DNA from: Acidovorax radicis N35
Lineage (GTDB): Bacteria; Pseudomonadota; Gammaproteobacteria; Burkholderiales; Burkholderiaceae_C
Reading direction: 5' to 3'
DNA: 64,000 nucleotides
NCBI RefSeq assembly: GCF_000204195.1
Contig: NZ_AFBG01000008.1
Coordinates: forward strand, 62,001 to 126,000
The position numbers were made by a program, and so were the translations under genes. Below, piece after piece: positions 1-64,000 of this stretch (its first letter is position 1; each line of letters opens with the position of its first letter). The notes under the pieces are model-generated. The model was not told the origin of the DNA. It ran no database searches and saw nothing but the letters and a program-made list of their open reading frames with translations.

Positions 1-1
1 C

Positions 2-784
2 TACGCGGCCAGCGATCCGGAACGCAACTTCGCCGTGGACTGGGACGCAGTGCCGGAGACGGTGTGGCAGCGGACCCAGTTGCTCTTCGTATGTTCGCCC
101 GGCAACCCTACCGGCGCCGTCATGCCGCTGAGTGAGTGGAAGAAGCTGTTTGAACTGAGCGACCTCCATGGCTTTGTCATCGCTTCGGACGAGTGCTACA
201 GCGAAATCTACTTCCGCGATGAACCACCGCTGGGGGGCCTGCAGGCTGCAGACCAGCTCGGCCGCAGCGACTACAAAAACCTGATCTCCTTCACCAGCCT
301 CTCCAAACGCAGCAACGTTCCCGGCATGCGCAGCGGTTTTGTGGCAGGCGACGCTGCGTTGATCAAGTCCTTTCTGCTGTATCGCACGTACCACGGCAGC
401 GCAATGAGCCCCATCGTGCAGGCAGCCAGCATTGCCGCGTGGGGTGATGAGCAGCATGTGGTGGAAAACCGCATGCGCTACCGCAAGAAGTTCGCCCAGG
501 TCACCCCCCTGCTGGCGGGCGTGATGGAAGTCGCCCTTCCGGATGCCGGCTTCTACCTGTGGGCCAAGGTTCCCGACGCGCTGGGCATGGATGACGCCGA
601 GTTCGCGCGAGCCCTTCTGGCTCAATACAATGTCACGGTGCTCCCTGGCAGCTACCTGGCCCGCGAGGCCCAGGGCAGCAACCCCGGTGCCCAACGCATT
701 CGCATGGCCCTCGTGGCAGAAACCGAAGAATGCGCGGAAGCCGCGCTGCGCATCGTGCAATTCATCCAATCCCGTACTGCCTGA
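2..784 (+). CDS. dapC: Succinyldiaminopimelate transaminase DapC (3' part)
   Basis: The reading frame is open from base 2, so the gene begins left of the window and only the C-terminal ~260 residues are visible. It is a fold-type I PLP aminotransferase: SPGNPTG (residues 21-27 counted from the GTG at 35) is the substrate/PLP-binding motif, and SFTSLSKRSNVPGMRSG carries the PLP-lysine in SLSKR followed by the conserved RSG. The family transfers an amino group from glutamate to N-succinyl-2-amino-6-ketopimelate in lysine and diaminopimelate synthesis. dapD starts 31 bases downstream and dapE follows pilU, which supports DapC over other class I aminotransferases. The function is inferred from family and neighbours. 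Confidence 0.9.
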   Translation, partial: YAASDPERNFAVDWDAVPETVWQRTQLLFVCSPGNPTGAVMPLSEWKKLFELSDLHGFVIASDECYSEIYFRDEPPLGGLQAADQLGRSDYKNLISFTSLSKRSNVPGMRSGFVAGDAALIKSFLLYRTYHGSAMSPIVQAASIAAWGDEQHVVENRMRYRKKFAQVTPLLAGVMEVALPDAGFYLWAKVPDALGMDDAEFARALLAQYNVTVLPGSYLAREAQGSNPGAQRIRMALVAETEECAEAALRIVQFIQSRTA

Positions 785-815
785 CCGACAGACCTAGAGA
801 CTGACTGACAACAAC

Positions 816-1649
816 ATGACCCAACAACTGCAAACCCTTATCGACAACGCCTGGGACAACCGTGCCAGCCTCTCGCCCGCCGCCGCCCCCAAGGAGATCC
901 AGGACGCTGTCGAGCATGTGATCGCCGAGCTGAACAACGGCACCCTGCGCGTGGCCACGCGCGAGGGCGTGGGCCAATGGACAGTGCACCAGTGGATCAA
1001 GAAGGCCGTGCTGCTGTCGTTCCGCCTCAAGGACAACGAAGTGGTCAAGGCCGGTGACCTGGGCTTCTACGACAAGGTGCAGACCAAGTTCGCCCACCTG
1101 ACCGAAGAAGAAATGAAGGCCACTGGCGTGCGTGTGGTGCCACCCGCCGTGGCCCGCCGCGGCAGCTTCATCGCCAAAGGCGCTATCCTGATGCCGTCTT
1201 ACGTGAACATCGGCGCCTATGTGGGCGAAGGCACCATGGTTGATACCTGGGCCACTGTGGGCTCGTGCGCACAGATCGGCTCCAACGTGCACCTCTCGGG
1301 TGGTGTGGGCATTGGCGGCGTGCTGGAGCCCCTGCAGGCCGGCCCCACCATCATTGAAGACAACTGCTTCATCGGGGCCCGCTCCGAAGTGGTCGAAGGC
1401 GTGGTCGTCGAAGAAAACTCGGTGCTGGGCATGGGCGTATACCTGGGCCAGAGCACCCCCATCTTCAACCGCGCCACAGGCGAAATCAGCTATGGCCGCG
1501 TGCCATCGGGTTCGGTGGTGGTCAGCGGAAACCTGCCCAAGACCGCCGCCAACGGCACGCCGTACAGCATGTACGCTGCCATCATTGTCAAGCAGGTGGA
1601 CGCGCAGACCCGCTCCAAGACCAGCATCAACGACCTGCTGCGCGACTGA
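816..1649 (+). CDS. dapD: 2,3,4,5-tetrahydropyridine-2,6-dicarboxylate N-succinyltransferase
   Basis: This 277-residue protein has the usual DapD length. An N-terminal helical domain (residues ~1-100) is followed by a left-handed beta-helix of hexapeptide repeats ([20 protein letters not shown], then [14 protein letters not shown]). The C-terminal part contains [14 protein letters not shown] and the NLPK segment typical of the family. DapD transfers succinyl from succinyl-CoA to tetrahydrodipicolinate and is a cytoplasmic trimer. It lies 31 bases after dapC and is probably co-transcribed with it. The start ATG follows a short AT-rich gap without a strong Shine-Dalgarno sequence. Confidence 0.97.
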
Positions 1650-1717
1650 CAGCGTACCCTGGGGGCAGGCCCTCCCGCCTGCCCGCCGACAGATACCGAC
1701 AACAAGAGGGAAACACC

Positions 1718-2881
1718 ATGAGCACGATGGAGCGGATTCTTCGCCTGATGAGCGAAAAAAAGGCATCAGACGTCTACCTGTCGGCCAATGCCCCGGCGCT
1801 GATCAAGATCAACGGCGAGTGCGTGCCGATCAACAACCAGATCCTGCCGCCCGACGCGCCGCGCAACCTGCTCTCCGAGGTGGTTCCCCCGGACCGCATT
1901 GAGGAGCTGGAAGAAACAGGCGAACTCAACATGGGGGTTCCGCTCAGTGGTGTGGGCCGCTTCCGTGTGAGCGCCATGCGCCAACGTGGCAGCTATGCGG
2001 TGGTGATCCGTTTCATCTCGCAGCAGATTCCCGAATTCGACTCCCTGGGCCTGCCGCCCGTGCTGCGCGAACTGATCCTCGAAAAACGTGGCCTGATCCT
2101 GATGGTCGGCGCCACGGGCTCGGGCAAGAGCACGTCGCTGGCGTCGATGATCGATACCCGCAACGAAGCGCTCACGGGCCACATCCTCACCATTGAAGAC
2201 CCGGTCGAATACCAGTTCAGGAACAAGAAGTCCATCGTCAACCAGCGCGAAATTGGCAGCGACACGCAGTCGCTGCAAACAGCGCTGAAGAACGCGCTGC
2301 GCCAGGCGCCCGACGTGATCCTGATCGGCGAAATCCGCGACCGCGAAACCATGTCGGCCGCCATTGCCTACGCCCAGTCGGGTCACCTGTGCCTGGCCAC
2401 GCTGCACGGCAACAACAGCTACCACGCGCTCAACCGGATCTTGTCGTTCTATCCCGTCGAAGTCCGCCCCACCATGTTGGGTGACCTGGCATCCGCCATG
2501 AAGGCCATCATCTCCCAGCGGCTGGTGCGCACCATCGACGGGAGCCGCGCACCTGCGGTGGAGGTCATGCTCAACACCAAGCTCGTTTCCGACCTGATCG
2601 AAAAAGGCGATTTCTCCGGCGTGAAGGAAGCCATGGAAAAATCCATGGCGGAAGGCTCGCAGACCTTTGAGGAAGCGCTGGCCCGACTCATCATGGATGC
2701 CAAGATCGACCGCAAGGAAGGTATGTCGTATGCCGATTCGCCCACCAACCTGATGTGGCGCCTGCAAAACGACTTCTCCCTGGCCGCCAACGCTGCCAAG
2801 GCCCAGAAGGAAGCGCGGGACACACCCGACGATGCACCTTCGTTCACCGAGATCGTGCTGGATGTCAAGCCCGCAGCGTGA
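1718..2881 (+). CDS. pilU: Type IV pilus retraction ATPase PilU
   Basis: This is a 387-residue PilT/PilU-family secretion ATPase. Visible motifs are Walker A GATGSGKST (131-139), the Asp box around TIEDPVEYQF, and GEIRDRETM with the His-box sequence TLHGNNSYHA. The length and the extended C-terminus after AEGSQTFEEALARL fit PilU (about 380) rather than PilT (about 345). PilU assists PilT in powering pilus retraction for twitching motility at the inner membrane. The start ATG at 1718 has AGAGGGAAACACC before it, a good ribosome site. No pilT neighbours it here; the gene sits between dapD and dapE. Confidence 0.93.
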   Translation: MSTMERILRLMSEKKASDVYLSANAPALIKINGECVPINNQILPPDAPRNLLSEVVPPDRIEELEETGELNMGVPLSGVGRFRVSAMRQRGSYAVVIRFISQQIPEFDSLGLPPVLRELILEKRGLILMVGATGSGKSTSLASMIDTRNEALTGHILTIEDPVEYQFRNKKSIVNQREIGSDTQSLQTALKNALRQAPDVILIGEIRDRETMSAAIAYAQSGHLCLATLHGNNSYHALNRILSFYPVEVRPTMLGDLASAMKAIISQRLVRTIDGSRAPAVEVMLNTKLVSDLIEKGDFSGVKEAMEKSMAEGSQTFEEALARLIMDAKIDRKEGMSYADSPTNLMWRLQNDFSLAANAAKAQKEARDTPDDAPSFTEIVLDVKPAA

Positions 2882-2931
2882 CTCCCTGAGTCGCCTTCGG
2901 CACCTCCCTCCCCCTTTTTTCGACGCCTCTG

Positions 2932-4125
2932 ATGTCCCGCACCCTGCACCTCGCCGAACAGCTCATCTCCCTGCCCTCCATCACCCCGGAGGATGCGGGT
3001 TGCCTCGACCTGCTGGCGGCGCGACTGGTGCCACTGGGTTTTGTGTGTGAACGGCTGGACAGTGGCCCGGCAGACTTCCGGGTCAGCAATTTATGGGCAA
3101 AAAGGCCCGTAGCGCTTGATGGAAAAGCGCAAATAGCTATCAAAAACATAGTATTTGCAGGACACACCGATGTGGTCCCCACGGGCCCCCTGACCCAATG
3201 GAGCAGCGACCCGTTCATCCCCACCCACAAAGACGGCAAGCTCTATGGCCGGGGCGCCAGCGACATGAAAACCTCCATCGCTGCCTTCGTCGTGGCCGTG
3301 GAGGAGTTTTTGGCGGCCACGCCCGATCCGCAGATCGAGCTGGCCTTCCTTCTGACCAGTGACGAGGAAGGACCCTCGGTGGATGGCACCAAGGTCGTGA
3401 TCGAGCAGCTCAAGGCACGCGGCGAAAAGCTCGACTACTGCATCGTGGGGGAACCCACCTCTGTCGAAAAAACCGGCGACATGATCAAGAACGGACGGCG
3501 CGGCACGCTCAGCGGCAAGCTCACCGTGCGCGGCATCCAGGGGCACATCGCCTACCCGCAACTGGCGCGCAACCCCATCCACCAGGCCCTGCCCGCCTTG
3601 GCGGAGTTGGCGGCTACCGTGTGGGACCAAGGCAACGCGTTTTTCCCGCCCACCAGTTGGCAGATCAGCAACATACATGGCGGTACCGGCGCCACCAATG
3701 TGATTCCAGGCGATGTGGTGGTGGACTTCAACTTCCGCTTCTCCACCGAATCCACGGCGGAAGGCCTGCAGCAGCGTGTACACGCATTGCTGGACCGCCA
3801 TAGTCTCGAATACGACCTGCGCTGGACGCTGGGCGGGCAACCCTTCCTGACCACCCCGGGCGAGCTGGTCACTGCCGTGCAGCAGGCCATCACGGCAGAG
3901 ACCGGTCTGACCACCGAACTCTCTACCACCGGCGGAACCAGCGACGGCCGCTTCATCGCCCAGGTGTGCCCCCAGGTGATTGAGCTCGGCCCCCCCAACG
4001 CCAGCATCCACAAGATTGATGAGCACATCGTCGTGGCCGACATCGAACCGCTCAAGAACATCTACCGCCGCACGCTAGAGAACCTGCAGGCCCAGGCCCT
4101 TGCATTGGGCAAGGTGTCGGCATGA
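2932..4125 (+). CDS. dapE: Succinyl-diaminopimelate desuccinylase
   Basis: DapE is an M20-family zinc aminoacylase of 397 residues that hydrolyses N-succinyl-LL-diaminopimelate to LL-DAP and succinate. Metal and catalytic residues are visible in [28 protein letters not shown] and [10 protein letters not shown]. Compared from memory with E. coli DapE, the loop just before FAGHTD is about nine residues longer. That loop (residues 57-72) is encoded by a copy of the palindromic repeat described separately. The C-terminus overlaps the start of prmB by four bases (ATGA), which suggests translational coupling. Confidence 0.97.
3099..3147 (+). repeat. Palindromic repeat copy inside dapE
   Basis: This is a 49-bp imperfect palindrome. 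The left arm contains CCCGTAGCGCTTGAT, the right arm AAAGCGCAAATAGCTATC. It is read in frame as residues 57-72 of DapE and gives the peptide [13 protein letters not shown]. It belongs to the same family as the copies at 4321, 12458, 15132, 21031 and 38473. Confidence 0.75.
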
Positions 4126-5057
4126 GCGTGCAGCAGCAACCCCTCATTCCGGCGGGCAATACCGTGGGTGCCCTGGTGGAATCCGGTGCGCAATGCCTGG
4201 TGGCAGCAGGCGTCTCCTTCGGCCACGGCACAACCAACGCGCACGATGAAGCCGCCTGGCTCGTCTTGTGGCGCCTGGGCCTGCCGCTGGACAGTGACCT
4301 GTCGGACGCCCCTGATTCCATCAAAAATCAGCCCGTAGCGCCCGCCGATCAAGCGCGAGTAGCTATACTTTTTGAAGAGCGTATCCGCACCCGCAAACCC
4401 GCCGCCTACCTCACGCAGGAGGCCTGGCTGCAAGGCGTGCCCTTTTACGTCGATGAGCGCGCCATTGTCCCGCGCAGCTTCATCGCAGAGTTGCTGGTCG
4501 ATGGTGGTGCGGACGAGTACCTGAGCGACCACACCCACCGGGTGTTGGACCTTTGCACCGGCAACGGCAGCCTGGCCGTGCTGGCGGCCATGGCCTGGCC
4601 GGAGGTTCAGGTGACGGGCGCTGACATTTCAGCCGATGCGCTGGCCGTGGCACGCATCAATGTGGACAGACACAGCCTGCAAGACCGCATCCAGCTGCAA
4701 CTCTCCGATGGTCTCACTGCACTGCCGGGGCCCTGGGATCTGATCCTGTGCAATCCGCCCTACGTGAACGCGGCCAGCATGGCAGCGTTGCCCGCCGAAT
4801 ACCGCGCAGAACCCGAGCTGGCCCTGGCCGGTGGCAACGATGGCATGGACTTCGTGCGCCAGCTGTTCGCTGCGGCTCCGGCCTGCATGAGCGAAGATGC
4901 GGTGATCATTCTGGAGATCGGCAACGAGCGCGCCTACTTCGAAGCCGCGTTCCCCCAACTGCCTGTTTTCTGGCTCGATACCAGCGCTGGCGAAGACCAG
5001 GTTTTACTGGTGACCCGGCAGGCTTTGACCGCCCAATCCCGGCTCACGGCACAATAG
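4122..5057 (+). CDS. prmB: Ribosomal protein L3 N5-glutamine methyltransferase
   Basis: This 311-residue SAM-dependent methyltransferase has the HemK/PrmB arrangement. A helical N-terminal domain (~1-120) includes [12 protein letters not shown], and the catalytic domain has SAM motif [14 protein letters not shown] (~143-155), [14 protein letters not shown] and the NPPY signature in [14 protein letters not shown] binds the glutamine side chain. PrmB rather than PrmC is favoured by the [22 protein letters not shown] and [13 protein letters not shown] segments. Residues 67-84 are encoded by a palindromic repeat copy in the linker before the catalytic domain. The start overlaps dapE's stop. Confidence 0.92.
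4321..4375 (+). repeat. Palindromic repeat copy inside prmB
   Basis: This repeat copy shares CCCGTAGCGC and the AAGCGC...TAGCTAT right arm with the dapE copy. It is read in frame as residues 67-84 of PrmB (core peptide [11 protein letters not shown]) in the N-terminal domain linker, where a comparison with E. coli PrmB from memory shows about five extra residues. Confidence 0.7.
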
Positions 5058-5168
5058 AGGGTTGCGCGCCACCGCCTTTTGCATCGGTTGCACCGTTTGC
5101 AACGGCCCTGGCCCCCTGCTTTTTCATGCCACCCGCCCAGCGCGGGTGCGCTTTTTTCTGAGCTCCGG

Positions 5169-7217
5169 ATGATCACCCTTAAGAACGTTACCTTGCGACG
5201 CGGCGCCAAAGTCGTGCTCGACAGCGTTTCCGCCACCATCAACCCTGGCGAAAACGTTGGACTTGTGGGCCGCAATGGCGCGGGCAAGTCCAGCCTGTTC
5301 GCCTTGCTCAGCGGCAAGCTGCACGAAGACGGGGGGGATTTCTACATCCCCACCAGCTGGCGCATGGCCGAGGTTGCGCAGAACATGCCCGAAACCGACC
5401 AGCCAGCCACCGAGTTTGTGCTGGAGGGAGACACGCGCCTGGCCGAGGTGCAACGCCAACTGGTAGAAGCCGAGGCCAGCGATGACGGCATGGCCATTGC
5501 CCACGCCTATTCAGACCTGCACGATGCCGGCGCGCACGATGCAGTCGCACGCGCACAGGCGCTGATCCTGGGCCTGGGCTTTCGGGTCAGCGAGCTGGAC
5601 CAGCCGGTCAACAGCTTCTCTGGCGGCTGGCGCATGCGCCTGCAGCTGGCACGCGCGCTGATGTGCCCCAGCGACCTGCTGCTGCTGGATGAACCCACCA
5701 ATCACTTGGACTTAGATGCCCTGGTCTGGCTCGAAGCCTGGCTCAAGCGTTACGCAGGCACCATGATCGTGATCAGCCATGACCGCGAATTTCTCGATGC
5801 CATCACCAACGTCACCCTGCAGATCCAGCAAGGCGAATTGAACCGCTACGGCGGCAACTACAGCAAATTCGAAGAATTGCGCGCGCAGCAACTTGAACTG
5901 CAACAGGCCAGCTTCTCCAAGCAGCAGGAGAAGATGGCCCACCTGCAGAAGTTCATCGACCGCTTCAAGGCCAAGGCCAGCAAGGCCAAGCAGGCGCAAA
6001 GCCGCGTCAAGCAGCTCGAACGCATGGAGAAGATTGGACCGGTGCTGGCCGAGGCCGACTTCACGTTCGAATTCAAGGAACCCGCCAACCTGCCCAACCC
6101 GATGCTGGCCATCAGCGATGCATCGTTCGGCTATGTGGACGACGAAGGCACGCCCACCACCATCCTCACGGGCGTCAACCGCTCGGTGCTGGCCGGCCAG
6201 CGCATCGGCATCCTGGGGGCCAACGGCCAGGGCAAGTCCACCCTGGTCAAAACCATCGCCCGCACCATGAAAGCCCTGGGCGGCAGCGTGACCGAGGGCA
6301 AGGGACTGAACATCGGCTACTTTGCGCAGCAGGAACTCGACGTGCTGCGTCCTGCAGAAAATCCGCTGGAGCACATGATCCGCCTCGCCAAGGAGCTAGG
6401 CCCCGACCTCAAACAGCCGAGCCGCGAACAGGACCTGCGCAGCTATCTGGGCACGTTCAATTTCACGGGCGACATGGTCAAGCAGGCCGTGGGCACCATG
6501 AGCGGTGGCGAAAAGGCCCGCCTGGTGTTGGCCATGATCGTCTGGCAGCGCCCCAACCTGCTGCTGCTCGACGAGCCTACCAACCACTTGGATCTGGCCA
6601 CCCGCGAGGCGTTGGCCATGGCGCTCAACGACTTCGACGGCACCGTCATGCTGGTCAGCCACGACCGCTCGCTGCTGCGCTCGGTCTGCGAGGACTTCTG
6701 GATGGTGGGACGAGGTGTTGTAGGCCCCTTCGATGGCGATCTGGACGACTACCAGCGCTACCTGCTCGAAGAGTCCAAGCGCCTGCGCGAAGAGGCACGC
6801 CTGGCCGAGCAGGCACAGACCTCGGTGGCGAGTTCTGCGCCTCCATTGGCCGCTGCACCGTCACCTACTGCCAATCCAGCCCCTGTCGCCGCACCGGTGC
6901 CTGCGCCAGCTCCGGCCGCATTACCGTCGCGGGATGGACGAGAGCAGCGCAAGCTCGATGCCCAGGCGCGCCAACAGCAGGCGGAAGTAACCCGGCCCCT
7001 CAAAAAAGAGCTGGAACACATCGACAAGCGCCTGATTGCCTTGGCGGCTGAGCGCACCGCTTTGGAGCACAAGCTCACCCAAGCCCTTGCCCCTGCCGAG
7101 ATCGCAGAATGTGGCCGCGCCCTCAAGGCGGGAAATGACGAGACGGCCCAACTGGAGGAGCGGTGGCTGGAAATTTCTTCTGCACTGGAAGAAATTTCGG
7201 CGTCGGTTGCGGGATAA
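5169..7217 (+). CDS. ABC-F family ATPase, YheS type
   Basis: This 682-residue protein carries two ABC ATPase domains and no membrane segment. Domain 1 has GRNGAGKSS, FSGGWRMRLQLA and LLLLDEPTNHLD. Domain 2 has GANGQGKST, MSGGEKARLVLA and LLLLDEPTNHLD. They are joined by a charged linker (~230-310, KQQEKMAHLQKFIDRFKAKA). An Ala/Pro-rich stretch (~590-620) leads to a C-terminal coiled coil. The sequence follows E. coli YheS closely (SGGWRMRL, FKAKASKAKQAQSR). ABC-F proteins act on ribosomes; the exact role of YheS is less clear. ATG 5169 is chosen because homology begins at MITLKNVTLRRG. Confidence 0.93.
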   Translation: MITLKNVTLRRGAKVVLDSVSATINPGENVGLVGRNGAGKSSLFALLSGKLHEDGGDFYIPTSWRMAEVAQNMPETDQPATEFVLEGDTRLAEVQRQLVEAEASDDGMAIAHAYSDLHDAGAHDAVARAQALILGLGFRVSELDQPVNSFSGGWRMRLQLARALMCPSDLLLLDEPTNHLDLDALVWLEAWLKRYAGTMIVISHDREFLDAITNVTLQIQQGELNRYGGNYSKFEELRAQQLELQQASFSKQQEKMAHLQKFIDRFKAKASKAKQAQSRVKQLERMEKIGPVLAEADFTFEFKEPANLPNPMLAISDASFGYVDDEGTPTTILTGVNRSVLAGQRIGILGANGQGKSTLVKTIARTMKALGGSVTEGKGLNIGYFAQQELDVLRPAENPLEHMIRLAKELGPDLKQPSREQDLRSYLGTFNFTGDMVKQAVGTMSGGEKARLVLAMIVWQRPNLLLLDEPTNHLDLATREALAMALNDFDGTVMLVSHDRSLLRSVCEDFWMVGRGVVGPFDGDLDDYQRYLLEESKRLREEARLAEQAQTSVASSAPPLAAAPSPTANPAPVAAPVPAPAPAALPSRDGREQRKLDAQARQQQAEVTRPLKKELEHIDKRLIALAAERTALEHKLTQALAPAEIAECGRALKAGNDETAQLEERWLEISSALEEISASVAG

Positions 7218-7237
7218 AAATGTAATTCGATGTAATT

Positions 7238-7264
7238 GAAAGGGCCACATTTTGTGGCCCTTTC
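7238..7264 (+). terminator. Rho-independent terminator after the YheS gene
   Basis: A perfect 12-bp stem, GAAAGGGCCACA paired with TGTGGCCCTTTC around a TTT loop, lies 21 bases after the stop codon. The following bases are only partly T-rich (GCTTATG), so termination may rely on the strong stem. Confidence 0.75.
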
Positions 7265-7393
7265 GCTTATGCAGAAACAATTTTATGCTTCTTTTTTGAT
7301 AGCAAACTACATTCTCAATGTGCGGGCACTTGCGGTTGCATTTTTTTGCGAAGCGCTGTCAACGGACTGTGGATTGACCGCGTTGTTGGTACA

Positions 7394-7594
7394 TCACAGG
7401 AGTTTTTCAGCATGAATACCACCGCAATCTTGTCCGCTTGGCCCGAAGACGAACGCGATCGCAAGCGCGCTCCAGCCCGCTTCTGAAGGCGTGGCAGCCA
7501 ATTCTCGAAATTCGTAGGCCAACCCAATGCCCGCCACCAAAGTGAAGCACAAAACGTACCAAGGCACGGTATGTGTTTCCACCGAATGGCCCAT
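7394..7594 (-). CDS. Possible small membrane protein (66 aa), unverified
   Basis: An ATG at 7594 opens a 66-residue frame with one clear hydrophobic segment (WYVLCFTLVAGIGLAYEF) and a second weaker one (WSALAIAFVFG). No good ribosome site precedes it, and it lies downstream of a terminator that follows phaB, so it would need its own promoter. On the other strand a 24-codon frame (7412-7486) has a better ribosome site (AGGAG), so neither is established. The remainder of the gap 7265-7700 shows only terminator stems. Confidence 0.25.
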   Translation of the reverse strand: MGHSVETHTVPWYVLCFTLVAGIGLAYEFRELAATPSEAGWSALAIAFVFGPSGQDCGGIHAEKLL

Positions 7595-7653
7595 TTCATA
7601 GGCCCATCGAAGCAAGATACCCGGCAGCCCCTTCCCTCTTGCTCCTTTCAACA

Positions 7654-7678
7654 AAAAACCCCGCAATGCGGGGTTTTT
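7654..7678 (-). terminator. Terminator downstream of phaB
   Basis: A perfect 11-bp stem, AAAAACCCCGC paired with GCGGGGTTTTT around a three-base loop, begins 23 bases past the phaB stop. It has T-runs on both strands and would end the pha operon transcript. It could also work from the opposite side. Confidence 0.85.
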
Positions 7679-7700
7679 GTTTTTCTGAAGCCTCAGGGCA

Positions 7701-8438
7701 TCAACCCATGTGCAGACCGCCGTTGACCGAGAAATCGGCACCGGTCGCGTAGCCACCTTCTTCCGAAGCCAGCCACGCAATGATCGAAGCGATTTCGCTG
7801 GGTTCACCCAGGCGCTTGACAGGAACAGTGGCCACGATCTTTTCGAGCACGTCAGGACGGATCGCCTTGACCATGTCAGTGCCGATGTAGCCAGGGCTCA
7901 CCGTATTGACCGTCACACCCTTCGTGGCCAGTTCTTGTGCCAGGGCCATCGAGAAGCCATGCATACCGGCCTTGGCTGCCGAGTAGTTGGTCTGGCCCGC
8001 CTGGCCCTTTTCGCCATTCACCGAGCTGATGTTGACGATGCGGCCCCAGCCCTTTTCCACCATGTCGGCCACGACCTGCTTGGTGACGTTGAACATGCTG
8101 TTGAGGTTGGTTTCAATCACTGCATCCCAGTCTTCGCGCGACATCTTGAGGAACATGCGATCACGGGTGATGCCAGCATTGTTCACCAGCACGTCGATGG
8201 TGCCGTGCTCGGCCTTGGTCTTGCCGAAAGCCTCCACCGTGGAGTCCCAATCGCCCACATTGCCCACCGACGCATAGAAGGTGTAGCCCAGGGCTTTTTG
8301 CTCCGCCAGCCATTTGGCATGGTCACGGGTAGGGCCACAACCTGCGATGACCTTGAAGCCCTCCTTGTGCAGGCGCTGGCAAATGGCAGTCCCGATGCCG
8401 CCCATGCCGCCGGTGACGTATGCAACTTTCTGGCTCAT
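7701..8438 (-). CDS. phaB: Acetoacetyl-CoA reductase PhaB
   Basis: This is a 245-residue short-chain dehydrogenase. The Rossmann motif TGGMGGIGTA lies at 9-18, NNAG at ~88, the catalytic Ser in NISSVNGEKGQAGQ, and the YxxxK pair in YSAAKAG. The GEKGQ(A/F)GQTNYSAAKAGMHGF segment and the C-terminal NGGLHMG are typical of NADPH-dependent PhaB, which reduces acetoacetyl-CoA to (R)-3-hydroxybutyryl-CoA. It is the last gene of the phaC-phaA-phaB series. The 329-base gap to phaA contains a terminator, so phaB may also have its own promoter. A good ribosome site (AAGGAGAAATC) precedes the ATG. Confidence 0.96.
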   Translation of the reverse strand: MSQKVAYVTGGMGGIGTAICQRLHKEGFKVIAGCGPTRDHAKWLAEQKALGYTFYASVGNVGDWDSTVEAFGKTKAEHGTIDVLVNNAGITRDRMFLKMSREDWDAVIETNLNSMFNVTKQVVADMVEKGWGRIVNISSVNGEKGQAGQTNYSAAKAGMHGFSMALAQELATKGVTVNTVSPGYIGTDMVKAIRPDVLEKIVATVPVKRLGEPSEIASIIAWLASEEGGYATGADFSVNGGLHMG

Positions 8439-8687
8439 GTGATTTCTCCTTGTTGGTGATTTGCTCAGCAGCCACTCTACCGAAGAAATTCACCACTGCC
8501 GTGAAGGAAAACACTGAAGCCCTTTTCTTTTTGGCATATCGCCATGCACCGCACACCTGACGTACCAGGCCCCTTTTCCAATCACGGTTTTGGTGCAGGC
8601 TGCAGCCTGCAGTTCATCGGAAAGAAAAGAGAAACATCTTGCGACAACGTTCTCCCCTGAAGTTGGGGCTGCCGCCAGCAGGAACAA

Positions 8688-8712
8688 AAAAGCCGCGTCG
8701 CAACGCGGCTTT
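8688..8712 (-). terminator. Terminator downstream of phaA
   Basis: Read on the minus strand, an 8-bp stem AGCCGCGT/ACGCGGCT with a four-base loop is followed by TTTTTTGTTCC, a standard intrinsic terminator. It begins about 55 bases after the phaA stop and lies in the 329-base phaA-phaB gap. I see no further gene in that gap. Confidence 0.85.
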
Positions 8713-8767
8713 GATTTTGGCCTTGCACCCGAGAAACAGCTAAACCACAGGTGCGAAAAGGCGCGTG

Positions 8768-9946
8768 TTAACGCTCCAAGGCCAGTGACACACCCATGCC
8801 GCCACCAATACACAGCGCCGCCAGACCCTTCTTGGCATCGCGGCGCTGCATTTCGTGCAACAGCGTCACCAAGATACGGCAACCCGAGGCGCCGATGGGG
8901 TGACCGATGGCGATGGCACCACCATTCACATTGACCTTGGCCGGATCAATCGCCAGCTCCTTGTTCACGGCGCAGGCTTGCGCAGCAAAGGCTTCATTCA
9001 GTTCGAAAAGATCCACATCGGCAGCGTTCCAGCCCGCGCGTTGCAAGGCCTTGCGCGATGCGGGCACGGGGCCCATGCCCATGGTGGCGGGGTCCAGGCC
9101 GCTGGTGCCAAAGGCTGCGATGCGGGCCAGAGGCTTGAGGCCCAGGGCGGCAGCCTTCTTCGCGCTCATCACCACCACGGCGGCTGCGCCATCGTTCAGG
9201 CCCGATGCGTTGCCAGCAGTCACGCTGCCCGCCTTGTCAAACGCGGGACGCAGGCCTGCCAGCGCTTCAGCGTTGGTCTTGCGGTTCAGGTATTCATCCG
9301 CGTTGAACAGGATGGGGTCGCCCTTCTTCTGCGCCAGGCTCACACCCACGATTTCATCCACGAACTTACCGGCGTCTTGCGCGGCGGCGGCCTTTTGCTG
9401 GCTGCCCAATGCCAGGGCGTCCTGCATTTCGCGCGTGATGCCATGGGCCTTGGCCACGTTTTCAGCCGTGATGCCCATGTGGTACTGGTTGTACACGTCC
9501 CACAGGCCGTCCACGATCATGGTGTCGATCAGCTTCCAGTCGCCCATGCGCTGGCCGTCACGCGAGCCTGGCAGCACGTGCGGTGCCAGGCTCATGCTTT
9601 CCTGGCCACCGGCCACCACAATCTCGCTGTCGCCCCAGGCCACAGCCTGGGCGGCGAGCATCACGGCCTTGAGGCCGGAGCCGCACACTGCGTTGATCGT
9701 GAGCGCCGGGGTTTCCTTGGCCACACCGGCCTTCATCGAGGCCTGGCGTGCAGGGTTCTGGCCCACGCCAGCCGCCAGCACCTGGCCCATGATGACCTCA
9801 CCAATCTGGTCGGACGAGAGGCCCGCGCGCGCGATGGCTTCGCGGATCACGATGGCGCCCAGTTCGGTCGCAGGCGTCTTGGCCAGCGCACCACCAAACT
9901 TGCCCACAGCGGTGCGGGCGGCCGAAACGATGACGATGTCTTCCAT
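8768..9946 (-). CDS. phaA: Acetyl-CoA C-acetyltransferase PhaA
   Basis: This 392-residue biosynthetic thiolase condenses two acetyl-CoA to acetoacetyl-CoA, the first PHB step. The acyl-carrying Cys is in [11 protein letters not shown] (~residue 88). The conserved [15 protein letters not shown] holds the catalytic His, and the C-terminal [14 protein letters not shown] holds the second Cys. The N-terminus ([19 protein letters not shown]) is the standard thiolase start. It lies 74 bases after phaC on the same strand and is presumably in the same transcript. Confidence 0.97.
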
Positions 9947-10020
9947 GGAATGTCCTTGTGGTTGGAGGTTGTTGGTTGCTTGGTAATTCTCGCAGTGCTG
10001 AAAGTCAGGACTTTTGCGTA

Positions 10021-11721
10021 TCAGGATTTCTGCTTCACATAGCTGCCAGGTGCGGGCTCAATGGCCTTGAATTTGGTGCCCTTGCCATAGCCCTTGGGCG
10101 CTGCAATCTGCTTGCCTGCATGGCCTTTGAGCCAGCCGGCCCAGTCGGTCCACCAGCTGCCGGAGTGTTCGGTGGCGCCGTCCAGCCATTGGTCGAGCGT
10201 GGCGGGCAGCTTGCCATCGGCGCGGATCCAGTGGCTGCGCTTGCCTTTGGCGGGTGGGTTGATGACGCCCGCGATGTGGCCCGAGGCCCCCATCACAAAA
10301 CGCTTCTTGCCGGGCAGCACCTGGGTGGAGGCATAGGCGGCATTGATGGGCACGATGTGGTCCTCGCGCGAGCCGTAGATGTAGACGGGCAGCGTGAGGT
10401 TGCCAAGGTCCATCTTCTCGCCGCACACCGTGAGCTTGCCGGGTTTTACCAGGCTGTTTTCCAGGTAGAAATTGCGCAGGTACCACGCATAGAACGGGCC
10501 CGGCAGGTTGGTGCTGTCGCTGTTCCAGTACAGCAGGTCGAAAGGGGGTGGCGTTTCGCCCTTGAGGTAGTTGCCCACCACGTAGTTCCACACCAGGTCA
10601 TTGGGCCGCAGAAAGCTGAAGGTCGAGGCCAGGTCCTGCCCCTTCATGAGGCCGCCTTTGCCCATCTGCATCTCTCGGAACTTCACGAAAGCCTCGTCGA
10701 TGAACACGTCGAGGATGCCGGTGTCGGTGAAGTCGATCAGCGTGGTCAAGAACGTTGCGCTGGCCACGGGCTCATCGCCACGCGCTGCCAGCACGGCCAG
10801 CGCATTGCTCAGAATGGTGCCGCCCACGCAAAAGCCCAGCGCGTTGATCTGATCGGCGCCCGTGATGTTCTGCACCACGTCGATGGCGGCCATGGCGCCG
10901 TCTTCCACGTAATCGTCCCAGGTCTTGTGGGCCAGGCTGTCGTCGGGGTTTCGCCAGCTCACCACAAAGGTGCGGTGGCCCTGGTCGACGGCGTAGCGAA
11001 TCAGCGAGTTCTCGGGCTGCAGGTCGAGGATGTAGAACTTGTTGATGCACGGCGGCACCAGCAGAAACGGGCGCTCGTAGACCTTGGCGGTGAGAGGCTT
11101 GTATTCGAGCAGCTGGAACAATTCGTTCTCGAACACCACGGCACCTTCGGTGGTGGCCACGTTGCGGCCCACCTCGAACAGGCTTTCGTCGGTCATCGAC
11201 ACGTGGCCCTGGGTGATGTCGTGCAGCAGGTTCTGCATGCCCTTGGCAATGCTTTCGCCCTTGGTCTCGATGGCTTTCTTCTGCGCTTCGGCGTTGAAGG
11301 CCAGGAAGTTGCTGGGTGCCATGGCGGCCATCCACTGCTCCACGCCAAAGCGGATGCGGGCCTTGGTTTTTTCATCGGACTCCACCGCATCGGCCAGGCC
11401 CATGAGGGTGCGGGCATTGAGCAGGTAGGCTGCGGCCGAGAACGCGGCAACGGGGTTGCTGGCCCAGCCCTCACCGGAGAAGCGGCGGTCCTTGACTTCA
11501 GGAGCGCCCTGCAGGCCCTGGGCCCAGAGTTCCTGCGCATCTTTCAGATACTGCTGCTGCAGGGACTGCAGCTTGGTGAGCGAAAATTTCAGGGGTGGTG
11601 CTGCAGGTACCTGGGTACCCATGTCCAGCTTCTGGAACGACTGCAGCGCCTGCGACCAGCTTTGCCCGAAAATCTTCTGGAACTGCTCGGCGCTCTCGGC
11701 CCAGGGTGATTCAGAATTCAT
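10021..11721 (-). CDS. phaC: Class I polyhydroxyalkanoate synthase PhaC
   Basis: This 566-residue enzyme polymerises (R)-3-hydroxyacyl-CoA into PHA on the granule surface. The lipase-like box GFCVGG is at 296-301 with the catalytic Cys298. The catalytic Asp follows in [10 protein letters not shown] and the His in [13 protein letters not shown]. The length and N-terminal region ([18 protein letters not shown]) fit class I. It heads the phaCAB operon and is divergent from the small membrane protein gene at 11846. No phasin gene is adjacent. Confidence 0.97.
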
Positions 11722-11845
11722 GCTCTTTCCTCAGTGATTGGTCGCTCGCAGCGGCAAAGCTTCTGGTTTTTTATCTCTCGGGTTCATTGTTGCCGAGCCC
11801 TTTGCACATGGCAACGGATTCAACCCTTCCAGTGAACACAAACCA

Positions 11846-12184
11846 ATGTACCTCATCGTCATCGCCTGGACGTACGTCACCCTCATGATGGCGGTGGCCG
11901 AAGCCACCAGCCCCAACGGCACGGTGCTGGGCGCCGTGATCACCTTTGCGCTGTATGGCCTGCTGCCCATGGGCATTCTGGTGTACATCCTTGGCACACC
12001 TTCACGCAAGCGGGCAATCAAGGCACGTGAGGCTGCGGAACAAGCGGCCTACGATGCCGGGCAGGCCGCCGCTGCTGCCGCAACCAGCCCTGAATTACTT
12101 GGTTCAGCTGCGCCAGATGCAGGCGGCGAAGCGCCCGCTACCGCCGAGGGCAGCGCTGTCGCGGCGGTGCGAAAAGAACCGTGA
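11846..12184 (+). CDS. Small membrane protein with Ala-rich tail, function unknown
   Basis: This 112-residue protein has two predicted membrane segments (about 1-20, MYLIVIAWTYVTLMMAVAEA, and 28-48, AVITFALYGLLPMGILVYIL). A basic stretch (PSRKRAIKAREAAE) and an Ala/Pro-rich, low-complexity cytoplasmic tail follow. The ATG at 11846 is chosen because hydrophobic sequence begins there; longer upstream starts add no recognisable sequence. Its last 81 bases overlap the 3' end of pgeF on the other strand. I do not recognise a functional domain. It lies divergent from phaC but nothing ties it to PHA metabolism. Confidence 0.75.
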   Translation: MYLIVIAWTYVTLMMAVAEATSPNGTVLGAVITFALYGLLPMGILVYILGTPSRKRAIKAREAAEQAAYDAGQAAAAAATSPELLGSAAPDAGGEAPATAEGSAVAAVRKEP

Positions 12185-12979
12185 GGCGTTGGTCACGGTG
12201 CACCAGGATGATGTGCCGTCGTTGCCATGGATGTGGGTGATTCCCAGGGCCTGCAGCCGCAGCCGTGCCAGTCCGGCCAGGTCGCACAGGTATTTGCCCC
12301 AGACATCGCCGCTCGGCATAAAACACGTCTCTGAAGCCGGATTCGCCTCGCAAAATGCTGCGCGCACTTCGGGCCCCACTTCGAAGGCCTGGGGGCCAAT
12401 GCAGGGCCCCAGCCAGACCAGCATGTCCTGGGCGAGCGTTGGGGAAAGATTGATTGCTCCATTTTTGGTAGCACCCAGCGCTTTCCCATCCAGCGCCAGA
12501 GCCTCAAAACGCTTGAAAACTGCTTCCAGCACACCCTGCCCGCCCACTCCTGCAAGCCCGCGCCACCCTGCATGCGCTGCCGCCACCATCTGGCCCGAGC
12601 GGTGGGCCCACAGCACCGGCAGGCAGTCGGCCACCATGATGGTGCAGGCCACTCCGGGCGCAGTGGCCACGCAGGCATCGGCGTCGATGCCGTCAGGCGT
12701 GCTGCCATCCAGGTGCACCACGCCATCGCCGTGCACCTGGTTCAGAAACACTGGCCGTGCGCTCGTCGGCGCAGTGCCCACCGTGGATTGCAGCCGCAGG
12801 CGGTTGGTGTGTACCGCAGCGGGGTTGTCCCCCACATGGGTACCCAGGTTCAGGCTGTCATAGGGCGGCAGGCTCACTCCACCCGCACGGGTGGTGCACA
12901 GTGCGCGCACGCCCGGGGGTACGGGCCAGTCGGGCACCAGGCAATCGGCCGCAGCCAAAGGGCCTTCGTGGGGGCTCAA
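12104..12979 (-). CDS. pgeF: Peptidoglycan editing factor PgeF (multicopper polyphenol oxidase family)
   Basis: This protein of about 291 residues has the DUF152/YfiH signature: QVHG (His83), ADCLPV (Cys119) and HAGWRG (His136), the zinc/copper ligands of the family. WCTVTNASRFFSHRRD and GRFAACIW follow near the C-terminus. PgeF removes mis-incorporated residues (L-Ser in place of L-Ala) from muropeptide precursors. The start is uncertain: the TTG at 12979 overlaps the stop of the upstream isomerase gene as TTGA, suggesting coupling, and no ATG is placed better. Residues ~158-174 (ALALDGKALGATKN) come from a palindromic repeat copy. Confidence 0.88.
   Translation of the reverse strand: MSPHEGPLAAADCLVPDWPVPPGVRALCTTRAGGVSLPPYDSLNLGTHVGDNPAAVHTNRLRLQSTVGTAPTSARPVFLNQVHGDGVVHLDGSTPDGIDADACVATAPGVACTIMVADCLPVLWAHRSGQMVAAAHAGWRGLAGVGGQGVLEAVFKRFEALALDGKALGATKNGAINLSPTLAQDMLVWLGPCIGPQAFEVGPEVRAAFCEANPASETCFMPSGDVWGKYLCDLAGLARLRLQALGITHIHGNDGTSSWCTVTNASRFFSHRRDSAALGGSGRFAACIWRS
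12458..12509 (-). repeat. Palindromic repeat copy inside pgeF
   Basis: Read on the minus strand this contains GGCGCTGGATGGGAAAGCGC, flanked by TTTTGAGGCTCT and GGGTGCTACCAAAAAT. It is translated in the same frame as the dapE copy and gives LALDGKALGATKN. It lies in a region between HAGWRG and WLGPCIGP that is longer than I expect for PgeF. Confidence 0.75.
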
Positions 12980-13644
12980 GCTTCGTGGTCCGGGCAAGCG
13001 GAAGGCTGCGCCTTCTGGAAGGCGGGCAGCGCCATGCAGGCGTCGAATGCGCCCATCGTGAGTGGCAAGCCCTCCAGGTTCACGTTGAAGCGCCGGCCAT
13101 TGAAGATCTGCGGCACGAGGCAGCAATCGGCCAGCGTGGGGGTGTCGCCCCAGCACAGCACAGAAGGGGCCAGGCCCTGGGCCGCACGCGCTTGTGCCAG
13201 CAGCGCCAGCTGGCGCTCAAAGGCCTCGAGCCCGTTGCGCACCCAGTGGCGGTACCACGCGTTCTTGGCGTCTTCCTCCACCTTCAGCTCACGCACCAGG
13301 TACTTGAGCACACGCGGATTGTTCAGGGGATGGATCTCGCACGCCACCATCTGGGCCAGCGCACGCACACGCGCACGCGCCAGCGGGGTCGGGGGCAGCA
13401 GGGCTGGCGCGGGATGGGTTTCTTCCAGGTACTCGATGATGGCCATCGACTGCGACAGCGCCGCGCCGTCGTCCGTCACCATCAAGGGCACCAGCGCATC
13501 GCCGACGCGGCTTGCGTATTCGGGGGCATGGTGCTCGCCCTTGAGGAGGTGCACGGGGATGTAGTCATAAGACAGGCCCTTGATCTGCAGCGCAATGCGC
13601 ACGCGGAACGAGGCGGAAGAACGGAAGTAGTTGTAGAGCTGCAT
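12976..13644 (-). CDS. Maleylacetoacetate/maleylpyruvate isomerase (zeta-class GST)
   Basis: This is a 222-residue glutathione S-transferase-fold protein. The N-terminal thioredoxin-like domain starts LYNYFRSSASFRVRIAL, with the SSxS-type catalytic serines of MaiA, and SQSMAIIEYLEE provides glutathione binding. The C-terminal helical domain has CEIHPLNNPRVLKYL and GDTPTLADCCLVPQ. The family isomerises maleylacetoacetate (tyrosine pathway) or maleylpyruvate (gentisate pathway). The nearby FAH-family hydrolase and MarR regulator fit either; no homogentisate or gentisate dioxygenase is in the window, so the substrate is not settled. Confidence 0.88.
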   Translation of the reverse strand: MQLYNYFRSSASFRVRIALQIKGLSYDYIPVHLLKGEHHAPEYASRVGDALVPLMVTDDGAALSQSMAIIEYLEETHPAPALLPPTPLARARVRALAQMVACEIHPLNNPRVLKYLVRELKVEEDAKNAWYRHWVRNGLEAFERQLALLAQARAAQGLAPSVLCWGDTPTLADCCLVPQIFNGRRFNVNLEGLPLTMGAFDACMALPAFQKAQPSACPDHEA

Positions 13645-13753
13645 GCAAGAAATCCGTTGTTGAATGGAAGGGTCAAAAACGTGGCGGGCGGGGCACCGCA
13701 GCTACAGCTGGCGCGCAGTACGCTGGCCTTGGCGCCGCCCCGCGCTTGGTCCG

Positions 13754-14209
13754 TCAGGCGCCCGACGCTCCCGCAGGGTCCTGGTGGTTGTAGACAACTT
13801 TGGACAGGATGGACATCAGATCGACGCGCTCCTGCGCATTGAGCGGAGCCATCAACCGCTCCTGCACGCGCTGGGCGGCATCACGCATCTGCAGCGCGGC
13901 CACTTCGCCCTCCGGAGTGATCCACAGCAGCTTGCGGCGGCGGTCGCCGGTATCAGGCTCTCGGCGAATCCAGCCGCGCTTTTCAAGCCGCCCGATCACC
14001 GAGCCCGACGTGGCCGCATCAAACGCCACGCGGGAGGCCAGCGTGACCTGGTCTTCACCGGGCCGGGCCAGCAATTCATGCAGGATGGCGAACTGTACCG
14101 GCGTCACGTCAAACCCCGCAGTTTCTTCCATGAAAAGCGCCACGGTTCGCTGGTGGGCACGGCGCACCAGGTGGCCTGGCGTGTTGTGGAAATCGAAGCT
14201 CTTTGCCAT
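13754..14209 (-). CDS. MarR family transcriptional regulator
   Basis: This 151-residue winged-helix regulator has the MarR core FAILHELLARPGEDQVTLASRV (first helices), SGSVIGRLEKRGWIRREPDTGDRRRKLLWIT (recognition helix and wing, with the DxRxR-type motif) and a C-terminal dimerisation helix. The ATG at 14209 is chosen because the conserved N-terminal helix (HNTPGHLVRRAHQR) begins shortly after it. It is divergent from the FAH-family hydrolase with a 169-base spacer. It is likely to control that gene and perhaps the isomerase behind it, in response to an aromatic metabolite (inference). Confidence 0.9.
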   Translation of the reverse strand: MAKSFDFHNTPGHLVRRAHQRTVALFMEETAGFDVTPVQFAILHELLARPGEDQVTLASRVAFDAATSGSVIGRLEKRGWIRREPDTGDRRRKLLWITPEGEVAALQMRDAAQRVQERLMAPLNAQERVDLMSILSKVVYNHQDPAGASGA

Positions 14210-14378
14210 GGGCGCGAGTGTAGCGCCCCACAGCAGACGGCCCGCGCCCATGGCACACTGCCACACCGAGGCCGCGCCGGGTCCAACCCGGGGTTTTTGC
14301 GACACAGTCCATGCCCTGGCATCCGCGCCGTCGGGCAATCATTCATTTCCATTGAACCCAGAAATTCGAGAGGCTGAC

Positions 14379-15074
14379 ATGAGCTACGTGTTTTCTCCCG
14401 CCCCCGTGGCCAGCGTGCCCGTGGTGGGCAGCGGCGACCGCTTTCCCGTGCACCGCATTTATTGCGTGGGCCGTAACTACGAAGAGCATGCCAAGGAAAT
14501 GGGCTTCACCGGCCGCGAGCCACCCTTCTTCTTCATGAAGCCCGCCGATGCCATTGTGGTGGTCAACGCGGGCGAAACCGGCCAGCTGCCCTACCCCAGC
14601 CTGACGGCCAACCTGCACCACGAGATCGAACTGGTCGTGGCCATCGGCAAGGGTGGCAAAAACATCGCTGCCGCCGATGCGTTCACACACATCTATGGCT
14701 ACGCAGTGGGCCTGGACATGACGCGCCGCGACCTGCAGAACGACATGAAGAAACAGGGCCGCCCCTGGTGCATCGGCAAGGGCTTTGACGCCAGCGCGCC
14801 CATTGGCCCCATCACCCCCGCGGCGCAGGCTGGCGACGTGGCCAAGGCGGCCATCTGGCTGCAGGTCAACGGAGCGGACAAGCAACGCAGCACCGTGGCG
14901 CAGCTGATCTGGAACATTGCCGAAACCATCGAGCACCTTTCGGCCGCGTGGGAGCTGCAGCCCGGCGACCTGATCTACACCGGCACCCCCGAAGGCGTGG
15001 GCGCGGTGGTGCGCGGCGATGTACTGGAGGGTGGCGTCGAGGGCCTGGGCACGTTGCGGCTGAGCGTGGTGTGA
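14379..15074 (+). CDS. Fumarylacetoacetate hydrolase family protein (fumarylpyruvate hydrolase-like)
   Basis: This 231-residue protein has the FAH fold: IYCVGRNYEEHAKEMG, PPFFFMKPADAIV, and metal ligands in HHEIELVVAIG and GLDMTRRDLQ. GRPWCIGKGFDASAPIGP and YTGTPEGVGAV complete the pattern. The single-domain size fits fumarylpyruvate hydrolase or related C-C hydrolases rather than the ~420-residue fumarylacetoacetase. With the zeta-GST isomerase it would complete the lower gentisate pathway, giving fumarate and pyruvate, but the ring-cleavage enzyme is not here. The start ATG matches the family N-terminus. Confidence 0.88.
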   Translation: MSYVFSPAPVASVPVVGSGDRFPVHRIYCVGRNYEEHAKEMGFTGREPPFFFMKPADAIVVVNAGETGQLPYPSLTANLHHEIELVVAIGKGGKNIAAADAFTHIYGYAVGLDMTRRDLQNDMKKQGRPWCIGKGFDASAPIGPITPAAQAGDVAKAAIWLQVNGADKQRSTVAQLIWNIAETIEHLSAAWELQPGDLIYTGTPEGVGAVVRGDVLEGGVEGLGTLRLSVV

Positions 15075-15131
15075 CGCCCCCGGCCAGGGCGCCACGCGAC
15101 CCTGGCCCGGGTGCGCAGCCCCTACACTATG

Positions 15132-15180
15132 CTTTTCATAGCTGCCAGCGCTTATACGACAAGCGCTGGTAGCCTATTTG
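15132..15180 (+). repeat. Palindromic repeat copy between FAH and Nudix genes
   Basis: This is the best-preserved palindrome of the family in the window: ATAGCTGCCAGCGCTT and AAGCGCTGGTAGCCTAT are nearly complementary around ATACGAC. It ends 17 bases before the Nudix start codon, so it lies in that gene's 5' leader. A separate GC stem without a T-run (15082-15107) lies just upstream. Confidence 0.8.
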
Positions 15181-15197
15181 ACCCAGAAAATCCTCCG

Positions 15198-15749
15198 ATG
15201 ACCTTCCGCAGCCCTATCAAACACTGCCGCGCCTGTGGCACCGCCGTGGTCTACCGCCTGCCGGACGATGGCGACACCAAGCAGCGCGCGGTGTGCCCCG
15301 TCTGCAACACGGTGCACTACGAGAACCCGCTCAACGTGGTGGGCACCGTGCCCGCGCTGCCCGATGGCCGCATCCTGCTGTGCAAGCGCAACATCGAGCC
15401 GCGCTGGGGCAAATGGACGCTGCCCGCAGGCTTCATGGAGCTGGACGAAACCACGGCCCAGGGCGCCGCGCGCGAGACCGATGAAGAGGCTGGCGCACAG
15501 ATTGAAATGGGCCCGCTGTTCAGCCTGCTCAACGTGCGCCGCGTGGGCCAGGTGCACCTGTTCTACCGCGCCACGCTGCTGAGCGACCAGTTCAACCCCG
15601 GCTACGAAACCATCGAGGCCCGGCTGTTTACCGAAGACGAGGTACCGTGGGACGAACTCGCGTTTCGCACCGTGAAGGAAACGCTGGAGTGTTACTTTGC
15701 CGACCGCAAGGCGGGCACCATGGGTATGCACTTCATTGATATCGAATAG
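15198..15749 (+). CDS. Nudix hydrolase with N-terminal zinc ribbon
   Basis: This 183-residue protein begins with a CxxC...CxxC zinc ribbon (HCRACG at ~10 and CPVCN at ~35). It is followed by a Nudix domain whose box reads GFMELDETTAQGAARETDEEAGA, with the REx2EE catalytic core as RETDEEAG. The family hydrolyses nucleoside diphosphates linked to other moieties; the zinc ribbon resembles NAD(H)/ADP-ribose types, but the substrate cannot be told. The ATG at 15198 is chosen because an upstream in-frame start would translate the palindromic repeat. The DUF1737 gene follows eight bases later. Confidence 0.9.
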   Translation: MTFRSPIKHCRACGTAVVYRLPDDGDTKQRAVCPVCNTVHYENPLNVVGTVPALPDGRILLCKRNIEPRWGKWTLPAGFMELDETTAQGAARETDEEAGAQIEMGPLFSLLNVRRVGQVHLFYRATLLSDQFNPGYETIEARLFTEDEVPWDELAFRTVKETLECYFADRKAGTMGMHFIDIE

Positions 15750-15757
15750 GCCGCGCC

Positions 15758-15982
15758 ATGACTGTCTTCACAGCGCCTGCATCGCCCGCCCCGTCCAGTA
15801 CACCACCGGACGGCCTGCCCGTCTACCGCCTGCTCACCGGCCCCGACGACGCCAGCTTTTGCCGCCGCGTGAGCGATGCGCTGGCCCTGGGCTATCGCTT
15901 GTACGGGTCTCCAGCCGCCACGTTCAATGGCCAGTCCGTGATCGTGGCGCAGGCCATCGTCTGGTCTGGCACGGTGGCCTGA
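15758..15982 (+). CDS. DUF1737 domain protein
   Basis: This 74-residue protein has a Pro/Ser-rich start. From YRLLTGPDDASFCRRVSDAL onward it carries the DUF1737 pattern, ending GYRLYGSPAATFNGQSVIVAQAIVW. Proteins of this domain are small and uncharacterised. It follows the Nudix gene by eight bases and is probably co-transcribed; no function can be stated. Confidence 0.8.
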   Translation: MTVFTAPASPAPSSTPPDGLPVYRLLTGPDDASFCRRVSDALALGYRLYGSPAATFNGQSVIVAQAIVWSGTVA

Positions 15983-16039
15983 CTTCGGCCGTTCAGCAGA
16001 TCGGCTGTTGCGGCGCCGTGAGCAGCCGCACGCAGATCG

Positions 16040-16411
16040 TCAAGGCTTGGCGGGTATCACGATGACCGTGCTGCCGTCGCCCGAGGTGCCGGTATTCCCG
16101 GTGTTGCCCTTGCTTCCGGTGTTGCCCGTATTGCCCTTGGCACCCGTGGCGCCTGTGTCCCCCTGGTAGCCCGTCGCGCCCTGCATGCCCGTGGCACCGG
16201 TGCTGCCCTGCCCGCCAGTGGCCCCTGTGGACCCCATGCTGCCTGTGGCACCGGTGTAGCCCGTGTTGCCCGTGGCTCCTGTGTCACCGGTCTTGCCGGT
16301 ATATCCCGTGTTGCCGGTATTGCCCTGTGCTCCCGGGGGGCCCATAGGGCCCGTGCAGGCGCCCAGGGTGAGGGTGGCCAGCACAAGCAAGGTGGTGGTA
16401 ATCGTTTTCAT
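16040..16411 (-). CDS. Collagen-like triple-helix repeat lipoprotein
   Basis: This 123-residue protein has a lipoprotein signal peptide ([19 protein letters not shown], lipobox LGAC with Cys19). It is followed immediately by 31 uninterrupted Gly-X-Y triplets (residues 21-113) and a short tail [10 protein letters not shown]. Thr dominates the Y position (GNT, GAT, GYT), as in other bacterial collagen-like proteins in which Thr replaces hydroxyproline. It is predicted to be lipid-anchored and to form a trimeric triple helix at the cell envelope. There is no globular head domain, which is unusual. A stem-loop lies in its leader. Confidence 0.85.
16073..16351 (-). repeat. Tandem Gly-X-Y coding repeat (31 triplets)
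   Basis: Degenerate 9-bp tandem repeats encode Gly-X-Thr and related triplets without interruption. The DNA is visibly repetitive on the plus strand (recurrent GCCCGTGTTGCC and similar units), so copy number may vary between strains. Confidence 0.85.
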
Positions 16412-16431
16412 GGTGAGTCCTTTGGCGTTGC

Positions 16432-16454
16432 ATGCAGCCCAACAACGGCTGCAT
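16432..16454 (-). other. Leader stem-loop upstream of the collagen-like gene
   Basis: ATGCAGCC and GGCTGCAT form a perfect 8-bp stem with a seven-base loop, 21 bases upstream of the start codon. It would fold in the 5' leader, close to the ribosome site. A regulatory role is only a possibility. Confidence 0.45.
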
Positions 16455-16647
16455 GGACCAATGTGCGGGACGCACCCTGGAGGGTCTGTTCGGTTGCGCG
16501 CATAAGGCAGGCGGCGCCCGCACTGTGCAATGACTGGCGACGCCGTCCTACAACGTCGAGGTCTGCTCAAGATCGGCCCGCAGCGCGCAACGTCTCTGTG
16601 GCGGCGGTGTGCGGAGGTTCGCCCGCCGCCCACCCGCCGGTTCGGAC

Positions 16648-18981
16648 TTACCCGCCCACCCGCTCCTCGGGCGGCACAGGCGGCCTCGATGAACCGGCTG
16701 GGTCTGTCGTCACCGGTGGCAGGCCATCGCTGCCGAGCCGGGGCGGAGTACCAGGCCAGGGTGCCGGAACAGGCGGGGATTGCGGATTGCCCCCGAACAG
16801 CCCGCGGATCCAGTCGCGCATGGCGCCCAGCGATCCATCGGCGGGGGGTGGTGGGGCATCCACAAACTCGTCCACAAAACGGTCGTTGCCGTTGATCACC
16901 TTGGCACGGATCGCCTGCTGCATGAATTCGCCCACCATGGGCAGCGCACTGCGGGCGCCCTGCCCCCAGTGGTCGCTGCGCAGCGTGATGCGGCCGTCGT
17001 TGAAGCCCGCCCAGGCACCGGCCACAACGCGCGCATGCATCAGGATGAACCAGCCATCGGTGTTGTCCTGCGTGGTGCCGGTCTTGCCTGCCACATCGGC
17101 CTGGATGCCATAGCGGCTGCGGATCGCGGTGGCCGTGCCCTTGTCGATGGCGCCGCGCATGGCGTTGCGCAGGGTCTGCGCTGCGCGCGGCTCGAAAACT
17201 TCTTCAGGGGCTGAGGGGGCAAACGTCTCCAGCACCTTGCCGTGGCGGTCCTCGATGCGGGTGATCAACACCGGCTCCACATAGCGGCCCAGGTTGGCGA
17301 TGGAGCTGTAGGCCGTCACCATTTCTTTCAGGGTGACCGGGCTGGTGCCCAGCGCCAGGGACGGCACCTCTTCCAGCGGCGACTGGCGCACCCCCAGGGC
17401 CCGCGCCACCTCGGCCACACGGGCGGGGCCCACCTGCTGCATGACCTGCGCGGTGATGGTGTTCTTGGAGAACGCCAGGCCATCGCCCAGCGTCATGGGC
17501 TGGTCGCTGGGCGCACCCCCATCGGTGGGGCGCCACACGCGGCCCCCGCCAAGGGGGATTTCCACGGCCGCGTCCATCAGCGTGTCGTCGGGCGACGCGC
17601 CGCTGGCAAACGCCGCGCCATACACAAAGGGCTTGAACGTGGAGCCGGGCTGGCGCCGCGCCGCCTGCACATGGTCAAACGGGTCTTGCGCAAAATCGCG
17701 GCTGCCCACCCAGGCCAGCACGTGGCCGGTGACCGGGTCCTGCGCCAGGAACCCGGCCTGCACGCGTGTCTTCTCGGCGCGCAGCTTTTGCAGGAAGGCG
17801 GTGTCATCCAGCAACGCCTGCAACGCTTCTTCGGGGGCCTGGCCCTTGTCCACAGCGGCGCGGTATTCGGCGCTTTCGCGCACCAGTGTCTGCACCAGTT
17901 CGCTCTTCGGACCCCAGCCATTGCGCTGGGACCAGGCGGTGTCGGCCACCCCCTGCAGCTGGCGCCCCTGGCGCGCTACCGCCTGGTTGGCGATGGCCTG
18001 CAGGCGCGAGTCGATGGTGGTGCGGATCACCAGGCCATCGGAGTACAGGTTGTAGCCGTTGCTGTCGGCCCAGGCGATGAGCTGCTTGCGCAGTTGCATC
18101 GCAAAGTGCGGTGCGGGGCCCATGACCTCGGTCTGCCGCTCGAAATTGACGCGCAGCGGACGTTTTTGCAGCGCCTCCAGCTGCTTTTCCTCCAGTTTGC
18201 CGCGCTTGACCATTTGCGACAGCACGGTGTTGCGCCGTGCTTGGGCACGCTCGGGGTTGAGCACGGGGTTGTAGTAGGCCGTGCCCTTGAGCATGCCAAT
18301 CAGCGTGGCGCTTTCCAGCACATTGAGCTTGTCGGCCGATTTGTCGAAATAGGTGCGTGCCGCCATCTCGATGCCGAACGCGTTGTACAGGAACGGCACG
18401 GTATTGAGGTAGGTCTCCAGGATCTCGTCCTTGGTGTACGAAACCTCGATCTTGACCGCCGTGATCGCCTCTTTGAGCTTGCGCGTGAGGGCCTGCGGGA
18501 AAACGCGCGAGCGCCCGATTTCCTCTGGGAACAGGTTGCGCGCCAGCTGCTGCGTGATGGTGGAGCCGCCCTGTGGGTCGCCGCGCAGCGTGTGCACCAC
18601 CGACGACGCCGTGCGCCGCCAGTCGAGCCCGAAGTGGTCGTAGAAACGGTGGTCTTCGGTGGCGATGAGCGCATTCACCACGTTGGGTGATATCTGGTTG
18701 AGCTCCACCCATTCACGGTTGGCCCAGCGGTATTCGGCCAGCAGCTTGCCGTCCACCGACATGAGCTGCGCGGGCAGCTCGCTCTTGGCCTTGCGGATGT
18801 CGCTGATGGAGGGGGTAAACGGGATCAACGCCAGTGTGTACACCAGCACGGTGGCAGGCAGCGCCAGGGCGCCCCACATCAGCGCGCGGCGCAGCGGGCG
18901 GGGCATCCAGGCAAACAGGCCGGCCAGCCAGCGGAACAGGGCCGCGGCGCGGGCCTGGAAGGAAAGCAGCAAGGTGCGCAT
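16648..18981 (-). CDS. mrcA: Penicillin-binding protein 1A (bifunctional)
   Basis: This 777-residue class A PBP has a single N-terminal membrane anchor (~30-50) and a GT51 glycosyltransferase domain ([30 protein letters not shown]). An OB-like insert comes next. The transpeptidase domain carries STFK (in [11 protein letters not shown]) with the acylated Ser, SKN (FSKNTITAQ) and KTG (GKTGTTQDN). A Pro-rich tail ends the protein. It polymerises and cross-links peptidoglycan at the inner membrane. The ATG at 18981 is preferred because the upstream extension lies inside ligA. It follows ligA by 28 bases and is probably in the same transcript. Confidence 0.95.
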
Positions 18982-19009
18982 CAAAAACTCAGAGAAAGGG
19001 GAGAGTGCC

Positions 19010-21557
<2,548 letters not shown>

Positions 21558-21565
21558 GCGGAGGC

Positions 21566-22684
21566 CTAGCTAAAAAGCCGGCGCGCCAGCACCGATCCCG
21601 CCGACAGATCGCGTCCGTCGAGCTGGTCGTACAGCAGCTCCAGGTCCGCAGCAATGGGGTCCATGGCCATCGTGGGCAGCGGCTGGCCGTTCTGGTCGCA
21701 GAGCACCCCGTCCATCGCGTCGCACAGCGCGGCCCCTACGTCGCGCAGGCGCGCAAAAGGCTGTTCGGTGCGGTGCACCTGGGCCACGTCCAGGCTCAGG
21801 GTGATGTCGCGGATGGCGGACTGGTCGGGGTCTTCGGCCAGCGCAGCCTGGGTGTCGTAGCCCAGCGTGAGCAGCGGTGGCAGGCCCTGTGCGCTGGCGG
21901 GCAGTACCAGGCGGCCTGGCATGGCACCGGGCACAAAACCCAAGCGGGCGGCGTTCTGCTGCACGTAGCCGGGGCTCCAGGCGGCCTGGCGGGCGCGCAG
22001 CATGAACATCAGCTGAGCGTCGTGGTCGCTGGCGAACTGGTCCAGCTCACGCGCTCGGGCCACTTCCTGCAGCATGTCGGGGAAGTCGGGCGCGGCGTTC
22101 ACGGTGTCGGCAAAGGCCTGGGCCTTGACGACAAACTCCGAAAACTCGATCTCGTTGAGCGCCCCCATGCGGTTGGCCAGTTGCACGCCGGCCTGAAAGC
22201 TCTGATAGCGCTGGCCAGGTGCAGGGGTTTCCCACTGCTGGGTCGCTTCGTTGAGCCCTTCGATGGCAAACGGCTTGCTGCCTGCGCGGCGCGTGGGCGG
22301 CAGCGCAGCCAGGGCAGCGTCGCCCGAGACCACATGCTCAGGCTGCAGTGATGCAATCACATCAATGAGCGGATCGAGCCCGGGGCGGCGCTCCAGCGAG
22401 AACGGCGGCACGGGCAGCTGCAGGGCATCGCCCGGGTCCACGGCGTGCTCCGAGGGATCGGGGCCACGGTCCAGGCCGTGGTATTCACCCGGCGGCACGG
22501 CGACGGTAGCCCCCGCGTCGAAGCCGGGCTCCTGGCGCTGGGCCGGTTCACCGGCAGGGTCCACGGGGTCTTGCGGCAGGGCGCGCTTGGGCGCATTGCG
22601 GCGCGAGGTCCAGGTGTTGTAGGCCACGATGAGGGCCAGCACCAGACCGCCGATGATGGCCAGACTCAGTTGCAATGTGCTCAT
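21566..22684 (-). CDS. zipA: Cell division protein ZipA
   Basis: This 372-residue protein has an N-terminal membrane anchor (LQLSLAIIGGLVLALIVAY, residues ~4-22) and a Pro-rich, charged linker. The C-terminal domain matches the ZipA FtsZ-binding domain (for example FVVKAQAFADTVNA, FMLRARQAAWSPGYV, GRLVLPAS, LTLSLDVAQV). It tethers FtsZ filaments to the membrane at the septum. Position between smc and ligA is the usual one in this lineage and supports the call, since sequence conservation is low. Confidence 0.88.
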   Translation of the reverse strand: MSTLQLSLAIIGGLVLALIVAYNTWTSRRNAPKRALPQDPVDPAGEPAQRQEPGFDAGATVAVPPGEYHGLDRGPDPSEHAVDPGDALQLPVPPFSLERRPGLDPLIDVIASLQPEHVVSGDAALAALPPTRRAGSKPFAIEGLNEATQQWETPAPGQRYQSFQAGVQLANRMGALNEIEFSEFVVKAQAFADTVNAAPDFPDMLQEVARARELDQFASDHDAQLMFMLRARQAAWSPGYVQQNAARLGFVPGAMPGRLVLPASAQGLPPLLTLGYDTQAALAEDPDQSAIRDITLSLDVAQVHRTEQPFARLRDVGAALCDAMDGVLCDQNGQPLPTMAMDPIAADLELLYDQLDGRDLSAGSVLARRLFS

Positions 22685-22700
22685 GGTTGGGTGGGTTGTT

Positions 22701-25700
22701 TCAAGCGTCTGCCATGGAGAGGGCCGATTCCATATCGACGGCCACGATGCGCGACACGCCCTGCTCCTGCATGGTCACGCCGATCAGTTGCTCGGCCATT
22801 TCCATCGCGATCTTGTTGTGGCTGATGAACAAGAACTGCGTGCCCTTGCTCATGCTGGAGACCAGCTTGGCGTAGCGCTCGGTGTTGGCGTCGTCCAGCG
22901 GCGCATCCACCTCGTCCAGCAGGCAGAACGGCGCGGGGTTGAGCTGGAAGATGGCAAACACCAGCGCAATCGCCGTGAGGGCTTTTTCGCCACCCGACAG
23001 CAGGTGGATGGTCTGGTTCTTCTTGCCGGGCGGCTGGGCCATCACCTGCACGCCGGAGTCGAGGATTTCGTCGCCGGTGATGATCAACTTGGCCTGCCCA
23101 CCGCCAAACAGCTCGGGGAACATGCGCCCAAAATGCCCGTTGACGGTGTCGAAGGTGCCCGAGAGCAGCTGGCGTGTTTCACCGTCGATCTTGCGGATCG
23201 CGTCTTCCAGCGTGTTCATGGCCTCGGTCAGGTCGGCCGTCTGTGCGTCCAGGAAAATCTTGCGCTCGCTGGCCAGCTTGAGTTCGTCCAGCGCGGCCAG
23301 ATTGACGGCGCCCAGGGCGGCGATTTCACGGTGCAGGCGGTCGATTTCGCTTTGCAGGCCGGTCACGCGCACGTTGCCGTCGGTGATCGACTGGGCCACG
23401 GCCTCCAGATCCGCCTGCGCGTCTGCCAGCAAGGTGGTGTACTGCTCCAGGCCCAGGCGCGCGGCCTGTTCCTTGAGCTGGAATTCGGTGATGCGGGCGC
23501 GCAGCGGGTCCAGCGCGCGTTCGAGCTGCATGCGGCGTTCATCGCTGGCCCGCAGCTTGGTGGTGAGGTCGTCGTATTCGCTTCGCTGGGCGCCAAGCGC
23601 TTTTTCGCGCTCCATTTTCACTTCCAGTGCGGCCTGCAGGCCGCCTTGCGCGGCCGCATCCGACAGGCGGGCAAGCTCATCGCGCGCGCGCTGCTCTTCG
23701 TCGGCCAAGGCCTTGGCCTGCTGGGTGGCAGTTTCGATGGAGCGGTTGAGTTCGGCGCGGCGCGCCTCCAGGCTGCGTTGCGAGAAGGTGGCCTCTTGCG
23801 CCTGGCGCTCCAGCGTGCGCTGCTGCTCGCGGCAAGCGGTGAGCTTGCGCTCGGCTTCGATGACCTTGTCGCCCAGCTGGGCCTCGCGCTCCTGGCTGTC
23901 GGCCAGTTGCATGTCCAGTTCTTCAAAGCGCGCTTCGGCCGCCACGCGGCGTTCCTGCAGATCGGCCAACTGGGCCTCCACCTCGGCCAGGTCGCCGTCG
24001 ATTTGCTGGCTGCGCGCGCGGGTCTGTTCGGCCAACTGCGTGAGGCGCAGGGTTTCGACCTGCAGCTCGTGGGCACGGCTCTGGGTTTCGGTGGCTTCGC
24101 GGCGGGCGGCCACCAAGCGCTGGGAGGCATCGGCATACGCGGCCTCGGCGCGGACCAGGGCGGTGCGCGATTCTTCGGCGATCAGTGCCTGCGCGCGCAA
24201 TTCTTTTTCGAGGTGCTCGATCTCCTGCGCGCGGGCCAGCATGCCGGACTGCTCGGAGTCCTGCGCGTAAAAGCTCACGCTGTGGGCGCTGACCGCATGG
24301 CCGGTAGGAACAAACACCACCTCCCCGGGTTGCAGCGTGCTGCGGCGGGCCAGGGCGTCGTCCAGCGTGGGGGCGGTGTAGCAGCCTTGCAGCCAGTCCA
24401 CCATCACGGCACGCAGGCCGGCATCGTTCAGGCGCAGCAGGTCGGACAAGCGGGCATGGGGTGACGATGGCTCGGGGTGGCCTGCTGCGGGGGCGCTGTA
24501 GAAGGCCAGCCGAGCTGGGGGCGCATCGTTGCCGCCGGAGCCGAGGAAGCCACGCACCATGTCCAGGCGCCCTACTTCCAGCGCGGCCAGTCGCTCGCGC
24601 AATGCAGCTTCCAGCGCGTTTTCCCAGCCGGGTTCGATGTGGATGCGGCTCCACAGACCTTGCAGGCCGTCGAGGCCATGTTTGGCCAGCCAGGGACGCA
24701 GCTTGCCGTCGGTCTTGACCTTTTCCTGCAGCGCCTTCAGGGCCTCCATGCGCGCCGACAGGTCGGCCTGGCGGGCACTTTCGGTGTTGACGGCCTGCTG
24801 GCGGGTGCGGCGGTCGTCGTCGAGCTGGGGCACGGACTCCTGCAGTTCGTGCAGTCGGGCTTCGGTGGTCTCGGCAATCTCTTGCGCTTCTTCGAGCTGC
24901 TCACGCAGGTTCGTCAGGCGGGCTTCATCGGGCGCGGCCAGCGCATTGCGGTCGGTGCGCAGGCGCTCGAAGCGGCTGTCGAGCTGGCGGCTTTGTTCGT
25001 CGATGCTGCGCTGCTCGGCGGCCAGCACGCCAATCTGCTGCTGCACCTGCACCACGCTGCTGCGCTGCTCGGCCGTGCGGCTTTGGGCCTGGCGCAGGGC
25101 TTCTTCCAGGTCGGGCAGCTGCATGGCCTGCTCTTCGACCTGGGCGGCCAGCATCTCGGCGCGTTCTTCGGCGTCCACGCCGGCACCGGCCAGGTTTTCG
25201 AGCTCGATGTCAGCCTCTTCCTTGCGGGCCTGCCACTGGGCGATCTGCTCGGCCAGCGTGACCAGGCGCTGCTCCACGCGCTGGCGGCCTTCGATCACGT
25301 AGCGGATCTCGGCTTCGAGCTTGCCGACCTCGGCCGTGGCTTCATAAAGCTTGCCCTGGGCCTGGTTCACCTGGTCGCCCGCCGCATAGTGGGCCTGCCG
25401 GATGGTTTCGAGATCGGACTCGACGGCGCGCAGGTCGGCCATGCGCGATTCAAGGTCGTTGACGGCTTGCAGGCCGTCCAGGCGCACCTTGTTCTGCTGC
25501 TCTTCGGCCTCGGCGCGCTTCAAAAACCACTGCTGGTACTGCTTGAGCGTGGCGTCGGCCTGCAGCGTGTTGTATTTGGCGGCCACCTCGGCCTGCTTTT
25601 CGAGTTTTTCGAGGTTGGCGTTCAGCTCGCGCAGGATGTCTTCGACCCGCGTGAGGTTCTCGCGCGTGTCCGAAAGGCGGTTTTCCGTCTCGCGGCGGCG

Positions 25701-26225
25701 CTCTTTGTACTTGGAGACACCGGCGGCCTCTTCGAGAAACAGGCGCAGCTCTTCGGGGCGCGATTCGATGATGCGGCTGATGGTGCCCTGGCCGATGATG
25801 GCGTAGGCCCGCGGCCCCAGGCCCGTACCCAGGAACACGTCCTGCACGTCACGGCGGCGCACCGGCTGATTGTTCAGGTAGTAGCTGCTGGTGCCGTCGC
25901 GCGTAAGCACGCGGCGCACCGCGACCTCGCCGTACTGGCCCCACTGGCCGCCGGCGCGGTGGTCGGAGTTGTCGAACACCAGCTCCACACTGGCGCGGCT
26001 CGCCTGCTTGCGCGTGGTGGTGCCGCTGAAGATCACGTCCTGCATGGACTCGCCGCGCAGCTCGCTGGCCTTGCTCTCACCCAGCACCCAGCGCACCGCG
26101 TCCATGATGTTGGACTTGCCGCAGCCGTTCGGCCCCACAACGCCCACCAGTTGCCCGGGCAGCATGAAGTTGGTGGGTTCAGCGAACGACTTGAATCCGG
26201 AAAGCTTGATCGAGGTGAGACGCAC
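22701..26225 (-). CDS. smc: Chromosome partition protein Smc
   Basis: This 1174-residue SMC ATPase has an N-terminal Walker A (GPNGCGKSNIMDAVRWVLGE, ~residues 33-52) and a long coiled coil (~170-500). The hinge (~510-650) contains LRPWLAKHGLDGLQG. A second coiled coil follows, then the C-terminal ABC signature LSGGEKALTAIALVFA and Walker B FCLLDEVDAPLDD. As a dimer with ScpA/ScpB it compacts and segregates the chromosome. It is the first gene of a minus-strand series with zipA (16-base gap), the GNAT gene and ligA. Confidence 0.97.
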   Translation of the reverse strand: MRLTSIKLSGFKSFAEPTNFMLPGQLVGVVGPNGCGKSNIMDAVRWVLGESKASELRGESMQDVIFSGTTTRKQASRASVELVFDNSDHRAGGQWGQYGEVAVRRVLTRDGTSSYYLNNQPVRRRDVQDVFLGTGLGPRAYAIIGQGTISRIIESRPEELRLFLEEAAGVSKYKERRRETENRLSDTRENLTRVEDILRELNANLEKLEKQAEVAAKYNTLQADATLKQYQQWFLKRAEAEEQQNKVRLDGLQAVNDLESRMADLRAVESDLETIRQAHYAAGDQVNQAQGKLYEATAEVGKLEAEIRYVIEGRQRVEQRLVTLAEQIAQWQARKEEADIELENLAGAGVDAEERAEMLAAQVEEQAMQLPDLEEALRQAQSRTAEQRSSVVQVQQQIGVLAAEQRSIDEQSRQLDSRFERLRTDRNALAAPDEARLTNLREQLEEAQEIAETTEARLHELQESVPQLDDDRRTRQQAVNTESARQADLSARMEALKALQEKVKTDGKLRPWLAKHGLDGLQGLWSRIHIEPGWENALEAALRERLAALEVGRLDMVRGFLGSGGNDAPPARLAFYSAPAAGHPEPSSPHARLSDLLRLNDAGLRAVMVDWLQGCYTAPTLDDALARRSTLQPGEVVFVPTGHAVSAHSVSFYAQDSEQSGMLARAQEIEHLEKELRAQALIAEESRTALVRAEAAYADASQRLVAARREATETQSRAHELQVETLRLTQLAEQTRARSQQIDGDLAEVEAQLADLQERRVAAEARFEELDMQLADSQEREAQLGDKVIEAERKLTACREQQRTLERQAQEATFSQRSLEARRAELNRSIETATQQAKALADEEQRARDELARLSDAAAQGGLQAALEVKMEREKALGAQRSEYDDLTTKLRASDERRMQLERALDPLRARITEFQLKEQAARLGLEQYTTLLADAQADLEAVAQSITDGNVRVTGLQSEIDRLHREIAALGAVNLAALDELKLASERKIFLDAQTADLTEAMNTLEDAIRKIDGETRQLLSGTFDTVNGHFGRMFPELFGGGQAKLIITGDEILDSGVQVMAQPPGKKNQTIHLLSGGEKALTAIALVFAIFQLNPAPFCLLDEVDAPLDDANTERYAKLVSSMSKGTQFLFISHNKIAMEMAEQLIGVTMQEQGVSRIVAVDMESALSMADA

Positions 26226-26511
26226 GGGTCAGGGGGCGGGCAAAAATAGGATGGAGGCAGGGATGCAAAGTGGCGCCGGATGGACGTTCCGGGCCGGAAC
26301 ACGCAGGTCGCACAAGGGCGGAATGATACCGCGCCGCCTGACAGCCACCGGTCCTCGGCGGCACGGTAGCGCCCCACAGCCAGGGCACAACGGAAACATT
26401 TGGAAAAAATGGGGGCTTCCGCTTATCCAGCAACGATTCATTGCTACCAATATTGATACTCCCCGCAGTACCAGCAAGGCCCCGGGGCCGGATTGGAGCA
26501 GCGTTCCCGGG

Positions 26512-29500
26512 CTACGCGTCCTGTGCGTCTTGCGCGTCCACCCCATTGGTTTTGCGCACCAGCGCCTCGAACTCCGCCACCGGCACGGGCGGGCTGAAGA
26601 GGTAACCCTGCCAGGCGTGGCAGTTGTGGCGCTCCAGAAACTCGCGCTGGGCCTCGGTTTCCACCCCTTCGGCAATCACGCGCAGGCCCAGGCTGGTGCC
26701 CAGCGCCACCACGGTGCGGGCGATGGCGGCGTCGTTGGGGTCGGTAAGCACGTCGCGCACGAAGCTCTGGTCGATCTTGAGCTGGTCCAGCGGCAGGCGC
26801 TTGAGATAGGCCAGCGACGAATATCCAGTACCAAAGTCGTCCAGCGAGAAGCCCACGCCATACCCTTTGAGCTGGCCCATCTTCTCGATCGTGTCCTCCA
26901 CGTCCTGCAGCAGCAGGCCTTCGGTCATCTCCAGCTTGAGCTGGGGCCCCTGCGCCCCCGAGCTGGCCAGTGCCGCCAGCACCTGGGCCACAAAACCGCT
27001 CTGGTGGAACTGGCGCGGGCTCACGTTCACGGCCATGCCCAGCACCGCCAGGTCGGGGTGTTGCGCCCAACGCGCCAACTGTGCGCAGGCCGCCTGGAGC
27101 ACCCATTCACCCAGCGGAAGGATGAGGCCGGTCTCCTCCGCCAGCGGGATGAAATGTGCGGGCGAGACAAACCCATCGCGCGGGTGGCGCCAGCGCAGCA
27201 ATGCCTCGGCCCCGGTGATGCGGCCCCGGTCGATCTGTGGCTGGTAGTACAGCTCGAACTGGCCCTGCGCCAGGCCAATGCGCATGTCCAGTTCCAGTGC
27301 GGCGCGCGCGCTGACGGCCGCCTGCATCTGGGGGTCGTAAAAGCGCAAGGTGTCACGGCCCGCATTCTTGGCCTGGTAGAGGGCCAGGTCGGCCCGCTTG
27401 AGCAGCTCGTCCACCGTCTCGCGCATCCCGCTGAAAATGGTGACCCCCATGCTCAGCGAGCTGTGGTGCGCGGCGCCGTTGAGCAGGTAAGGCTCCCGCA
27501 GTGCGGTCAGGATGCGCTGGCCGACTTCTTCGCTGCGGGCTGCGGCATCCTCCGGGTTGTCACCCAGGTCTTCCAGCACCACCACAAACTCATCGCCCCC
27601 CTGGCGGGCCACGGTGTCGTCTTCGTGCACACAGCTGCGCAGCCGGTGCGCCACCTGCAGCAGCAGGTTGTCGCCGCTGTCATGGCCCCGGGTTTCGTTG
27701 AGTGTCTTGAAATTGTCCAGATCCAGCAGCAGCAAGGCGCCGCTGCGCTGGTGGCGGGCACTCGTGGCCAGCGCCTGTTGCAGGCGGTCCATGAGCAGGC
27801 GGCGGTTGGGCAGGCGGGTGAGCGGGTCGTAGTAGGCCAGGTAGTTGATCTCTTCCTCGGCCGCCTTGCGCTGGCTCAGGTCCTGCATGGTCACAAGGTG
27901 CCCGCCCTCCACCACCACGCCGGACACCTCGACCGGGCGCCGCGTGCCATCGGCGCAGCGGATGGTGTATTCGCTGGCGGCTATCACCCCGTCGCCCGCC
28001 AGCGCCTGCTGTGCGGCCCTGCGCCAGGCCCCGTGGACAGCGGTGCGTTCGGCTTCGTCGGGGTAAGCGCGCTGCCACCAGGTTTCCACGTCCGGCACGT
28101 CTTCCGCCGTGTAGCCACAGATCTGGACATAACGCGCGTTGCGAAAACTGATGCGCCCGTCGGGCTGGACCAGGCACAGCCCCATGGGCAGGTGCTCCAG
28201 GATGCCGCGCAGCCGGTGCTCGTTGCTGCGCAGGGTGTCTTCCATGCGCTTGCGCGCCGTGATGTCCTGCACCACCGCGATGTGGTGGTCGGGCTTGGCC
28301 CCCGGCACCCACATGGGCGACACCGTGAGGTCTACCCACACCACTTGCCCGTTCTTGTGGAGGTAGCGCTTTTCCAGCCGGTATTCGGGCACATCCCCCT
28401 TCTTCAGGCGCTCCAGATGCTGCGCGTCTGTCTCCAGGTCGTCTGGGTGGATGAGGGCCTGGACCTGGAGCGCCCGCATTTCCTCGGGGCTGTAGCCCAC
28501 GATGTCGCAATAGCGCTGGTTGGCGCGCAGAAATTGGCCGGTGGAGGTATCGAGCAGCGCCACGCCCACGCTGGCCTGGTTGAACAGGGCATGAAAGCGC
28601 TCTTCACTCTCGTGCCGGGCTTCGTCGGACGCCTGGGCCCGCGCAAGGGCCAGCGTGCGCTGGCGCATCAGCAGGCCCACGGTAGATGCCAGCAGCAGCG
28701 AGACCAGGGCGCCGCCCAGGCCGACCAGCACGGGCAGCCGCGCCTCGGACGGCGACAGGAACGAGCGCGAAGGGTGGAAGGTGAGGCGCCAGCGCCGGTC
28801 ATGCACCTGCAACTCGCGCACAAAGGGCGGCGCGCCCGGAAGCGCCGCCGAGGACTGCGCGAGCAAGGGCCGCACCGTGGTGTCGGTGGAGCCCGCCCGG
28901 ACCGAGCCGTAGTCTTCCATGGACACCACAATCCCATTGAGCAGCCCCTGGCTGCCCAGCGCCTGCACCAGGTCGAACACCCGGATGGTCGATGCCACGG
29001 CACCGATGAAACGCGGCTCTGGCGTGCCCGCCGTGTAATCAAACACCGGCACGCGGATCACGAAACCGGGGCGGTGGGTTTCCTCCTGCAGCAAATCGAA
29101 CGGTGCCGAGGCCACCGTGTGGCCACTGTCCCGGCTGTACTGCATGGCGGCCAGGTTGGTGGGCTGGGCGCTGATGTCCAGGCCCAGCACACTTTCGTTG
29201 CCGGCCATGGGCCACAGGTATTCCGCCACAAAATACTCAGCCCGCTCGCCCGGCGGCCGGATGGCAAAGTTGGGGTAGCCCTGGGTCGTCAGCGATGTGT
29301 CGGCGCGCACGCGGGTTTCATAGGCCGCCCGTTCGGCCCCGGGCACCCAGCGGGTGAACGACAGATTGCGCACACCGGGATACCGCTGGCCCACCTCAAG
29401 GTCGCTGGCTGCACGCTCAAACTCCAGGCGCGTGAGGTGGGGATTGGCTGTGAACAGGCCACGCAGGCCGTTGACGACTTCGGTATGACCTTCGATGCGC

Positions 29501-29676
29501 TGGCTCAGCGCATCGGCAAACGCGCGCGCCTCCTGCATGAACCGCGCCCGTCCGACCTGGGCCACGGAATCGGCCTGCTGCCATGCCAGCCAGAGGCTCA
29601 TCGTCACCCCGAGCACGGCCACGCTCAATCCGGCCATCCAGTGCCGGTATCGACCGTTTTGCGTCAGAGGGGCCAT
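26512..29676 (-). CDS. CHASE-PAS-PAS-GGDEF-EAL signalling protein
   Basis: This 1054-residue membrane protein begins with a membrane segment (~15-33). A periplasmic CHASE-type sensor (~60-290; FLxxRWVPG-like FTRWVPGAERAAYE) and a second membrane segment (~313-337) follow. Two PAS domains with PAC motifs come next (~360-480, ~485-605). The GGDEF domain has an intact RQGGDEF site, and the EAL domain has intact GAEALLRWRHP, LDDFGTGYSS and IAEGVETEAQ. Both cyclase and phosphodiesterase sites look usable, so net c-di-GMP activity cannot be predicted. The C-terminus ends in a short AQDA duplication. The 286-base gap to smc shows no gene. Confidence 0.93.
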   Translation of the reverse strand: MAPLTQNGRYRHWMAGLSVAVLGVTMSLWLAWQQADSVAQVGRARFMQEARAFADALSQRIEGHTEVVNGLRGLFTANPHLTRLEFERAASDLEVGQRYPGVRNLSFTRWVPGAERAAYETRVRADTSLTTQGYPNFAIRPPGERAEYFVAEYLWPMAGNESVLGLDISAQPTNLAAMQYSRDSGHTVASAPFDLLQEETHRPGFVIRVPVFDYTAGTPEPRFIGAVASTIRVFDLVQALGSQGLLNGIVVSMEDYGSVRAGSTDTTVRPLLAQSSAALPGAPPFVRELQVHDRRWRLTFHPSRSFLSPSEARLPVLVGLGGALVSLLLASTVGLLMRQRTLALARAQASDEARHESEERFHALFNQASVGVALLDTSTGQFLRANQRYCDIVGYSPEEMRALQVQALIHPDDLETDAQHLERLKKGDVPEYRLEKRYLHKNGQVVWVDLTVSPMWVPGAKPDHHIAVVQDITARKRMEDTLRSNEHRLRGILEHLPMGLCLVQPDGRISFRNARYVQICGYTAEDVPDVETWWQRAYPDEAERTAVHGAWRRAAQQALAGDGVIAASEYTIRCADGTRRPVEVSGVVVEGGHLVTMQDLSQRKAAEEEINYLAYYDPLTRLPNRRLLMDRLQQALATSARHQRSGALLLLDLDNFKTLNETRGHDSGDNLLLQVAHRLRSCVHEDDTVARQGGDEFVVVLEDLGDNPEDAAARSEEVGQRILTALREPYLLNGAAHHSSLSMGVTIFSGMRETVDELLKRADLALYQAKNAGRDTLRFYDPQMQAAVSARAALELDMRIGLAQGQFELYYQPQIDRGRITGAEALLRWRHPRDGFVSPAHFIPLAEETGLILPLGEWVLQAACAQLARWAQHPDLAVLGMAVNVSPRQFHQSGFVAQVLAALASSGAQGPQLKLEMTEGLLLQDVEDTIEKMGQLKGYGVGFSLDDFGTGYSSLAYLKRLPLDQLKIDQSFVRDVLTDPNDAAIARTVVALGTSLGLRVIAEGVETEAQREFLERHNCHAWQGYLFSPPVPVAEFEALVRKTNGVDAQDAQDA

Positions 29677-29827
29677 GGCGTGGGGCGGGTTGGCATTCGG
29701 TATCAGAACAGAGCCTGGGCAGTGGTACTGGCGTTATGGGTATACGCGGCGGCAGCCGCACCAGGGCGCCGGGCAAAACGCAGGATAGCGGCAATCCGCC
29801 AGGCTTTGGAGCAACCTTCGGCATAAC

Positions 29828-29846
29828 AACTGGTTACCAACCAGTT
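29828..29846. promoter_or_regulatory. 19-bp perfect inverted repeat, operator-like
   Basis: AACTGGTT and AACCAGTT flank ACC in the 249-base gap between the end of the XRE regulator gene and the start of the CHASE/GGDEF/EAL gene, about 150 bases upstream of the latter. Size and symmetry resemble TetR-family operators. No T-run follows, so a terminator is unlikely. No cognate regulator is adjacent. Confidence 0.45.
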
Positions 29847-29925
29847 ATTTGGTGGAAAGTGCCGTCAGCGCAACAGCCCCATGCGTCTTCAGCTATGAAT
29901 TGATGAGTGATTTTTATAGTCTGGG

Positions 29926-31392
29926 TCAAGACGGCCTCGGTGCGTGGCTCACGGCCACCGGATACGGCGCGAACCGGCTGCGGTTCTCGTTCACATCCAG
30001 CGCCCGCCCGATGGGCGGGAAGGCTCGCTGCGGGCAGGCGTCCCGCTCGCACACCTTGCAGCCCATGCCAATCGGCACGGCGGCCTCGGGGTTGGCCAGG
30101 TCCAGCCCACGGGAATACACCAGCTGCGGTGCATGCCGGATGTCGCAGCCCAGTGCCACCGAGAACTCCTTGCCGGGCACGCCCCACCCGCCCCCGCTGC
30201 GCGACACCGCGCGGGCCACCCACAGGTAGGCGCGGCCATCGGGCATGCGCGCCACCTGCGGCACGGTGCGGCCTGGCTGGGCGAAGGCCTCGTACACATT
30301 CCAAAGTGGGCAGGTGCCGCCGATCTTGCTGAAGTGAAAGTGCGTGGCCGACTGCCGCTTGCTGATGTTGCCCGCGCGGTCCACGCGGATGAAGAAGAAC
30401 GGCACGCCGCGCGCGTTGGGGCGTTGCAAGGTGGACAGGCGGTGGCACACCGTCTCGAAGCCCACGCCAAACTGGTGGCCCAGCCGGTCGATGTCGTAGC
30501 GCGCCGCTTCGGCCGCCCGCAAAAAGGCCGTGTAGGGCAGCACCAGCGCCCCCGCAAAGTAGTTGGCCAGGCCAATGCGTGCCAGCGCCCGGGCCTGGTC
30601 GCTCGACAGCGCGGCGCCGTCGGCAATGCGCTGCAGCGCGTCACCCTGCTCCAGAAACGCCAGCTGCGTCGCCATCTGGAAGGCACGCTGCCCCCGTTCG
30701 AGACCGGCCGCCAGTTGCAGCACCCCCGTGTCGGCATGGAATACGCGCTGCGCCTGCCCTGGCAGTTCGGTCACGTCCACCACACGCACTCCGTGGGCCA
30801 CGAGCAGGCGTTGGGCCAGCGCCTCATCGGCCCGGCCGGGCAGCAGGCCCCAGTCGGCGGCGCATCGTTCGGCCGCGTCGTCCAGCTCGGCAATGTGGTT
30901 CTGGCGCGCAAAGAAGAAGTCGCGCACCTCTTCATAGGCCATGGGCGGGTGGCTGGGCAGTGGGGCCACCCCACTGCGGTCGTCACCCAGGCTGCCCAGC
31001 GCCTCTAGCCGTTCCAGCACCTGGCGGTGCCGCTGGTGCAACGCTAACAGCGTGCGCGCCACAGCGGGCATGCCGGCGGCCAGCTCTCGGATCTCGGCCA
31101 GGGACACGGCATCGCCCGCGCCCTCCCTGCCCACACCGGCAGGCAGGTCCGCCAGCACCTCGCGCAGGCCGGTGATGAGGCGCGCCTCGTCGTCGTCCGA
31201 AAAGCGCTGCACGTCCACACCGAACACAGCATTGATCTTGAGCAGCACAGGCACCGTGAGTGGGCGCTGGTTCTGCTCCAGCTGGTTGAGGTAGCTGGCC
31301 GACAGGTCCAGCGCCCGGGCCAGCGCCACCTGGGTCATGCCGCGCTCTTCGCGCAGGCGGCGCAGGCGCACACCCATGAAGGTTTTTTTCAT
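29926..31392 (-). CDS. XRE-type short-chain fatty acyl transcriptional regulator
   Basis: This 488-residue regulator has an N-terminal helix-turn-helix (RLRRLREERGMTQVALARALDLSASYLNQLEQNQRPL, ~9-46). A middle region of the RamB/ImmA-like type (FFFARQNHIAELDDAAERCA, then ATQLAFLEQ) and a C-terminal domain with clustered Cys (MGCKVCERDACPQRAFPPIG) follow. Related proteins such as RamB in Corynebacterium control acetate and propionate metabolism. It is divergent from the thioesterase-prpC operon and is the likely regulator of it. ATG 31392 is chosen (AGAAAGATGGA upstream); the ATG at 31377 is an alternative. This replaces the sigma-54-type PrpR often seen with prp genes. Confidence 0.88.
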   Translation of the reverse strand: MKKTFMGVRLRRLREERGMTQVALARALDLSASYLNQLEQNQRPLTVPVLLKINAVFGVDVQRFSDDDEARLITGLREVLADLPAGVGREGAGDAVSLAEIRELAAGMPAVARTLLALHQRHRQVLERLEALGSLGDDRSGVAPLPSHPPMAYEEVRDFFFARQNHIAELDDAAERCAADWGLLPGRADEALAQRLLVAHGVRVVDVTELPGQAQRVFHADTGVLQLAAGLERGQRAFQMATQLAFLEQGDALQRIADGAALSSDQARALARIGLANYFAGALVLPYTAFLRAAEAARYDIDRLGHQFGVGFETVCHRLSTLQRPNARGVPFFFIRVDRAGNISKRQSATHFHFSKIGGTCPLWNVYEAFAQPGRTVPQVARMPDGRAYLWVARAVSRSGGGWGVPGKEFSVALGCDIRHAPQLVYSRGLDLANPEAAVPIGMGCKVCERDACPQRAFPPIGRALDVNENRSRFAPYPVAVSHAPRPS

Positions 31393-31432
31393 TCCATCTT
31401 TCTCAGTGGTGCTTGGTAGCACCTTCACCATC

Positions 31433-31524
31433 ATTCGCAATATTTGCAAATTGACGGTTTTGCATTCGCAATCATTCGCCAATTCAGGACTTACAGAGGG
31501 ATGCCATTGTGCGTAAATTGCGAA
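31433..31524. promoter_or_regulatory. Repeated ATTCGCAA/TTTGCAAA sites in the regulator-prp intergenic region
   Basis: The divergent spacer holds ATTCGCAAT at 31433-31441 and again at 31464-31472 (31 bases apart). ATTTGCAAAT lies at 31442-31451, ATTCGCCAAT at 31474-31483, and the inverted ATTGCGAA at 31517-31524, directly before the thioesterase start. They resemble the TTTGCAAA-type RamB operators and probably bind the divergent XRE regulator (inference). Confidence 0.6.
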
Positions 31525-31526
31525 GC

Positions 31527-31922
31527 ATGACAACCCCCACTGGCACCGTCGAGCTGACGGAGATTGTGTTCCCCACCCTGGCCAACCACTACGGCACGCT
31601 GTTTGGCGGCAACGCCCTGCAACTCATGGCCAAGGCGGCGTTTCTGGCCGCACGCGGTGCCGCAGCGCGCGACGTGGTGATGGCGGGCGTGACCGATGTG
31701 TGCTTTCTGGCCCCGGTGCCCGTGGGCCATGTGCTCACGCTGCGCGCCTGGGTCACCCGCGTCGGCCGCAGCTCGCTCACCGTGTGCGTGACCGGTCTGG
31801 CCGCCACGCTGGGCTCGCCCCAGGACGAAGTGCTGAAGGGGATTTTTGAAATGGTGGCGGTGGATGGCAAAGGCCGCCCCGCTGCCATCACCAACACATA
31901 TGTAAACCAGGAGACCGCATGA
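31527..31922 (+). CDS. Acyl-CoA thioesterase (hotdog fold)
   Basis: This 131-residue hotdog protein has the YciA/BFIT-type pattern: [29 protein letters not shown], then [34 protein letters not shown]. The catalytic Asn/Asp segment is in [11 protein letters not shown]. Enzymes of this family hydrolyse short- to medium-chain acyl-CoAs; here it probably relieves propionyl-CoA or related acyl-CoA build-up (inference from position). It is the first gene of the operon and overlaps prpC by four bases (ATGA). A GTG at 31509 is an alternative start. Confidence 0.85.
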
Positions 31923-33076
31923 CTACCACCGTTGAAACCCCGGGCTTCAAGCCCAAGAAGTCCGTCGCGCTCTCGGGCGTGGCGGCGGGCAACACCGCCC
32001 TGTGCACCGTAGGCCGCACGGGCAACGACCTGCACTACCGGGGCTACGACATCCTCGACATTGCGGAGGTCTGCGAATTCGAAGAAATCGCCCACCTGCT
32101 GGTACACGGCAAGCTGCCCACGCGCGCCGAACTGCGCGCCTACAAGGCCAAGCTCAAGGCCCTGCGCGGCCTGCCGATGAGTGTGAAGCAGGCGCTGGAG
32201 CAACTGCCCGCCGCCAGCCACCCCATGGACGTGATGCGCACGGGCGTCTCGGCCCTGGGCTGTGCGCTGCCTGAAAAGGACGACCACAACCTGCCGGGTG
32301 CTCGCGACATTGCCGACCGGCTCATGGCATCACTGGGCTCCATGCTGCTCTATTGGCACCACTGGGCCAGTTCGGGCCGTCGCATCGAGGTGGAGACGGA
32401 TGACGACTCGATCGGTGCGCACTTCTTGCACCTGCTGCACGGCTCCAAACCCGGCGCTGCCTGGGAGCGTGCCATGCACACTTCGCTCAATCTCTATGCA
32501 GAACACGAGTTCAACGCCAGCACCTTCACCGCCCGCGTGGTGGCGGGCACGGGCAGCGACATGTATTCGGCCATCACCGGCGCCATCGGCGCGCTGCGGG
32601 GCCCCAAGCATGGCGGCGCGAACGAGGTGGCTTTCGAGATCCAGAAACGCTACGACAGCCCGGACGAAGCCGAGGCCGACATCCGCCGCCGCGTGGAGGC
32701 CAAGGAGGTGGTCATTGGCTTCGGCCACCCGGTCTACACCGTGAGCGACCCGCGCAATGTGGTCATCAAAGGCGTGGCGCACAACTTGTCGCAAGAGGCT
32801 GGCAGCACCAAGATGTATGACATTGCCGAGCGGCTGGAGACCGTGATGTGGGAGGTGAAAAAGATGTTCCCCAACCTCGACTGGTTCAGCGCCGTGAGCT
32901 ACCACATGATGGGTGTGCCCACCGCCATGTTCACGCCGCTGTTCGTCATCGCACGCACCAGCGGCTGGGCAGCGCACATCATCGAGCAGCGGCAGGACAA
33001 CAAGATCATCCGGCCGAGTGCGAACTACACCGGGCCCGAAGACCTGGCGTTCGTACCAATCCAGGACCGCAAGTAA
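31919..33076 (+). CDS. prpC: 2-methylcitrate synthase
   Basis: This 385-residue citrate-synthase-family enzyme condenses propionyl-CoA with oxaloacetate. The N-terminal [26 protein letters not shown] is characteristic of PrpC. Catalytic His residues lie in the [14 protein letters not shown] segment and in [12 protein letters not shown], with the Asp in the C-terminal region ([14 protein letters not shown]). The length matches PrpC and is shorter than housekeeping GltA. It begins inside the thioesterase stop and is followed by acnD after 33 bases. Confidence 0.96.
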
Positions 33077-33109
33077 AACCAAACGGCCGAAGCCCCCTGC
33101 CCCACGCTC

Positions 33110-35779
33110 ATGAACACTCTGTATCGCAAGAAGCTGCCCGGCACGCAGCTCGACTACTTTGATGCCCGCGAGGCTGTCGAATCTCTGCAACCGGGCGCCT
33201 GGGCCACCCTGCCCTACACCGCCCGGGTCCACGCCGAAAACATCGTGCGCCGCGCCGATCCGGCCACCATCAACGACTGCCTGCGCCAGCTCGTCGAGCG
33301 GCGCAGCGACCGCGACTTCCCCTGGTACCCGGCACGCGTGGTGTGCCACGACATCCTGGGCCAGACGGCGCTGGTGGATCTGGCGGGCCTGCGCGATGCG
33401 ATTGCCAAGGAGGGCGGCGACCCGGCCCAGGTGAACCCTGTGGTGCCAGTGCAGCTCATCGTGGACCACTCGCTGGCCGTGGAGTGTGGCGGGTTCGACC
33501 CCGACGCTTTCACCAAGAACCGCGCCATCGAAGACCGCCGCAACGAAGACCGCTTCCACTTCATCGAGTGGACCAAAAAAGCCTTTGCCAATGTGGATGT
33601 GATCCCGGCGGGGAACGGGATCATGCACCAGATCAATCTGGAAAAAATGTCGCCCGTGGTCCATGCCGACCGGGGCGTGGCCTACCCCGACACCTGCGTG
33701 GGCACCGACAGCCACACACCGCATGTGGACGCCCTGGGCGTGATCGCCATTGGCGTGGGCGGCCTGGAGGCCGAGAACGTGATGTTGGGGCGTGCATCGA
33801 TGATGCGGCTGCCCGAGATGGTGGGCGTGGAGCTGACCGGCCAGCGCCAGGACGGCATTACCGCCACCGACGTGGTGCTGGCGCTCACCGAGTTTTTGCG
33901 CAAGGCCAAGGTGGTGGGCGCCTACCTGGAGTTTTTTGGCGAAGGCGCCGCCAAACTCACGATTGGCGACCGCGCCACCATCTCGAACATGGCGCCCGAA
34001 TACGGCGCCACGGCGGCCCTGTTCAGCATCGACGAACAGACGTTGGAGTATCTGACGCTGACGGGCCGCGAGGCGGAGCAAGTGAAGCTGGTCGCGACCT
34101 ATGCCAAGGCAGCGGGATTGTGGTCCGACACCCTCAAAGATGCGGTCTACGCGCGCAACCTGGTGTTCGACCTGTCGAGCGTGGTGCGCAACCTGGCCGG
34201 CCCCTCCAACCCGCATGCGCGCGTGGCCACGTCCGACCTGGCGACCCAAGGCATCGCAGGCCCCTGGGCCATGCCCGCACCACAGGACGGCACGATGCCC
34301 GATGGCGCCGTGGTCATTGCCGCCATCACCAGCTGCACTAACACCTCCAACCCGCGCAACGTGATCGCCGCCGCGCTGCTGGCGCGCAACGCCAACCGGC
34401 TGGGCCTCACGCGCAAGCCCTGGGTCAAGACCTCGCTGGCGCCCGGCTCCAAGGCGGTGGAGCTCTATTTGAAGGAATCGGGTTTGCTGGCCGACCTGGA
34501 AAAGCTCGGCTTTGGCATCGTGGCCTTTGCCTGCACCACCTGCAATGGCATGAGTGGCGCGCTGGACCCTGCCATTCAGCAGGAGATCATTGACCGCGAC
34601 CTGTACGCCACCGCCGTGCTCTCGGGCAACCGCAATTTCGACGGGCGCATCCACCCCTATGCCAAGCAGGCCTTCCTGGCCTCGCCCCCGCTGGTCGTGG
34701 CCTATGCGATTGCGGGCACGGTGCGTTTTGACATCGAAAAGGACGTGCTGGCGGTGGTGGACGGCCAGGCGATTCGCCTCAAGGACCTGTGGCCCAGTGA
34801 CGAAGAAATCGACGCCGTGGTGAAAACTGCCGTGAAGCCCGCGCAATACCGCGCCGTGTACGAACCCATGTTCGCCATCCGACACGACGATGGCCAGCGC
34901 GTGTCGCCGCAGTACGAGTGGCGCCCGCAGTCCACCTACATCCGCCGCCCGCCCTACTGGGACACCGAGGGCATCGGTGCACTCGCCGCCCACCCGCGCA
35001 CGTTGAAAGGCATGCGTCCGCTGGCCATCCTGCCCGACAACATCACCACCGACCACCTGTCGCCATCGAACGCCATCCTGCCGGACAGCGCAGCGGGCGA
35101 ATACCTGGCCCACATGGGCGTGCCCGAGGAGGACTTCAACTCCTACGCCACGCACCGGGGTGACCACCTCACCGCCATGCGCGCCACGTTTGCCAACCCG
35201 CAGCTCGTCAACGAGATGGCCGTGGTGGATGGCAAAGTGAAAAAGGGATCGCTCGCCCGCGTGGAGCCCGAAGGCCGGGTCATGCGCATGTGGGAGGCCA
35301 TGGAAACCTATCTGAACCGCCGCCAGCCGCTCATCATCATTGCCGGTGCCGACTACGGCCAGGGGTCCAGCCGCGACTGGGCCGCCAAGGGCGTCCGGCT
35401 GGCGGGTGTGGAGGTGGTGGTGGCCGAGGGCTTCGAGCGCATCCACCGCACCAACCTGATTGGCATGGGGGTGTTGCCGCTGGAGTTTGAGGCGGGGGTC
35501 AATCGGATCACGCTGGGGTTGGATGGGACGGAGACCTACGACGTGGAAGGCCACCGCGCGCCAGGCGCCTGCCTCACGCTGGTCATCCGCCGTCAAAATG
35601 GGGGATGCGCCAAAGTACCTGTGACTTGCCGCCTGGATACGGCCGAAGAGGTTTCCATCTACGAAGCCGGTGGCGTCCTGCAGCGCTTTGCGCAGGACTT
35701 CCTGGCCGTCAGCCATGCGGAGCGAGGCACAGGCCATGAAAGGCCCCCGATTGATCTTCGTGGCCAAGCCACCGCCTGA
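33110..35779 (+). CDS. acnD: Fe-S dependent 2-methylcitrate dehydratase AcnD
   Basis: This 889-residue aconitase-family protein dehydrates 2-methylcitrate to 2-methyl-trans-aconitate, which PrpF then isomerises. The [4Fe-4S] ligands are in AAITSCTNTSNP and FACTTCNGMSG. Substrate-binding regions include CVGTDSHTPHVDALGVIAIGVGG and the swivelling-domain motif GADYGQGSSRDWAAKG. The start MNTLYRKKLPGTQLDYFDAREAV matches the AcnD N-terminus and differs from AcnA. The C-terminus runs about 25 residues past the conserved end (LQRFAQDFL) and overlaps the next gene by 44 bases. Confidence 0.96.
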   Translation: MNTLYRKKLPGTQLDYFDAREAVESLQPGAWATLPYTARVHAENIVRRADPATINDCLRQLVERRSDRDFPWYPARVVCHDILGQTALVDLAGLRDAIAKEGGDPAQVNPVVPVQLIVDHSLAVECGGFDPDAFTKNRAIEDRRNEDRFHFIEWTKKAFANVDVIPAGNGIMHQINLEKMSPVVHADRGVAYPDTCVGTDSHTPHVDALGVIAIGVGGLEAENVMLGRASMMRLPEMVGVELTGQRQDGITATDVVLALTEFLRKAKVVGAYLEFFGEGAAKLTIGDRATISNMAPEYGATAALFSIDEQTLEYLTLTGREAEQVKLVATYAKAAGLWSDTLKDAVYARNLVFDLSSVVRNLAGPSNPHARVATSDLATQGIAGPWAMPAPQDGTMPDGAVVIAAITSCTNTSNPRNVIAAALLARNANRLGLTRKPWVKTSLAPGSKAVELYLKESGLLADLEKLGFGIVAFACTTCNGMSGALDPAIQQEIIDRDLYATAVLSGNRNFDGRIHPYAKQAFLASPPLVVAYAIAGTVRFDIEKDVLAVVDGQAIRLKDLWPSDEEIDAVVKTAVKPAQYRAVYEPMFAIRHDDGQRVSPQYEWRPQSTYIRRPPYWDTEGIGALAAHPRTLKGMRPLAILPDNITTDHLSPSNAILPDSAAGEYLAHMGVPEEDFNSYATHRGDHLTAMRATFANPQLVNEMAVVDGKVKKGSLARVEPEGRVMRMWEAMETYLNRRQPLIIIAGADYGQGSSRDWAAKGVRLAGVEVVVAEGFERIHRTNLIGMGVLPLEFEAGVNRITLGLDGTETYDVEGHRAPGACLTLVIRRQNGGCAKVPVTCRLDTAEEVSIYEAGGVLQRFAQDFLAVSHAERGTGHERPPIDLRGQATA

Positions 35780-36308
35780 AGTGGCCGCAGCGATGTGGAG
35801 GACCGTTGCACGCAATGGGCTGGACAGCAGCACCCTGTCCCCCCAGGACAACTGGCACCAGACCCTGTCAGACCGCTATGGGGACACCCCGGAGGTGCGC
35901 CAGAAAATGCTGCGCGCGGGCGCATGCGTGAGGGCGCAGGCCTGCACATTGGTGCTCAACCGGATCCGCGACGGGGTGCACAAAGAACAGGGCAAAAACA
36001 CAATCCACTGGTCCTTTAGGGCTCGTGGAAGGCCGCACTGCTTCGATGCTTTGCTTGTTGCCGTCCGACAAGCGTTGTACGAAGAAGGACTGGCAACAGA
36101 AACGGGCCACACACCACACAGCACGATCAGCTACTGGGCGCCAACCCGCCTGGGCCCCACCCGGATGGACCCGATTGCCTGGACCCTCGATGAACTTCTG
36201 CTGGTCGTGGGCGGCAACGGCAAAAGCTACAGCTACGAAACCATTGGCCGCTGGCCATTGCAGCCCGTACCGCCAGATCCCTCCAACACACAACTGCGGC
36301 TGTTTTGA
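35736..36308 (+). CDS. 2H phosphoesterase (2'-5' RNA ligase/ThpR-like)
   Basis: This 190-residue protein carries the two HxT motifs of the 2H family, NWHQTLSDRYGD (~42-53) and TPHSTISYW (~126-134), flanking a shared catalytic cleft. The N-terminal RLIFVAKPPPEVAAAMW is the usual first strand and helix. Family members are RNA cyclic phosphodiesterases or 2'-5' ligases. The start ATG at 35736 lies inside acnD in another frame (44-base overlap), so it is translationally tied to the methylcitrate operon. Nothing in propionate metabolism explains it. Confidence 0.85.
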   Translation: MKGPRLIFVAKPPPEVAAAMWRTVARNGLDSSTLSPQDNWHQTLSDRYGDTPEVRQKMLRAGACVRAQACTLVLNRIRDGVHKEQGKNTIHWSFRARGRPHCFDALLVAVRQALYEEGLATETGHTPHSTISYWAPTRLGPTRMDPIAWTLDELLLVVGGNGKSYSYETIGRWPLQPVPPDPSNTQLRLF

Positions 36309-36359
36309 ACCGCCGTCACCCACCATCCGGCTGCACCGGCCTGCTCCTTCTTGCCCCCA

Positions 36360-37544
36360 ATGCTTCCATCTCCTCAAATTCGAGTCCCGGCCACCTACCT
36401 GCGTGGCGGCACCAGCAAAGGCGTGTTCTTCCAACTGCAGGACCTGCCCGCCCCCGCCCAACAACCCGGCCCCGCCCGCGACGCCTTGCTGCTGCGCGTG
36501 CTGGGCAGCCCGGACCCGTATGGCAAGCAGATCGACGGAATGGGCAATGCCTCGTCGAGCACCAGCAAGGCCGTGATCCTGAGCCGCAGCACACGCCCAG
36601 GCCATGACGTGGACTACCTTTTCGGCCAGGTGTCCATCGACAAGCCCTTCGTGGACTGGAGCGGCAATTGCGGCAACCTCTCGGCCGCCGTGGGGCCGTG
36701 CGCCATCCACATGGGGCTGATCGATGCCGCACGCATTCCGCTGAATGGCAACCTCACCGTGCGGATTTGGCAGGCCAACATTGGCAAGACCATCGTGGCG
36801 CACGTGCCGATCACCCACGGGCAGGTGCAGGAGACGGGCGACTTTGAGCTGGACGGCGTGACCTTTGCAGCCGCCGAGGTGGCGCTGGAGTTCCTGGACC
36901 CGGCCGACGAAGGAGACGCGGGCGGATCGATGTTCCCGACCGGCAACGTGGTGGATACGCTGGAGGTTCCCGGCGTAGGCAGTTTTGCCGCCACGCTGAT
37001 CAATGCGGGCATCCCCACCATCTTCCTGAATGCCCGGGACATCGGCTGCGCAGGCACCGAACTGCAAGGCGACCTCAACGAGGACCAGGTGGCGCTTGCA
37101 CGCTTTGAAGCCATCCGCGCCCACGGAGCCCTGCGCATGGGCCTGATCCAGAACCTGGGCGAAGCCGCCACCCGCCAGCACACCCCCAAGATCGCCTTTG
37201 TGGCACCCCCGGCTGGCTACACCGCCTCCAGCGGCAAACGCATCGAGGCGCAAGACATCGACCTGCTGGTGCGCGCGCTCTCCATGGGCAAGCTGCACCA
37301 CGCGATGATGGGCACGGCAGCCGTGGCCATTGGCACTGCCGCTGCCATACCAGGCACGCTGGTCAACCTGGCGGCGGGCGGTGGCGTGCGAAGCAGCGTG
37401 CGATTCGGCCACCCCTCGGGCACCCTGCGCGTGGGTGCCGAGGCCCGGCAGAACGACGCCGGCGATTGGCAAGTCACCAAAGCCCTCATGAGCCGCAGCG
37501 CCCGCATCCTCATGGAAGGCTGGATCAGGGTGCCATCCCCCTGA
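36360..37544 (+). CDS. prpF: 2-methylaconitate cis-trans isomerase PrpF
   Basis: This 394-residue protein of the PrpF/diaminopimelate-epimerase fold has RVPATYLRGGTSKGVFF at the N-terminus (Lys in GGTSKG). It also has WSGNCGNLSAAVGPCAI with the conserved Cys-bearing NCGN, and VRFGHPSGTLRVG at the C-terminus. It converts the AcnD product 2-methyl-trans-aconitate to the cis form used by aconitase. AcnD and PrpF occur together, which supports both calls. ATG 36360 is chosen over the in-frame TTG at 36351. Confidence 0.95.
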   Translation: MLPSPQIRVPATYLRGGTSKGVFFQLQDLPAPAQQPGPARDALLLRVLGSPDPYGKQIDGMGNASSSTSKAVILSRSTRPGHDVDYLFGQVSIDKPFVDWSGNCGNLSAAVGPCAIHMGLIDAARIPLNGNLTVRIWQANIGKTIVAHVPITHGQVQETGDFELDGVTFAAAEVALEFLDPADEGDAGGSMFPTGNVVDTLEVPGVGSFAATLINAGIPTIFLNARDIGCAGTELQGDLNEDQVALARFEAIRAHGALRMGLIQNLGEAATRQHTPKIAFVAPPAGYTASSGKRIEAQDIDLLVRALSMGKLHHAMMGTAAVAIGTAAAIPGTLVNLAAGGGVRSSVRFGHPSGTLRVGAEARQNDAGDWQVTKALMSRSARILMEGWIRVPSP

Positions 37545-37610
37545 GCGGCTGCGCCAGTTTCAGCAACACGAGCCACACCCGCTCAGTGCATCAAACCACA
37601 AGGAAACGCC

Positions 37611-38474
37611 ATGCAAACCACCAGACAACAACTCAAAGCCCTGGCCCACGCCCGCCGGGGCGTCATCGTGCCCGGCGCCTTCAACGCCCTCTCGGCCCGC
37701 GTGGTGGCCGACCTGGGGTTTGAAGCCCTCTACATCACCGGCGCAGGTGTCACCAACATGTGGTTCGGCCTGCCAGACCAGGCCTTCATGGGCCTGACCG
37801 ACATTGCTGACCACACAGCCCGCATCCGCGACGCCGTGGAGCTGCCGCTCATCGTGGATGCCGACACCGGCTTTGGCAACGCCCTCAATACCTACCACGC
37901 CGTGCGCACGCTGGAGCGCGCCGGGGCCGACTGCATCCAGCTCGAAGACCAGGTCAGCCCCAAGCGCTGCGGGCACTTCAATGGCAAGGAAGTGATCAGC
38001 ACCAACGAGATGCTGGGCAAGATCAAGGCCGCCGTGGATGCGCGCCGCGACCCGGACACTCTCATCCTGGCGCGCACGGATGCCTGCGCCACGCAGGGTT
38101 TCGAGGCCGCCGTGGAGCGCGCCCAGCGCTTTCAGGAAGCGGGCGCCGACATCCTGTTTGTCGAGGCCGTCACCTCGCTGCAAGAGATCCGCGCCCTGCC
38201 CAAGCGGCTGGCGGCGCCGCAACTGATGAATATGGTGATCGGCGGCAAGACGCCCATCACCAGTGCCGAAGAACTGGCGGGGCTGGGCTATGGCCTGGTG
38301 CTGTACGCCAACGCGGCGCTGCAGGGCGCGGTGGCCGGCATGCAAAAGGCACTGACCGTGCTGCGCGACACCCAACGCATCGATGAGGACCCGGCCCTGG
38401 TGGCGCCGTTCGCGGAGCGCCAGCGGCTGGTGCGCAAGAGCGCCTGGGACGGGCTGGAAGAAAAATACAGATAA
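37611..38474 (+). CDS. Isocitrate lyase/PEP mutase family lyase (possible methylisocitrate lyase)
   Basis: This 287-residue TIM-barrel enzyme has the Mg-binding DADTGFGN motif (~83-90), IQLEDQV and the catalytic loop KRCGHFNGKEV with the active Cys. These fit the isocitrate lyase/PEP mutase superfamily. Its position after prpF suggests it does the 2-methylisocitrate lyase step (to pyruvate and succinate). However, ALYITGAGVTNMWFGLPDQAF and other segments look closer to dimethylmalate lyase or carboxyphosphonoenolpyruvate-mutase-like members than to classical PrpB (AIYLSGGGVAAGSLGLPD). The substrate is therefore an inference. The ribosome site AAGGAAACGCC precedes the ATG. Confidence 0.85.
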   Translation: MQTTRQQLKALAHARRGVIVPGAFNALSARVVADLGFEALYITGAGVTNMWFGLPDQAFMGLTDIADHTARIRDAVELPLIVDADTGFGNALNTYHAVRTLERAGADCIQLEDQVSPKRCGHFNGKEVISTNEMLGKIKAAVDARRDPDTLILARTDACATQGFEAAVERAQRFQEAGADILFVEAVTSLQEIRALPKRLAAPQLMNMVIGGKTPITSAEELAGLGYGLVLYANAALQGAVAGMQKALTVLRDTQRIDEDPALVAPFAERQRLVRKSAWDGLEEKYR

Positions 38475-38521
38475 AAAGTGCCACTAGCGCATTAACTGCA
38501 AGCGCCAATAGCTATCAATTA
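38473..38521 (+). repeat. Palindromic repeat copy after the prp operon
   Basis: This intergenic copy reads CCACTAGCGCATTAACTGCA then AGCGCCAATAGCTATCAATT. It lies directly downstream of the lyase stop and could fold as a stem-loop at the transcript end, although the arms are imperfect. Confidence 0.65.
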
Positions 38522-38640
38522 CATAGCAATCAGCATATCTCTCCGGGATAGCCCTTGGATTGCGGCCTGCATCCGTGCCGCACAAGAACGGAGCACACGG
38601 CACAATGGGTCTTCCCAGCACCTTGTGCGCGCTACCCCCC

Positions 38641-40032
38641 ATGCAAAGCATTCCTTCCCAGAACGTGGTGGACCTGCTGCTCGACGCGGTCTGCGTCGTC
38701 CATGTGGACAGCACCATTGAGTTTGTGAGCCCGGCGTTCGAGCGCATCTTTGGCTACGCCCCCCAGGAAGTCATCGGCAAGCGCATGCTCGACATGGTGC
38801 ACCCCGAAGATCTGGCGATCACCCAGCGCCAGGCACAGCGCGTGATGGAAGGCCACCTGCAGCTGCAGTTTGAAAACCGCTATGTGCGCAAGGACGGCTC
38901 CATCGCCCACATTCGCTGGACAGCGCGCTGGCTGCCCGACAAGCAGCTGCGGCTGGCCGTGGCGCACGACATCACCGAGCGCAAGTTCACCGAGTCCATG
39001 CAGGCGGTGATCTATGCGATTTCCGAGGCTGCCCACACCACCCAGAATCTTCAGGCACTGTTCCAGCACATCCACCAGATCATCGGACGGCTTTTGCCTG
39101 CCACCGACTTCGCGGTCGCGCTCTACGACGCCTGCAGTGATTCGTTGAGTTTTCCGTACCACGTCAACGAACCGGGGCCCGCCCCCACGCCGACGACCCT
39201 GGTGCAGGATGCGCTGTGTGCCGAGGTGATCCGCAGCGGCCGCACCCTGCTGCTGACCCCCGACAACCCACCGCCCTCCGACAACACCGGAACCCTGGAG
39301 GCGCTGCTCCATCAGCAGCTGCCACACGAACGCGCGCCGCTGTACTGGCTGGGCGTGCCGTTGCAAACGCAGAAAGGTGCCATTGGTGCGCTGGTGCTCC
39401 AAAGCTACAACGAGCAGGGCCGCTACACCGAAAAAGACAAGGAACTGCTGCAGTTTGTCTCCACCCAGGTCGCAGCCGCCATCGAGCGCAAGCAGATGCA
39501 CGAGCGCCTGGAGCACATGGCGCAGTACGACCAGCTCACGCACCTGCCCAACCGCCAGCTGTTTCTGGACCGCCTCAAGACGGCGCTGGCCCGCGCGCGG
39601 CGCGATCAAAGCCTGTTGTCACTGCTCTTCCTCGACCTGGACAGATTCAAGCAAGTCAACGACACGCTGGGCCATGCCATGGGCGACCTGCTGCTGCAGC
39701 GTGTGGCCCAGCGGCTGCTGGAATGCGTGCGTGGCTCCGACACCGTCGCCCGCCTGGGCGGCGACGAATTTGTGGTGCTGCTCGAAAGCGGCCATGCCCG
39801 TGAGCACGCTGCGGCCGCCGCCGAGAAGATCCTGGCGGCCTTTGGCCAGCCCTTTGACCTGGAAGGCATCCACCTGACCATCCAGCCCAGCATCGGCGTG
39901 TCCATCTACCCTGAGCATGGGGGCGAGGAACACCACCTGCTGGGGCATGCGGACGAGGCGATGTACCTGTCCAAGAAAAACGGTGGCAACCAGGTGCGGG
40001 TGGCTTCGCCCCAGGGCGGACTGCCACCATGA
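38641..40032 (+). CDS. PAS-GAF-GGDEF diguanylate cyclase
   Basis: This protein of about 463 residues has a PAS domain (~10-120, PAFERIFGYAPQEVIGKRML, ending in a PAC-like VAHDITERK). A GAF domain (~130-300) and a GGDEF domain (~310-455) follow. The active-site motif LGGDEF and the upstream DLDRFKQVNDTLGHAMGD are intact, so diguanylate cyclase activity is likely. There is no EAL domain and no membrane segment, so it is cytoplasmic. The start is uncertain: an ATG at 38605 and one further upstream at 38560 are also possible, none with a strong ribosome site. Its stop overlaps the next ATG (ATGA). Confidence 0.9.
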   Translation: MQSIPSQNVVDLLLDAVCVVHVDSTIEFVSPAFERIFGYAPQEVIGKRMLDMVHPEDLAITQRQAQRVMEGHLQLQFENRYVRKDGSIAHIRWTARWLPDKQLRLAVAHDITERKFTESMQAVIYAISEAAHTTQNLQALFQHIHQIIGRLLPATDFAVALYDACSDSLSFPYHVNEPGPAPTPTTLVQDALCAEVIRSGRTLLLTPDNPPPSDNTGTLEALLHQQLPHERAPLYWLGVPLQTQKGAIGALVLQSYNEQGRYTEKDKELLQFVSTQVAAAIERKQMHERLEHMAQYDQLTHLPNRQLFLDRLKTALARARRDQSLLSLLFLDLDRFKQVNDTLGHAMGDLLLQRVAQRLLECVRGSDTVARLGGDEFVVLLESGHAREHAAAAAEKILAAFGQPFDLEGIHLTIQPSIGVSIYPEHGGEEHHLLGHADEAMYLSKKNGGNQVRVASPQGGLPP

Positions 40033-40373
40033 CGCAACCCGCAGCCCCAGCCAATCACACCTCCCCCCCACAAACGCCCCCGCAAAGCACCACACCACGC
40101 GGGCACGGGCTGCGCATGCTGGCCACCAGCCTGGGCGTCATGGCGCTGGCCTTGCCGTTGGCGTTCATGGTGACGGTGCTGCTGCACCCTTTCTGGTCCT
40201 GGCTGGAAACCACGACGGGCCTGGAGAGCATGGGCCGCCATGGCCCGGCCAGCTGGTGTTATGGGACCATCTGGGGGTTGATCGTGCTGGCTGTGTTCCT
40301 GCCCGTTGGCCTGCGCAGGGCGCGCACCCTGTTCGCTCCCGCAAAAAACTACCCTGGCAAGCGCCTTTCCTGA
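40029..40373 (+). CDS. Small membrane protein, function unknown
   Basis: This 114-residue protein has a Pro/Thr/Gln-rich N-terminus (~1-26) and two hydrophobic segments (about 30-52, LATSLGVMALALPLAFMVTVLL, and 80-97, WGLIVLAVFLPVGL). A basic tail ends the protein. It overlaps the diguanylate cyclase stop by four bases and is probably co-translated with it. I do not recognise a family. Confidence 0.65.
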   Translation: MTQPAAPANHTSPPQTPPQSTTPRGHGLRMLATSLGVMALALPLAFMVTVLLHPFWSWLETTTGLESMGRHGPASWCYGTIWGLIVLAVFLPVGLRRARTLFAPAKNYPGKRLS

Positions 40374-40401
40374 CCCCTCAGTGCTCCATCCCATTCCATC
40401 C

Positions 40402-40893
40402 ATGTCCTCCTCGTTCTCCAGCACCATGTTCTACAACGCACTCCAGCTCGCCCATGTCCTGTCCGTCATCGTGTGGATCGGCGGCATGGTGTTTGCCCAT
40501 TTCTTCCTGCGCCCTGCTGCGCAGTCGCTGGAGCCACCGCTGCGTGTGCGGCTCATGCACGATGTGTTGCAGCGTTTTCTGGCTGCGGTGAGTGTGGCGG
40601 TGGTGGTGGTACTGGGCAGCGGGCTGTGGATGATCGGCCGCGTGGCCAAACAGGCCGTGCAGGCAGGGGGCAGCTTTGCCATGCCGCTGGACTGGACCAT
40701 CATGGCCACGCTGGGTCTGGCCATGATGGCCATCTTCGGCCACATCCGGTTTGCACTGTTCAAGCGCCTGCAGCGGGCGGTGGCTGCGTCGGACTGGCCC
40801 GCCGGGGGCGAGGCCCTGGGCAGCATCCGCAGCTGGGTGGGTGTGAACCTGGCGCTGGGCGTGGTGATTGTGGTCGTCACCGTGCTGCTGTAG
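40402..40893 (+). CDS. CopD-like integral membrane protein
   Basis: This 163-residue protein has four hydrophobic segments. The first helix contains LQLAHVLSVIVWIGGMVFAHFFLRP, the HxxxxxxWxGG pattern found in CopD/YddG-like membrane domains. A basic loop follows (IRFALFKRLQRAV), and the last helix is NLALGVVIVVVTVLL. Such proteins are sometimes linked to copper or to heme, but no substrate is evident here. Two ATG codons (40402, 40426) are possible; 40402 is used. Confidence 0.75.
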   Translation: MSSSFSSTMFYNALQLAHVLSVIVWIGGMVFAHFFLRPAAQSLEPPLRVRLMHDVLQRFLAAVSVAVVVVLGSGLWMIGRVAKQAVQAGGSFAMPLDWTIMATLGLAMMAIFGHIRFALFKRLQRAVAASDWPAGGEALGSIRSWVGVNLALGVVIVVVTVLL

Positions 40894-40952
40894 CGCGGCG
40901 CCACGCCGAATCGGCCGACGGCAGGGCGTTGTAGCCCCCTGCCTGTGCCGCG

Positions 40953-41957
40953 TCAATGCACGATGGCCAACTTGCCAAAATGCCGCCCGCCCGCGCTGAG
41001 TTCGGCATACGCGGCCTGCGTTTCATCGATGCCGAACACGCGGTCGATGGCGGGCACGATGCGGTGCGCCGCAATGGCCTGCGTGGCTTGCGCAAGGTCG
41101 GCCACCGACCCCGTGTTGTTGCCCACGATGCGCAAGGCTTTCACGATGACCGGCAGCATGTCGATGGAAGCCACCGATCCCGTGACGAAGCCCACCGTGA
41201 ACACCGTGCCGCCGAACGCAGCCGCCTGCAGCGAGCGTGCCAGGGTAGCGGCGCCCACGGTTTCCACCACCAGGTCGGTACCGCGCCCCTTGGTGAGCCG
41301 CAGCACCTCCTCGTCCCAAGCGGGGGTGGCGCGGTAGTTGATCAGGTGGTCCGCGCCAAGCTGGCGCGCACGCTCCAGCTTGTCGTCGGACGATGAAGCC
41401 AGAATCACCGTGGCACCGCTCGCCTTGGCAAACTGCAGCGCAAAAATGCTAACGCCGCCTGTGCCCAGCAGCACCACGACGGACCCTGGACGCACCGATG
41501 CCGACCGCACCGCATTCCAGGCGGTGGTGGCCGCAATCGGCAGCGCCGCACCGTGCACAAAATCCAGGTGCGGCGGCAAGGCCACCAGGCTGGCAGCCGG
41601 CACGGCCACGTATTCGGCCAGCGAACCCGGCAGGGTCACGCCCCGCAACGCCGCCACATGGCCAGGGGTGATGGCGCCAGCCAGCCAACCCGGCATGAAA
41701 TGCGGAATCACCCGGTCGCCCACAGCGACGCCCTCCACCCCCTCGCCCAGGGCAGCCACCTCGCCCGCGCCGTCGGCCACCGGCACCATCGGAAAGCCCG
41801 CCACCGGGAACCCCCCCGTAGCGATGGCCACATCCAGGTAGTTGAGAGAGGCAGCCCGCAGCCGCACCACCACCTCGCCCCTGGCGGGCTCGGGGTCTGG
41901 GAGCTGAGTGGTTCGGAACGCGGTGAGCGAAGGCGCGGTGAGTTCAACGGCTTTCAT
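40953..41957 (-). CDS. Zinc-independent medium-chain alcohol dehydrogenase/quinone oxidoreductase family
   Basis: This 334-residue MDR-family protein has a GroES-like N-terminal domain (RLRAASLNYLDVAIATGGFP, VPVADGAGEVAALGEGV, VGDRVIPHF). The Rossmann domain contains VVLLGTGGVSIFALQFAKASGATVI. The structural zinc Cys cluster of classical alcohol dehydrogenases is absent, which fits NADPH-dependent quinone or enone reductases. It is divergent from a LysR regulator with a 152-base spacer, a common arrangement for such reductases. Confidence 0.87.
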   Translation of the reverse strand: MKAVELTAPSLTAFRTTQLPDPEPARGEVVVRLRAASLNYLDVAIATGGFPVAGFPMVPVADGAGEVAALGEGVEGVAVGDRVIPHFMPGWLAGAITPGHVAALRGVTLPGSLAEYVAVPAASLVALPPHLDFVHGAALPIAATTAWNAVRSASVRPGSVVVLLGTGGVSIFALQFAKASGATVILASSSDDKLERARQLGADHLINYRATPAWDEEVLRLTKGRGTDLVVETVGAATLARSLQAAAFGGTVFTVGFVTGSVASIDMLPVIVKALRIVGNNTGSVADLAQATQAIAAHRIVPAIDRVFGIDETQAAYAELSAGGRHFGKLAIVH

Positions 41958-42109
41958 GGGAGGCAGGTCCTTGTGATGTGGGAAAGAAAAAAAACGAAAA
42001 CGGATGGGGTGCCGCCCCGCCGGGGCAACACCTGCCGCGCCAGTGTGATTCACCATCATTGACAGATAAACTTCGATTCACTGCAATCATTTAAAATCAG
42101 GAGTTGCAA

Positions 42110-42988
42110 ATGGACATGCTGGACAGCATGAAGGTCTATGTGCTGACCGTGGAACAAGGCAGCCTCAGTGCCGCCGCCGTGGCCACCGGCATCTCGGCCA
42201 CCATGGCGGGCAACCACCTGCGCACGCTGGAGAAGCGGCTGGGCACGCAGCTGCTGCACCGCACCACCCGGCGCCAGCACCTCACGGCCTTTGGCGAGGA
42301 TTACTACGCGCGCTGCAAGGAAATCCTGCGCCTGGTGGCCGAGACCGATGCCCTGGCGCAGAACCAGCAGTTGGCCCCGGCAGGCAAGCTGCGCATCAGC
42401 GCACCGGTCACCTTTGGTGCCGAGGCGCTGATGCCCGCCCTGTCCACCTACCTTGACCGCTACCCCGACGTCAGCGTGGACATCGCGCTGAATGACCGCG
42501 TCGTGGACCTGCTGGAAGAAGGCTTTGAAGCCGCGATCCGCATCGGCCACCTGCCGGACTCCGCACTGATCGCCAGGCCCCTGGCGCCTTACCGGCTGAT
42601 GGTCTGCGCATCTCCCGCCTACCTCGCGCGGCTTGGCACCCCCCAAAGGCCGGGCGACCTCACCGGCCACGAATGCCTGTCGTTCAGCCCTTCCGCCCTG
42701 ATGCAATGGAGCCTCACAGGCGACGATGGTGTGTGCCGCGTGCCCGTGTCGGGGCGGCTGCAGGTCAACAACGGGCAGGCGCTGCGGGTGGCGGCGCTGC
42801 ACGGCCTGGGCATCGTCCTGCAGCCGGCCATCCTGCTCGAAGCCGATGTGCGCGCGGGCCGCCTGGTGCAGCTGTTTGCAAGCTATGAACTCCCGAGCCG
42901 CCCCATGAGCGTGGTGTACCCGCCAGACCGTTACCGCTCGCCCAAGCTGCGCAGCTTCGTGGATTTTTTGCTGGAACAGTTTTCGTAG
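42110..42988 (+). CDS. LysR family transcriptional regulator
   Basis: This 292-residue protein has an N-terminal winged HTH (SMKVYVLTVEQGSLSAAAVATGISATMAGNHLRTLEKRLGTQLLHRTTRR) and a substrate-binding domain from ~95. GKLRISAPVTFGAEALMPAL and RIGHLPDSALIARPLAPYRLMVCASPAYL place it in the CrgA-like LysR group. It is divergent from the quinone oxidoreductase-like gene and is its probable regulator. The ATG at 42110 is preferred to the in-frame TTG at 42104. The following 140 bases show no gene. Confidence 0.92.
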   Translation: MDMLDSMKVYVLTVEQGSLSAAAVATGISATMAGNHLRTLEKRLGTQLLHRTTRRQHLTAFGEDYYARCKEILRLVAETDALAQNQQLAPAGKLRISAPVTFGAEALMPALSTYLDRYPDVSVDIALNDRVVDLLEEGFEAAIRIGHLPDSALIARPLAPYRLMVCASPAYLARLGTPQRPGDLTGHECLSFSPSALMQWSLTGDDGVCRVPVSGRLQVNNGQALRVAALHGLGIVLQPAILLEADVRAGRLVQLFASYELPSRPMSVVYPPDRYRSPKLRSFVDFLLEQFS

Positions 42989-43128
42989 CACGCGGCTGCA
43001 GCGCGCATAAAAATGCGCTCGCTGCTGGTGGTCCCGCGGTTCACCTACAGAAGTCGCGGACAAGCCCTCTGCTGACAGCACCCCAGCGCGCAGAGCCTCT
43101 ACCATCGGGCACAGAGGAGCCTTGCTAC

Positions 43129-44973
43129 GTGTTCAAGTATTTCGAAAGCCGCCTTCCCCCCTATCCCCCCGCCGAACCCCATTTGCCCCCGAAGGACTTC
43201 ATGGCCTTTGTGTGGGATGGCACGCGTGGCCTGCGCGGCTACGTGGTGGCCATGGCCGGTCTGTCTGCGGCCATCGCCTTCTACGAAGCGTTGCTGTTTG
43301 CCGTGCTGGGCTACGTGGTGGACTGGATATCCAACACGGCCCCGGGCGCACTGTGGGCCGAGCGCAAAGGTGCGCTGATCGGCATCGCCGCGCTGCTGCT
43401 GGCTTCGGTGGCACTGGTGGCGGTGCAGACCAGCATCAAGCACCAGGTGCTGGCCATCAACTTCCCGCTGCGCCTGCGCTGGAACTTTCACCGGTTGATG
43501 CTGGGCCAGAGCATGGCCTTTTATGCCGACGAGTTTGCAGGCCGCATCACCACCAAGGTCATGCAGACCGCGCTGGCCGTGCGCGACATGATCTTCACGA
43601 CGACCGACGTGGTGATTGGCATGGGCATTTACATCGCCACCATCCTGGTGCTGCTCGCGGGGTTCGATGCGCGGTTGATCGTGCCGTTTGCGGTATGGAT
43701 CGTCGCCTACGGCCTGGCCTGCTGGTACTTTGTGCCGCGCCTGGGCAAGGTGGGCAAGGCGCAGGCCGATGCGCGCTCGGTGATGACCGGGCGCATCACC
43801 GACGCCTACACCAACATAGCCACCGTCAAGCTGTTCTCGCACACCCGGCGCGAATCTGAATTTGCCCGTGCCGCCATGGATGCGTTCAAGCTCACCGGCT
43901 ACGCGCAGATGCGGCTGGTGAGCCGGTTCGAGATCGTGAACCACATCCTGGTGGTGGCGATGATTCTGGGCGCCTGCGGGACCGCGCTGTGGTTGTGGTC
44001 GGCGGGCGAAGTGGGCGCCGGGGCCGTGGCCGCCGTCACCGCCATGACGCTGCGCGTGTCGGGCCACGCCCACTGGGTGATGTGGGAGATGACCACCCTG
44101 TTCGAGAGCGTGGGCACCATCCAGGACGGCATCAACACGCTGACCAAGCCCCACACCGTGGTCGATGCGCCCGGCGCGGCGCCTCTCAGCGTGACCCAGG
44201 GCGAGGTGCGTTTTGACAACATGAGCTTTGCCTACGGCAGCGGCCCCGGTGCCCGCCCGGTCATCGACCGGCTCAACCTGACCATTCGTCCGGGCGAGAA
44301 GATCGGGCTCATCGGCCGCTCGGGCGCAGGCAAGTCCACCCTGGTCAACCTGCTGCTGCGTTTTCACGACGTGCAGTCGGGCCGCATCCTTATCGATGGG
44401 CAGGACATCGCCCAGGTCACGCAGGACAGCCTGCGCCGCAACATCGGCATGGTCACGCAAGACACCTCGCTCTTGCACCGCTCCATGCGCGACAACATCC
44501 TGTACGGCCGCCCCGACGCGAGCGAAGCCGACCTGCACCAGGCCGCCGAGCGCGCGGAAGCGGCGGACTTCATCACCACGCTGACGGATCTGCAGGGCCG
44601 CGCAGGCTACGAGGCGCATGTCGGTGAGCGCGGCGTGAAACTCTCGGGGGGCCAGCGCCAGCGCGTGGCCATTGCGCGCGTGATGCTCAAGGACGCGCCC
44701 ATCCTGCTGCTGGACGAGGCCACCAGCGCGCTCGACTCCGAGGTGGAAGCCGCCATCCAGCAAAGCCTGGACGGCCTCATGCAAGGCAAGACCGTGATCG
44801 CGATTGCCCACCGCCTGTCCACGATTGCCGCCATGGACCGCCTCATCGTGATGGACGCGGGCCGCATCGTCGAAGAAGGCACCCATGCGCAACTGCTGGC
44901 GCAGGGTGGCGTGTACGCACGGCTGTGGGGTCACCAGAGCGGCGGCTTCCTGGGCGAATCGGAAGAGGATTGA
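43129..44973 (+). CDS. ABC transporter, fused permease and ATP-binding protein
   Basis: This 614-residue half-transporter of the ABCB/MsbA type has six predicted membrane helices (~40-320). The nucleotide-binding domain has Walker A GRSGAGKST (~403), signature LSGGQRQRVAIARVML, Walker B ILLLDEATSALDSE and the His loop AIAHRLSTI. It would work as a homodimeric exporter; the substrate (lipid, drug or peptide) cannot be told. The start is GTG at 43129 with AGAGGAGCC upstream. Confidence 0.92.
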   Translation: MFKYFESRLPPYPPAEPHLPPKDFMAFVWDGTRGLRGYVVAMAGLSAAIAFYEALLFAVLGYVVDWISNTAPGALWAERKGALIGIAALLLASVALVAVQTSIKHQVLAINFPLRLRWNFHRLMLGQSMAFYADEFAGRITTKVMQTALAVRDMIFTTTDVVIGMGIYIATILVLLAGFDARLIVPFAVWIVAYGLACWYFVPRLGKVGKAQADARSVMTGRITDAYTNIATVKLFSHTRRESEFARAAMDAFKLTGYAQMRLVSRFEIVNHILVVAMILGACGTALWLWSAGEVGAGAVAAVTAMTLRVSGHAHWVMWEMTTLFESVGTIQDGINTLTKPHTVVDAPGAAPLSVTQGEVRFDNMSFAYGSGPGARPVIDRLNLTIRPGEKIGLIGRSGAGKSTLVNLLLRFHDVQSGRILIDGQDIAQVTQDSLRRNIGMVTQDTSLLHRSMRDNILYGRPDASEADLHQAAERAEAADFITTLTDLQGRAGYEAHVGERGVKLSGGQRQRVAIARVMLKDAPILLLDEATSALDSEVEAAIQQSLDGLMQGKTVIAIAHRLSTIAAMDRLIVMDAGRIVEEGTHAQLLAQGGVYARLWGHQSGGFLGESEED

Positions 44974-45087
44974 CCTGACAGGGACCGGCACCAAGCCGCC
45001 TGGGCGACAGGCTGTCGCGCAAGCGGCTGTGCAGCCGACGCGTTGCCCCTACGGTGGCGGTTTTCAACACCTGATGGAAAGGCTTCG

Positions 45088-45414
45088 ATGATCAAAGTCA
45101 CCGCCCTGTACCGCTGGCGCGAAGGCGCCACCTTCAACCATGACTACTACCACGGCGAACACATGCGCATCGCCCGTTCGGCCCTGCAGCCACTGGGCCT
45201 GGTGCGGCTGGAGAGCGACCGCGTGCTCTACCCCGGCGAGCCCCGCCCCGGCCAGGTGGTGGCGCTGACCAATGCTTTTTTCAGCGACCTGAAGCAGGCA
45301 CAAATCGCAGCCAAACAGACGGCGGCGGCGCTGATGGCCGACATTCCCAACTACACCAACATCGAGCCCGAGTCGTACTTTGCGCAGATGCTGGCACATG
45401 AGGTCACTGCCTGA
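45088..45414 (+). CDS. EthD family protein
   Basis: This 108-residue protein has a ferredoxin-like dimeric alpha-beta barrel pattern: IKVTALYRWREGATFNHDYYHGEHMRIARSAL, with the central YYHGEHM typical of EthD domains, then IPNYTNIEPESYFAQM near the end. EthD proteins accompany diverse oxidative pathways and their role is seldom clear. The ATG at 45088 has GGAAAGG upstream. It stands alone between the ABC transporter and the convergent Sel1-repeat gene. Confidence 0.8.
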   Translation: MIKVTALYRWREGATFNHDYYHGEHMRIARSALQPLGLVRLESDRVLYPGEPRPGQVVALTNAFFSDLKQAQIAAKQTAAALMADIPNYTNIEPESYFAQMLAHEVTA

Positions 45415-45442
45415 GCGCACGGGCTAGCGCCTGAATTGCAAT

Positions 45443-47428
45443 TCAGCGCTCGCGCACGGCCTTGAACAACAGGCCCAGGCTCACGGCCATGCCCAGCATG
45501 GGTACCCCGGCCAGAAGTGCCACCACGGCGCGTGTGACGGGTGACCAGTCGAAATCCCGCGCCGTGCGCCACGCACCATAGGCTGCCACACACCCCAGGA
45601 TGAGCATTCCCATGCGGAAGCTCGCGCCAGGCTTGAAGAACGCAATCAGCAGCACCGCGTTGGCCACGCCAATGGCCAGGGCCACATGGCCCAGATGCAG
45701 GGAGAAGGCGGACCGCGCACCACGGCTGTGCTCCCCCTCCTCGTCATCGTCCACCCCGCTGCGTGAGCGGCTGGGCGCCGGAACCTGGGACGGCTGGACA
45801 CGCGCGGGCGCTGGCGCGGCTGTGTCGGCCCTACCCCACTCCGATGCGGACAGTCCGGCCGCCACCACACCGGCCGCCGCGGCAGGGGCGGACACCGACC
45901 GCGCCTCTGCGCTGGGGGCCAGCCCCCGCTCCTGCAGCACGGCACGCAGACGGCCTGGCGCGCGCAGGGTCGTGACCAATGCACGCACGGGGCCCTGCTC
46001 GGCCGGAGAGACTCGCAAGTTTTCGACCCTCAGGGTGCTGCCGCGCACATGGGCCAGCATGAAAAGCGCCTTGCCCACCAGGGCGTCCTTGGGTCCACCC
46101 CTACCCTCCTCGACGAAGAGGGCCAGGTTGTAGGTCGCGTCGGCATGGCCCGCCTCGGCCGCCTGGGCATACCACGCGCGGGCCTGGGCCAGGTTCACGG
46201 GTCCCCCGTCGCGGCCATGTTGGTCTGATGTGCCCAGGCTGAACGCCGCATGGGGGTCGCCTTCGCGCGCGAACCAGCCCACCAGGTCGCGCGTGACCGA
46301 GCCGGTCCACACGACGGGTGCAGAGGAAGACGAGGACGAAGGTGCAGGGGCCATGGGTGCCAGGCTGAGGCCGCCCGGTGAGTCGGACTCTTCCTGGCGT
46401 TGCTGCATCTTTTGCGCCTGCTGCCGCTGCGCTTGCGCCGCAGCATTCCATTTGGCGGCCTCTTCCTTGTCCACGGGGCCGCCCCAGCCACGCTCGTGCA
46501 TCAACGCCAGCAAGCGCTTGGCGGGTTCGTAGTCCCAGTCGGCGGCCCGGTGGCACCAGTAGCGGGCGCTCTCGTAATTGGGCTGTTCCCAGCCGATCAC
46601 CGTCTCCAGCGCATGCTGAAACGCCGCCACCTCATGGCCCTGCGCAGCCACTGCCATCACGGTGTCGGCGGCTTCGATGCGTTTGCGCGTGAAGAGCGCC
46701 ATTTGCTCGGCATGCACAAAGGCATCGTCCACGGCCTTGCGCTCATCGTCCACGATCTTGAGCAGCTGCTCACCCGACGCAGAGTTCAGGCGCGCGGACA
46801 GCGTCTGCACACGCGCTTTCGCCTCCGCCGGAAAGCGTTCGTAAAAGCCCTTGGCATCCAGTTGGGTCTGGGCATCGTGCGCACCCATTGTCTGCAGCAC
46901 GGCTGCCAGGTCGAAGTGCCGACGCTGGCCCATCGTGCCAAAGCGCAACGCGCGGCCCATGGCGTAGAGGGCGTGTTTGTTACCGAGCGCCGCCCAGCGC
47001 CGGTACTCGGCCCAGGCCGTGGCGTCGTCACCCGCCTTGCGGGCGCTGACCGCATGCCGCACCTGCAGATCCGGCTCTTCGGGCACATCGCCGTTGGCCA
47101 GGTAGTGCAGGCCGTTCTGGGGGTCATACAGGTTCAGGCCCAGCCTATGGGCCTGCTCGCAGGCATGGTCAAACGGCGGGCCCCAGTCCGACATGCGGGT
47201 GTTCAGACCAAAGCCAAACGTGGGCTCGGTGTCTTCTGGGCCGCCCAGCCAGATGTCCCAGGCCTCGGGGAACCGATCTTCCACCACCCGGGCCCACGCC
47301 ACGAACTTGGGGTTCAGCGGGCCCCTGGGGCCATCAGCCGCGCGCTCGAACTGTGCTTCGGCCTCCGCCTTGGTAGTGGGCCAGGGCCAATCGGCAGGTT
47401 TTTCCCAGAGCTGCAGCGTGTAACTCAT
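45443..47428 (-). CDS. Sel1-like repeat membrane protein with uncharacterised N-terminal domain
   Basis: This 661-residue protein has an N-terminal domain of unknown function (~1-115, ending HRLGLNLYDPQNGLHYL). A helical repeat region follows with Sel1-like units (ESARYWCHRAADWDYEPAKRLLALMHERGWGG at ~285; NLAQARAWYAQAAEAGHADATYNLALFVEEGRGG at ~425). A Gln-rich stretch and Ser/Pro-rich linkers (one with five or six Ser) come next, then three C-terminal hydrophobic segments (~580-655). Sel1 repeats mediate protein contacts. No function can be assigned; the LYDPQ-type N-terminal domain occurs in other hypothetical proteins. Confidence 0.8.
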   Translation of the reverse strand: MSYTLQLWEKPADWPWPTTKAEAEAQFERAADGPRGPLNPKFVAWARVVEDRFPEAWDIWLGGPEDTEPTFGFGLNTRMSDWGPPFDHACEQAHRLGLNLYDPQNGLHYLANGDVPEEPDLQVRHAVSARKAGDDATAWAEYRRWAALGNKHALYAMGRALRFGTMGQRRHFDLAAVLQTMGAHDAQTQLDAKGFYERFPAEAKARVQTLSARLNSASGEQLLKIVDDERKAVDDAFVHAEQMALFTRKRIEAADTVMAVAAQGHEVAAFQHALETVIGWEQPNYESARYWCHRAADWDYEPAKRLLALMHERGWGGPVDKEEAAKWNAAAQAQRQQAQKMQQRQEESDSPGGLSLAPMAPAPSSSSSSAPVVWTGSVTRDLVGWFAREGDPHAAFSLGTSDQHGRDGGPVNLAQARAWYAQAAEAGHADATYNLALFVEEGRGGPKDALVGKALFMLAHVRGSTLRVENLRVSPAEQGPVRALVTTLRAPGRLRAVLQERGLAPSAEARSVSAPAAAAGVVAAGLSASEWGRADTAAPAPARVQPSQVPAPSRSRSGVDDDEEGEHSRGARSAFSLHLGHVALAIGVANAVLLIAFFKPGASFRMGMLILGCVAAYGAWRTARDFDWSPVTRAVVALLAGVPMLGMAVSLGLLFKAVRER

Positions 47429-47640
47429 TCCATCCCCTCCCGGCGCGGCGTTACTACTTGGTGTGGTTCGCGGATTTTAGGGGGCCCTTTATCCTTGCCA
47501 CGGCAGCCAGGTGTTGATGCAGCGTGCCCTGCAACGTGGCGGCGGTCTGCTAATTTTTGGTGAAAATAGGCCCTACCGCTTGTTCACATTGCGTTTATAG
47601 CTATAAATTTAATAGCAAACAACTTTCAAACCACCTACCC

Positions 47641-47949
47641 ATGTCCACTACCACACCCATTCCGCTCGACATGCCCACCCCCACGGGCGACCAGCTCAAG
47701 GCAGCGCGCATTGCCGCAGGGCTCAGCCAGGCGCAGGCGGCGGAGCTGATGGGTTACCCGCTGCAGACGGGCAGCCGAGGCGGTGTGCAGTCGCGCACCT
47801 GGCAGGCGCTGGAGAGCACCAGCGACGAGCGCAACATGCAAGGGCCGGTGTTTGCGATGTTTCTGCTGCTCACGGGCCAGCATCCTGCGTTTTGCCTGAC
47901 CGAAAGATCCGGAGCGAACGGTGGTGCGCACGCCCCCGTGGGCGCCTGA
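47641..47949 (+). CDS. Small HTH-like protein
   Basis: This 102-residue protein has a helix-turn-helix-like segment, GDQLKAARIAAGLSQAQAAELMGYPLQTG (~16-44), of the XRE/YdaS type but lacking the rest of a full XRE domain. VQSRTWQALESTSDERNMQGPVFAMFLLLTGQHP follows, in which the WxxLE...MxxxxFxxFLLLTG pattern is reminiscent of phage or plasmid regulators. It stands alone. The preceding 212-base gap contains an AT-rich stretch (47595-47625) with TATAGCTATAAATTTAATAG, plausibly its promoter. Confidence 0.7.
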   Translation: MSTTTPIPLDMPTPTGDQLKAARIAAGLSQAQAAELMGYPLQTGSRGGVQSRTWQALESTSDERNMQGPVFAMFLLLTGQHPAFCLTERSGANGGAHAPVGA

Positions 47950-48061
47950 ACCCAGCCGGGCGCATGCAGAAGGCGCCCTGCGCGACCCAGAACCCTAGCG
48001 GGAGACTGGGGCTCCGGGTTCACTGGGTCGGCCTCAATAGCCCGGAGCTTCCTTCGCGTAC

Positions 48062-49999
48062 TCAGGCGATGTTGACGGTGAGATTCGCCGCGTAGCCGCT
48101 CGCCACACTCCCACTGATGGCCACCATCTCCGTGCTGGTGCCGTCGCTGAACACGTTGTCGGCGGCGAAGCTCGCCACCGAACTGTTCTGGCCCTTGGCG
48201 CTGTACAGCGTGCTGTTGTAGACCGCCGTCGTCGCGTCCTGGGGGAAGGCCAGTTGGGTGGTGGCCGTGGCGGTGACGCTCAGGTTGTCGTTCAGATAGA
48301 CCTGGGCGTGGATGTGCGTGATGCGGCCTGCGTACCAGCCGGGGTAGATGGTGGTGAAGGTGACCTGGCCACTGCTGTTGGTCACCTGGATACCGCGCAG
48401 ATACGTCAGCCCCGCCTGGCCCGCATTGGTGCCGGTGCTGTAACCCGAGTAGAGGCCATCCTTGTCGCAGTGCCAGATGTAGACCGCTGCACCGGACACA
48501 GGTGTACAGCCATTGCTCACATCCTGCACCGTCAGCGTGACCGTCAGCGGTACGCCGGTTTTGCCCTCGGTGATGTTGCTGCGCACCATGGCCGAGTTCG
48601 ACAGGATTGCCAGCAGTGGATAGGGCCCCTGGGTCTCGGTGGCCGTGAGTGTGCAGGTGCCCGTGGCGGCGCGCGTGGCCACCACCGTGTAGGTGCGCGC
48701 CGTGACGCCATCTGCAGCCGTCACCACGATGCTCAGTGTGTTGCTCCCCACCGCCAGGGTGATGGCGGATGACGCCGATCCGCTGGCCACCGTGCTGCCG
48801 TTGACCGTGACCTTGGCGCCACTGCTTGCAGTGGTCGGCGTAAGGGTCAACGAAGCCACGGTGTTGGAGATGGCCGCCGTATAAGACGTTGTGGCCGCCG
48901 CAAAGGATGGTGACAGGCTGCCGGACGACAGGACCAGCGCAGACAGGCTCGCGTCCGTGGACACCGAGGCTGCCGCGCGTGTCACCACCACGGTGGTGGT
49001 GCTGCTGGTGCCGCCGTCCTGCGCGGTCACGACGATCTTGACCGTGTTGCTGCCCACCGCCAGCGCGATGGCGCCGGAGTTGCTGCCGTTGGCCACCGCC
49101 ACGCCATTCACCGAGACCGTGGCCGCCGCGCTGGTGGCCGTGGGCGTCACGGTGACCGAAGCGACGCTGTTGGCGACCGTGGCGGTGTAGCTGCTGGTGG
49201 CGGAAGCGAAGGCCGGCGTGAGCGCCCCAGCCGACAGCACGAGTGCTTTGAGCGAGGCATCGCTGGACACCGTGGTGGCGGCCCGCGTGACAACGATGGT
49301 GTAGCTGCGCGTGGTGACCTTGTCCTGGGCGGTGACGCGCACGGTGAGCGTGGTGGTGCCTACGGCCAGCGAGATGGCTGCCGACGCGCTGCCGCTGATC
49401 ACGGCCACGCCATTGATACGGATGCTTGCGGCGCTGCTGGTGGCCGTGGGCGTGAGCGTGACCATCGAGACGGCATTGGCCACCGCCACCGTGTAGGCCG
49501 TGGTGCCCGCCGCAAACGTGGGCGACAGCTCGCCCGACGACAGCGTGAGTGCGCGCAGCGACGCATCTGGGGACGCACTGGCCGGCGCCCGCGTGACCCG
49601 CACCGTGTAAGTGCGCGCGGTGCTGCCATCGGCCGCAGTGACGACGACCGACAGCGTGTTCGCTCCCTCGGCGAGGGCCACCGTCGCCGTGCTGCTGCCG
49701 CTGGCCACCGTGGTGCCGTTGACCTGGACGCTGGCATCGGCGCCCGCAGTGGTTGGCACCAGCTTCAGCGACGCAACGGTGTTGGCCACCGCCAGGTCGT
49801 AACTGGTGGTGGCCGCATCAAACGCCGGGCTCAACCCTTCTTCTGACACGCTCAGCCCGGAGAGCGCCGCATTGCTCGACGTGCTGGAACTGCTGCTGCC
49901 GCCACCTCCGCACGCGCTCAAGGTCAGCGCCGTGAGCGCGCCCACGGTGCCCAGTGCATTGCGACGCCGGGTGAGAAGAGGATGGGTTGCGTGTGTCAT
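48062..49999 (-). CDS. Tat-exported lipoprotein: four cadherin-like repeats fused to an intradiol dioxygenase-like domain
   Basis: This 645-residue protein starts with a twin-arginine-like signal (LLTRRRNALGTVGALTAL) ending in lipobox LSAC (Cys30). A Gly/Ser linker follows, then four ~97-residue beta-sandwich repeats (about 43-138, 141-238, 241-336, 339-434) of the cadherin-like PF12733 type, each with SLxALxLSxGxLxPxF and YTVxVTRA ends. The C-terminal domain (~436-645) looks like an intradiol ring-cleavage dioxygenase: TETQGPYP, AAVYIWHCDKDGLYSGY and TTIYPGWYAGRITHIHAQVY. These give all four expected Fe(III) ligands (Tyr, Tyr, His, His). The substrate and activity are unknown. Confidence 0.88.
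   Translation of the reverse strand: MTHATHPLLTRRRNALGTVGALTALTLSACGGGGSSSSSTSSNAALSGLSVSEEGLSPAFDAATTSYDLAVANTVASLKLVPTTAGADASVQVNGTTVASGSSTATVALAEGANTLSVVVTAADGSTARTYTVRVTRAPASASPDASLRALTLSSGELSPTFAAGTTAYTVAVANAVSMVTLTPTATSSAASIRINGVAVISGSASAAISLAVGTTTLTVRVTAQDKVTTRSYTIVVTRAATTVSSDASLKALVLSAGALTPAFASATSSYTATVANSVASVTVTPTATSAAATVSVNGVAVANGSNSGAIALAVGSNTVKIVVTAQDGGTSSTTTVVVTRAAASVSTDASLSALVLSSGSLSPSFAAATTSYTAAISNTVASLTLTPTTASSGAKVTVNGSTVASGSASSAITLAVGSNTLSIVVTAADGVTARTYTVVATRAATGTCTLTATETQGPYPLLAILSNSAMVRSNITEGKTGVPLTVTLTVQDVSNGCTPVSGAAVYIWHCDKDGLYSGYSTGTNAGQAGLTYLRGIQVTNSSGQVTFTTIYPGWYAGRITHIHAQVYLNDNLSVTATATTQLAFPQDATTAVYNSTLYSAKGQNSSVASFAADNVFSDGTSTEMVAISGSVASGYAANLTVNIA
48697..49873 (-). 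repeat. Four tandem ~290-bp cadherin-like coding repeats
   Basis: Four in-frame repeats encode similar beta-sandwich units. Recurrent nucleotide blocks such as the CGCGTGAC...CACGGT boundary segments recur at roughly 290-bp spacing. They are diverged enough not to be recent duplications. Confidence 0.8.
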
Positions 50000-50215
50000 A
50001 CAGGGGCCTTCAGAAGATTGGGGATAGGGAGTCAAACCATGCAAATGGCAGATGCGCCACCCGCGTTTCTGCCTGCCAATTGGGGAGACAAATGGGAGAC
50101 GCCGCCCAGCGTTGTCTCACTGCGGCGGCGCCCGGTCCGTTGCACCCTTCCCAGCCATGCCCCTGCTTTTCGTCCGCACCCGTTGCAAGCCTGTTGCAAC
50201 GACGGGCAAAAAAAA

Positions 50216-50239
50216 GGGATGGCCCGCTAAGGCCATCCC
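50216..50239 (-). terminator. Terminator downstream of the first tctC
   Basis: On the minus strand, GGGATGGCC pairs with GGCCATCCC around a short loop and is followed by seven T residues. It begins 39 bases after the tctC stop. The rest of the 279-base gap (50000-50278) carries the upstream region of the cadherin-dioxygenase gene and shows no further gene. Confidence 0.88.
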
Positions 50240-50278
50240 GCACCCTGCCCAGCAAGGGCAGGTCGACGGATTGCTCGC

Positions 50279-51271
50279 TCAATCCACCTTGATATTCGCC
50301 GCCTTGATGACCTGCGCCCACTTTTCGACTTCAGCCTTCTGGAAGGCGGCAATCTGCGTCACGTTCAGGTCGGCCGGCTCCATGCCAAACCCCTTCAGGC
50401 GGTTTTGCATGTCGGGCTGGGCGAGGATCTTGCGGATCTCGTCGTGCAAGCGCGTGACAACGGGTGTGGGGGTGCCGACGGGCACAAAAATCGCCTGCCA
50501 CGACTGCACCTGGAAGTCGGCCAGGCCATTCACGCCCGATTCGGCCACGGTGGGCACATCGGGCATGGAGGCCAGGCGTTTGGGCGAGGTGACGGCAATG
50601 GCGCGCAGCTTGCCGCTCTGGATGTGCGGTGCAGCGACTACCGTGGTGTCGAACATCATGTCCACCTGGCCGCTGATCACGTCCTGGATGGCGGGGCCGC
50701 TGCCCTTGTACGGGATGTGCGTGAACTTCACGCCCGACTTGTAGGCCAGCAGTTCCACAGCCAGGTGCTGCGAGCTGCCGGTGCCGGCGGAGGCCGACGA
50801 CAGGCCGCCCTCCTTGGCTTTGGCGGCGGCCAGCACGTCCTTGAGCGTCTTGTGTGGGCTGTTGGCGGCCACGACCAGCACCACGGGGTTGGTACCGATC
50901 AGCGTGACGGGGCTGAATGACTTGATGGGGTCATAGCCCAGCTTCGGGTACAGGCTGATGTTGATGGCGTGGGAGCTGACGGTGCCACCCAGCAGCGTGA
51001 AGCCGTCAGGTGCGGCGCGCGCTGCGGCTTCCGAACCAATGCTACCGGCCGCGCCACCCTTGTTCTCGACCACCACGGTGGTCCCCAGGGCGGTGCCCAA
51101 CTGCTGGCCGATCAGGCGGCCGAGCGTGTCGGTGGTGCCACCAGCGGCAAACGGCACCACGTAGCTGATCGGCTTGCCCGTGGGCCAGGTGCCCTGGGCG
51201 GCGGCGGGCAGGCCGATGAAGCCCACGGCCGCGGCAAGGGCCGCTGTGTGAATGAGGGTTCTGCGTTGCAT
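50279..51271 (-). CDS. Bug/TctC family tripartite tricarboxylate transporter receptor
   Basis: This 330-residue periplasmic binding protein has a signal peptide (MQRRTLIHTAALAAAVGFIG...AAAQG) and the Bug-family pattern: YVVPFAAGGTTDTLGRLIGQ, VVVENKGGAAGSIGSEAAA, PDGFTLL, HIPYKGSGPAIQDVISGQVD and VPVGTPTPVV. No TctA/TctB membrane genes are nearby, so it is one of the orphan receptors that are abundant in Bordetella and Comamonadaceae. Ligands are typically carboxylates; the ligand here is unknown. Confidence 0.92.
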   Translation of the reverse strand: MQRRTLIHTAALAAAVGFIGLPAAAQGTWPTGKPISYVVPFAAGGTTDTLGRLIGQQLGTALGTTVVVENKGGAAGSIGSEAAARAAPDGFTLLGGTVSSHAINISLYPKLGYDPIKSFSPVTLIGTNPVVLVVAANSPHKTLKDVLAAAKAKEGGLSSASAGTGSSQHLAVELLAYKSGVKFTHIPYKGSGPAIQDVISGQVDMMFDTTVVAAPHIQSGKLRAIAVTSPKRLASMPDVPTVAESGVNGLADFQVQSWQAIFVPVGTPTPVVTRLHDEIRKILAQPDMQNRLKGFGMEPADLNVTQIAAFQKAEVEKWAQVIKAANIKVD

Positions 51272-51352
51272 GAAAAGTCTCCTGGTTTATGGATGGTGGA
51301 TGGATGGACCGAATGGAGGAACCGCTCTGGCGTTTCTACGGTTCAGGCCGTC

Positions 51353-52456
51353 TCAAGGCAGGTCAACGATCTCGACCCAGTTGGGGTTCTTGCCCGCAGG
51401 CACACGCGTTGGGGTGCCCGGGATGCCGGTGGTGGGATCGATGGGATGCAGCGAAACCTGGTGGGACTCTTGCCCCGCCGCGATCAGGAACCGGCCCGAC
51501 GAATCCACCGCAAAGCCGCGCGGGGTTTTTTCGGTGGGCACCTGGCCCAGCGGTTGCAGCTGGCCCGTGGCCGCGTCGATGCGGAAGCTGCTGAGCGTGC
51601 TCGAGGTACGTTCCGACGCATACAGCGTGCGGCCATCGGGCGACAGGTGAATGTCGGCCGCCCAGGGCTTGCCGGTAAAGCCGGCCGGCAGCGCTGTGGT
51701 GCGCTGCACCGCGCGCAGCGTGCCGCGCGTGGCGTCGTAGGCCATCACATGGACGGAGGCGTCCAATTCATTCAGCAAATAGACAAAGCGCTGCCCCTTG
51801 TCCCACACGAAGTGGCGTGGGCCCGCTTTTTCAGGGGTCACCGTGGTGACTGCCGGCTCGTTGGCGGTGAGCTTGCCGGTCTCGGCATCGAAGCGCCAGG
51901 CCGAGAGGTTGTCGCCGCCCAGGCTGGTGGCAAACACGTGGCGGTTGGCGGCATCGGCATGGATGGCGTGCGCGTTGGGCGCCGTGGTGATGAGCTGCTG
52001 CACAGCGCCCACCGCCCCATCCTTGCCAATGCTGTTGACCGTGATCTTGTGGCCCGGGTAGGACGCCGCAAACAGCCAGCGCCCCGTGGCATCGGTATCG
52101 ATATTGGCCATGCTGTCGGCCAGCGGGGCCTCGCCCAGCTTGCGCAGCTTGCCACTGGCGGGGTCGATCGCCAGGCTCACCACCCGAAACGGTTGCGAGC
52201 GCAGCGCCACGTACAGCACCTTCTTGTCCGGGCTCACAGCCATGGGCATCGCCATGCCACCCAGCGCCGTGGTGTCCACCGGCTTGAGCGCGGCGGCGCT
52301 TCGGTCCAGCTCGAACACCGACACATCCTGGCTGTCTGCGTTGGAGACATAGACCCAGGTGACCGCCCAGGCGCCGGGCGTGGCCAGGCAGGTAGCGGCA
52401 GCCAGTGCCAGTTGCGCCGCCCGGGTGCGGATGCGAAGTACAGCGGTCATTGCCAT
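51353..52456 (-). CDS. Lactonase family seven-bladed beta-propeller protein (Pgl-like), exported
   Basis: This 367-residue protein has a signal peptide (~1-31, ending TPGAWA) and a 6-phosphogluconolactonase-type propeller: YVSNADSQDVSVFELD, MPMAVSPDKKVLYVALRS, NAHAIHADAANRHVFATSLGGD, ADIHLSPDGRTLYASER and PRGFAVDSSGRFLIAAGQES. Cytoplasmic Pgl enzymes lack a signal peptide, so this one probably works on a periplasmic sugar-acid lactone (inference). It is divergent from the tctC-kdgD operon and shares an intergenic region holding two operator-like sites. This is consistent with aldaric acid or lactone use. Confidence 0.85.
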   Translation of the reverse strand: MAMTAVLRIRTRAAQLALAAATCLATPGAWAVTWVYVSNADSQDVSVFELDRSAAALKPVDTTALGGMAMPMAVSPDKKVLYVALRSQPFRVVSLAIDPASGKLRKLGEAPLADSMANIDTDATGRWLFAASYPGHKITVNSIGKDGAVGAVQQLITTAPNAHAIHADAANRHVFATSLGGDNLSAWRFDAETGKLTANEPAVTTVTPEKAGPRHFVWDKGQRFVYLLNELDASVHVMAYDATRGTLRAVQRTTALPAGFTGKPWAADIHLSPDGRTLYASERTSSTLSSFRIDAATGQLQPLGQVPTEKTPRGFAVDSSGRFLIAAGQESHQVSLHPIDPTTGIPGTPTRVPAGKNPNWVEIVDLP

Positions 52457-52578
52457 CTCCTGAAGTGATCGGCACGGTGATCGCAGCCACCGCTTGCCAT
52501 GTGGGTGTTCATCCGCCAGCTACTGACCGGGACTCGGTGTGGTCGGCGGAGTGTCTTGGGTTTTGCCATACGTTATAT

Positions 52579-52591
52579 GTTGTCGTACAAC
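52579..52591. promoter_or_regulatory. FadR/GntR-type operator, distal site
   Basis: GTTGTCGTACAAC is a perfect inverted repeat around a three-base centre. Its core TTGTCGTACAA fits the TNGTNNNACNA consensus of the FadR subfamily of GntR regulators. It lies 123 bases upstream of the lactonase start. Confidence 0.6.
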
Positions 52592-52780
52592 AAGAGTTGC
52601 ATTGTCGCTATAACTTCCAACTCTTCATGCAGGGATTACCCCAATTTTGCAGACTGCCGCTCGCGGGACTTTGCCGGCGATGCCATAGGGAAATTCGCGT
52701 AAAAATGCTGGTAGAAACCCTGATTTTTCACCTAAAAATATCCCAATCCCCACCATTCCTATTGCCATTTTGCAATCTTA

Positions 52781-52793
52781 GTTGTACGATGAC
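52781..52793. promoter_or_regulatory. FadR/GntR-type operator, proximal site
   Basis: GTTGTACGATGAC matches the inverted form of the distal site at 11 of 13 positions. It lies 27 bases before the tctC start codon. The two sites are 202 bases apart centre to centre. The 364-base gap (52457-52820) holds these sites and AT-rich promoter-like sequence but no gene. Confidence 0.5.
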
Positions 52794-52820
52794 TAACAAC
52801 TTAATTCACGGAGACATTCC

Positions 52821-53792
52821 ATGACCCTGCGCCGTAGAGCCGCCTTTCTGGCGTGTATCGCCACCCTTGCTGCGGCCTCTGCCACCGCACAGACCGCCGA
52901 ATGGCCTGCCAAGACCCTGCGCATCGTGGTGCCCTACCCTCCAGGCGGCAGCTCGGACATCATTGCGCGCTCCATCAGCCAAGTGCTGTCCGAATCGCTC
53001 AAGCAGACGGTGATCGTCGAGAACAAGCCCGGCGCCAATGGCAACCTGGGTGCCGACTTTGTGACCAAGGCCGAACCCGATGGCTACACCCTGCTGCTGT
53101 GCGACGTGGGTGCGCTGGCCATCAGCCCCTCGGTTTACACCAAGCTGTCGTTCGACCCTTCCAAGGACCTGCGTGGCGTGACCATGCTGGCGTACTCCCC
53201 CCACCTGTTGGTGGTGCACCCTTCGGTGCCCGTCAACAACTTCAAGGAGTTGGTGGCGTATTCGAAAAAGAACGACCTGAACTTTGCCGTGACGGCCACC
53301 GGCAGCGCGCCGCACGTAGCGGGCGTGGCGCTGGAGCGCGCCAGCGGTGCAAAGTGGCAATACATCCCCTACAAGGGAGGCGTTACCGCCATTCAAGACA
53401 CCGTGGCTGGCCAAACCCAGATCCTGATGAACGGCATGCTCGCCACCCTGCCCCAGGTGCAGAACGGCAAGCTCAAGGTGCTGGGCGTTTCCAAAGCCAC
53501 GCGCATGCCGCTGATTGGCGATGTGCCCACCCTCGCCGAACAAGGCGTGGCTGGTTTCGAATCGGGCACATGGCAAGGCATTCTGGTGCCACGCGGCACC
53601 CCGGATGCCATCGTGCAAAAGCTCAATAAAGCCCTCATCACGGCCATCCGCGCTCCCGAGATCCGCTCGCGCCTGGCCGGCCAGGGTGCTGAAGTGGTGA
53701 CCATGACCCCCGCCGAGCAAGACCAGTTCTTCACCAAGGAACGCGCACGCTGGGCCACCGTGGTGAAGGCCGCCAACATCAAGCTCGACTGA
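52821..53792 (+). CDS. Bug/TctC family receptor linked to kdgD
   Basis: This 323-residue periplasmic binding protein has signal peptide [20 protein letters not shown] ending near TAQT. The conserved segments are [68 protein letters not shown] and [15 protein letters not shown]. It is 58 bases upstream of kdgD and presumably in its operon, so a glucarate or galactarate ligand is a reasonable guess. No membrane subunits are nearby. Confidence 0.92.
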
Positions 53793-53850
53793 TTTCCCAC
53801 TTCGAAGCTCCAAGGCTTTCAAGGTTTTTCTCACCAGACCCACCATCACC

Positions 53851-54762
53851 ATGAACCCGCAAGAACTCAAATCCATCATGGGCTCCGGCCTGCTGTCCTT
53901 CCCCATCACGGACTTCGACGAGCAGGGTGAATTCCGCCCCAAGACCTACATCGAGCGCCTGGAGTGGCTGGCCCCCTACGGCGCCAGCGCCCTGTTCGCC
54001 GCTGGCGGCACGGGCGAGTATTTCTCGCTGTCCGGCCCCGAGTACGGCCAGGTGATCAAGACCGCCGTGGATACCTGCCGCGGCAAGGTGCCGATCATTG
54101 CCGGTGCCGGTGGCCCCACCCGCACGGCCATCGCCCATGCCCAGGAGGCCGAGCGCCTGGGCGCCCACGGCATCCTGCTCTTGCCCCACTACCTGACCGA
54201 AGCCGGCCAGGAAGGTTTGATCGAGCATGTGGCTGCGGTCTGCAAGAGCGTGAAGTTTGGTGTGATCGTCTACAACCGTGACCGCACCAAGCTCACGGCC
54301 GATTCCCTGGCCATCCTGGCCGATCGCTGCCCGAACCTGGTGGGCTTCAAGGATGGCGTGGGCAATATCGAGACCATGTCTTCCATCTTCATGAAGATGG
54401 GCGATCGTTTCTCGTACCTGGGCGGCCTGCCCACGGCCGAGGTGTATGCAGCGGCCTACAAGGCGCTGGGCACGCCGGTGTACTCGTCGGCGGTGTTCAA
54501 TTTCATCCCCAAGACGGCGATGGAGTTCTACAAGGCCGTGGCCAGCGACGACATCGCCACGCAGCACAAGTTGCTCAAGGAGTTCTTCATGCCTTACCTG
54601 GCGATTCGCAACCGGGTGGAAGGCTACGGTGTGAGCATCATCAAGGCGGGCGCCAGGATCGTGGGCCATGACGGCGGCCCGGTGCGGGCTCCGCTCACGG
54701 ACTTGAAGCCCAGCGAGATGGAAGAGCTCAAGGCACTGATCGACAAGCTCGGCCCGCAGTAA
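53851..54762 (+). CDS. kdgD: 5-dehydro-4-deoxyglucarate dehydratase
   Basis: This 303-residue DHDPS-superfamily TIM barrel has its Schiff-base Lys in [11 protein letters not shown] (~residue 167). The family signature [17 protein letters not shown] is the KdgD form of the GTTGE motif. YNRDRTKL carries the conserved Tyr. It converts 5-keto-4-deoxyglucarate to 2-oxoglutarate semialdehyde with loss of CO2 and water, in D-glucarate/D-galactarate degradation. Upstream dehydratases (GudD, GarD) and the semialdehyde dehydrogenase are not in this window. Confidence 0.95.
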
Positions 54763-54781
54763 GCACCCCGAAAAGTGAGTC

Positions 54782-54809
54782 AAGGGCCTGGTTTTCCAGG
54801 CCCTTTTTT
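54782..54809 (+). terminator. Terminator after kdgD
   Basis: AAGGGCCTGG pairs with CCAGGCCCTT around TTTT and is followed by further T residues, 20 bases past the kdgD stop. It is a textbook intrinsic terminator ending the tctC-kdgD operon. Confidence 0.92.
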
Positions 54810-54909
54810 CCAGCGATTTCCATACACCTCACACCACGCGCCTGGCCGTGCACGGGCGCGTGGTGCCCGCACGGCACGCCAATACAACACCATTACGGAG
54901 ACACACCAC

Positions 54910-55371
54910 ATGCTCAAGACTCTCATCCTCGCCGCAGCCGGCGCCCTGGCCCTTGTCACGCTGAGCGGCTGCGCCACCCACGCGACGACCACCGCATCTG
55001 CCGGGTCCGAGCAGGCCGTGGCCGCTGCTGCCGAACGCCTGCGCCTGGCCATGATCGACCCCACACCCGCCGCGCTGGCCCCCCTGGTGGCAGACGACCT
55101 GAGCTACGGGCACTCCGGCGGCCGTGTGGACACCAAGGACAGCTTCATCGGCGACCTGGTCGCAGGCAAGTCCGACTTCGTGACCATCGCCATCTCCGAC
55201 CAGACTATCAAGGTCGTGGGCCACACCGCCATCGTGCGCCACACCCTCACGGCTGACACCAACGACTCGGGCAAGCCCGGCAAGGTGCAGATCAAGATCT
55301 TGGGCGTGTGGCAGCAACAAAGCGGGCAGTGGAAGCTCCTGGCCCGCCAGGCCGTGCGCACGGCGGCATGA
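54910..55371 (+). CDS. Lipoprotein with NTF2-like (DUF4440/SnoaL-type) domain
   Basis: This 153-residue protein has a lipoprotein signal (LILAAAGALALVTLSGC, Cys21). A cone-shaped NTF2-like domain follows: AAAERLRLAMIDPTPAALAPLVADDLSYGHSGGRVDTKDSFIGDL, then HTLTADTNDSGKPGKVQIKILGVWQQQSGQWKLLARQA. Such domains bind small ligands or act as scaffolds, and the role here is unknown. The ATG at 54910 is preceded by TTACGGAGACACACC, a good ribosome site. It has its own terminator. Confidence 0.85.
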   Translation: MLKTLILAAAGALALVTLSGCATHATTTASAGSEQAVAAAAERLRLAMIDPTPAALAPLVADDLSYGHSGGRVDTKDSFIGDLVAGKSDFVTIAISDQTIKVVGHTAIVRHTLTADTNDSGKPGKVQIKILGVWQQQSGQWKLLARQAVRTAA

Positions 55372-55381
55372 TGTAACCCGC

Positions 55382-55410
55382 AGGGCCGCCGCGTGCGGCC
55401 CTTTGTTTTT
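55382..55410 (+). terminator. Terminator after the NTF2-like lipoprotein
   Basis: AGGGCCGC pairs with GCGGCCCT around CGCGT and is followed by TTGTTTTT, ten bases past the stop codon. Confidence 0.85.
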
Positions 55411-55432
55411 GCACTTCAGCTCAACGAAGCCC

Positions 55433-56392
55433 ATGACAGAAAATTCCCAGCCCCGCATTCTGCAAATCGGCCGCCTGCCCCTTCCCGCGCTGGAGGCCGA
55501 ACTGGCAACCCGGTACCACGTCGCCTGTCTGGCCGACCAGCCCGATCCGGCATCCTTTCTGGCCGCACAGGGCGCGGAATTCACCGGGGTGGTGACGACG
55601 GCATCCATCGGCCTCAAGGCCGAGGTCATTGCCGCCCTGCCCCGTTTGCAGGTCATCAGCAGTTTCGGCGTGGGTTTTGACGCGTTGGACATCGGTGCTG
55701 CCAAGGCGCGTGGCGTACAGGTGGGCTACACACCCGGCGTGCTCAACGACTGCGTGGCCGACATGGCGTTTGCGCTGATGCTGGATGTGTCGCGCGGCAT
55801 TGCAGCCAGTGACCGTTTTGTGCGCCGCGGCGAATGGCCCCAGGCTCGCTTCGCACTGGGAACCCGGGTGTCGGGCAAGCGCCTGGGCATTGTGGGCATG
55901 GGCCGCATCGGCCAGGCGGTGGCTGAGCGCGCCAGCGGTTTCCGCATGGAGGTGGGCTACCACAACCGACGCCCGGCCGAAGGTTGCTCACTGTCCTATT
56001 TCGAGTCGTTGACTGCGCTTGCGCAGTGGGCCGACTACCTCGTGCTGACCGTCGCCGGTGGCTCTGGCACGCGCCACCTCGTCAACCGCGATGTGCTCAA
56101 CGCCCTGGGCCCGAACGGCTACCTCATCAATGTGGCGCGCGGCAGTGTGGTGGATGAGGCCGCGTTGATCGAAGCGCTGACCGAACGCCGCATCGCCGGT
56201 GCCGGGCTCGACGTGTTCGAGAACGAACCCAGCGTGCCCGACGCGCTGATGGCGCTGGACAACGTGGTGCTGACCCCGCACACCGCCAGCGCCACCCACG
56301 AAACCCGCCGCGCCATGGCCGACCTGGTGCTGGAGAACCTGGAATCCTTCTACGCCACGGGTGCCGTGCGCGTGCCCGTACCGGTCGCCTGA
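55433..56392 (+). CDS. 2-hydroxyacid dehydrogenase (glyoxylate/hydroxypyruvate reductase-like)
   Basis: This 319-residue D-isomer-specific dehydrogenase has a substrate domain with ISSFGVGFDALDI. The NAD-binding motif is GIVGMGRIGQAVAERA (~143-158). Catalytic residues lie in INVARGSVVDEAAL (Arg), GLDVFENEP (Glu) and LTPHTASATHETR (His). It probably reduces glyoxylate or hydroxypyruvate. It lies after the kdgD region but behind two terminators, so a link to glucarate use is not shown. Confidence 0.9.
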   Translation: MTENSQPRILQIGRLPLPALEAELATRYHVACLADQPDPASFLAAQGAEFTGVVTTASIGLKAEVIAALPRLQVISSFGVGFDALDIGAAKARGVQVGYTPGVLNDCVADMAFALMLDVSRGIAASDRFVRRGEWPQARFALGTRVSGKRLGIVGMGRIGQAVAERASGFRMEVGYHNRRPAEGCSLSYFESLTALAQWADYLVLTVAGGSGTRHLVNRDVLNALGPNGYLINVARGSVVDEAALIEALTERRIAGAGLDVFENEPSVPDALMALDNVVLTPHTASATHETRRAMADLVLENLESFYATGAVRVPVPVA

Positions 56393-56401
56393 TGTAAAAA
56401 A

Positions 56402-56429
56402 GCCCTCGCCGGCATGCATCGGCGAGGGC
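56402..56429 (-). terminator. Bidirectional terminator between convergent genes
   Basis: GCCCTCGCCG and CGGCGAGGGC form a perfect 10-bp stem with an eight-base loop. On the minus strand it is followed by TTTTTT, so it chiefly ends the M20 peptidase transcript. It also lies nine bases after the dehydrogenase stop. Confidence 0.88.
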
Positions 56430-56464
56430 CTAGAAACGCGCGCGCCAGGGGCGCGCCGTCCCGG

Positions 56465-57766
56465 TTACTTCAACACACCCTTGGAGATGTCCATCACCAT
56501 GCGCGTGGCCAGGTACAGGCGCGGCACGATGGTGTTGATCTGCACGTACTCGGCGTCGTTGGAATGGGCACCGTAGCCCGACAGGCCCATGCCTTCCACG
56601 ACGGCTCCCTTGGTCTTCAATGCAGCAAACGCCGCATCGGTCCCCCCGCCCGTGGCCTTCTCGACCACGCTGAGCGGCAGGCCCAGTTCCTGGTAGATGA
56701 CCTTGCCGTAACCCGCCACGCGGCGCGATGCCTCGCTGGCTTCGAGCGGCGGGCGGCGCACCTCGAACTTCACGTCCACCTTGGAGGCAGGAATGAGCTT
56801 GGTCTTGATCTTGTCCTGCAGCGCCTTCTCCAGCCCGTCGAAATCGGCAACCTTGAGGGCCCGCGCATCGGCCTGGGCCGTGGCTTCGGCGGGGATCACG
56901 TTGCGGTTGGTACCGGCCTTGGCAACGGTCCAGTTGAGCTTCAGACCCTCGTCGGTCTTGGACAGGTCCTTCATCTGCAGCAACTGGTGCGACAGCTCGT
57001 ACAGCGCATTCACGCCGTCTTCGGGCTTGGCGCCTGCATGCGATGCCTTGCCTTGCACGGTGATGTAGGCCGCGCCGATGCCACTGGTGGCCAGGCGCAG
57101 GGTGCCGTCGGTGCCGCCGCCTTCGAACGAGAGCACCACGTCCTGGTCCGACGCCACGCGCGTGATAGTGCTGCGCCATCCGGGCGAGCTGATTTCCTCG
57201 TCGCCGTTGATCAGCACGGTGAGCGTGCCGTAGTCCTTGAAGTTGAGCTTTTGCAGCAAGGCCACGGTGTGGATGATGAGCGCGATGCCCTGCTTGTCGT
57301 CCGAAATGCCCAGGCCATAGGCCTTGTCGCCATCGATGCGGAACGGCTGGCCTTTGAGCATGCCTTTCAGGTACACCGTGTCCATGTGCGCGATGAGCAT
57401 GATCTTCTTGCTGCCCGTGCCCTTGAACACGGCCTGCACGGCAGGGCCCACCTTCTCGGGGGTGTCGTCGAGGCGGTAGATGTCGCTGGTTTGCAGCACA
57501 TCCACCGTGCCGCCCAGTTGCTTGAGCTGGCTGGCAATGCGCTCGGCGATCTGATTCAGGCCTTCGATGTCCTTGCTGCCCGACTCGATATGCACCAGGT
57601 CACGCAGGGTGTCGAGCAGCGGCTGCTGCTCCTTCTGGGCCAGCGCATGGACATCAGCCACCGGCGCAGCGTGGGCCACGGCGGCGGCAAACGCCAGCGC
57701 CAGCGAGGCCATCAGGGGGCGGACAAACGAAGGGGCTGAGTGTGGGCGGCGCTGCGGATGGTGCAT
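56465..57766 (-). CDS. M20 family glutamate carboxypeptidase-like peptidase, exported
   Basis: This 433-residue zinc peptidase resembles carboxypeptidase G2 (folate/glutamate hydrolysing). It has a signal peptide (~1-34, ending AAAVAHA), LIAHMDTVYLKG with the His/Asp metal ligands, GISDDKQGIAL with the bridging Asp, NGDEEISSPG with the catalytic Glu, and a dimerisation domain with QGKASHAGAKPEDGVNA. The ATG at 57766 is chosen because the signal peptide begins there. A LysR gene lies 110 bases upstream on the same strand. Confidence 0.9.
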   Translation of the reverse strand: MHHPQRRPHSAPSFVRPLMASLALAFAAAVAHAAPVADVHALAQKEQQPLLDTLRDLVHIESGSKDIEGLNQIAERIASQLKQLGGTVDVLQTSDIYRLDDTPEKVGPAVQAVFKGTGSKKIMLIAHMDTVYLKGMLKGQPFRIDGDKAYGLGISDDKQGIALIIHTVALLQKLNFKDYGTLTVLINGDEEISSPGWRSTITRVASDQDVVLSFEGGGTDGTLRLATSGIGAAYITVQGKASHAGAKPEDGVNALYELSHQLLQMKDLSKTDEGLKLNWTVAKAGTNRNVIPAEATAQADARALKVADFDGLEKALQDKIKTKLIPASKVDVKFEVRRPPLEASEASRRVAGYGKVIYQELGLPLSVVEKATGGGTDAAFAALKTKGAVVEGMGLSGYGAHSNDAEYVQINTIVPRLYLATRMVMDISKGVLK

Positions 57767-57876
57767 GGTGCGAAGGCTCGGTGAAGGGATGAGGAAAGCG
57801 ATTATGGAGTCTTGCAACACCAATTTCAAACACTGATCCTCCTTGCAATGTTTCGGTCAGCGCCTGCGCGCCAGAC

Positions 57877-58743
57877 TCAGCCCGCGGGCGCAAACACCTC
57901 GGGGCCCAGCCGTGACCTGTGGCCCCGGGGTTCGAACAGCCACATGCCATACAGCGGCAGAGATTCCGCCAGCCGCAGGGGCGCCACCAGCGTGGACGCG
58001 CCGCCCAGCAACGCAGGGTGCGGCACAACAGCCAGCAGATCGGACTGCGCCACCAGGTGCAACAGGCTGGCAAAGTCGGGGCAGCGCACGGACATCTTGG
58101 GCGCGGGCATGCGGCGCACACGGTGCGCTTCCGTCAACACATCCACCGGCCCGCTGACACTGGGCCCCACACACGCCCACGCAGCGCCCTGCAGTTGCGC
58201 CAGCGAATGGGCCCGGACCCATGGGTGGCCCTTGCGCGCATAGACCTGGGGATGCAACTCGTACAGGGGGCGCTCCGTCACATCGGGATGCGCAAACTTG
58301 CGCGGTTTGGGGGCAATGACCGCATCAAAGCGCCGCTGCAGCAGGCCTTCCAGCAGACTGCCTTCATCGGCCGTCGCCATCTCCAGCGAGCGCCGGGCGT
58401 TGGGCAGGCACCAGCTGGCATACAGCAGCGGTCCACAGACCAGCGCCGCTGAAGACGTGAGCCCCACCCGCAGCAGGTATCGGTCTGCCGCAGCCACTGA
58501 CGCGCGGGGCAGCGCCTCCACCCCTTGTGCCAGGGGCAGGGCCTGCGCAGCCACGGCCCGGGCCAGGTCGGTGGGCACATGGCGGCGCCCCTCGCGCACC
58601 AGCAAGGGCTGCGCGAAGTGGGCTTGCAGCGCCTTCATGCCATGGCTGATCGCAGGCTGCGACACGCCGCAGGCCTTGGCCGCCAAGGCGAACGAGCCTT
58701 GTTCGATGACCGCGTGGAGGTATTGCAGGTAGCGCAGATACAT
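57877..58743 (-). CDS. LysR family transcriptional regulator
   Basis: This 288-residue protein has a winged HTH at the N-terminus (YLHAVIEQGSFALAAKACGVSQPAISHGMKALQAHF) and a LysR substrate domain (LLRVGLTSSAALVCGPLLY, VVPHPALLGG). It is divergent from the NTF2-like gene at 58841 and upstream of the M20 peptidase. Either may be its target. GTG at 58749 is an alternative start. Confidence 0.9.
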   Translation of the reverse strand: MYLRYLQYLHAVIEQGSFALAAKACGVSQPAISHGMKALQAHFAQPLLVREGRRHVPTDLARAVAAQALPLAQGVEALPRASVAAADRYLLRVGLTSSAALVCGPLLYASWCLPNARRSLEMATADEGSLLEGLLQRRFDAVIAPKPRKFAHPDVTERPLYELHPQVYARKGHPWVRAHSLAQLQGAAWACVGPSVSGPVDVLTEAHRVRRMPAPKMSVRCPDFASLLHLVAQSDLLAVVPHPALLGGASTLVAPLRLAESLPLYGMWLFEPRGHRSRLGPEVFAPAG

Positions 58744-58840
58744 AAACACCTTTTATGTATAAGCCACCATTGTCTCTTGTCGTGCGGCGCGGAGTTGGCG
58801 AAGCTACGCACTCCACTCCACGCCCTTTGCATCGCCACGT

Positions 58841-59272
58841 ATGAGCCATACCCCCATCGATACCGTCCGCACCTACCTCGCCCACCTGCATGCCAGCCAC
58901 ACCGACGGGCTGATTGCCTGCTTTGAAGAGGATGGCGTGGTGCATTCGCCCTTTCTGGGCACCATGCGCGCGAGCGACTTTTTCCAAAAGCTCGCCCAGG
59001 CTTCCAGCGGCAGCGTGATCACCGTGCTGGATCTGTTCGTCTCCGCGCAACCAGACAACGGCGGCGCCGTGCGGGTCGCCGCCTATTTCCGCTACGACTG
59101 GACTTTGAACGATGGGCGAGAGGTGACGTTCACCTGCGTGGATGTGTTCACGTTCGACGCGGGCAGCACCCGCATCCGCGACATGAACATCGTCTACGAC
59201 ACCCACCCGCTGCGCGAGGAGGTGGGCGACAAGTACGCGCCTGATCCGGTCACAACAGCTCCACGCCCTTGA
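58841..59272 (+). CDS. NTF2-like (SnoaL-type) protein
   Basis: This 143-residue protein without a signal peptide has an NTF2-like fold pattern: DTVRTYLAHLHASHTDGLIACFEEDGVVHSPFLGTMRASDFF and FTCVDVFTFDAGSTRIRDMNIVYDTHPLREEVG. Members include SnoaL-like cyclases and ketosteroid-isomerase-like enzymes, and the substrate is unknown. It is divergent from a LysR gene and its last 23 bases overlap the end of metR on the other strand. Confidence 0.82.
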   Translation: MSHTPIDTVRTYLAHLHASHTDGLIACFEEDGVVHSPFLGTMRASDFFQKLAQASSGSVITVLDLFVSAQPDNGGAVRVAAYFRYDWTLNDGREVTFTCVDVFTFDAGSTRIRDMNIVYDTHPLREEVGDKYAPDPVTTAPRP

Positions 59273-60188
59273 GCGTCACAAAACTGGTCTCGCGCGTCAC
59301 CTGCACAAAGTCCTGCAGATACGCCTTGGCCGACAGGCTGGGCAGGCAGGCTGCGTGCAGCTCGCCGCGCAGGCCTTTGTCGCCAGGTCCTGCCGCAATG
59401 GGCCGCGCCGTCACATAGCCCCGGTCCAGGTAGCTTTGCACCGCCCACAGCGGCAGCGCTGCCACGCCGCGCCCGCTGGCCACCAGCTGTAGCATGGCCA
59501 CCGTCAGCTCGGTGGTACGGCGCGGGGGGCGCACACCGGCGGGCTCCAGCACCTGGCGGATCAAATCGAGCATTTCGTCGGGCACGGGGTAAGTGATGAT
59601 GGTCTGGTCGGCAAAGTCCTGCGCCACCAGATGCGGCTTGGCCACCAGCGGGTGTGTGTTGGCCAGCAGCGCGCGGATCTCGAAGCCAAACAGCGCGTGG
59701 TAGTCCACGCCCGTCTCGTCGGCATCCACCTCCGACACGATGGCCACATCGGCCCGGCCCTGGTGCAACAGGCCCACCGGGTCGGCGTGAAAGCCGCTCA
59801 CGATGTCCAGCTCCACCTCGGGCCAGCGGGTGCGAAAGGCGTCCATCGCGGGCATCAGCCAGTCAAAGCAGGTGTGGCATTCCACCGCAATGCGCATCTG
59901 CCCACCCTGCCCCAGCACCAGGCGGGCGATGTCGCGCTCGGCGCCTTCCACCTGGGGCAGCATGGCATCGGCCAGGGCCAGCAGGCGTTCACCCACGGCG
60001 GTGAACTGCGGCGGCACCGATTTGCGCTCAAACAGCGGCTGGCCGTAGCGGTCTTCCAGCAGCTTGATCTGGTGCGACAGCGCCGACTGCGTGAGGTTGA
60101 GCAGCTGCGCGGCCCGCACCAGGCTGCCGCTGTCGCGCAAGGCCACCAGCGTGCGCAGGTGGCGCACTTCCAGGATCGACTGGTTCAT
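59250..60188 (-). CDS. metR: LysR family regulator MetR
   Basis: This 312-residue LysR protein has HTH LVRAAQLLNLTQSALSHQIKLLEDRYGQPLFERKS. MetR-type features are MRIAVECHTCFDWLMPAMDAF in the sensor domain and GRGVAALPLWAVQSYLDRGYV near the C-terminus. MetR responds to homocysteine and activates methionine genes. It is divergent from metE with a 108-base spacer, the classical metR/metE arrangement, which supports the call. Confidence 0.93.
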   Translation of the reverse strand: MNQSILEVRHLRTLVALRDSGSLVRAAQLLNLTQSALSHQIKLLEDRYGQPLFERKSVPPQFTAVGERLLALADAMLPQVEGAERDIARLVLGQGGQMRIAVECHTCFDWLMPAMDAFRTRWPEVELDIVSGFHADPVGLLHQGRADVAIVSEVDADETGVDYHALFGFEIRALLANTHPLVAKPHLVAQDFADQTIITYPVPDEMLDLIRQVLEPAGVRPPRRTTELTVAMLQLVASGRGVAALPLWAVQSYLDRGYVTARPIAAGPGDKGLRGELHAACLPSLSAKAYLQDFVQVTRETSFVTLKGVELL

Positions 60189-60202
60189 TATTAATTTTCA
60201 AG

Positions 60203-60231
60203 TTGATCGACTAAAACTTTCGTTTGAATAA
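60203..60231 (+). promoter_or_regulatory. Probable metE promoter in the metR-metE spacer
   Basis: TTGATC (60203-60208) and GAATAA (60226-60231) are 17 bases apart and resemble sigma-70 -35 and -10 boxes, with the metE start 66 bases downstream. The spacer is conspicuously AT-rich. Several TGAA/TTCA half-sites lie at 60184-60200, as expected for MetR, but I see no exact TGAA-N5-TTCA. Confidence 0.45.
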
Positions 60232-60296
60232 TAAACGAGCCCGCACGACCATCGGTGCCTTCATTGCATTGCTCCATTCAGAAGAAGGAAATCACC

Positions 60297-62687
60297 ATGT
60301 CGCTCGCAGCAGTTTCCGTAACCGCCGCCACCCGCCGCCCTGTGCTCACGCACACCCTGGGCTTTCCGCGCATGGGGGCGCAGCGCGCGCTGAAATTCGC
60401 GCTCGAATCCTTCTGGCGCGGCGACAGCACCGAGGCCGAGCTGCAGGCCACCGCCGCCCAGCTGCGCCAGCAACACTGGCAGGCGCAGGCCGACGCGGGC
60501 CTCGGCTTTGTGAGCGTGGGCGACTTTGCTCTGTACGACCACGTAGCCAACCACATCCAGCTGCTGGGCTGCGAGCCTGCGCGTTTTGGCTTTGACGCCC
60601 AAGCGCCCGAGCTGGCGCGCTACTTTGCTATGGCCCGGGGCGTGTCGGCCCAAGCTGAAAACCACCAAGGCTGCAGCGCCGGTTGCACAGCCCAGCACCA
60701 CACCCCCGGCCAACCCGCGCTGGAGATGACCAAGTGGTTCGACACCAACTACCACTACCTCGTGCCCGAGTTCAGCGCCCACACCCAGTTCCACCTGGCC
60801 AGCGAGCGCCTGTTTGCCGAGGTGGCCGAGGCCCAGGCGCTGGGCCACCGCGTCAAGGCCGTGCTGCTGGGGCCGCTGAGCTTTTTGTGGCTGGGCAAAT
60901 CCAAGGCGGCGGGCTTTGACCGCTTCAGCCTGCTGGAGTCCCTGCTGCCCGTGTACGAAGCCGTGCTGGCACGCCTGAAGGCCCAGGGTGTGGAATGGGT
61001 GCAGATCGACGAACCCATCCTGGGCCTGGACCTGCCCGATGCCTGGCGCCATGCCTTTGAGCCCAGCTACTGGCAACTCGCCCGCAGCGCGCCCAAGCTG
61101 CTGCTGGCCACCTACTTCTCGCCGCTGGCCGAGAACCTGCGCCTGGCCTGCCAGCTGCCCGTGGCCGGGCTGCATGTGGACGCCGTGCGCGCGCCCGACG
61201 AGCTGGTGGGCGTGGCCGACTGGTTGCCGTCGCACAAAGTGCTGTCGGTGGGCATCGTGGACGGCCGCAACATCTGGCGCACCGATCTGGATGCGGCGCT
61301 GCAAAAGCTGCGCCCCGTGGCCGACAAGCACCAGGGCGAGCTGTGGCTGGCACCGTCGTGCTCGCTGCTGCATGTGCCGTTCAGCTTAGAGGCCGAAACA
61401 CAGCTGGACGCCGAGGTGAAGTCGTGGCTGGCGTTTGCGGTGGAAAAACTGGACGAGCTGCGCGTGCTTGCCACCGCCTTGTCGCAAGGCGAAGCGGCGG
61501 CAGACGACGAACTGCACGCCGCCCGCACCGCCCTGGCCGCCCGCCGTGCCAGCCCGCGTGTGCACCGCGCCACCGTGGCGGCCCGCATTGCCGCGGCCGC
61601 ACCAGGGGCCGACCAGCGCGCCAGCGCCTTCCCCGCCCGGCAAAAGGCCCAGCGCGCACGGCTGAGGCTGCCGCTGTTGCCCACCACCACGATTGGCTCG
61701 TTCCCGCAGACGGCGGAGATCCGCGCCGCACGCGCCGCCTTCAAGCGCGGGGCACTGGATGCGGCCCACTACCAACAGAAGATGGAAGCTGAAATTGCCC
61801 TGGCCGTGCGCAAGCAGGAAGCCCTGGGCATTGACGTGCTGGTGCATGGCGAGGCCGAGCGCAACGACATGGTCGAATACTTTGGCGAGCAGCTCGACGG
61901 CTTTGCCTTCACCGTCAACGGCTGGGTGCAAAGCTATGGCTCGCGCTGCGTGAAGCCGCCCATCATCTACGGCGATGTGGCCCGCCCCGCGCCCATGACG
62001 ATGGGCTGGACACAGTACGCGCAGAGCCTCACCGCCAAACCCATGAAAGGCATGCTCACCGGCCCCATCACCATCCTGCAATGGAGCTTTGTGCGCGACG
62101 ACCAGCCGCGCGCCACCACGGCCGACCAGATCGCCTGGGCGATCCGCGACGAGGTGTGCGACCTCGAAGCCGCAGGCATTGCCATCATCCAGATCGACGA
62201 GCCCGCCATTCGCGAAGGCCTGCCGCTGCGCCGCGCGGGGTGGAAGAGCTATTTGGAGCGCGCCACCCGCGCCTTCCGCATCAGCGCCAGCGGCGTGCGC
62301 AACGACACGCAGATCCACACCCATATGTGCTACAGCGAGTTCAACGACATCCTGCCCGCCATCGCGTCCATGGATGCGGATGTGATCACGATTGAAACGA
62401 GCCGGTCGGATATGGAACTACTGCAGGGCTTTGGCGACTTCAAGTACCCCAACGAGATCGGCCCCGGCGTGTACGACATCCACTCGCCCCGCGTGCCCGG
62501 CGTGCAGGAGATGGCCGCGCTGCTGGAAAAAGCCGCCGAGGTCGTGCCCGTGGAGCACCTGTGGGTGAACCCCGACTGCGGCCTCAAAACCCGGGGCTGG
62601 CCCGAGACCGAAGCCGCCCTGCGCCACATGGTGCAGGCCGCGCAGGAAGTGCGCGAGCGGTTGCTGGAAGAGGCGGCCTTGGCCTGA
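60297..62687 (+). CDS. metE: Cobalamin-independent methionine synthase
   Basis: This 796-residue MetE transfers the methyl group of 5-methyltetrahydropteroyltriglutamate to homocysteine. The C-terminal catalytic domain has [14 protein letters not shown] and [20 protein letters not shown]. The zinc ligands are in [10 protein letters not shown] and [15 protein letters not shown] 60297 is preceded by GAAGAAGGAAATCACC. Compared with E. coli MetE (~753) it is longer, partly because of a His/Cys-rich insert before [12 protein letters not shown] (residues ~118-138, [13 protein letters not shown]). Confidence 0.97.
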
Positions 62688-62699
62688 CGGCCCCCCGGT

Positions 62700-63653
62700 T
62701 CAGCCAGCAGCGCGCTTCATCTCGGCCAACTTGACCAGCACCTGCAGCGCGTGGTTCAGCGGCGTCGGCACGCCCAAGGCGGCGCCGCGCTTGACCACAT
62801 AGCCATTCAGATGGTCGATCTCGGTGGGTTTGCCACGCGCCAGATCCTGCGCGGTGGACGAATACTGCCCGGGCATGGTGCTGGCGATGCCGCGCACCGC
62901 CGCCTGCACATCGCCCGGAATCGTCACTCCGTCAGCAGCAGCCACCGCCAGGCACTCGGCCACGATGTCGGCAATCACCTGCGTCACGCCGGGCACCTGC
63001 ACCAGCGGGCCGTAGGGCTGCTGCGACAAGGCCGACAGCGCGTTGTAGGCGCTGTTGAGCACCAGCTTGGCCCAGAGCGCCCCGCGCACGTTGTCTGACA
63101 CCTGGGTGGGAATGCCAGCCGCTGTGAGCTGCCGTGCGGCCTCGTCGCTGCGTGGCGATGGCGCAATCACCAGCTCGCCCCGGCCATGGTGCACCACGTG
63201 CCCCGGGCCGCCCATGGCGGTGGCCACGTACACCACGGCGGCCGCCACAGGGGTGCTGGCGTGCAGCACGGCGCGCACACGCTCGTCGTTGTCCACACCG
63301 TTCTGCAAGGTCAGCACCAGCGTTCCGGGGGTCAGTTGCGGGCGTATCTGGCGCGCAGCATCTTCCGTGTCGGACGACTTCACACAGAACAGAACCACGT
63401 CTGCGCCGTGCACGGCACTGGCCTCGGTGCTGGCCGCCAGGGGCACCTGCACATCCAGCACGGCAGTCTGCAGCCGCAGGCCGTGCTTTTGCACCGCCTC
63501 AACATGCGCCTGCCGCCCGATGAGCGTGACGGCGTGGCCCGCACGCGCCAGCAAAGCGCCAAAGTAGCAACCCACGGCGCCCGCGCCCATCACGGCAAAA
63601 CGCAAGCCGGGGGTGGCACATGGAACAGCAGCGGGGGTGGCGGTAGCGGTCAT
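62700..63653 (-). CDS. panE: 2-dehydropantoate 2-reductase family protein
   Basis: This 317-residue ketopantoate reductase family enzyme has nucleotide-binding motif AVMGAGAVGCYFGALLARAG (~23-42). VLFCVKSSDTEDAA, LTLQNGVDNDERV and ALWAKLVLNSAYNALSAL carry the catalytic Lys and Asn, and the C-terminus has ARGKPTEIDHLNGYVVKRG. It reduces ketopantoate to pantoate in pantothenate synthesis, but the family has paralogues with other substrates, so panE is the likeliest of several. It converges on metE with a 12-base gap. Confidence 0.85.
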   Translation of the reverse strand: MTATATPAAVPCATPGLRFAVMGAGAVGCYFGALLARAGHAVTLIGRQAHVEAVQKHGLRLQTAVLDVQVPLAASTEASAVHGADVVLFCVKSSDTEDAARQIRPQLTPGTLVLTLQNGVDNDERVRAVLHASTPVAAAVVYVATAMGGPGHVVHHGRGELVIAPSPRSDEAARQLTAAGIPTQVSDNVRGALWAKLVLNSAYNALSALSQQPYGPLVQVPGVTQVIADIVAECLAVAAADGVTIPGDVQAAVRGIASTMPGQYSSTAQDLARGKPTEIDHLNGYVVKRGAALGVPTPLNHALQVLVKLAEMKRAAG

Positions 63654-63714
63654 GGGCGGATGTTCGGCGGTGACTGGAAAAAGAACGGAAGGCAAGCCAT
63701 GGTATCGCCCCTAA

Positions 63715-63982
63715 GAACGTGTTTACGATCTTTTCAGGACCGCGCAAGTGCCTTGCCGGGATGGGTTGCAAGGCCCGGTGCGCAGCCAATAGCTCGGCTA
63801 TTGGCAAGCGCCGCAACGCCGCAGACCGCCCGGCAAGGCACTTGCCCGAAGGGTTGGAGTGAAATCGGGCGACAAGGCCGCCCCGGCTGCTTGCATGGGC
63901 ACGAGCCCATGCGGCACATCCGAAGCATCCACTCATCCCGATTGCACTCCAACGCGGCCCCGAAAAGATCGTAAACACGTTC
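63715..63982. mobile_element. MITE-like element with perfect 21-bp terminal inverted repeats and nested stem-loops
   Basis: The ends 63715-63735 (GAACGTGTTTACG...) and 63962-63982 are perfect 21-bp inverted repeats, flanked by TAA on both sides (63712-63714, 63983-63985), a likely 3-bp target duplication. Inside are two stems. One is 17-bp perfect, 63744-63760 with 63829-63845, enclosing GCCAATAGC/GCTATTGGC. The other is 17-bp with one mismatch, 63853-63869 with 63937-63953, enclosing GCATGGGC/GCCCATGC. No transposase or convincing reading frame is present. The 347-base gap after panE is mostly this element. Confidence 0.8.
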
Positions 63983-64000
63983 TAAGAGTCTGCGCCCGCC

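Follow-up and report, generated by a model that had tools for sequence, protein, structure and literature searches.

A dispersed DNA motif lying on conserved coding sequence in Acidovorax radicis N35, a candidate self-recognition motif of Comamonadaceae

The palindromic repeat within dapE belongs to a dispersed family whose in-gene copies, for the most part, very probably arose in place on existing coding sequence. From its effect on protein length, its lineage spellings, and its placement, the explanation we favor is that it may be a self-recognition motif that biased DNA uptake keeps in place, to which we give an even chance of being right. It would then be a genome-wide DNA recognition motif rather than an inserted element, with copies kept both between genes and on coding sequence.

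The repeat family and its distribution

A search of the whole 5.526-Mb genome (G000, 30 contigs) with the pattern AGCGC-N10-AGCGC-N4-AGCTAT and up to two mismatches returned 306 + 318 = 624 matches, versus 3 + 2 = 5 for the reversed control pattern. The repeat family is real, and it shares a strong genomic over-representation with the uptake sequences of Neisseriaceae (DUS) and Pasteurellaceae (USS). In the window, by which we mean the whole 64,000-nucleotide stretch analyzed, six matches with up to three mismatches were found against 0.02 expected, which excludes chance. A weight matrix, trained on the same copies that it scores and controlled with reversed sequence, identified 346 copies above 12 bits in 2.464 Mb of G000 and 0 in the reversed sequence. 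These copies are conserved from approximately −24 to +45 around the core with a total of 66 bits. The motif (~57–70 bp) consists of two GCGC blocks about 10 bases apart, followed by AGCTAT, with A/T tracts flanking.

The first-pass annotation had described the repeat inside dapE, prmB, pgeF, and ligA and at least twice between genes. The weight matrix confirmed all four gene copies, which indeed share frame and orientation relative to the element, and three strong and three weaker copies between genes (Table 1). The window also holds four 125-nt direct repeats at an exact spacing of 306 bases (48780-49822; the others are 64–70% identical to the first) and an inverted repeat with 34-nt arms that are 91% complementary and have 208 nt between them (63711-63744/63953-63986).

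Table 1. Motif copies in the window with weight-matrix scores
Location	Positions	Strand	Frame	Score (bits)	Remark
dapE (gene 2932-4125 +)	3098..3154	+	+1	71.8	
prmB (gene 4122-5057 +)	4324..4380	+	+1	42.1	on helix, same length in relatives without motif
intergenic	7249..7305	+		29.5	after gene ending 7217
pgeF (ORF 12104-13156 -)	12454..12510	-	+1	47.7	
intergenic	15124..15180	-		59.3	flanked by two + strand genes
ligA	20224..20280	-	+1	15.1	marginal second copy
ligA (19010-21097 -)	21022..21078	-	+1	33.9	N-terminal tail
intergenic	26405..26461	+		27.5	
intergenic	29854..29910	+		20.2	weak
intergenic	38473..38529	+		61.5	begins at end of ORF 37611-38474
intergenic	47562..47618	+		67.0	divergent gene calls either side

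At up to one mismatch, counts range from 0 up to 567 across 46 relatives that share the GTDB genus, with 0–5 matches each in G002, G005, G031, G032, G039, and G042. The motif also occurs in several further genera of Comamonadaceae; 48 genomes from other families gave at most one match apiece. Nothing points to recent movement of the repeat: the most similar pair among 327 copies is identical at 50 of 57 positions. Pairs alike at ≥45 of 57 positions numbered 226 versus 10.1 in column shuffles, an excess that uneven decay or shared descent may account for. Within the 327 copies, the 60 strongest column pairs are all ≤7 columns apart, so that neither long-range linkage nor stem pairing is visible. 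An RNA hairpin was rejected because these 60 include no stem pair and no Rfam family matched the window at gathering score. A half-motif as the real unit was also discarded, as no such k-mer was prominent after masking the copies.

Searches of the open PMC literature, a body with subscription journals mostly outside its coverage, found no account of the motif, and the accessible text of PMC3733652 contains none of six genus or group names. The beta-proteobacterial repeat element (BRE) is likewise dispersed and has some in-gene copies. According to the accessible part of its description, it is ~90 bp long with 69% GC, often tandem, and present in 1–29 copies in the Comamonadaceae listed (PMC3110155). 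Identity of the two was rejected on the published length, GC, and copy number.

Length, reading frame, and codon use of the in-gene copies

Thirty of 50 in-gene candidates were compared with their orthologues in G002 and G032, two congeneric genomes that are poor in the element. In the 52 orthologue comparisons, the net length change was 0 in 26 and ≤3 residues in 40. G002 is the weaker control since it has kept motif relics at some sites, and every one of the 12 top-scoring relative sites came from it. Against G032 alone, 13 of 28 in-gene copies were associated with zero change and 21 with ≤3 residues; the seven exceptions (L032/18815, AcnA, L091/6692, L152, L106, ThiL, and PgeF) amount to 4–18 residues and are each longer in G000. 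The pgeF loop with its copy is 6 residues longer than in G002 and 18 longer than in G032. At the SelO, UvrD, and MiaA sites (L273, L254, and L250), the G002 relics score 20–27 bits, as if decaying.

Deeper outgroups point the same way: the printed alignments of PurK to the solved structures 10bm, 4izo, and 4e4t are gap-free across a 58-bit copy. The same is true of the best structure alignment of TrpF (1lbm) across a 37-bit copy, with a lower match gapped nearby. For RarA, 3pvs is longer at the element, not shorter, and the PriA alignment is less clean. From the motif start to the PAAYLT block, PrmB shows one and the same length in every row, 30 with the motif and 46 without it. NCBIfam models were matched over their curated cut-offs by PurK, PriA, MnmE, AroA, AroE, MiaA, RecG, GlmU, TrpF, ComEC, UbiA, Fmt, Tmk, GpsA, MetG, Gph, and ThiL, and under them by RarA and UvrD.

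Taken together (40/52, 21/28, PrmB in 76/76 rows, and gap-free PurK and TrpF, with 7/28 exceptions), the in-gene copies resemble DUS and USS in arising by substitution and not by insertion, and we consider it very probable that most of them are in place and were not inserted. Rickettsia palindromic elements have been described as insertions adding a peptide. The motif is like them in being a palindromic repeat within reading frames, and unlike them in that 21 of 28 copies change length by ≤3 residues and six frames are used; for these 21 copies, comparison with G032 revealed no added peptide that the orthologue lacks. The earlier proposal of independent insertions of that kind thus fails for most copies, and a peptide of the same length stands at the PrmB site in all 46 relatives without the motif, the kind of outcome that the first-pass annotation had named as refuting it.

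The dapE copy scores >8 bits in 33 of 80 Comamonadaceae loci and occupies the same place wherever positions are listed. Its site is a length-variable loop: it is at least as long as in the window in 33 of 33 rows with a copy, and in the 47 rows without one it is shorter by 3–7 residues in 30, shorter by 1–2 in 5, equal in 7, and longer in 5. Many of the relatives without the motif (30/47) clearly have a shorter DapE loop than the window, and 7 of 47 an equal one. In the match to the NCBIfam DapE model, 374 model positions cover 386 residues. Insertion or loop growth is possible for DapE, PgeF, and a minority of other copies.

Gene location and frame were assigned by a simple home-made coding-score gene caller in 2.464 of the 5.526 Mb, which placed 343 copies above 14 bits between genes (197), at gene edges (67), or within genes (79). 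With frame +1 denoting the DapE frame and minus frames the opposite strand, 73 in-gene copies above 25 bits were distributed as −0 29, +1 21, +2 11, +0 6, −2 5, and −1 1. The repeat had been taken to be always read in the same frame; all six frames are in fact occupied, and the commonest is antisense to that of DapE. What remains of the proposed restriction is a real bias, with 50 of 73 copies in two of six frames (chi-square p ~5e-9 versus uniform and ~1e-8 versus the stop-limited expectation). Among 191 intergenic copies above 25 bits, the stop-free share was 55% for −0, 47% for +1, 44% for +0, 28% for −1, 11% for +2, and 3% for −2. Because the in-gene frames deviate from the expectation for stops alone, peptide tolerance probably also shapes frame choice. 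Third codon bases are drawn towards the DNA motif: the fraction of codons ending in A or T is 0.599 of 1,330 inside the element versus 0.146 in the remainder of the same genes, and GTA accounts for 54% of Val codons inside versus 3% in the rest.

Lineage spellings and chromosomal placement

In front of the second GCGC, G000 mostly has A (84% of 159 copies) and Rhodoferax sp. TS-BS-61-7 (G128) mostly T (97% of the 30 copies listed); the DapE and PrmB copies scored go with the spelling of their genome. The motif thus has lineage dialects, as do DUS and USS. Spelling was scored on listed copies only (34 for G128 and 35 for G145; in a second scoring, 30 for G128 and 20 each for G131, G144, G146, and G139). 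By the mean score for the Rhodoferax spelling over 20 listed copies each, G144 (+17.3) and G131 (+7.3) are of Rhodoferax type, and G146 (−15.1) and G139 (−12.3) of Acidovorax type.

The copies on conserved genes were scored in the same manner. In the Rhodoferax-type loci L182, L198, L202, and L204, the scores were +24.4, +25.8, +18.5, and +21.3 for DapE and +21.1, +27.8, +19.4, and +19.4 for PrmB. For the Acidovorax type, DapE scored −25.0 in the window, −2.9 in L154, −7.3 in L160, and −5.0 in L232, and PrmB +2.4 in the window, −17.6 in L160, and −9.7 in L232; L154 has no prmB copy. The range is therefore +18.5 to +27.8 in the four Rhodoferax-type genomes and −25.0 to +2.4 for the Acidovorax type (seven copies, four genomes). 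These scores are not independent tests, because the Rhodoferax profile was built from G128, L202 is closely related to L204, and the genome spelling of L154 is known from one listing. Among loci from further genomes, the scores are mixed. The spelling shift may have been a single event in one clade.

Along the chromosome, the copies are spaced with more regularity than expected at random, and those within genes tend to fill gaps. The variance-to-mean ratio of copies per 20-kb bin was 0.56, compared with 0.99 for uniform placement and 1.25 when placement was matched by class (genes and tandem, convergent, or divergent gaps); 0 of 1000 simulations of either kind were so low, and the ratio stayed at 0.57 when only copies above 25 bits were counted. 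The mean interval between copies is 7.0 kb. The nearest other copy is 5.5 kb away for in-gene copies versus 4.0 kb when positions in genes are drawn at random (P 0.004), and the gaps that in-gene copies occupy measure 18.3 kb versus 14.8 kb at random (0/1000). Contrary to this trend, the dapE and prmB copies are only 1.2 kb apart. Convergent gaps have the highest density (1.86 per kb), followed by tandem (0.77) and divergent gaps (0.40), and copies in tandem gaps are oriented 65 to 61. The largest copy-free stretch comprises 36.8 kb (G000 C7 74793-111637, L128-L130); the ten genes scanned in it are ordinary and include oligopeptide-transport genes and glmS.

What may maintain the motif

Under the favored explanation, fragments with the preferred spelling of a cell would have an advantage in uptake and recombination, so that biased uptake in natural transformation would drive tolerated sites towards that spelling. 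Most in-gene copies would have originated by substitution in place, atop coding sequence wherever the protein allows, and the frame bias would reflect stop codons in some readings together with the peptides that proteins tolerate. Molecular drive of this kind has been proposed for the USS of Haemophilus and the DUS of Neisseria. In the accessible parts of the respective papers, USS are traced to point mutation and DUS are described with dialects and dyad pairs (PMC7811141, PMC3630211); for these systems, the reported features are in-place substitution, dialects, placement limited by tolerance, and dyad pairs (PMC7811141, PMC3630211, PMC1939737). Selective transformation is reported, again in the accessible text, for Acidovorax temperans and Verminephrobacter (PMC4212676). 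It is the combination of these four features with selective transformation in two relatives that leads us to favor biased uptake. As far as the sources consulted go, the motif is also like DUS and USS in its hundreds of copies in and between genes and in its lineage spellings and inverted or dyad pairs, and like USS in the A/T tracts adjoining the core. It is unlike them in size (~57–70 bp and 66 bits versus a core of 9–12 bp), in belonging to another family, in being a candidate known from sequence alone, and in density (~1 per 7 kb versus ~1 per 1 kb for USS). We put forward tentatively that Comamonadaceae could have independently evolved a transformation self-recognition whose evenly spaced tag, several times the length of known uptake sequences, has dialects and remodels core proteins at a dialect change. 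Should the uptake explanation be true, this would be the third bacterial family with sequence-specific DNA uptake, after the two already recognized for it, and the motif would be large enough for fishing out its receptor.

Several observations count against uptake. The motif is far longer and sparser than known uptake motifs. ComEC turned up in 104 of 119 genomes, some of them element-poor, and a phyletic link between it and the motif was rejected as giving no signal. The copy-free 36.8-kb stretch holds ordinary genes, and the 7/28 length exceptions, the excess of near-alike pairs, and a spelling shift that may be a single event also weigh on this side. The literature accessible to us disagrees on how even uptake sequences are, so that strong evenness is also compatible with a site for a chromosome-organizing protein (a supercoil-domain anchor, or a binding site of gyrase or of a nucleoid protein). 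Such sites would be selected to lie fairly regularly along the chromosome, with in-gene copies arising by substitution where other sites are far off. Length, low density, and marked evenness make this a serious rival, although we regard it as somewhat unlikely. The mean interval near 7 kb, the filling of gaps by in-gene copies, the graded density from convergent to divergent gaps, and the GC core amid A/T tracts all speak for it. Against these, 66 bits far exceed the ~14 bits that we estimate to be enough for singling out ~600 sites, copy number varies from 0 to 567 inside one GTDB genus, and hundreds of respelled sites demand a co-evolving protein and selection at each. If true, the motif would be a novel type of anchor, spaced out across the whole genome; under either explanation, a force at the DNA level would reshape conserved proteins such as PurK, RarA, and PrmB.

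The equal lengths and the concerted spelling would also be accounted for if the family were spread and homogenized by conversion among copies, with short-patch replacement overwriting native stretches without a change in length, and near-alike pairs do exceed shuffles. Conversion would, however, require a start of homology at every native site, would not by itself produce even spacing and gap-filling, and is at odds with column dependence that is local only; we hold it to be improbable. A mobile palindromic repeat (REP-, MITE-, or RPE-like) that inserts and then decays is still harder to uphold and seems quite improbable. In its favor are the palindromic core, a copy number in the hundreds, the pair of Y1 transposase genes in G000, and the 7 of 28 in-gene copies in loops longer than those of G032; set against these are equal PrmB length in 76/76 rows, gap-free PurK and TrpF, the lack of near-identical recent copies (best pair 50/57), spacing that is too even, and Y1 genes that are present in element-free relatives as well, so that insertion is already contradicted for most in-gene copies. 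Insertion-like repeats in Comamonadaceae need not be insertions. Selection for one tolerated peptide, as the first-pass annotation had suggested, draws on the 50 of 73 in-gene copies in two frames and is highly improbable, given six frames on both strands, most copies lying outside genes, and third bases that track the DNA motif.

Extrachromosomal DNA was also inspected for the scarcity in newly acquired DNA that is typical of DUS and USS. Seven Comamonadaceae plasmids totaling 1.95 Mb, three of them picked for having a match, contained 11 matches. By BLAST, a method insensitive to so short a query, 4 of 72,556 plasmid records matched. Real copies above 25 bits were present in 61 of 80 viral-contig loci examined (from 98 stretches), in phage or host flank. 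The comEC gene of G000 (L094:15411-17987 +) itself bears a 69-bit motif copy.

REP/RAYT systems share with the motif abundant, mostly extragenic palindromes and the presence of Y1 genes, and differ in that the Y1 genes do not track the motif here. A RAYT link was accordingly rejected, since PF01797 occurs in 93 of 119 relatives, some of them free of the element. One of the two Y1 genes of G000 itself is adjoined by one weak copy and the other by none. G041 and G061 have 33 and 20 Y1 transposase matches, respectively, many of them identical, as in insertion-sequence bursts.
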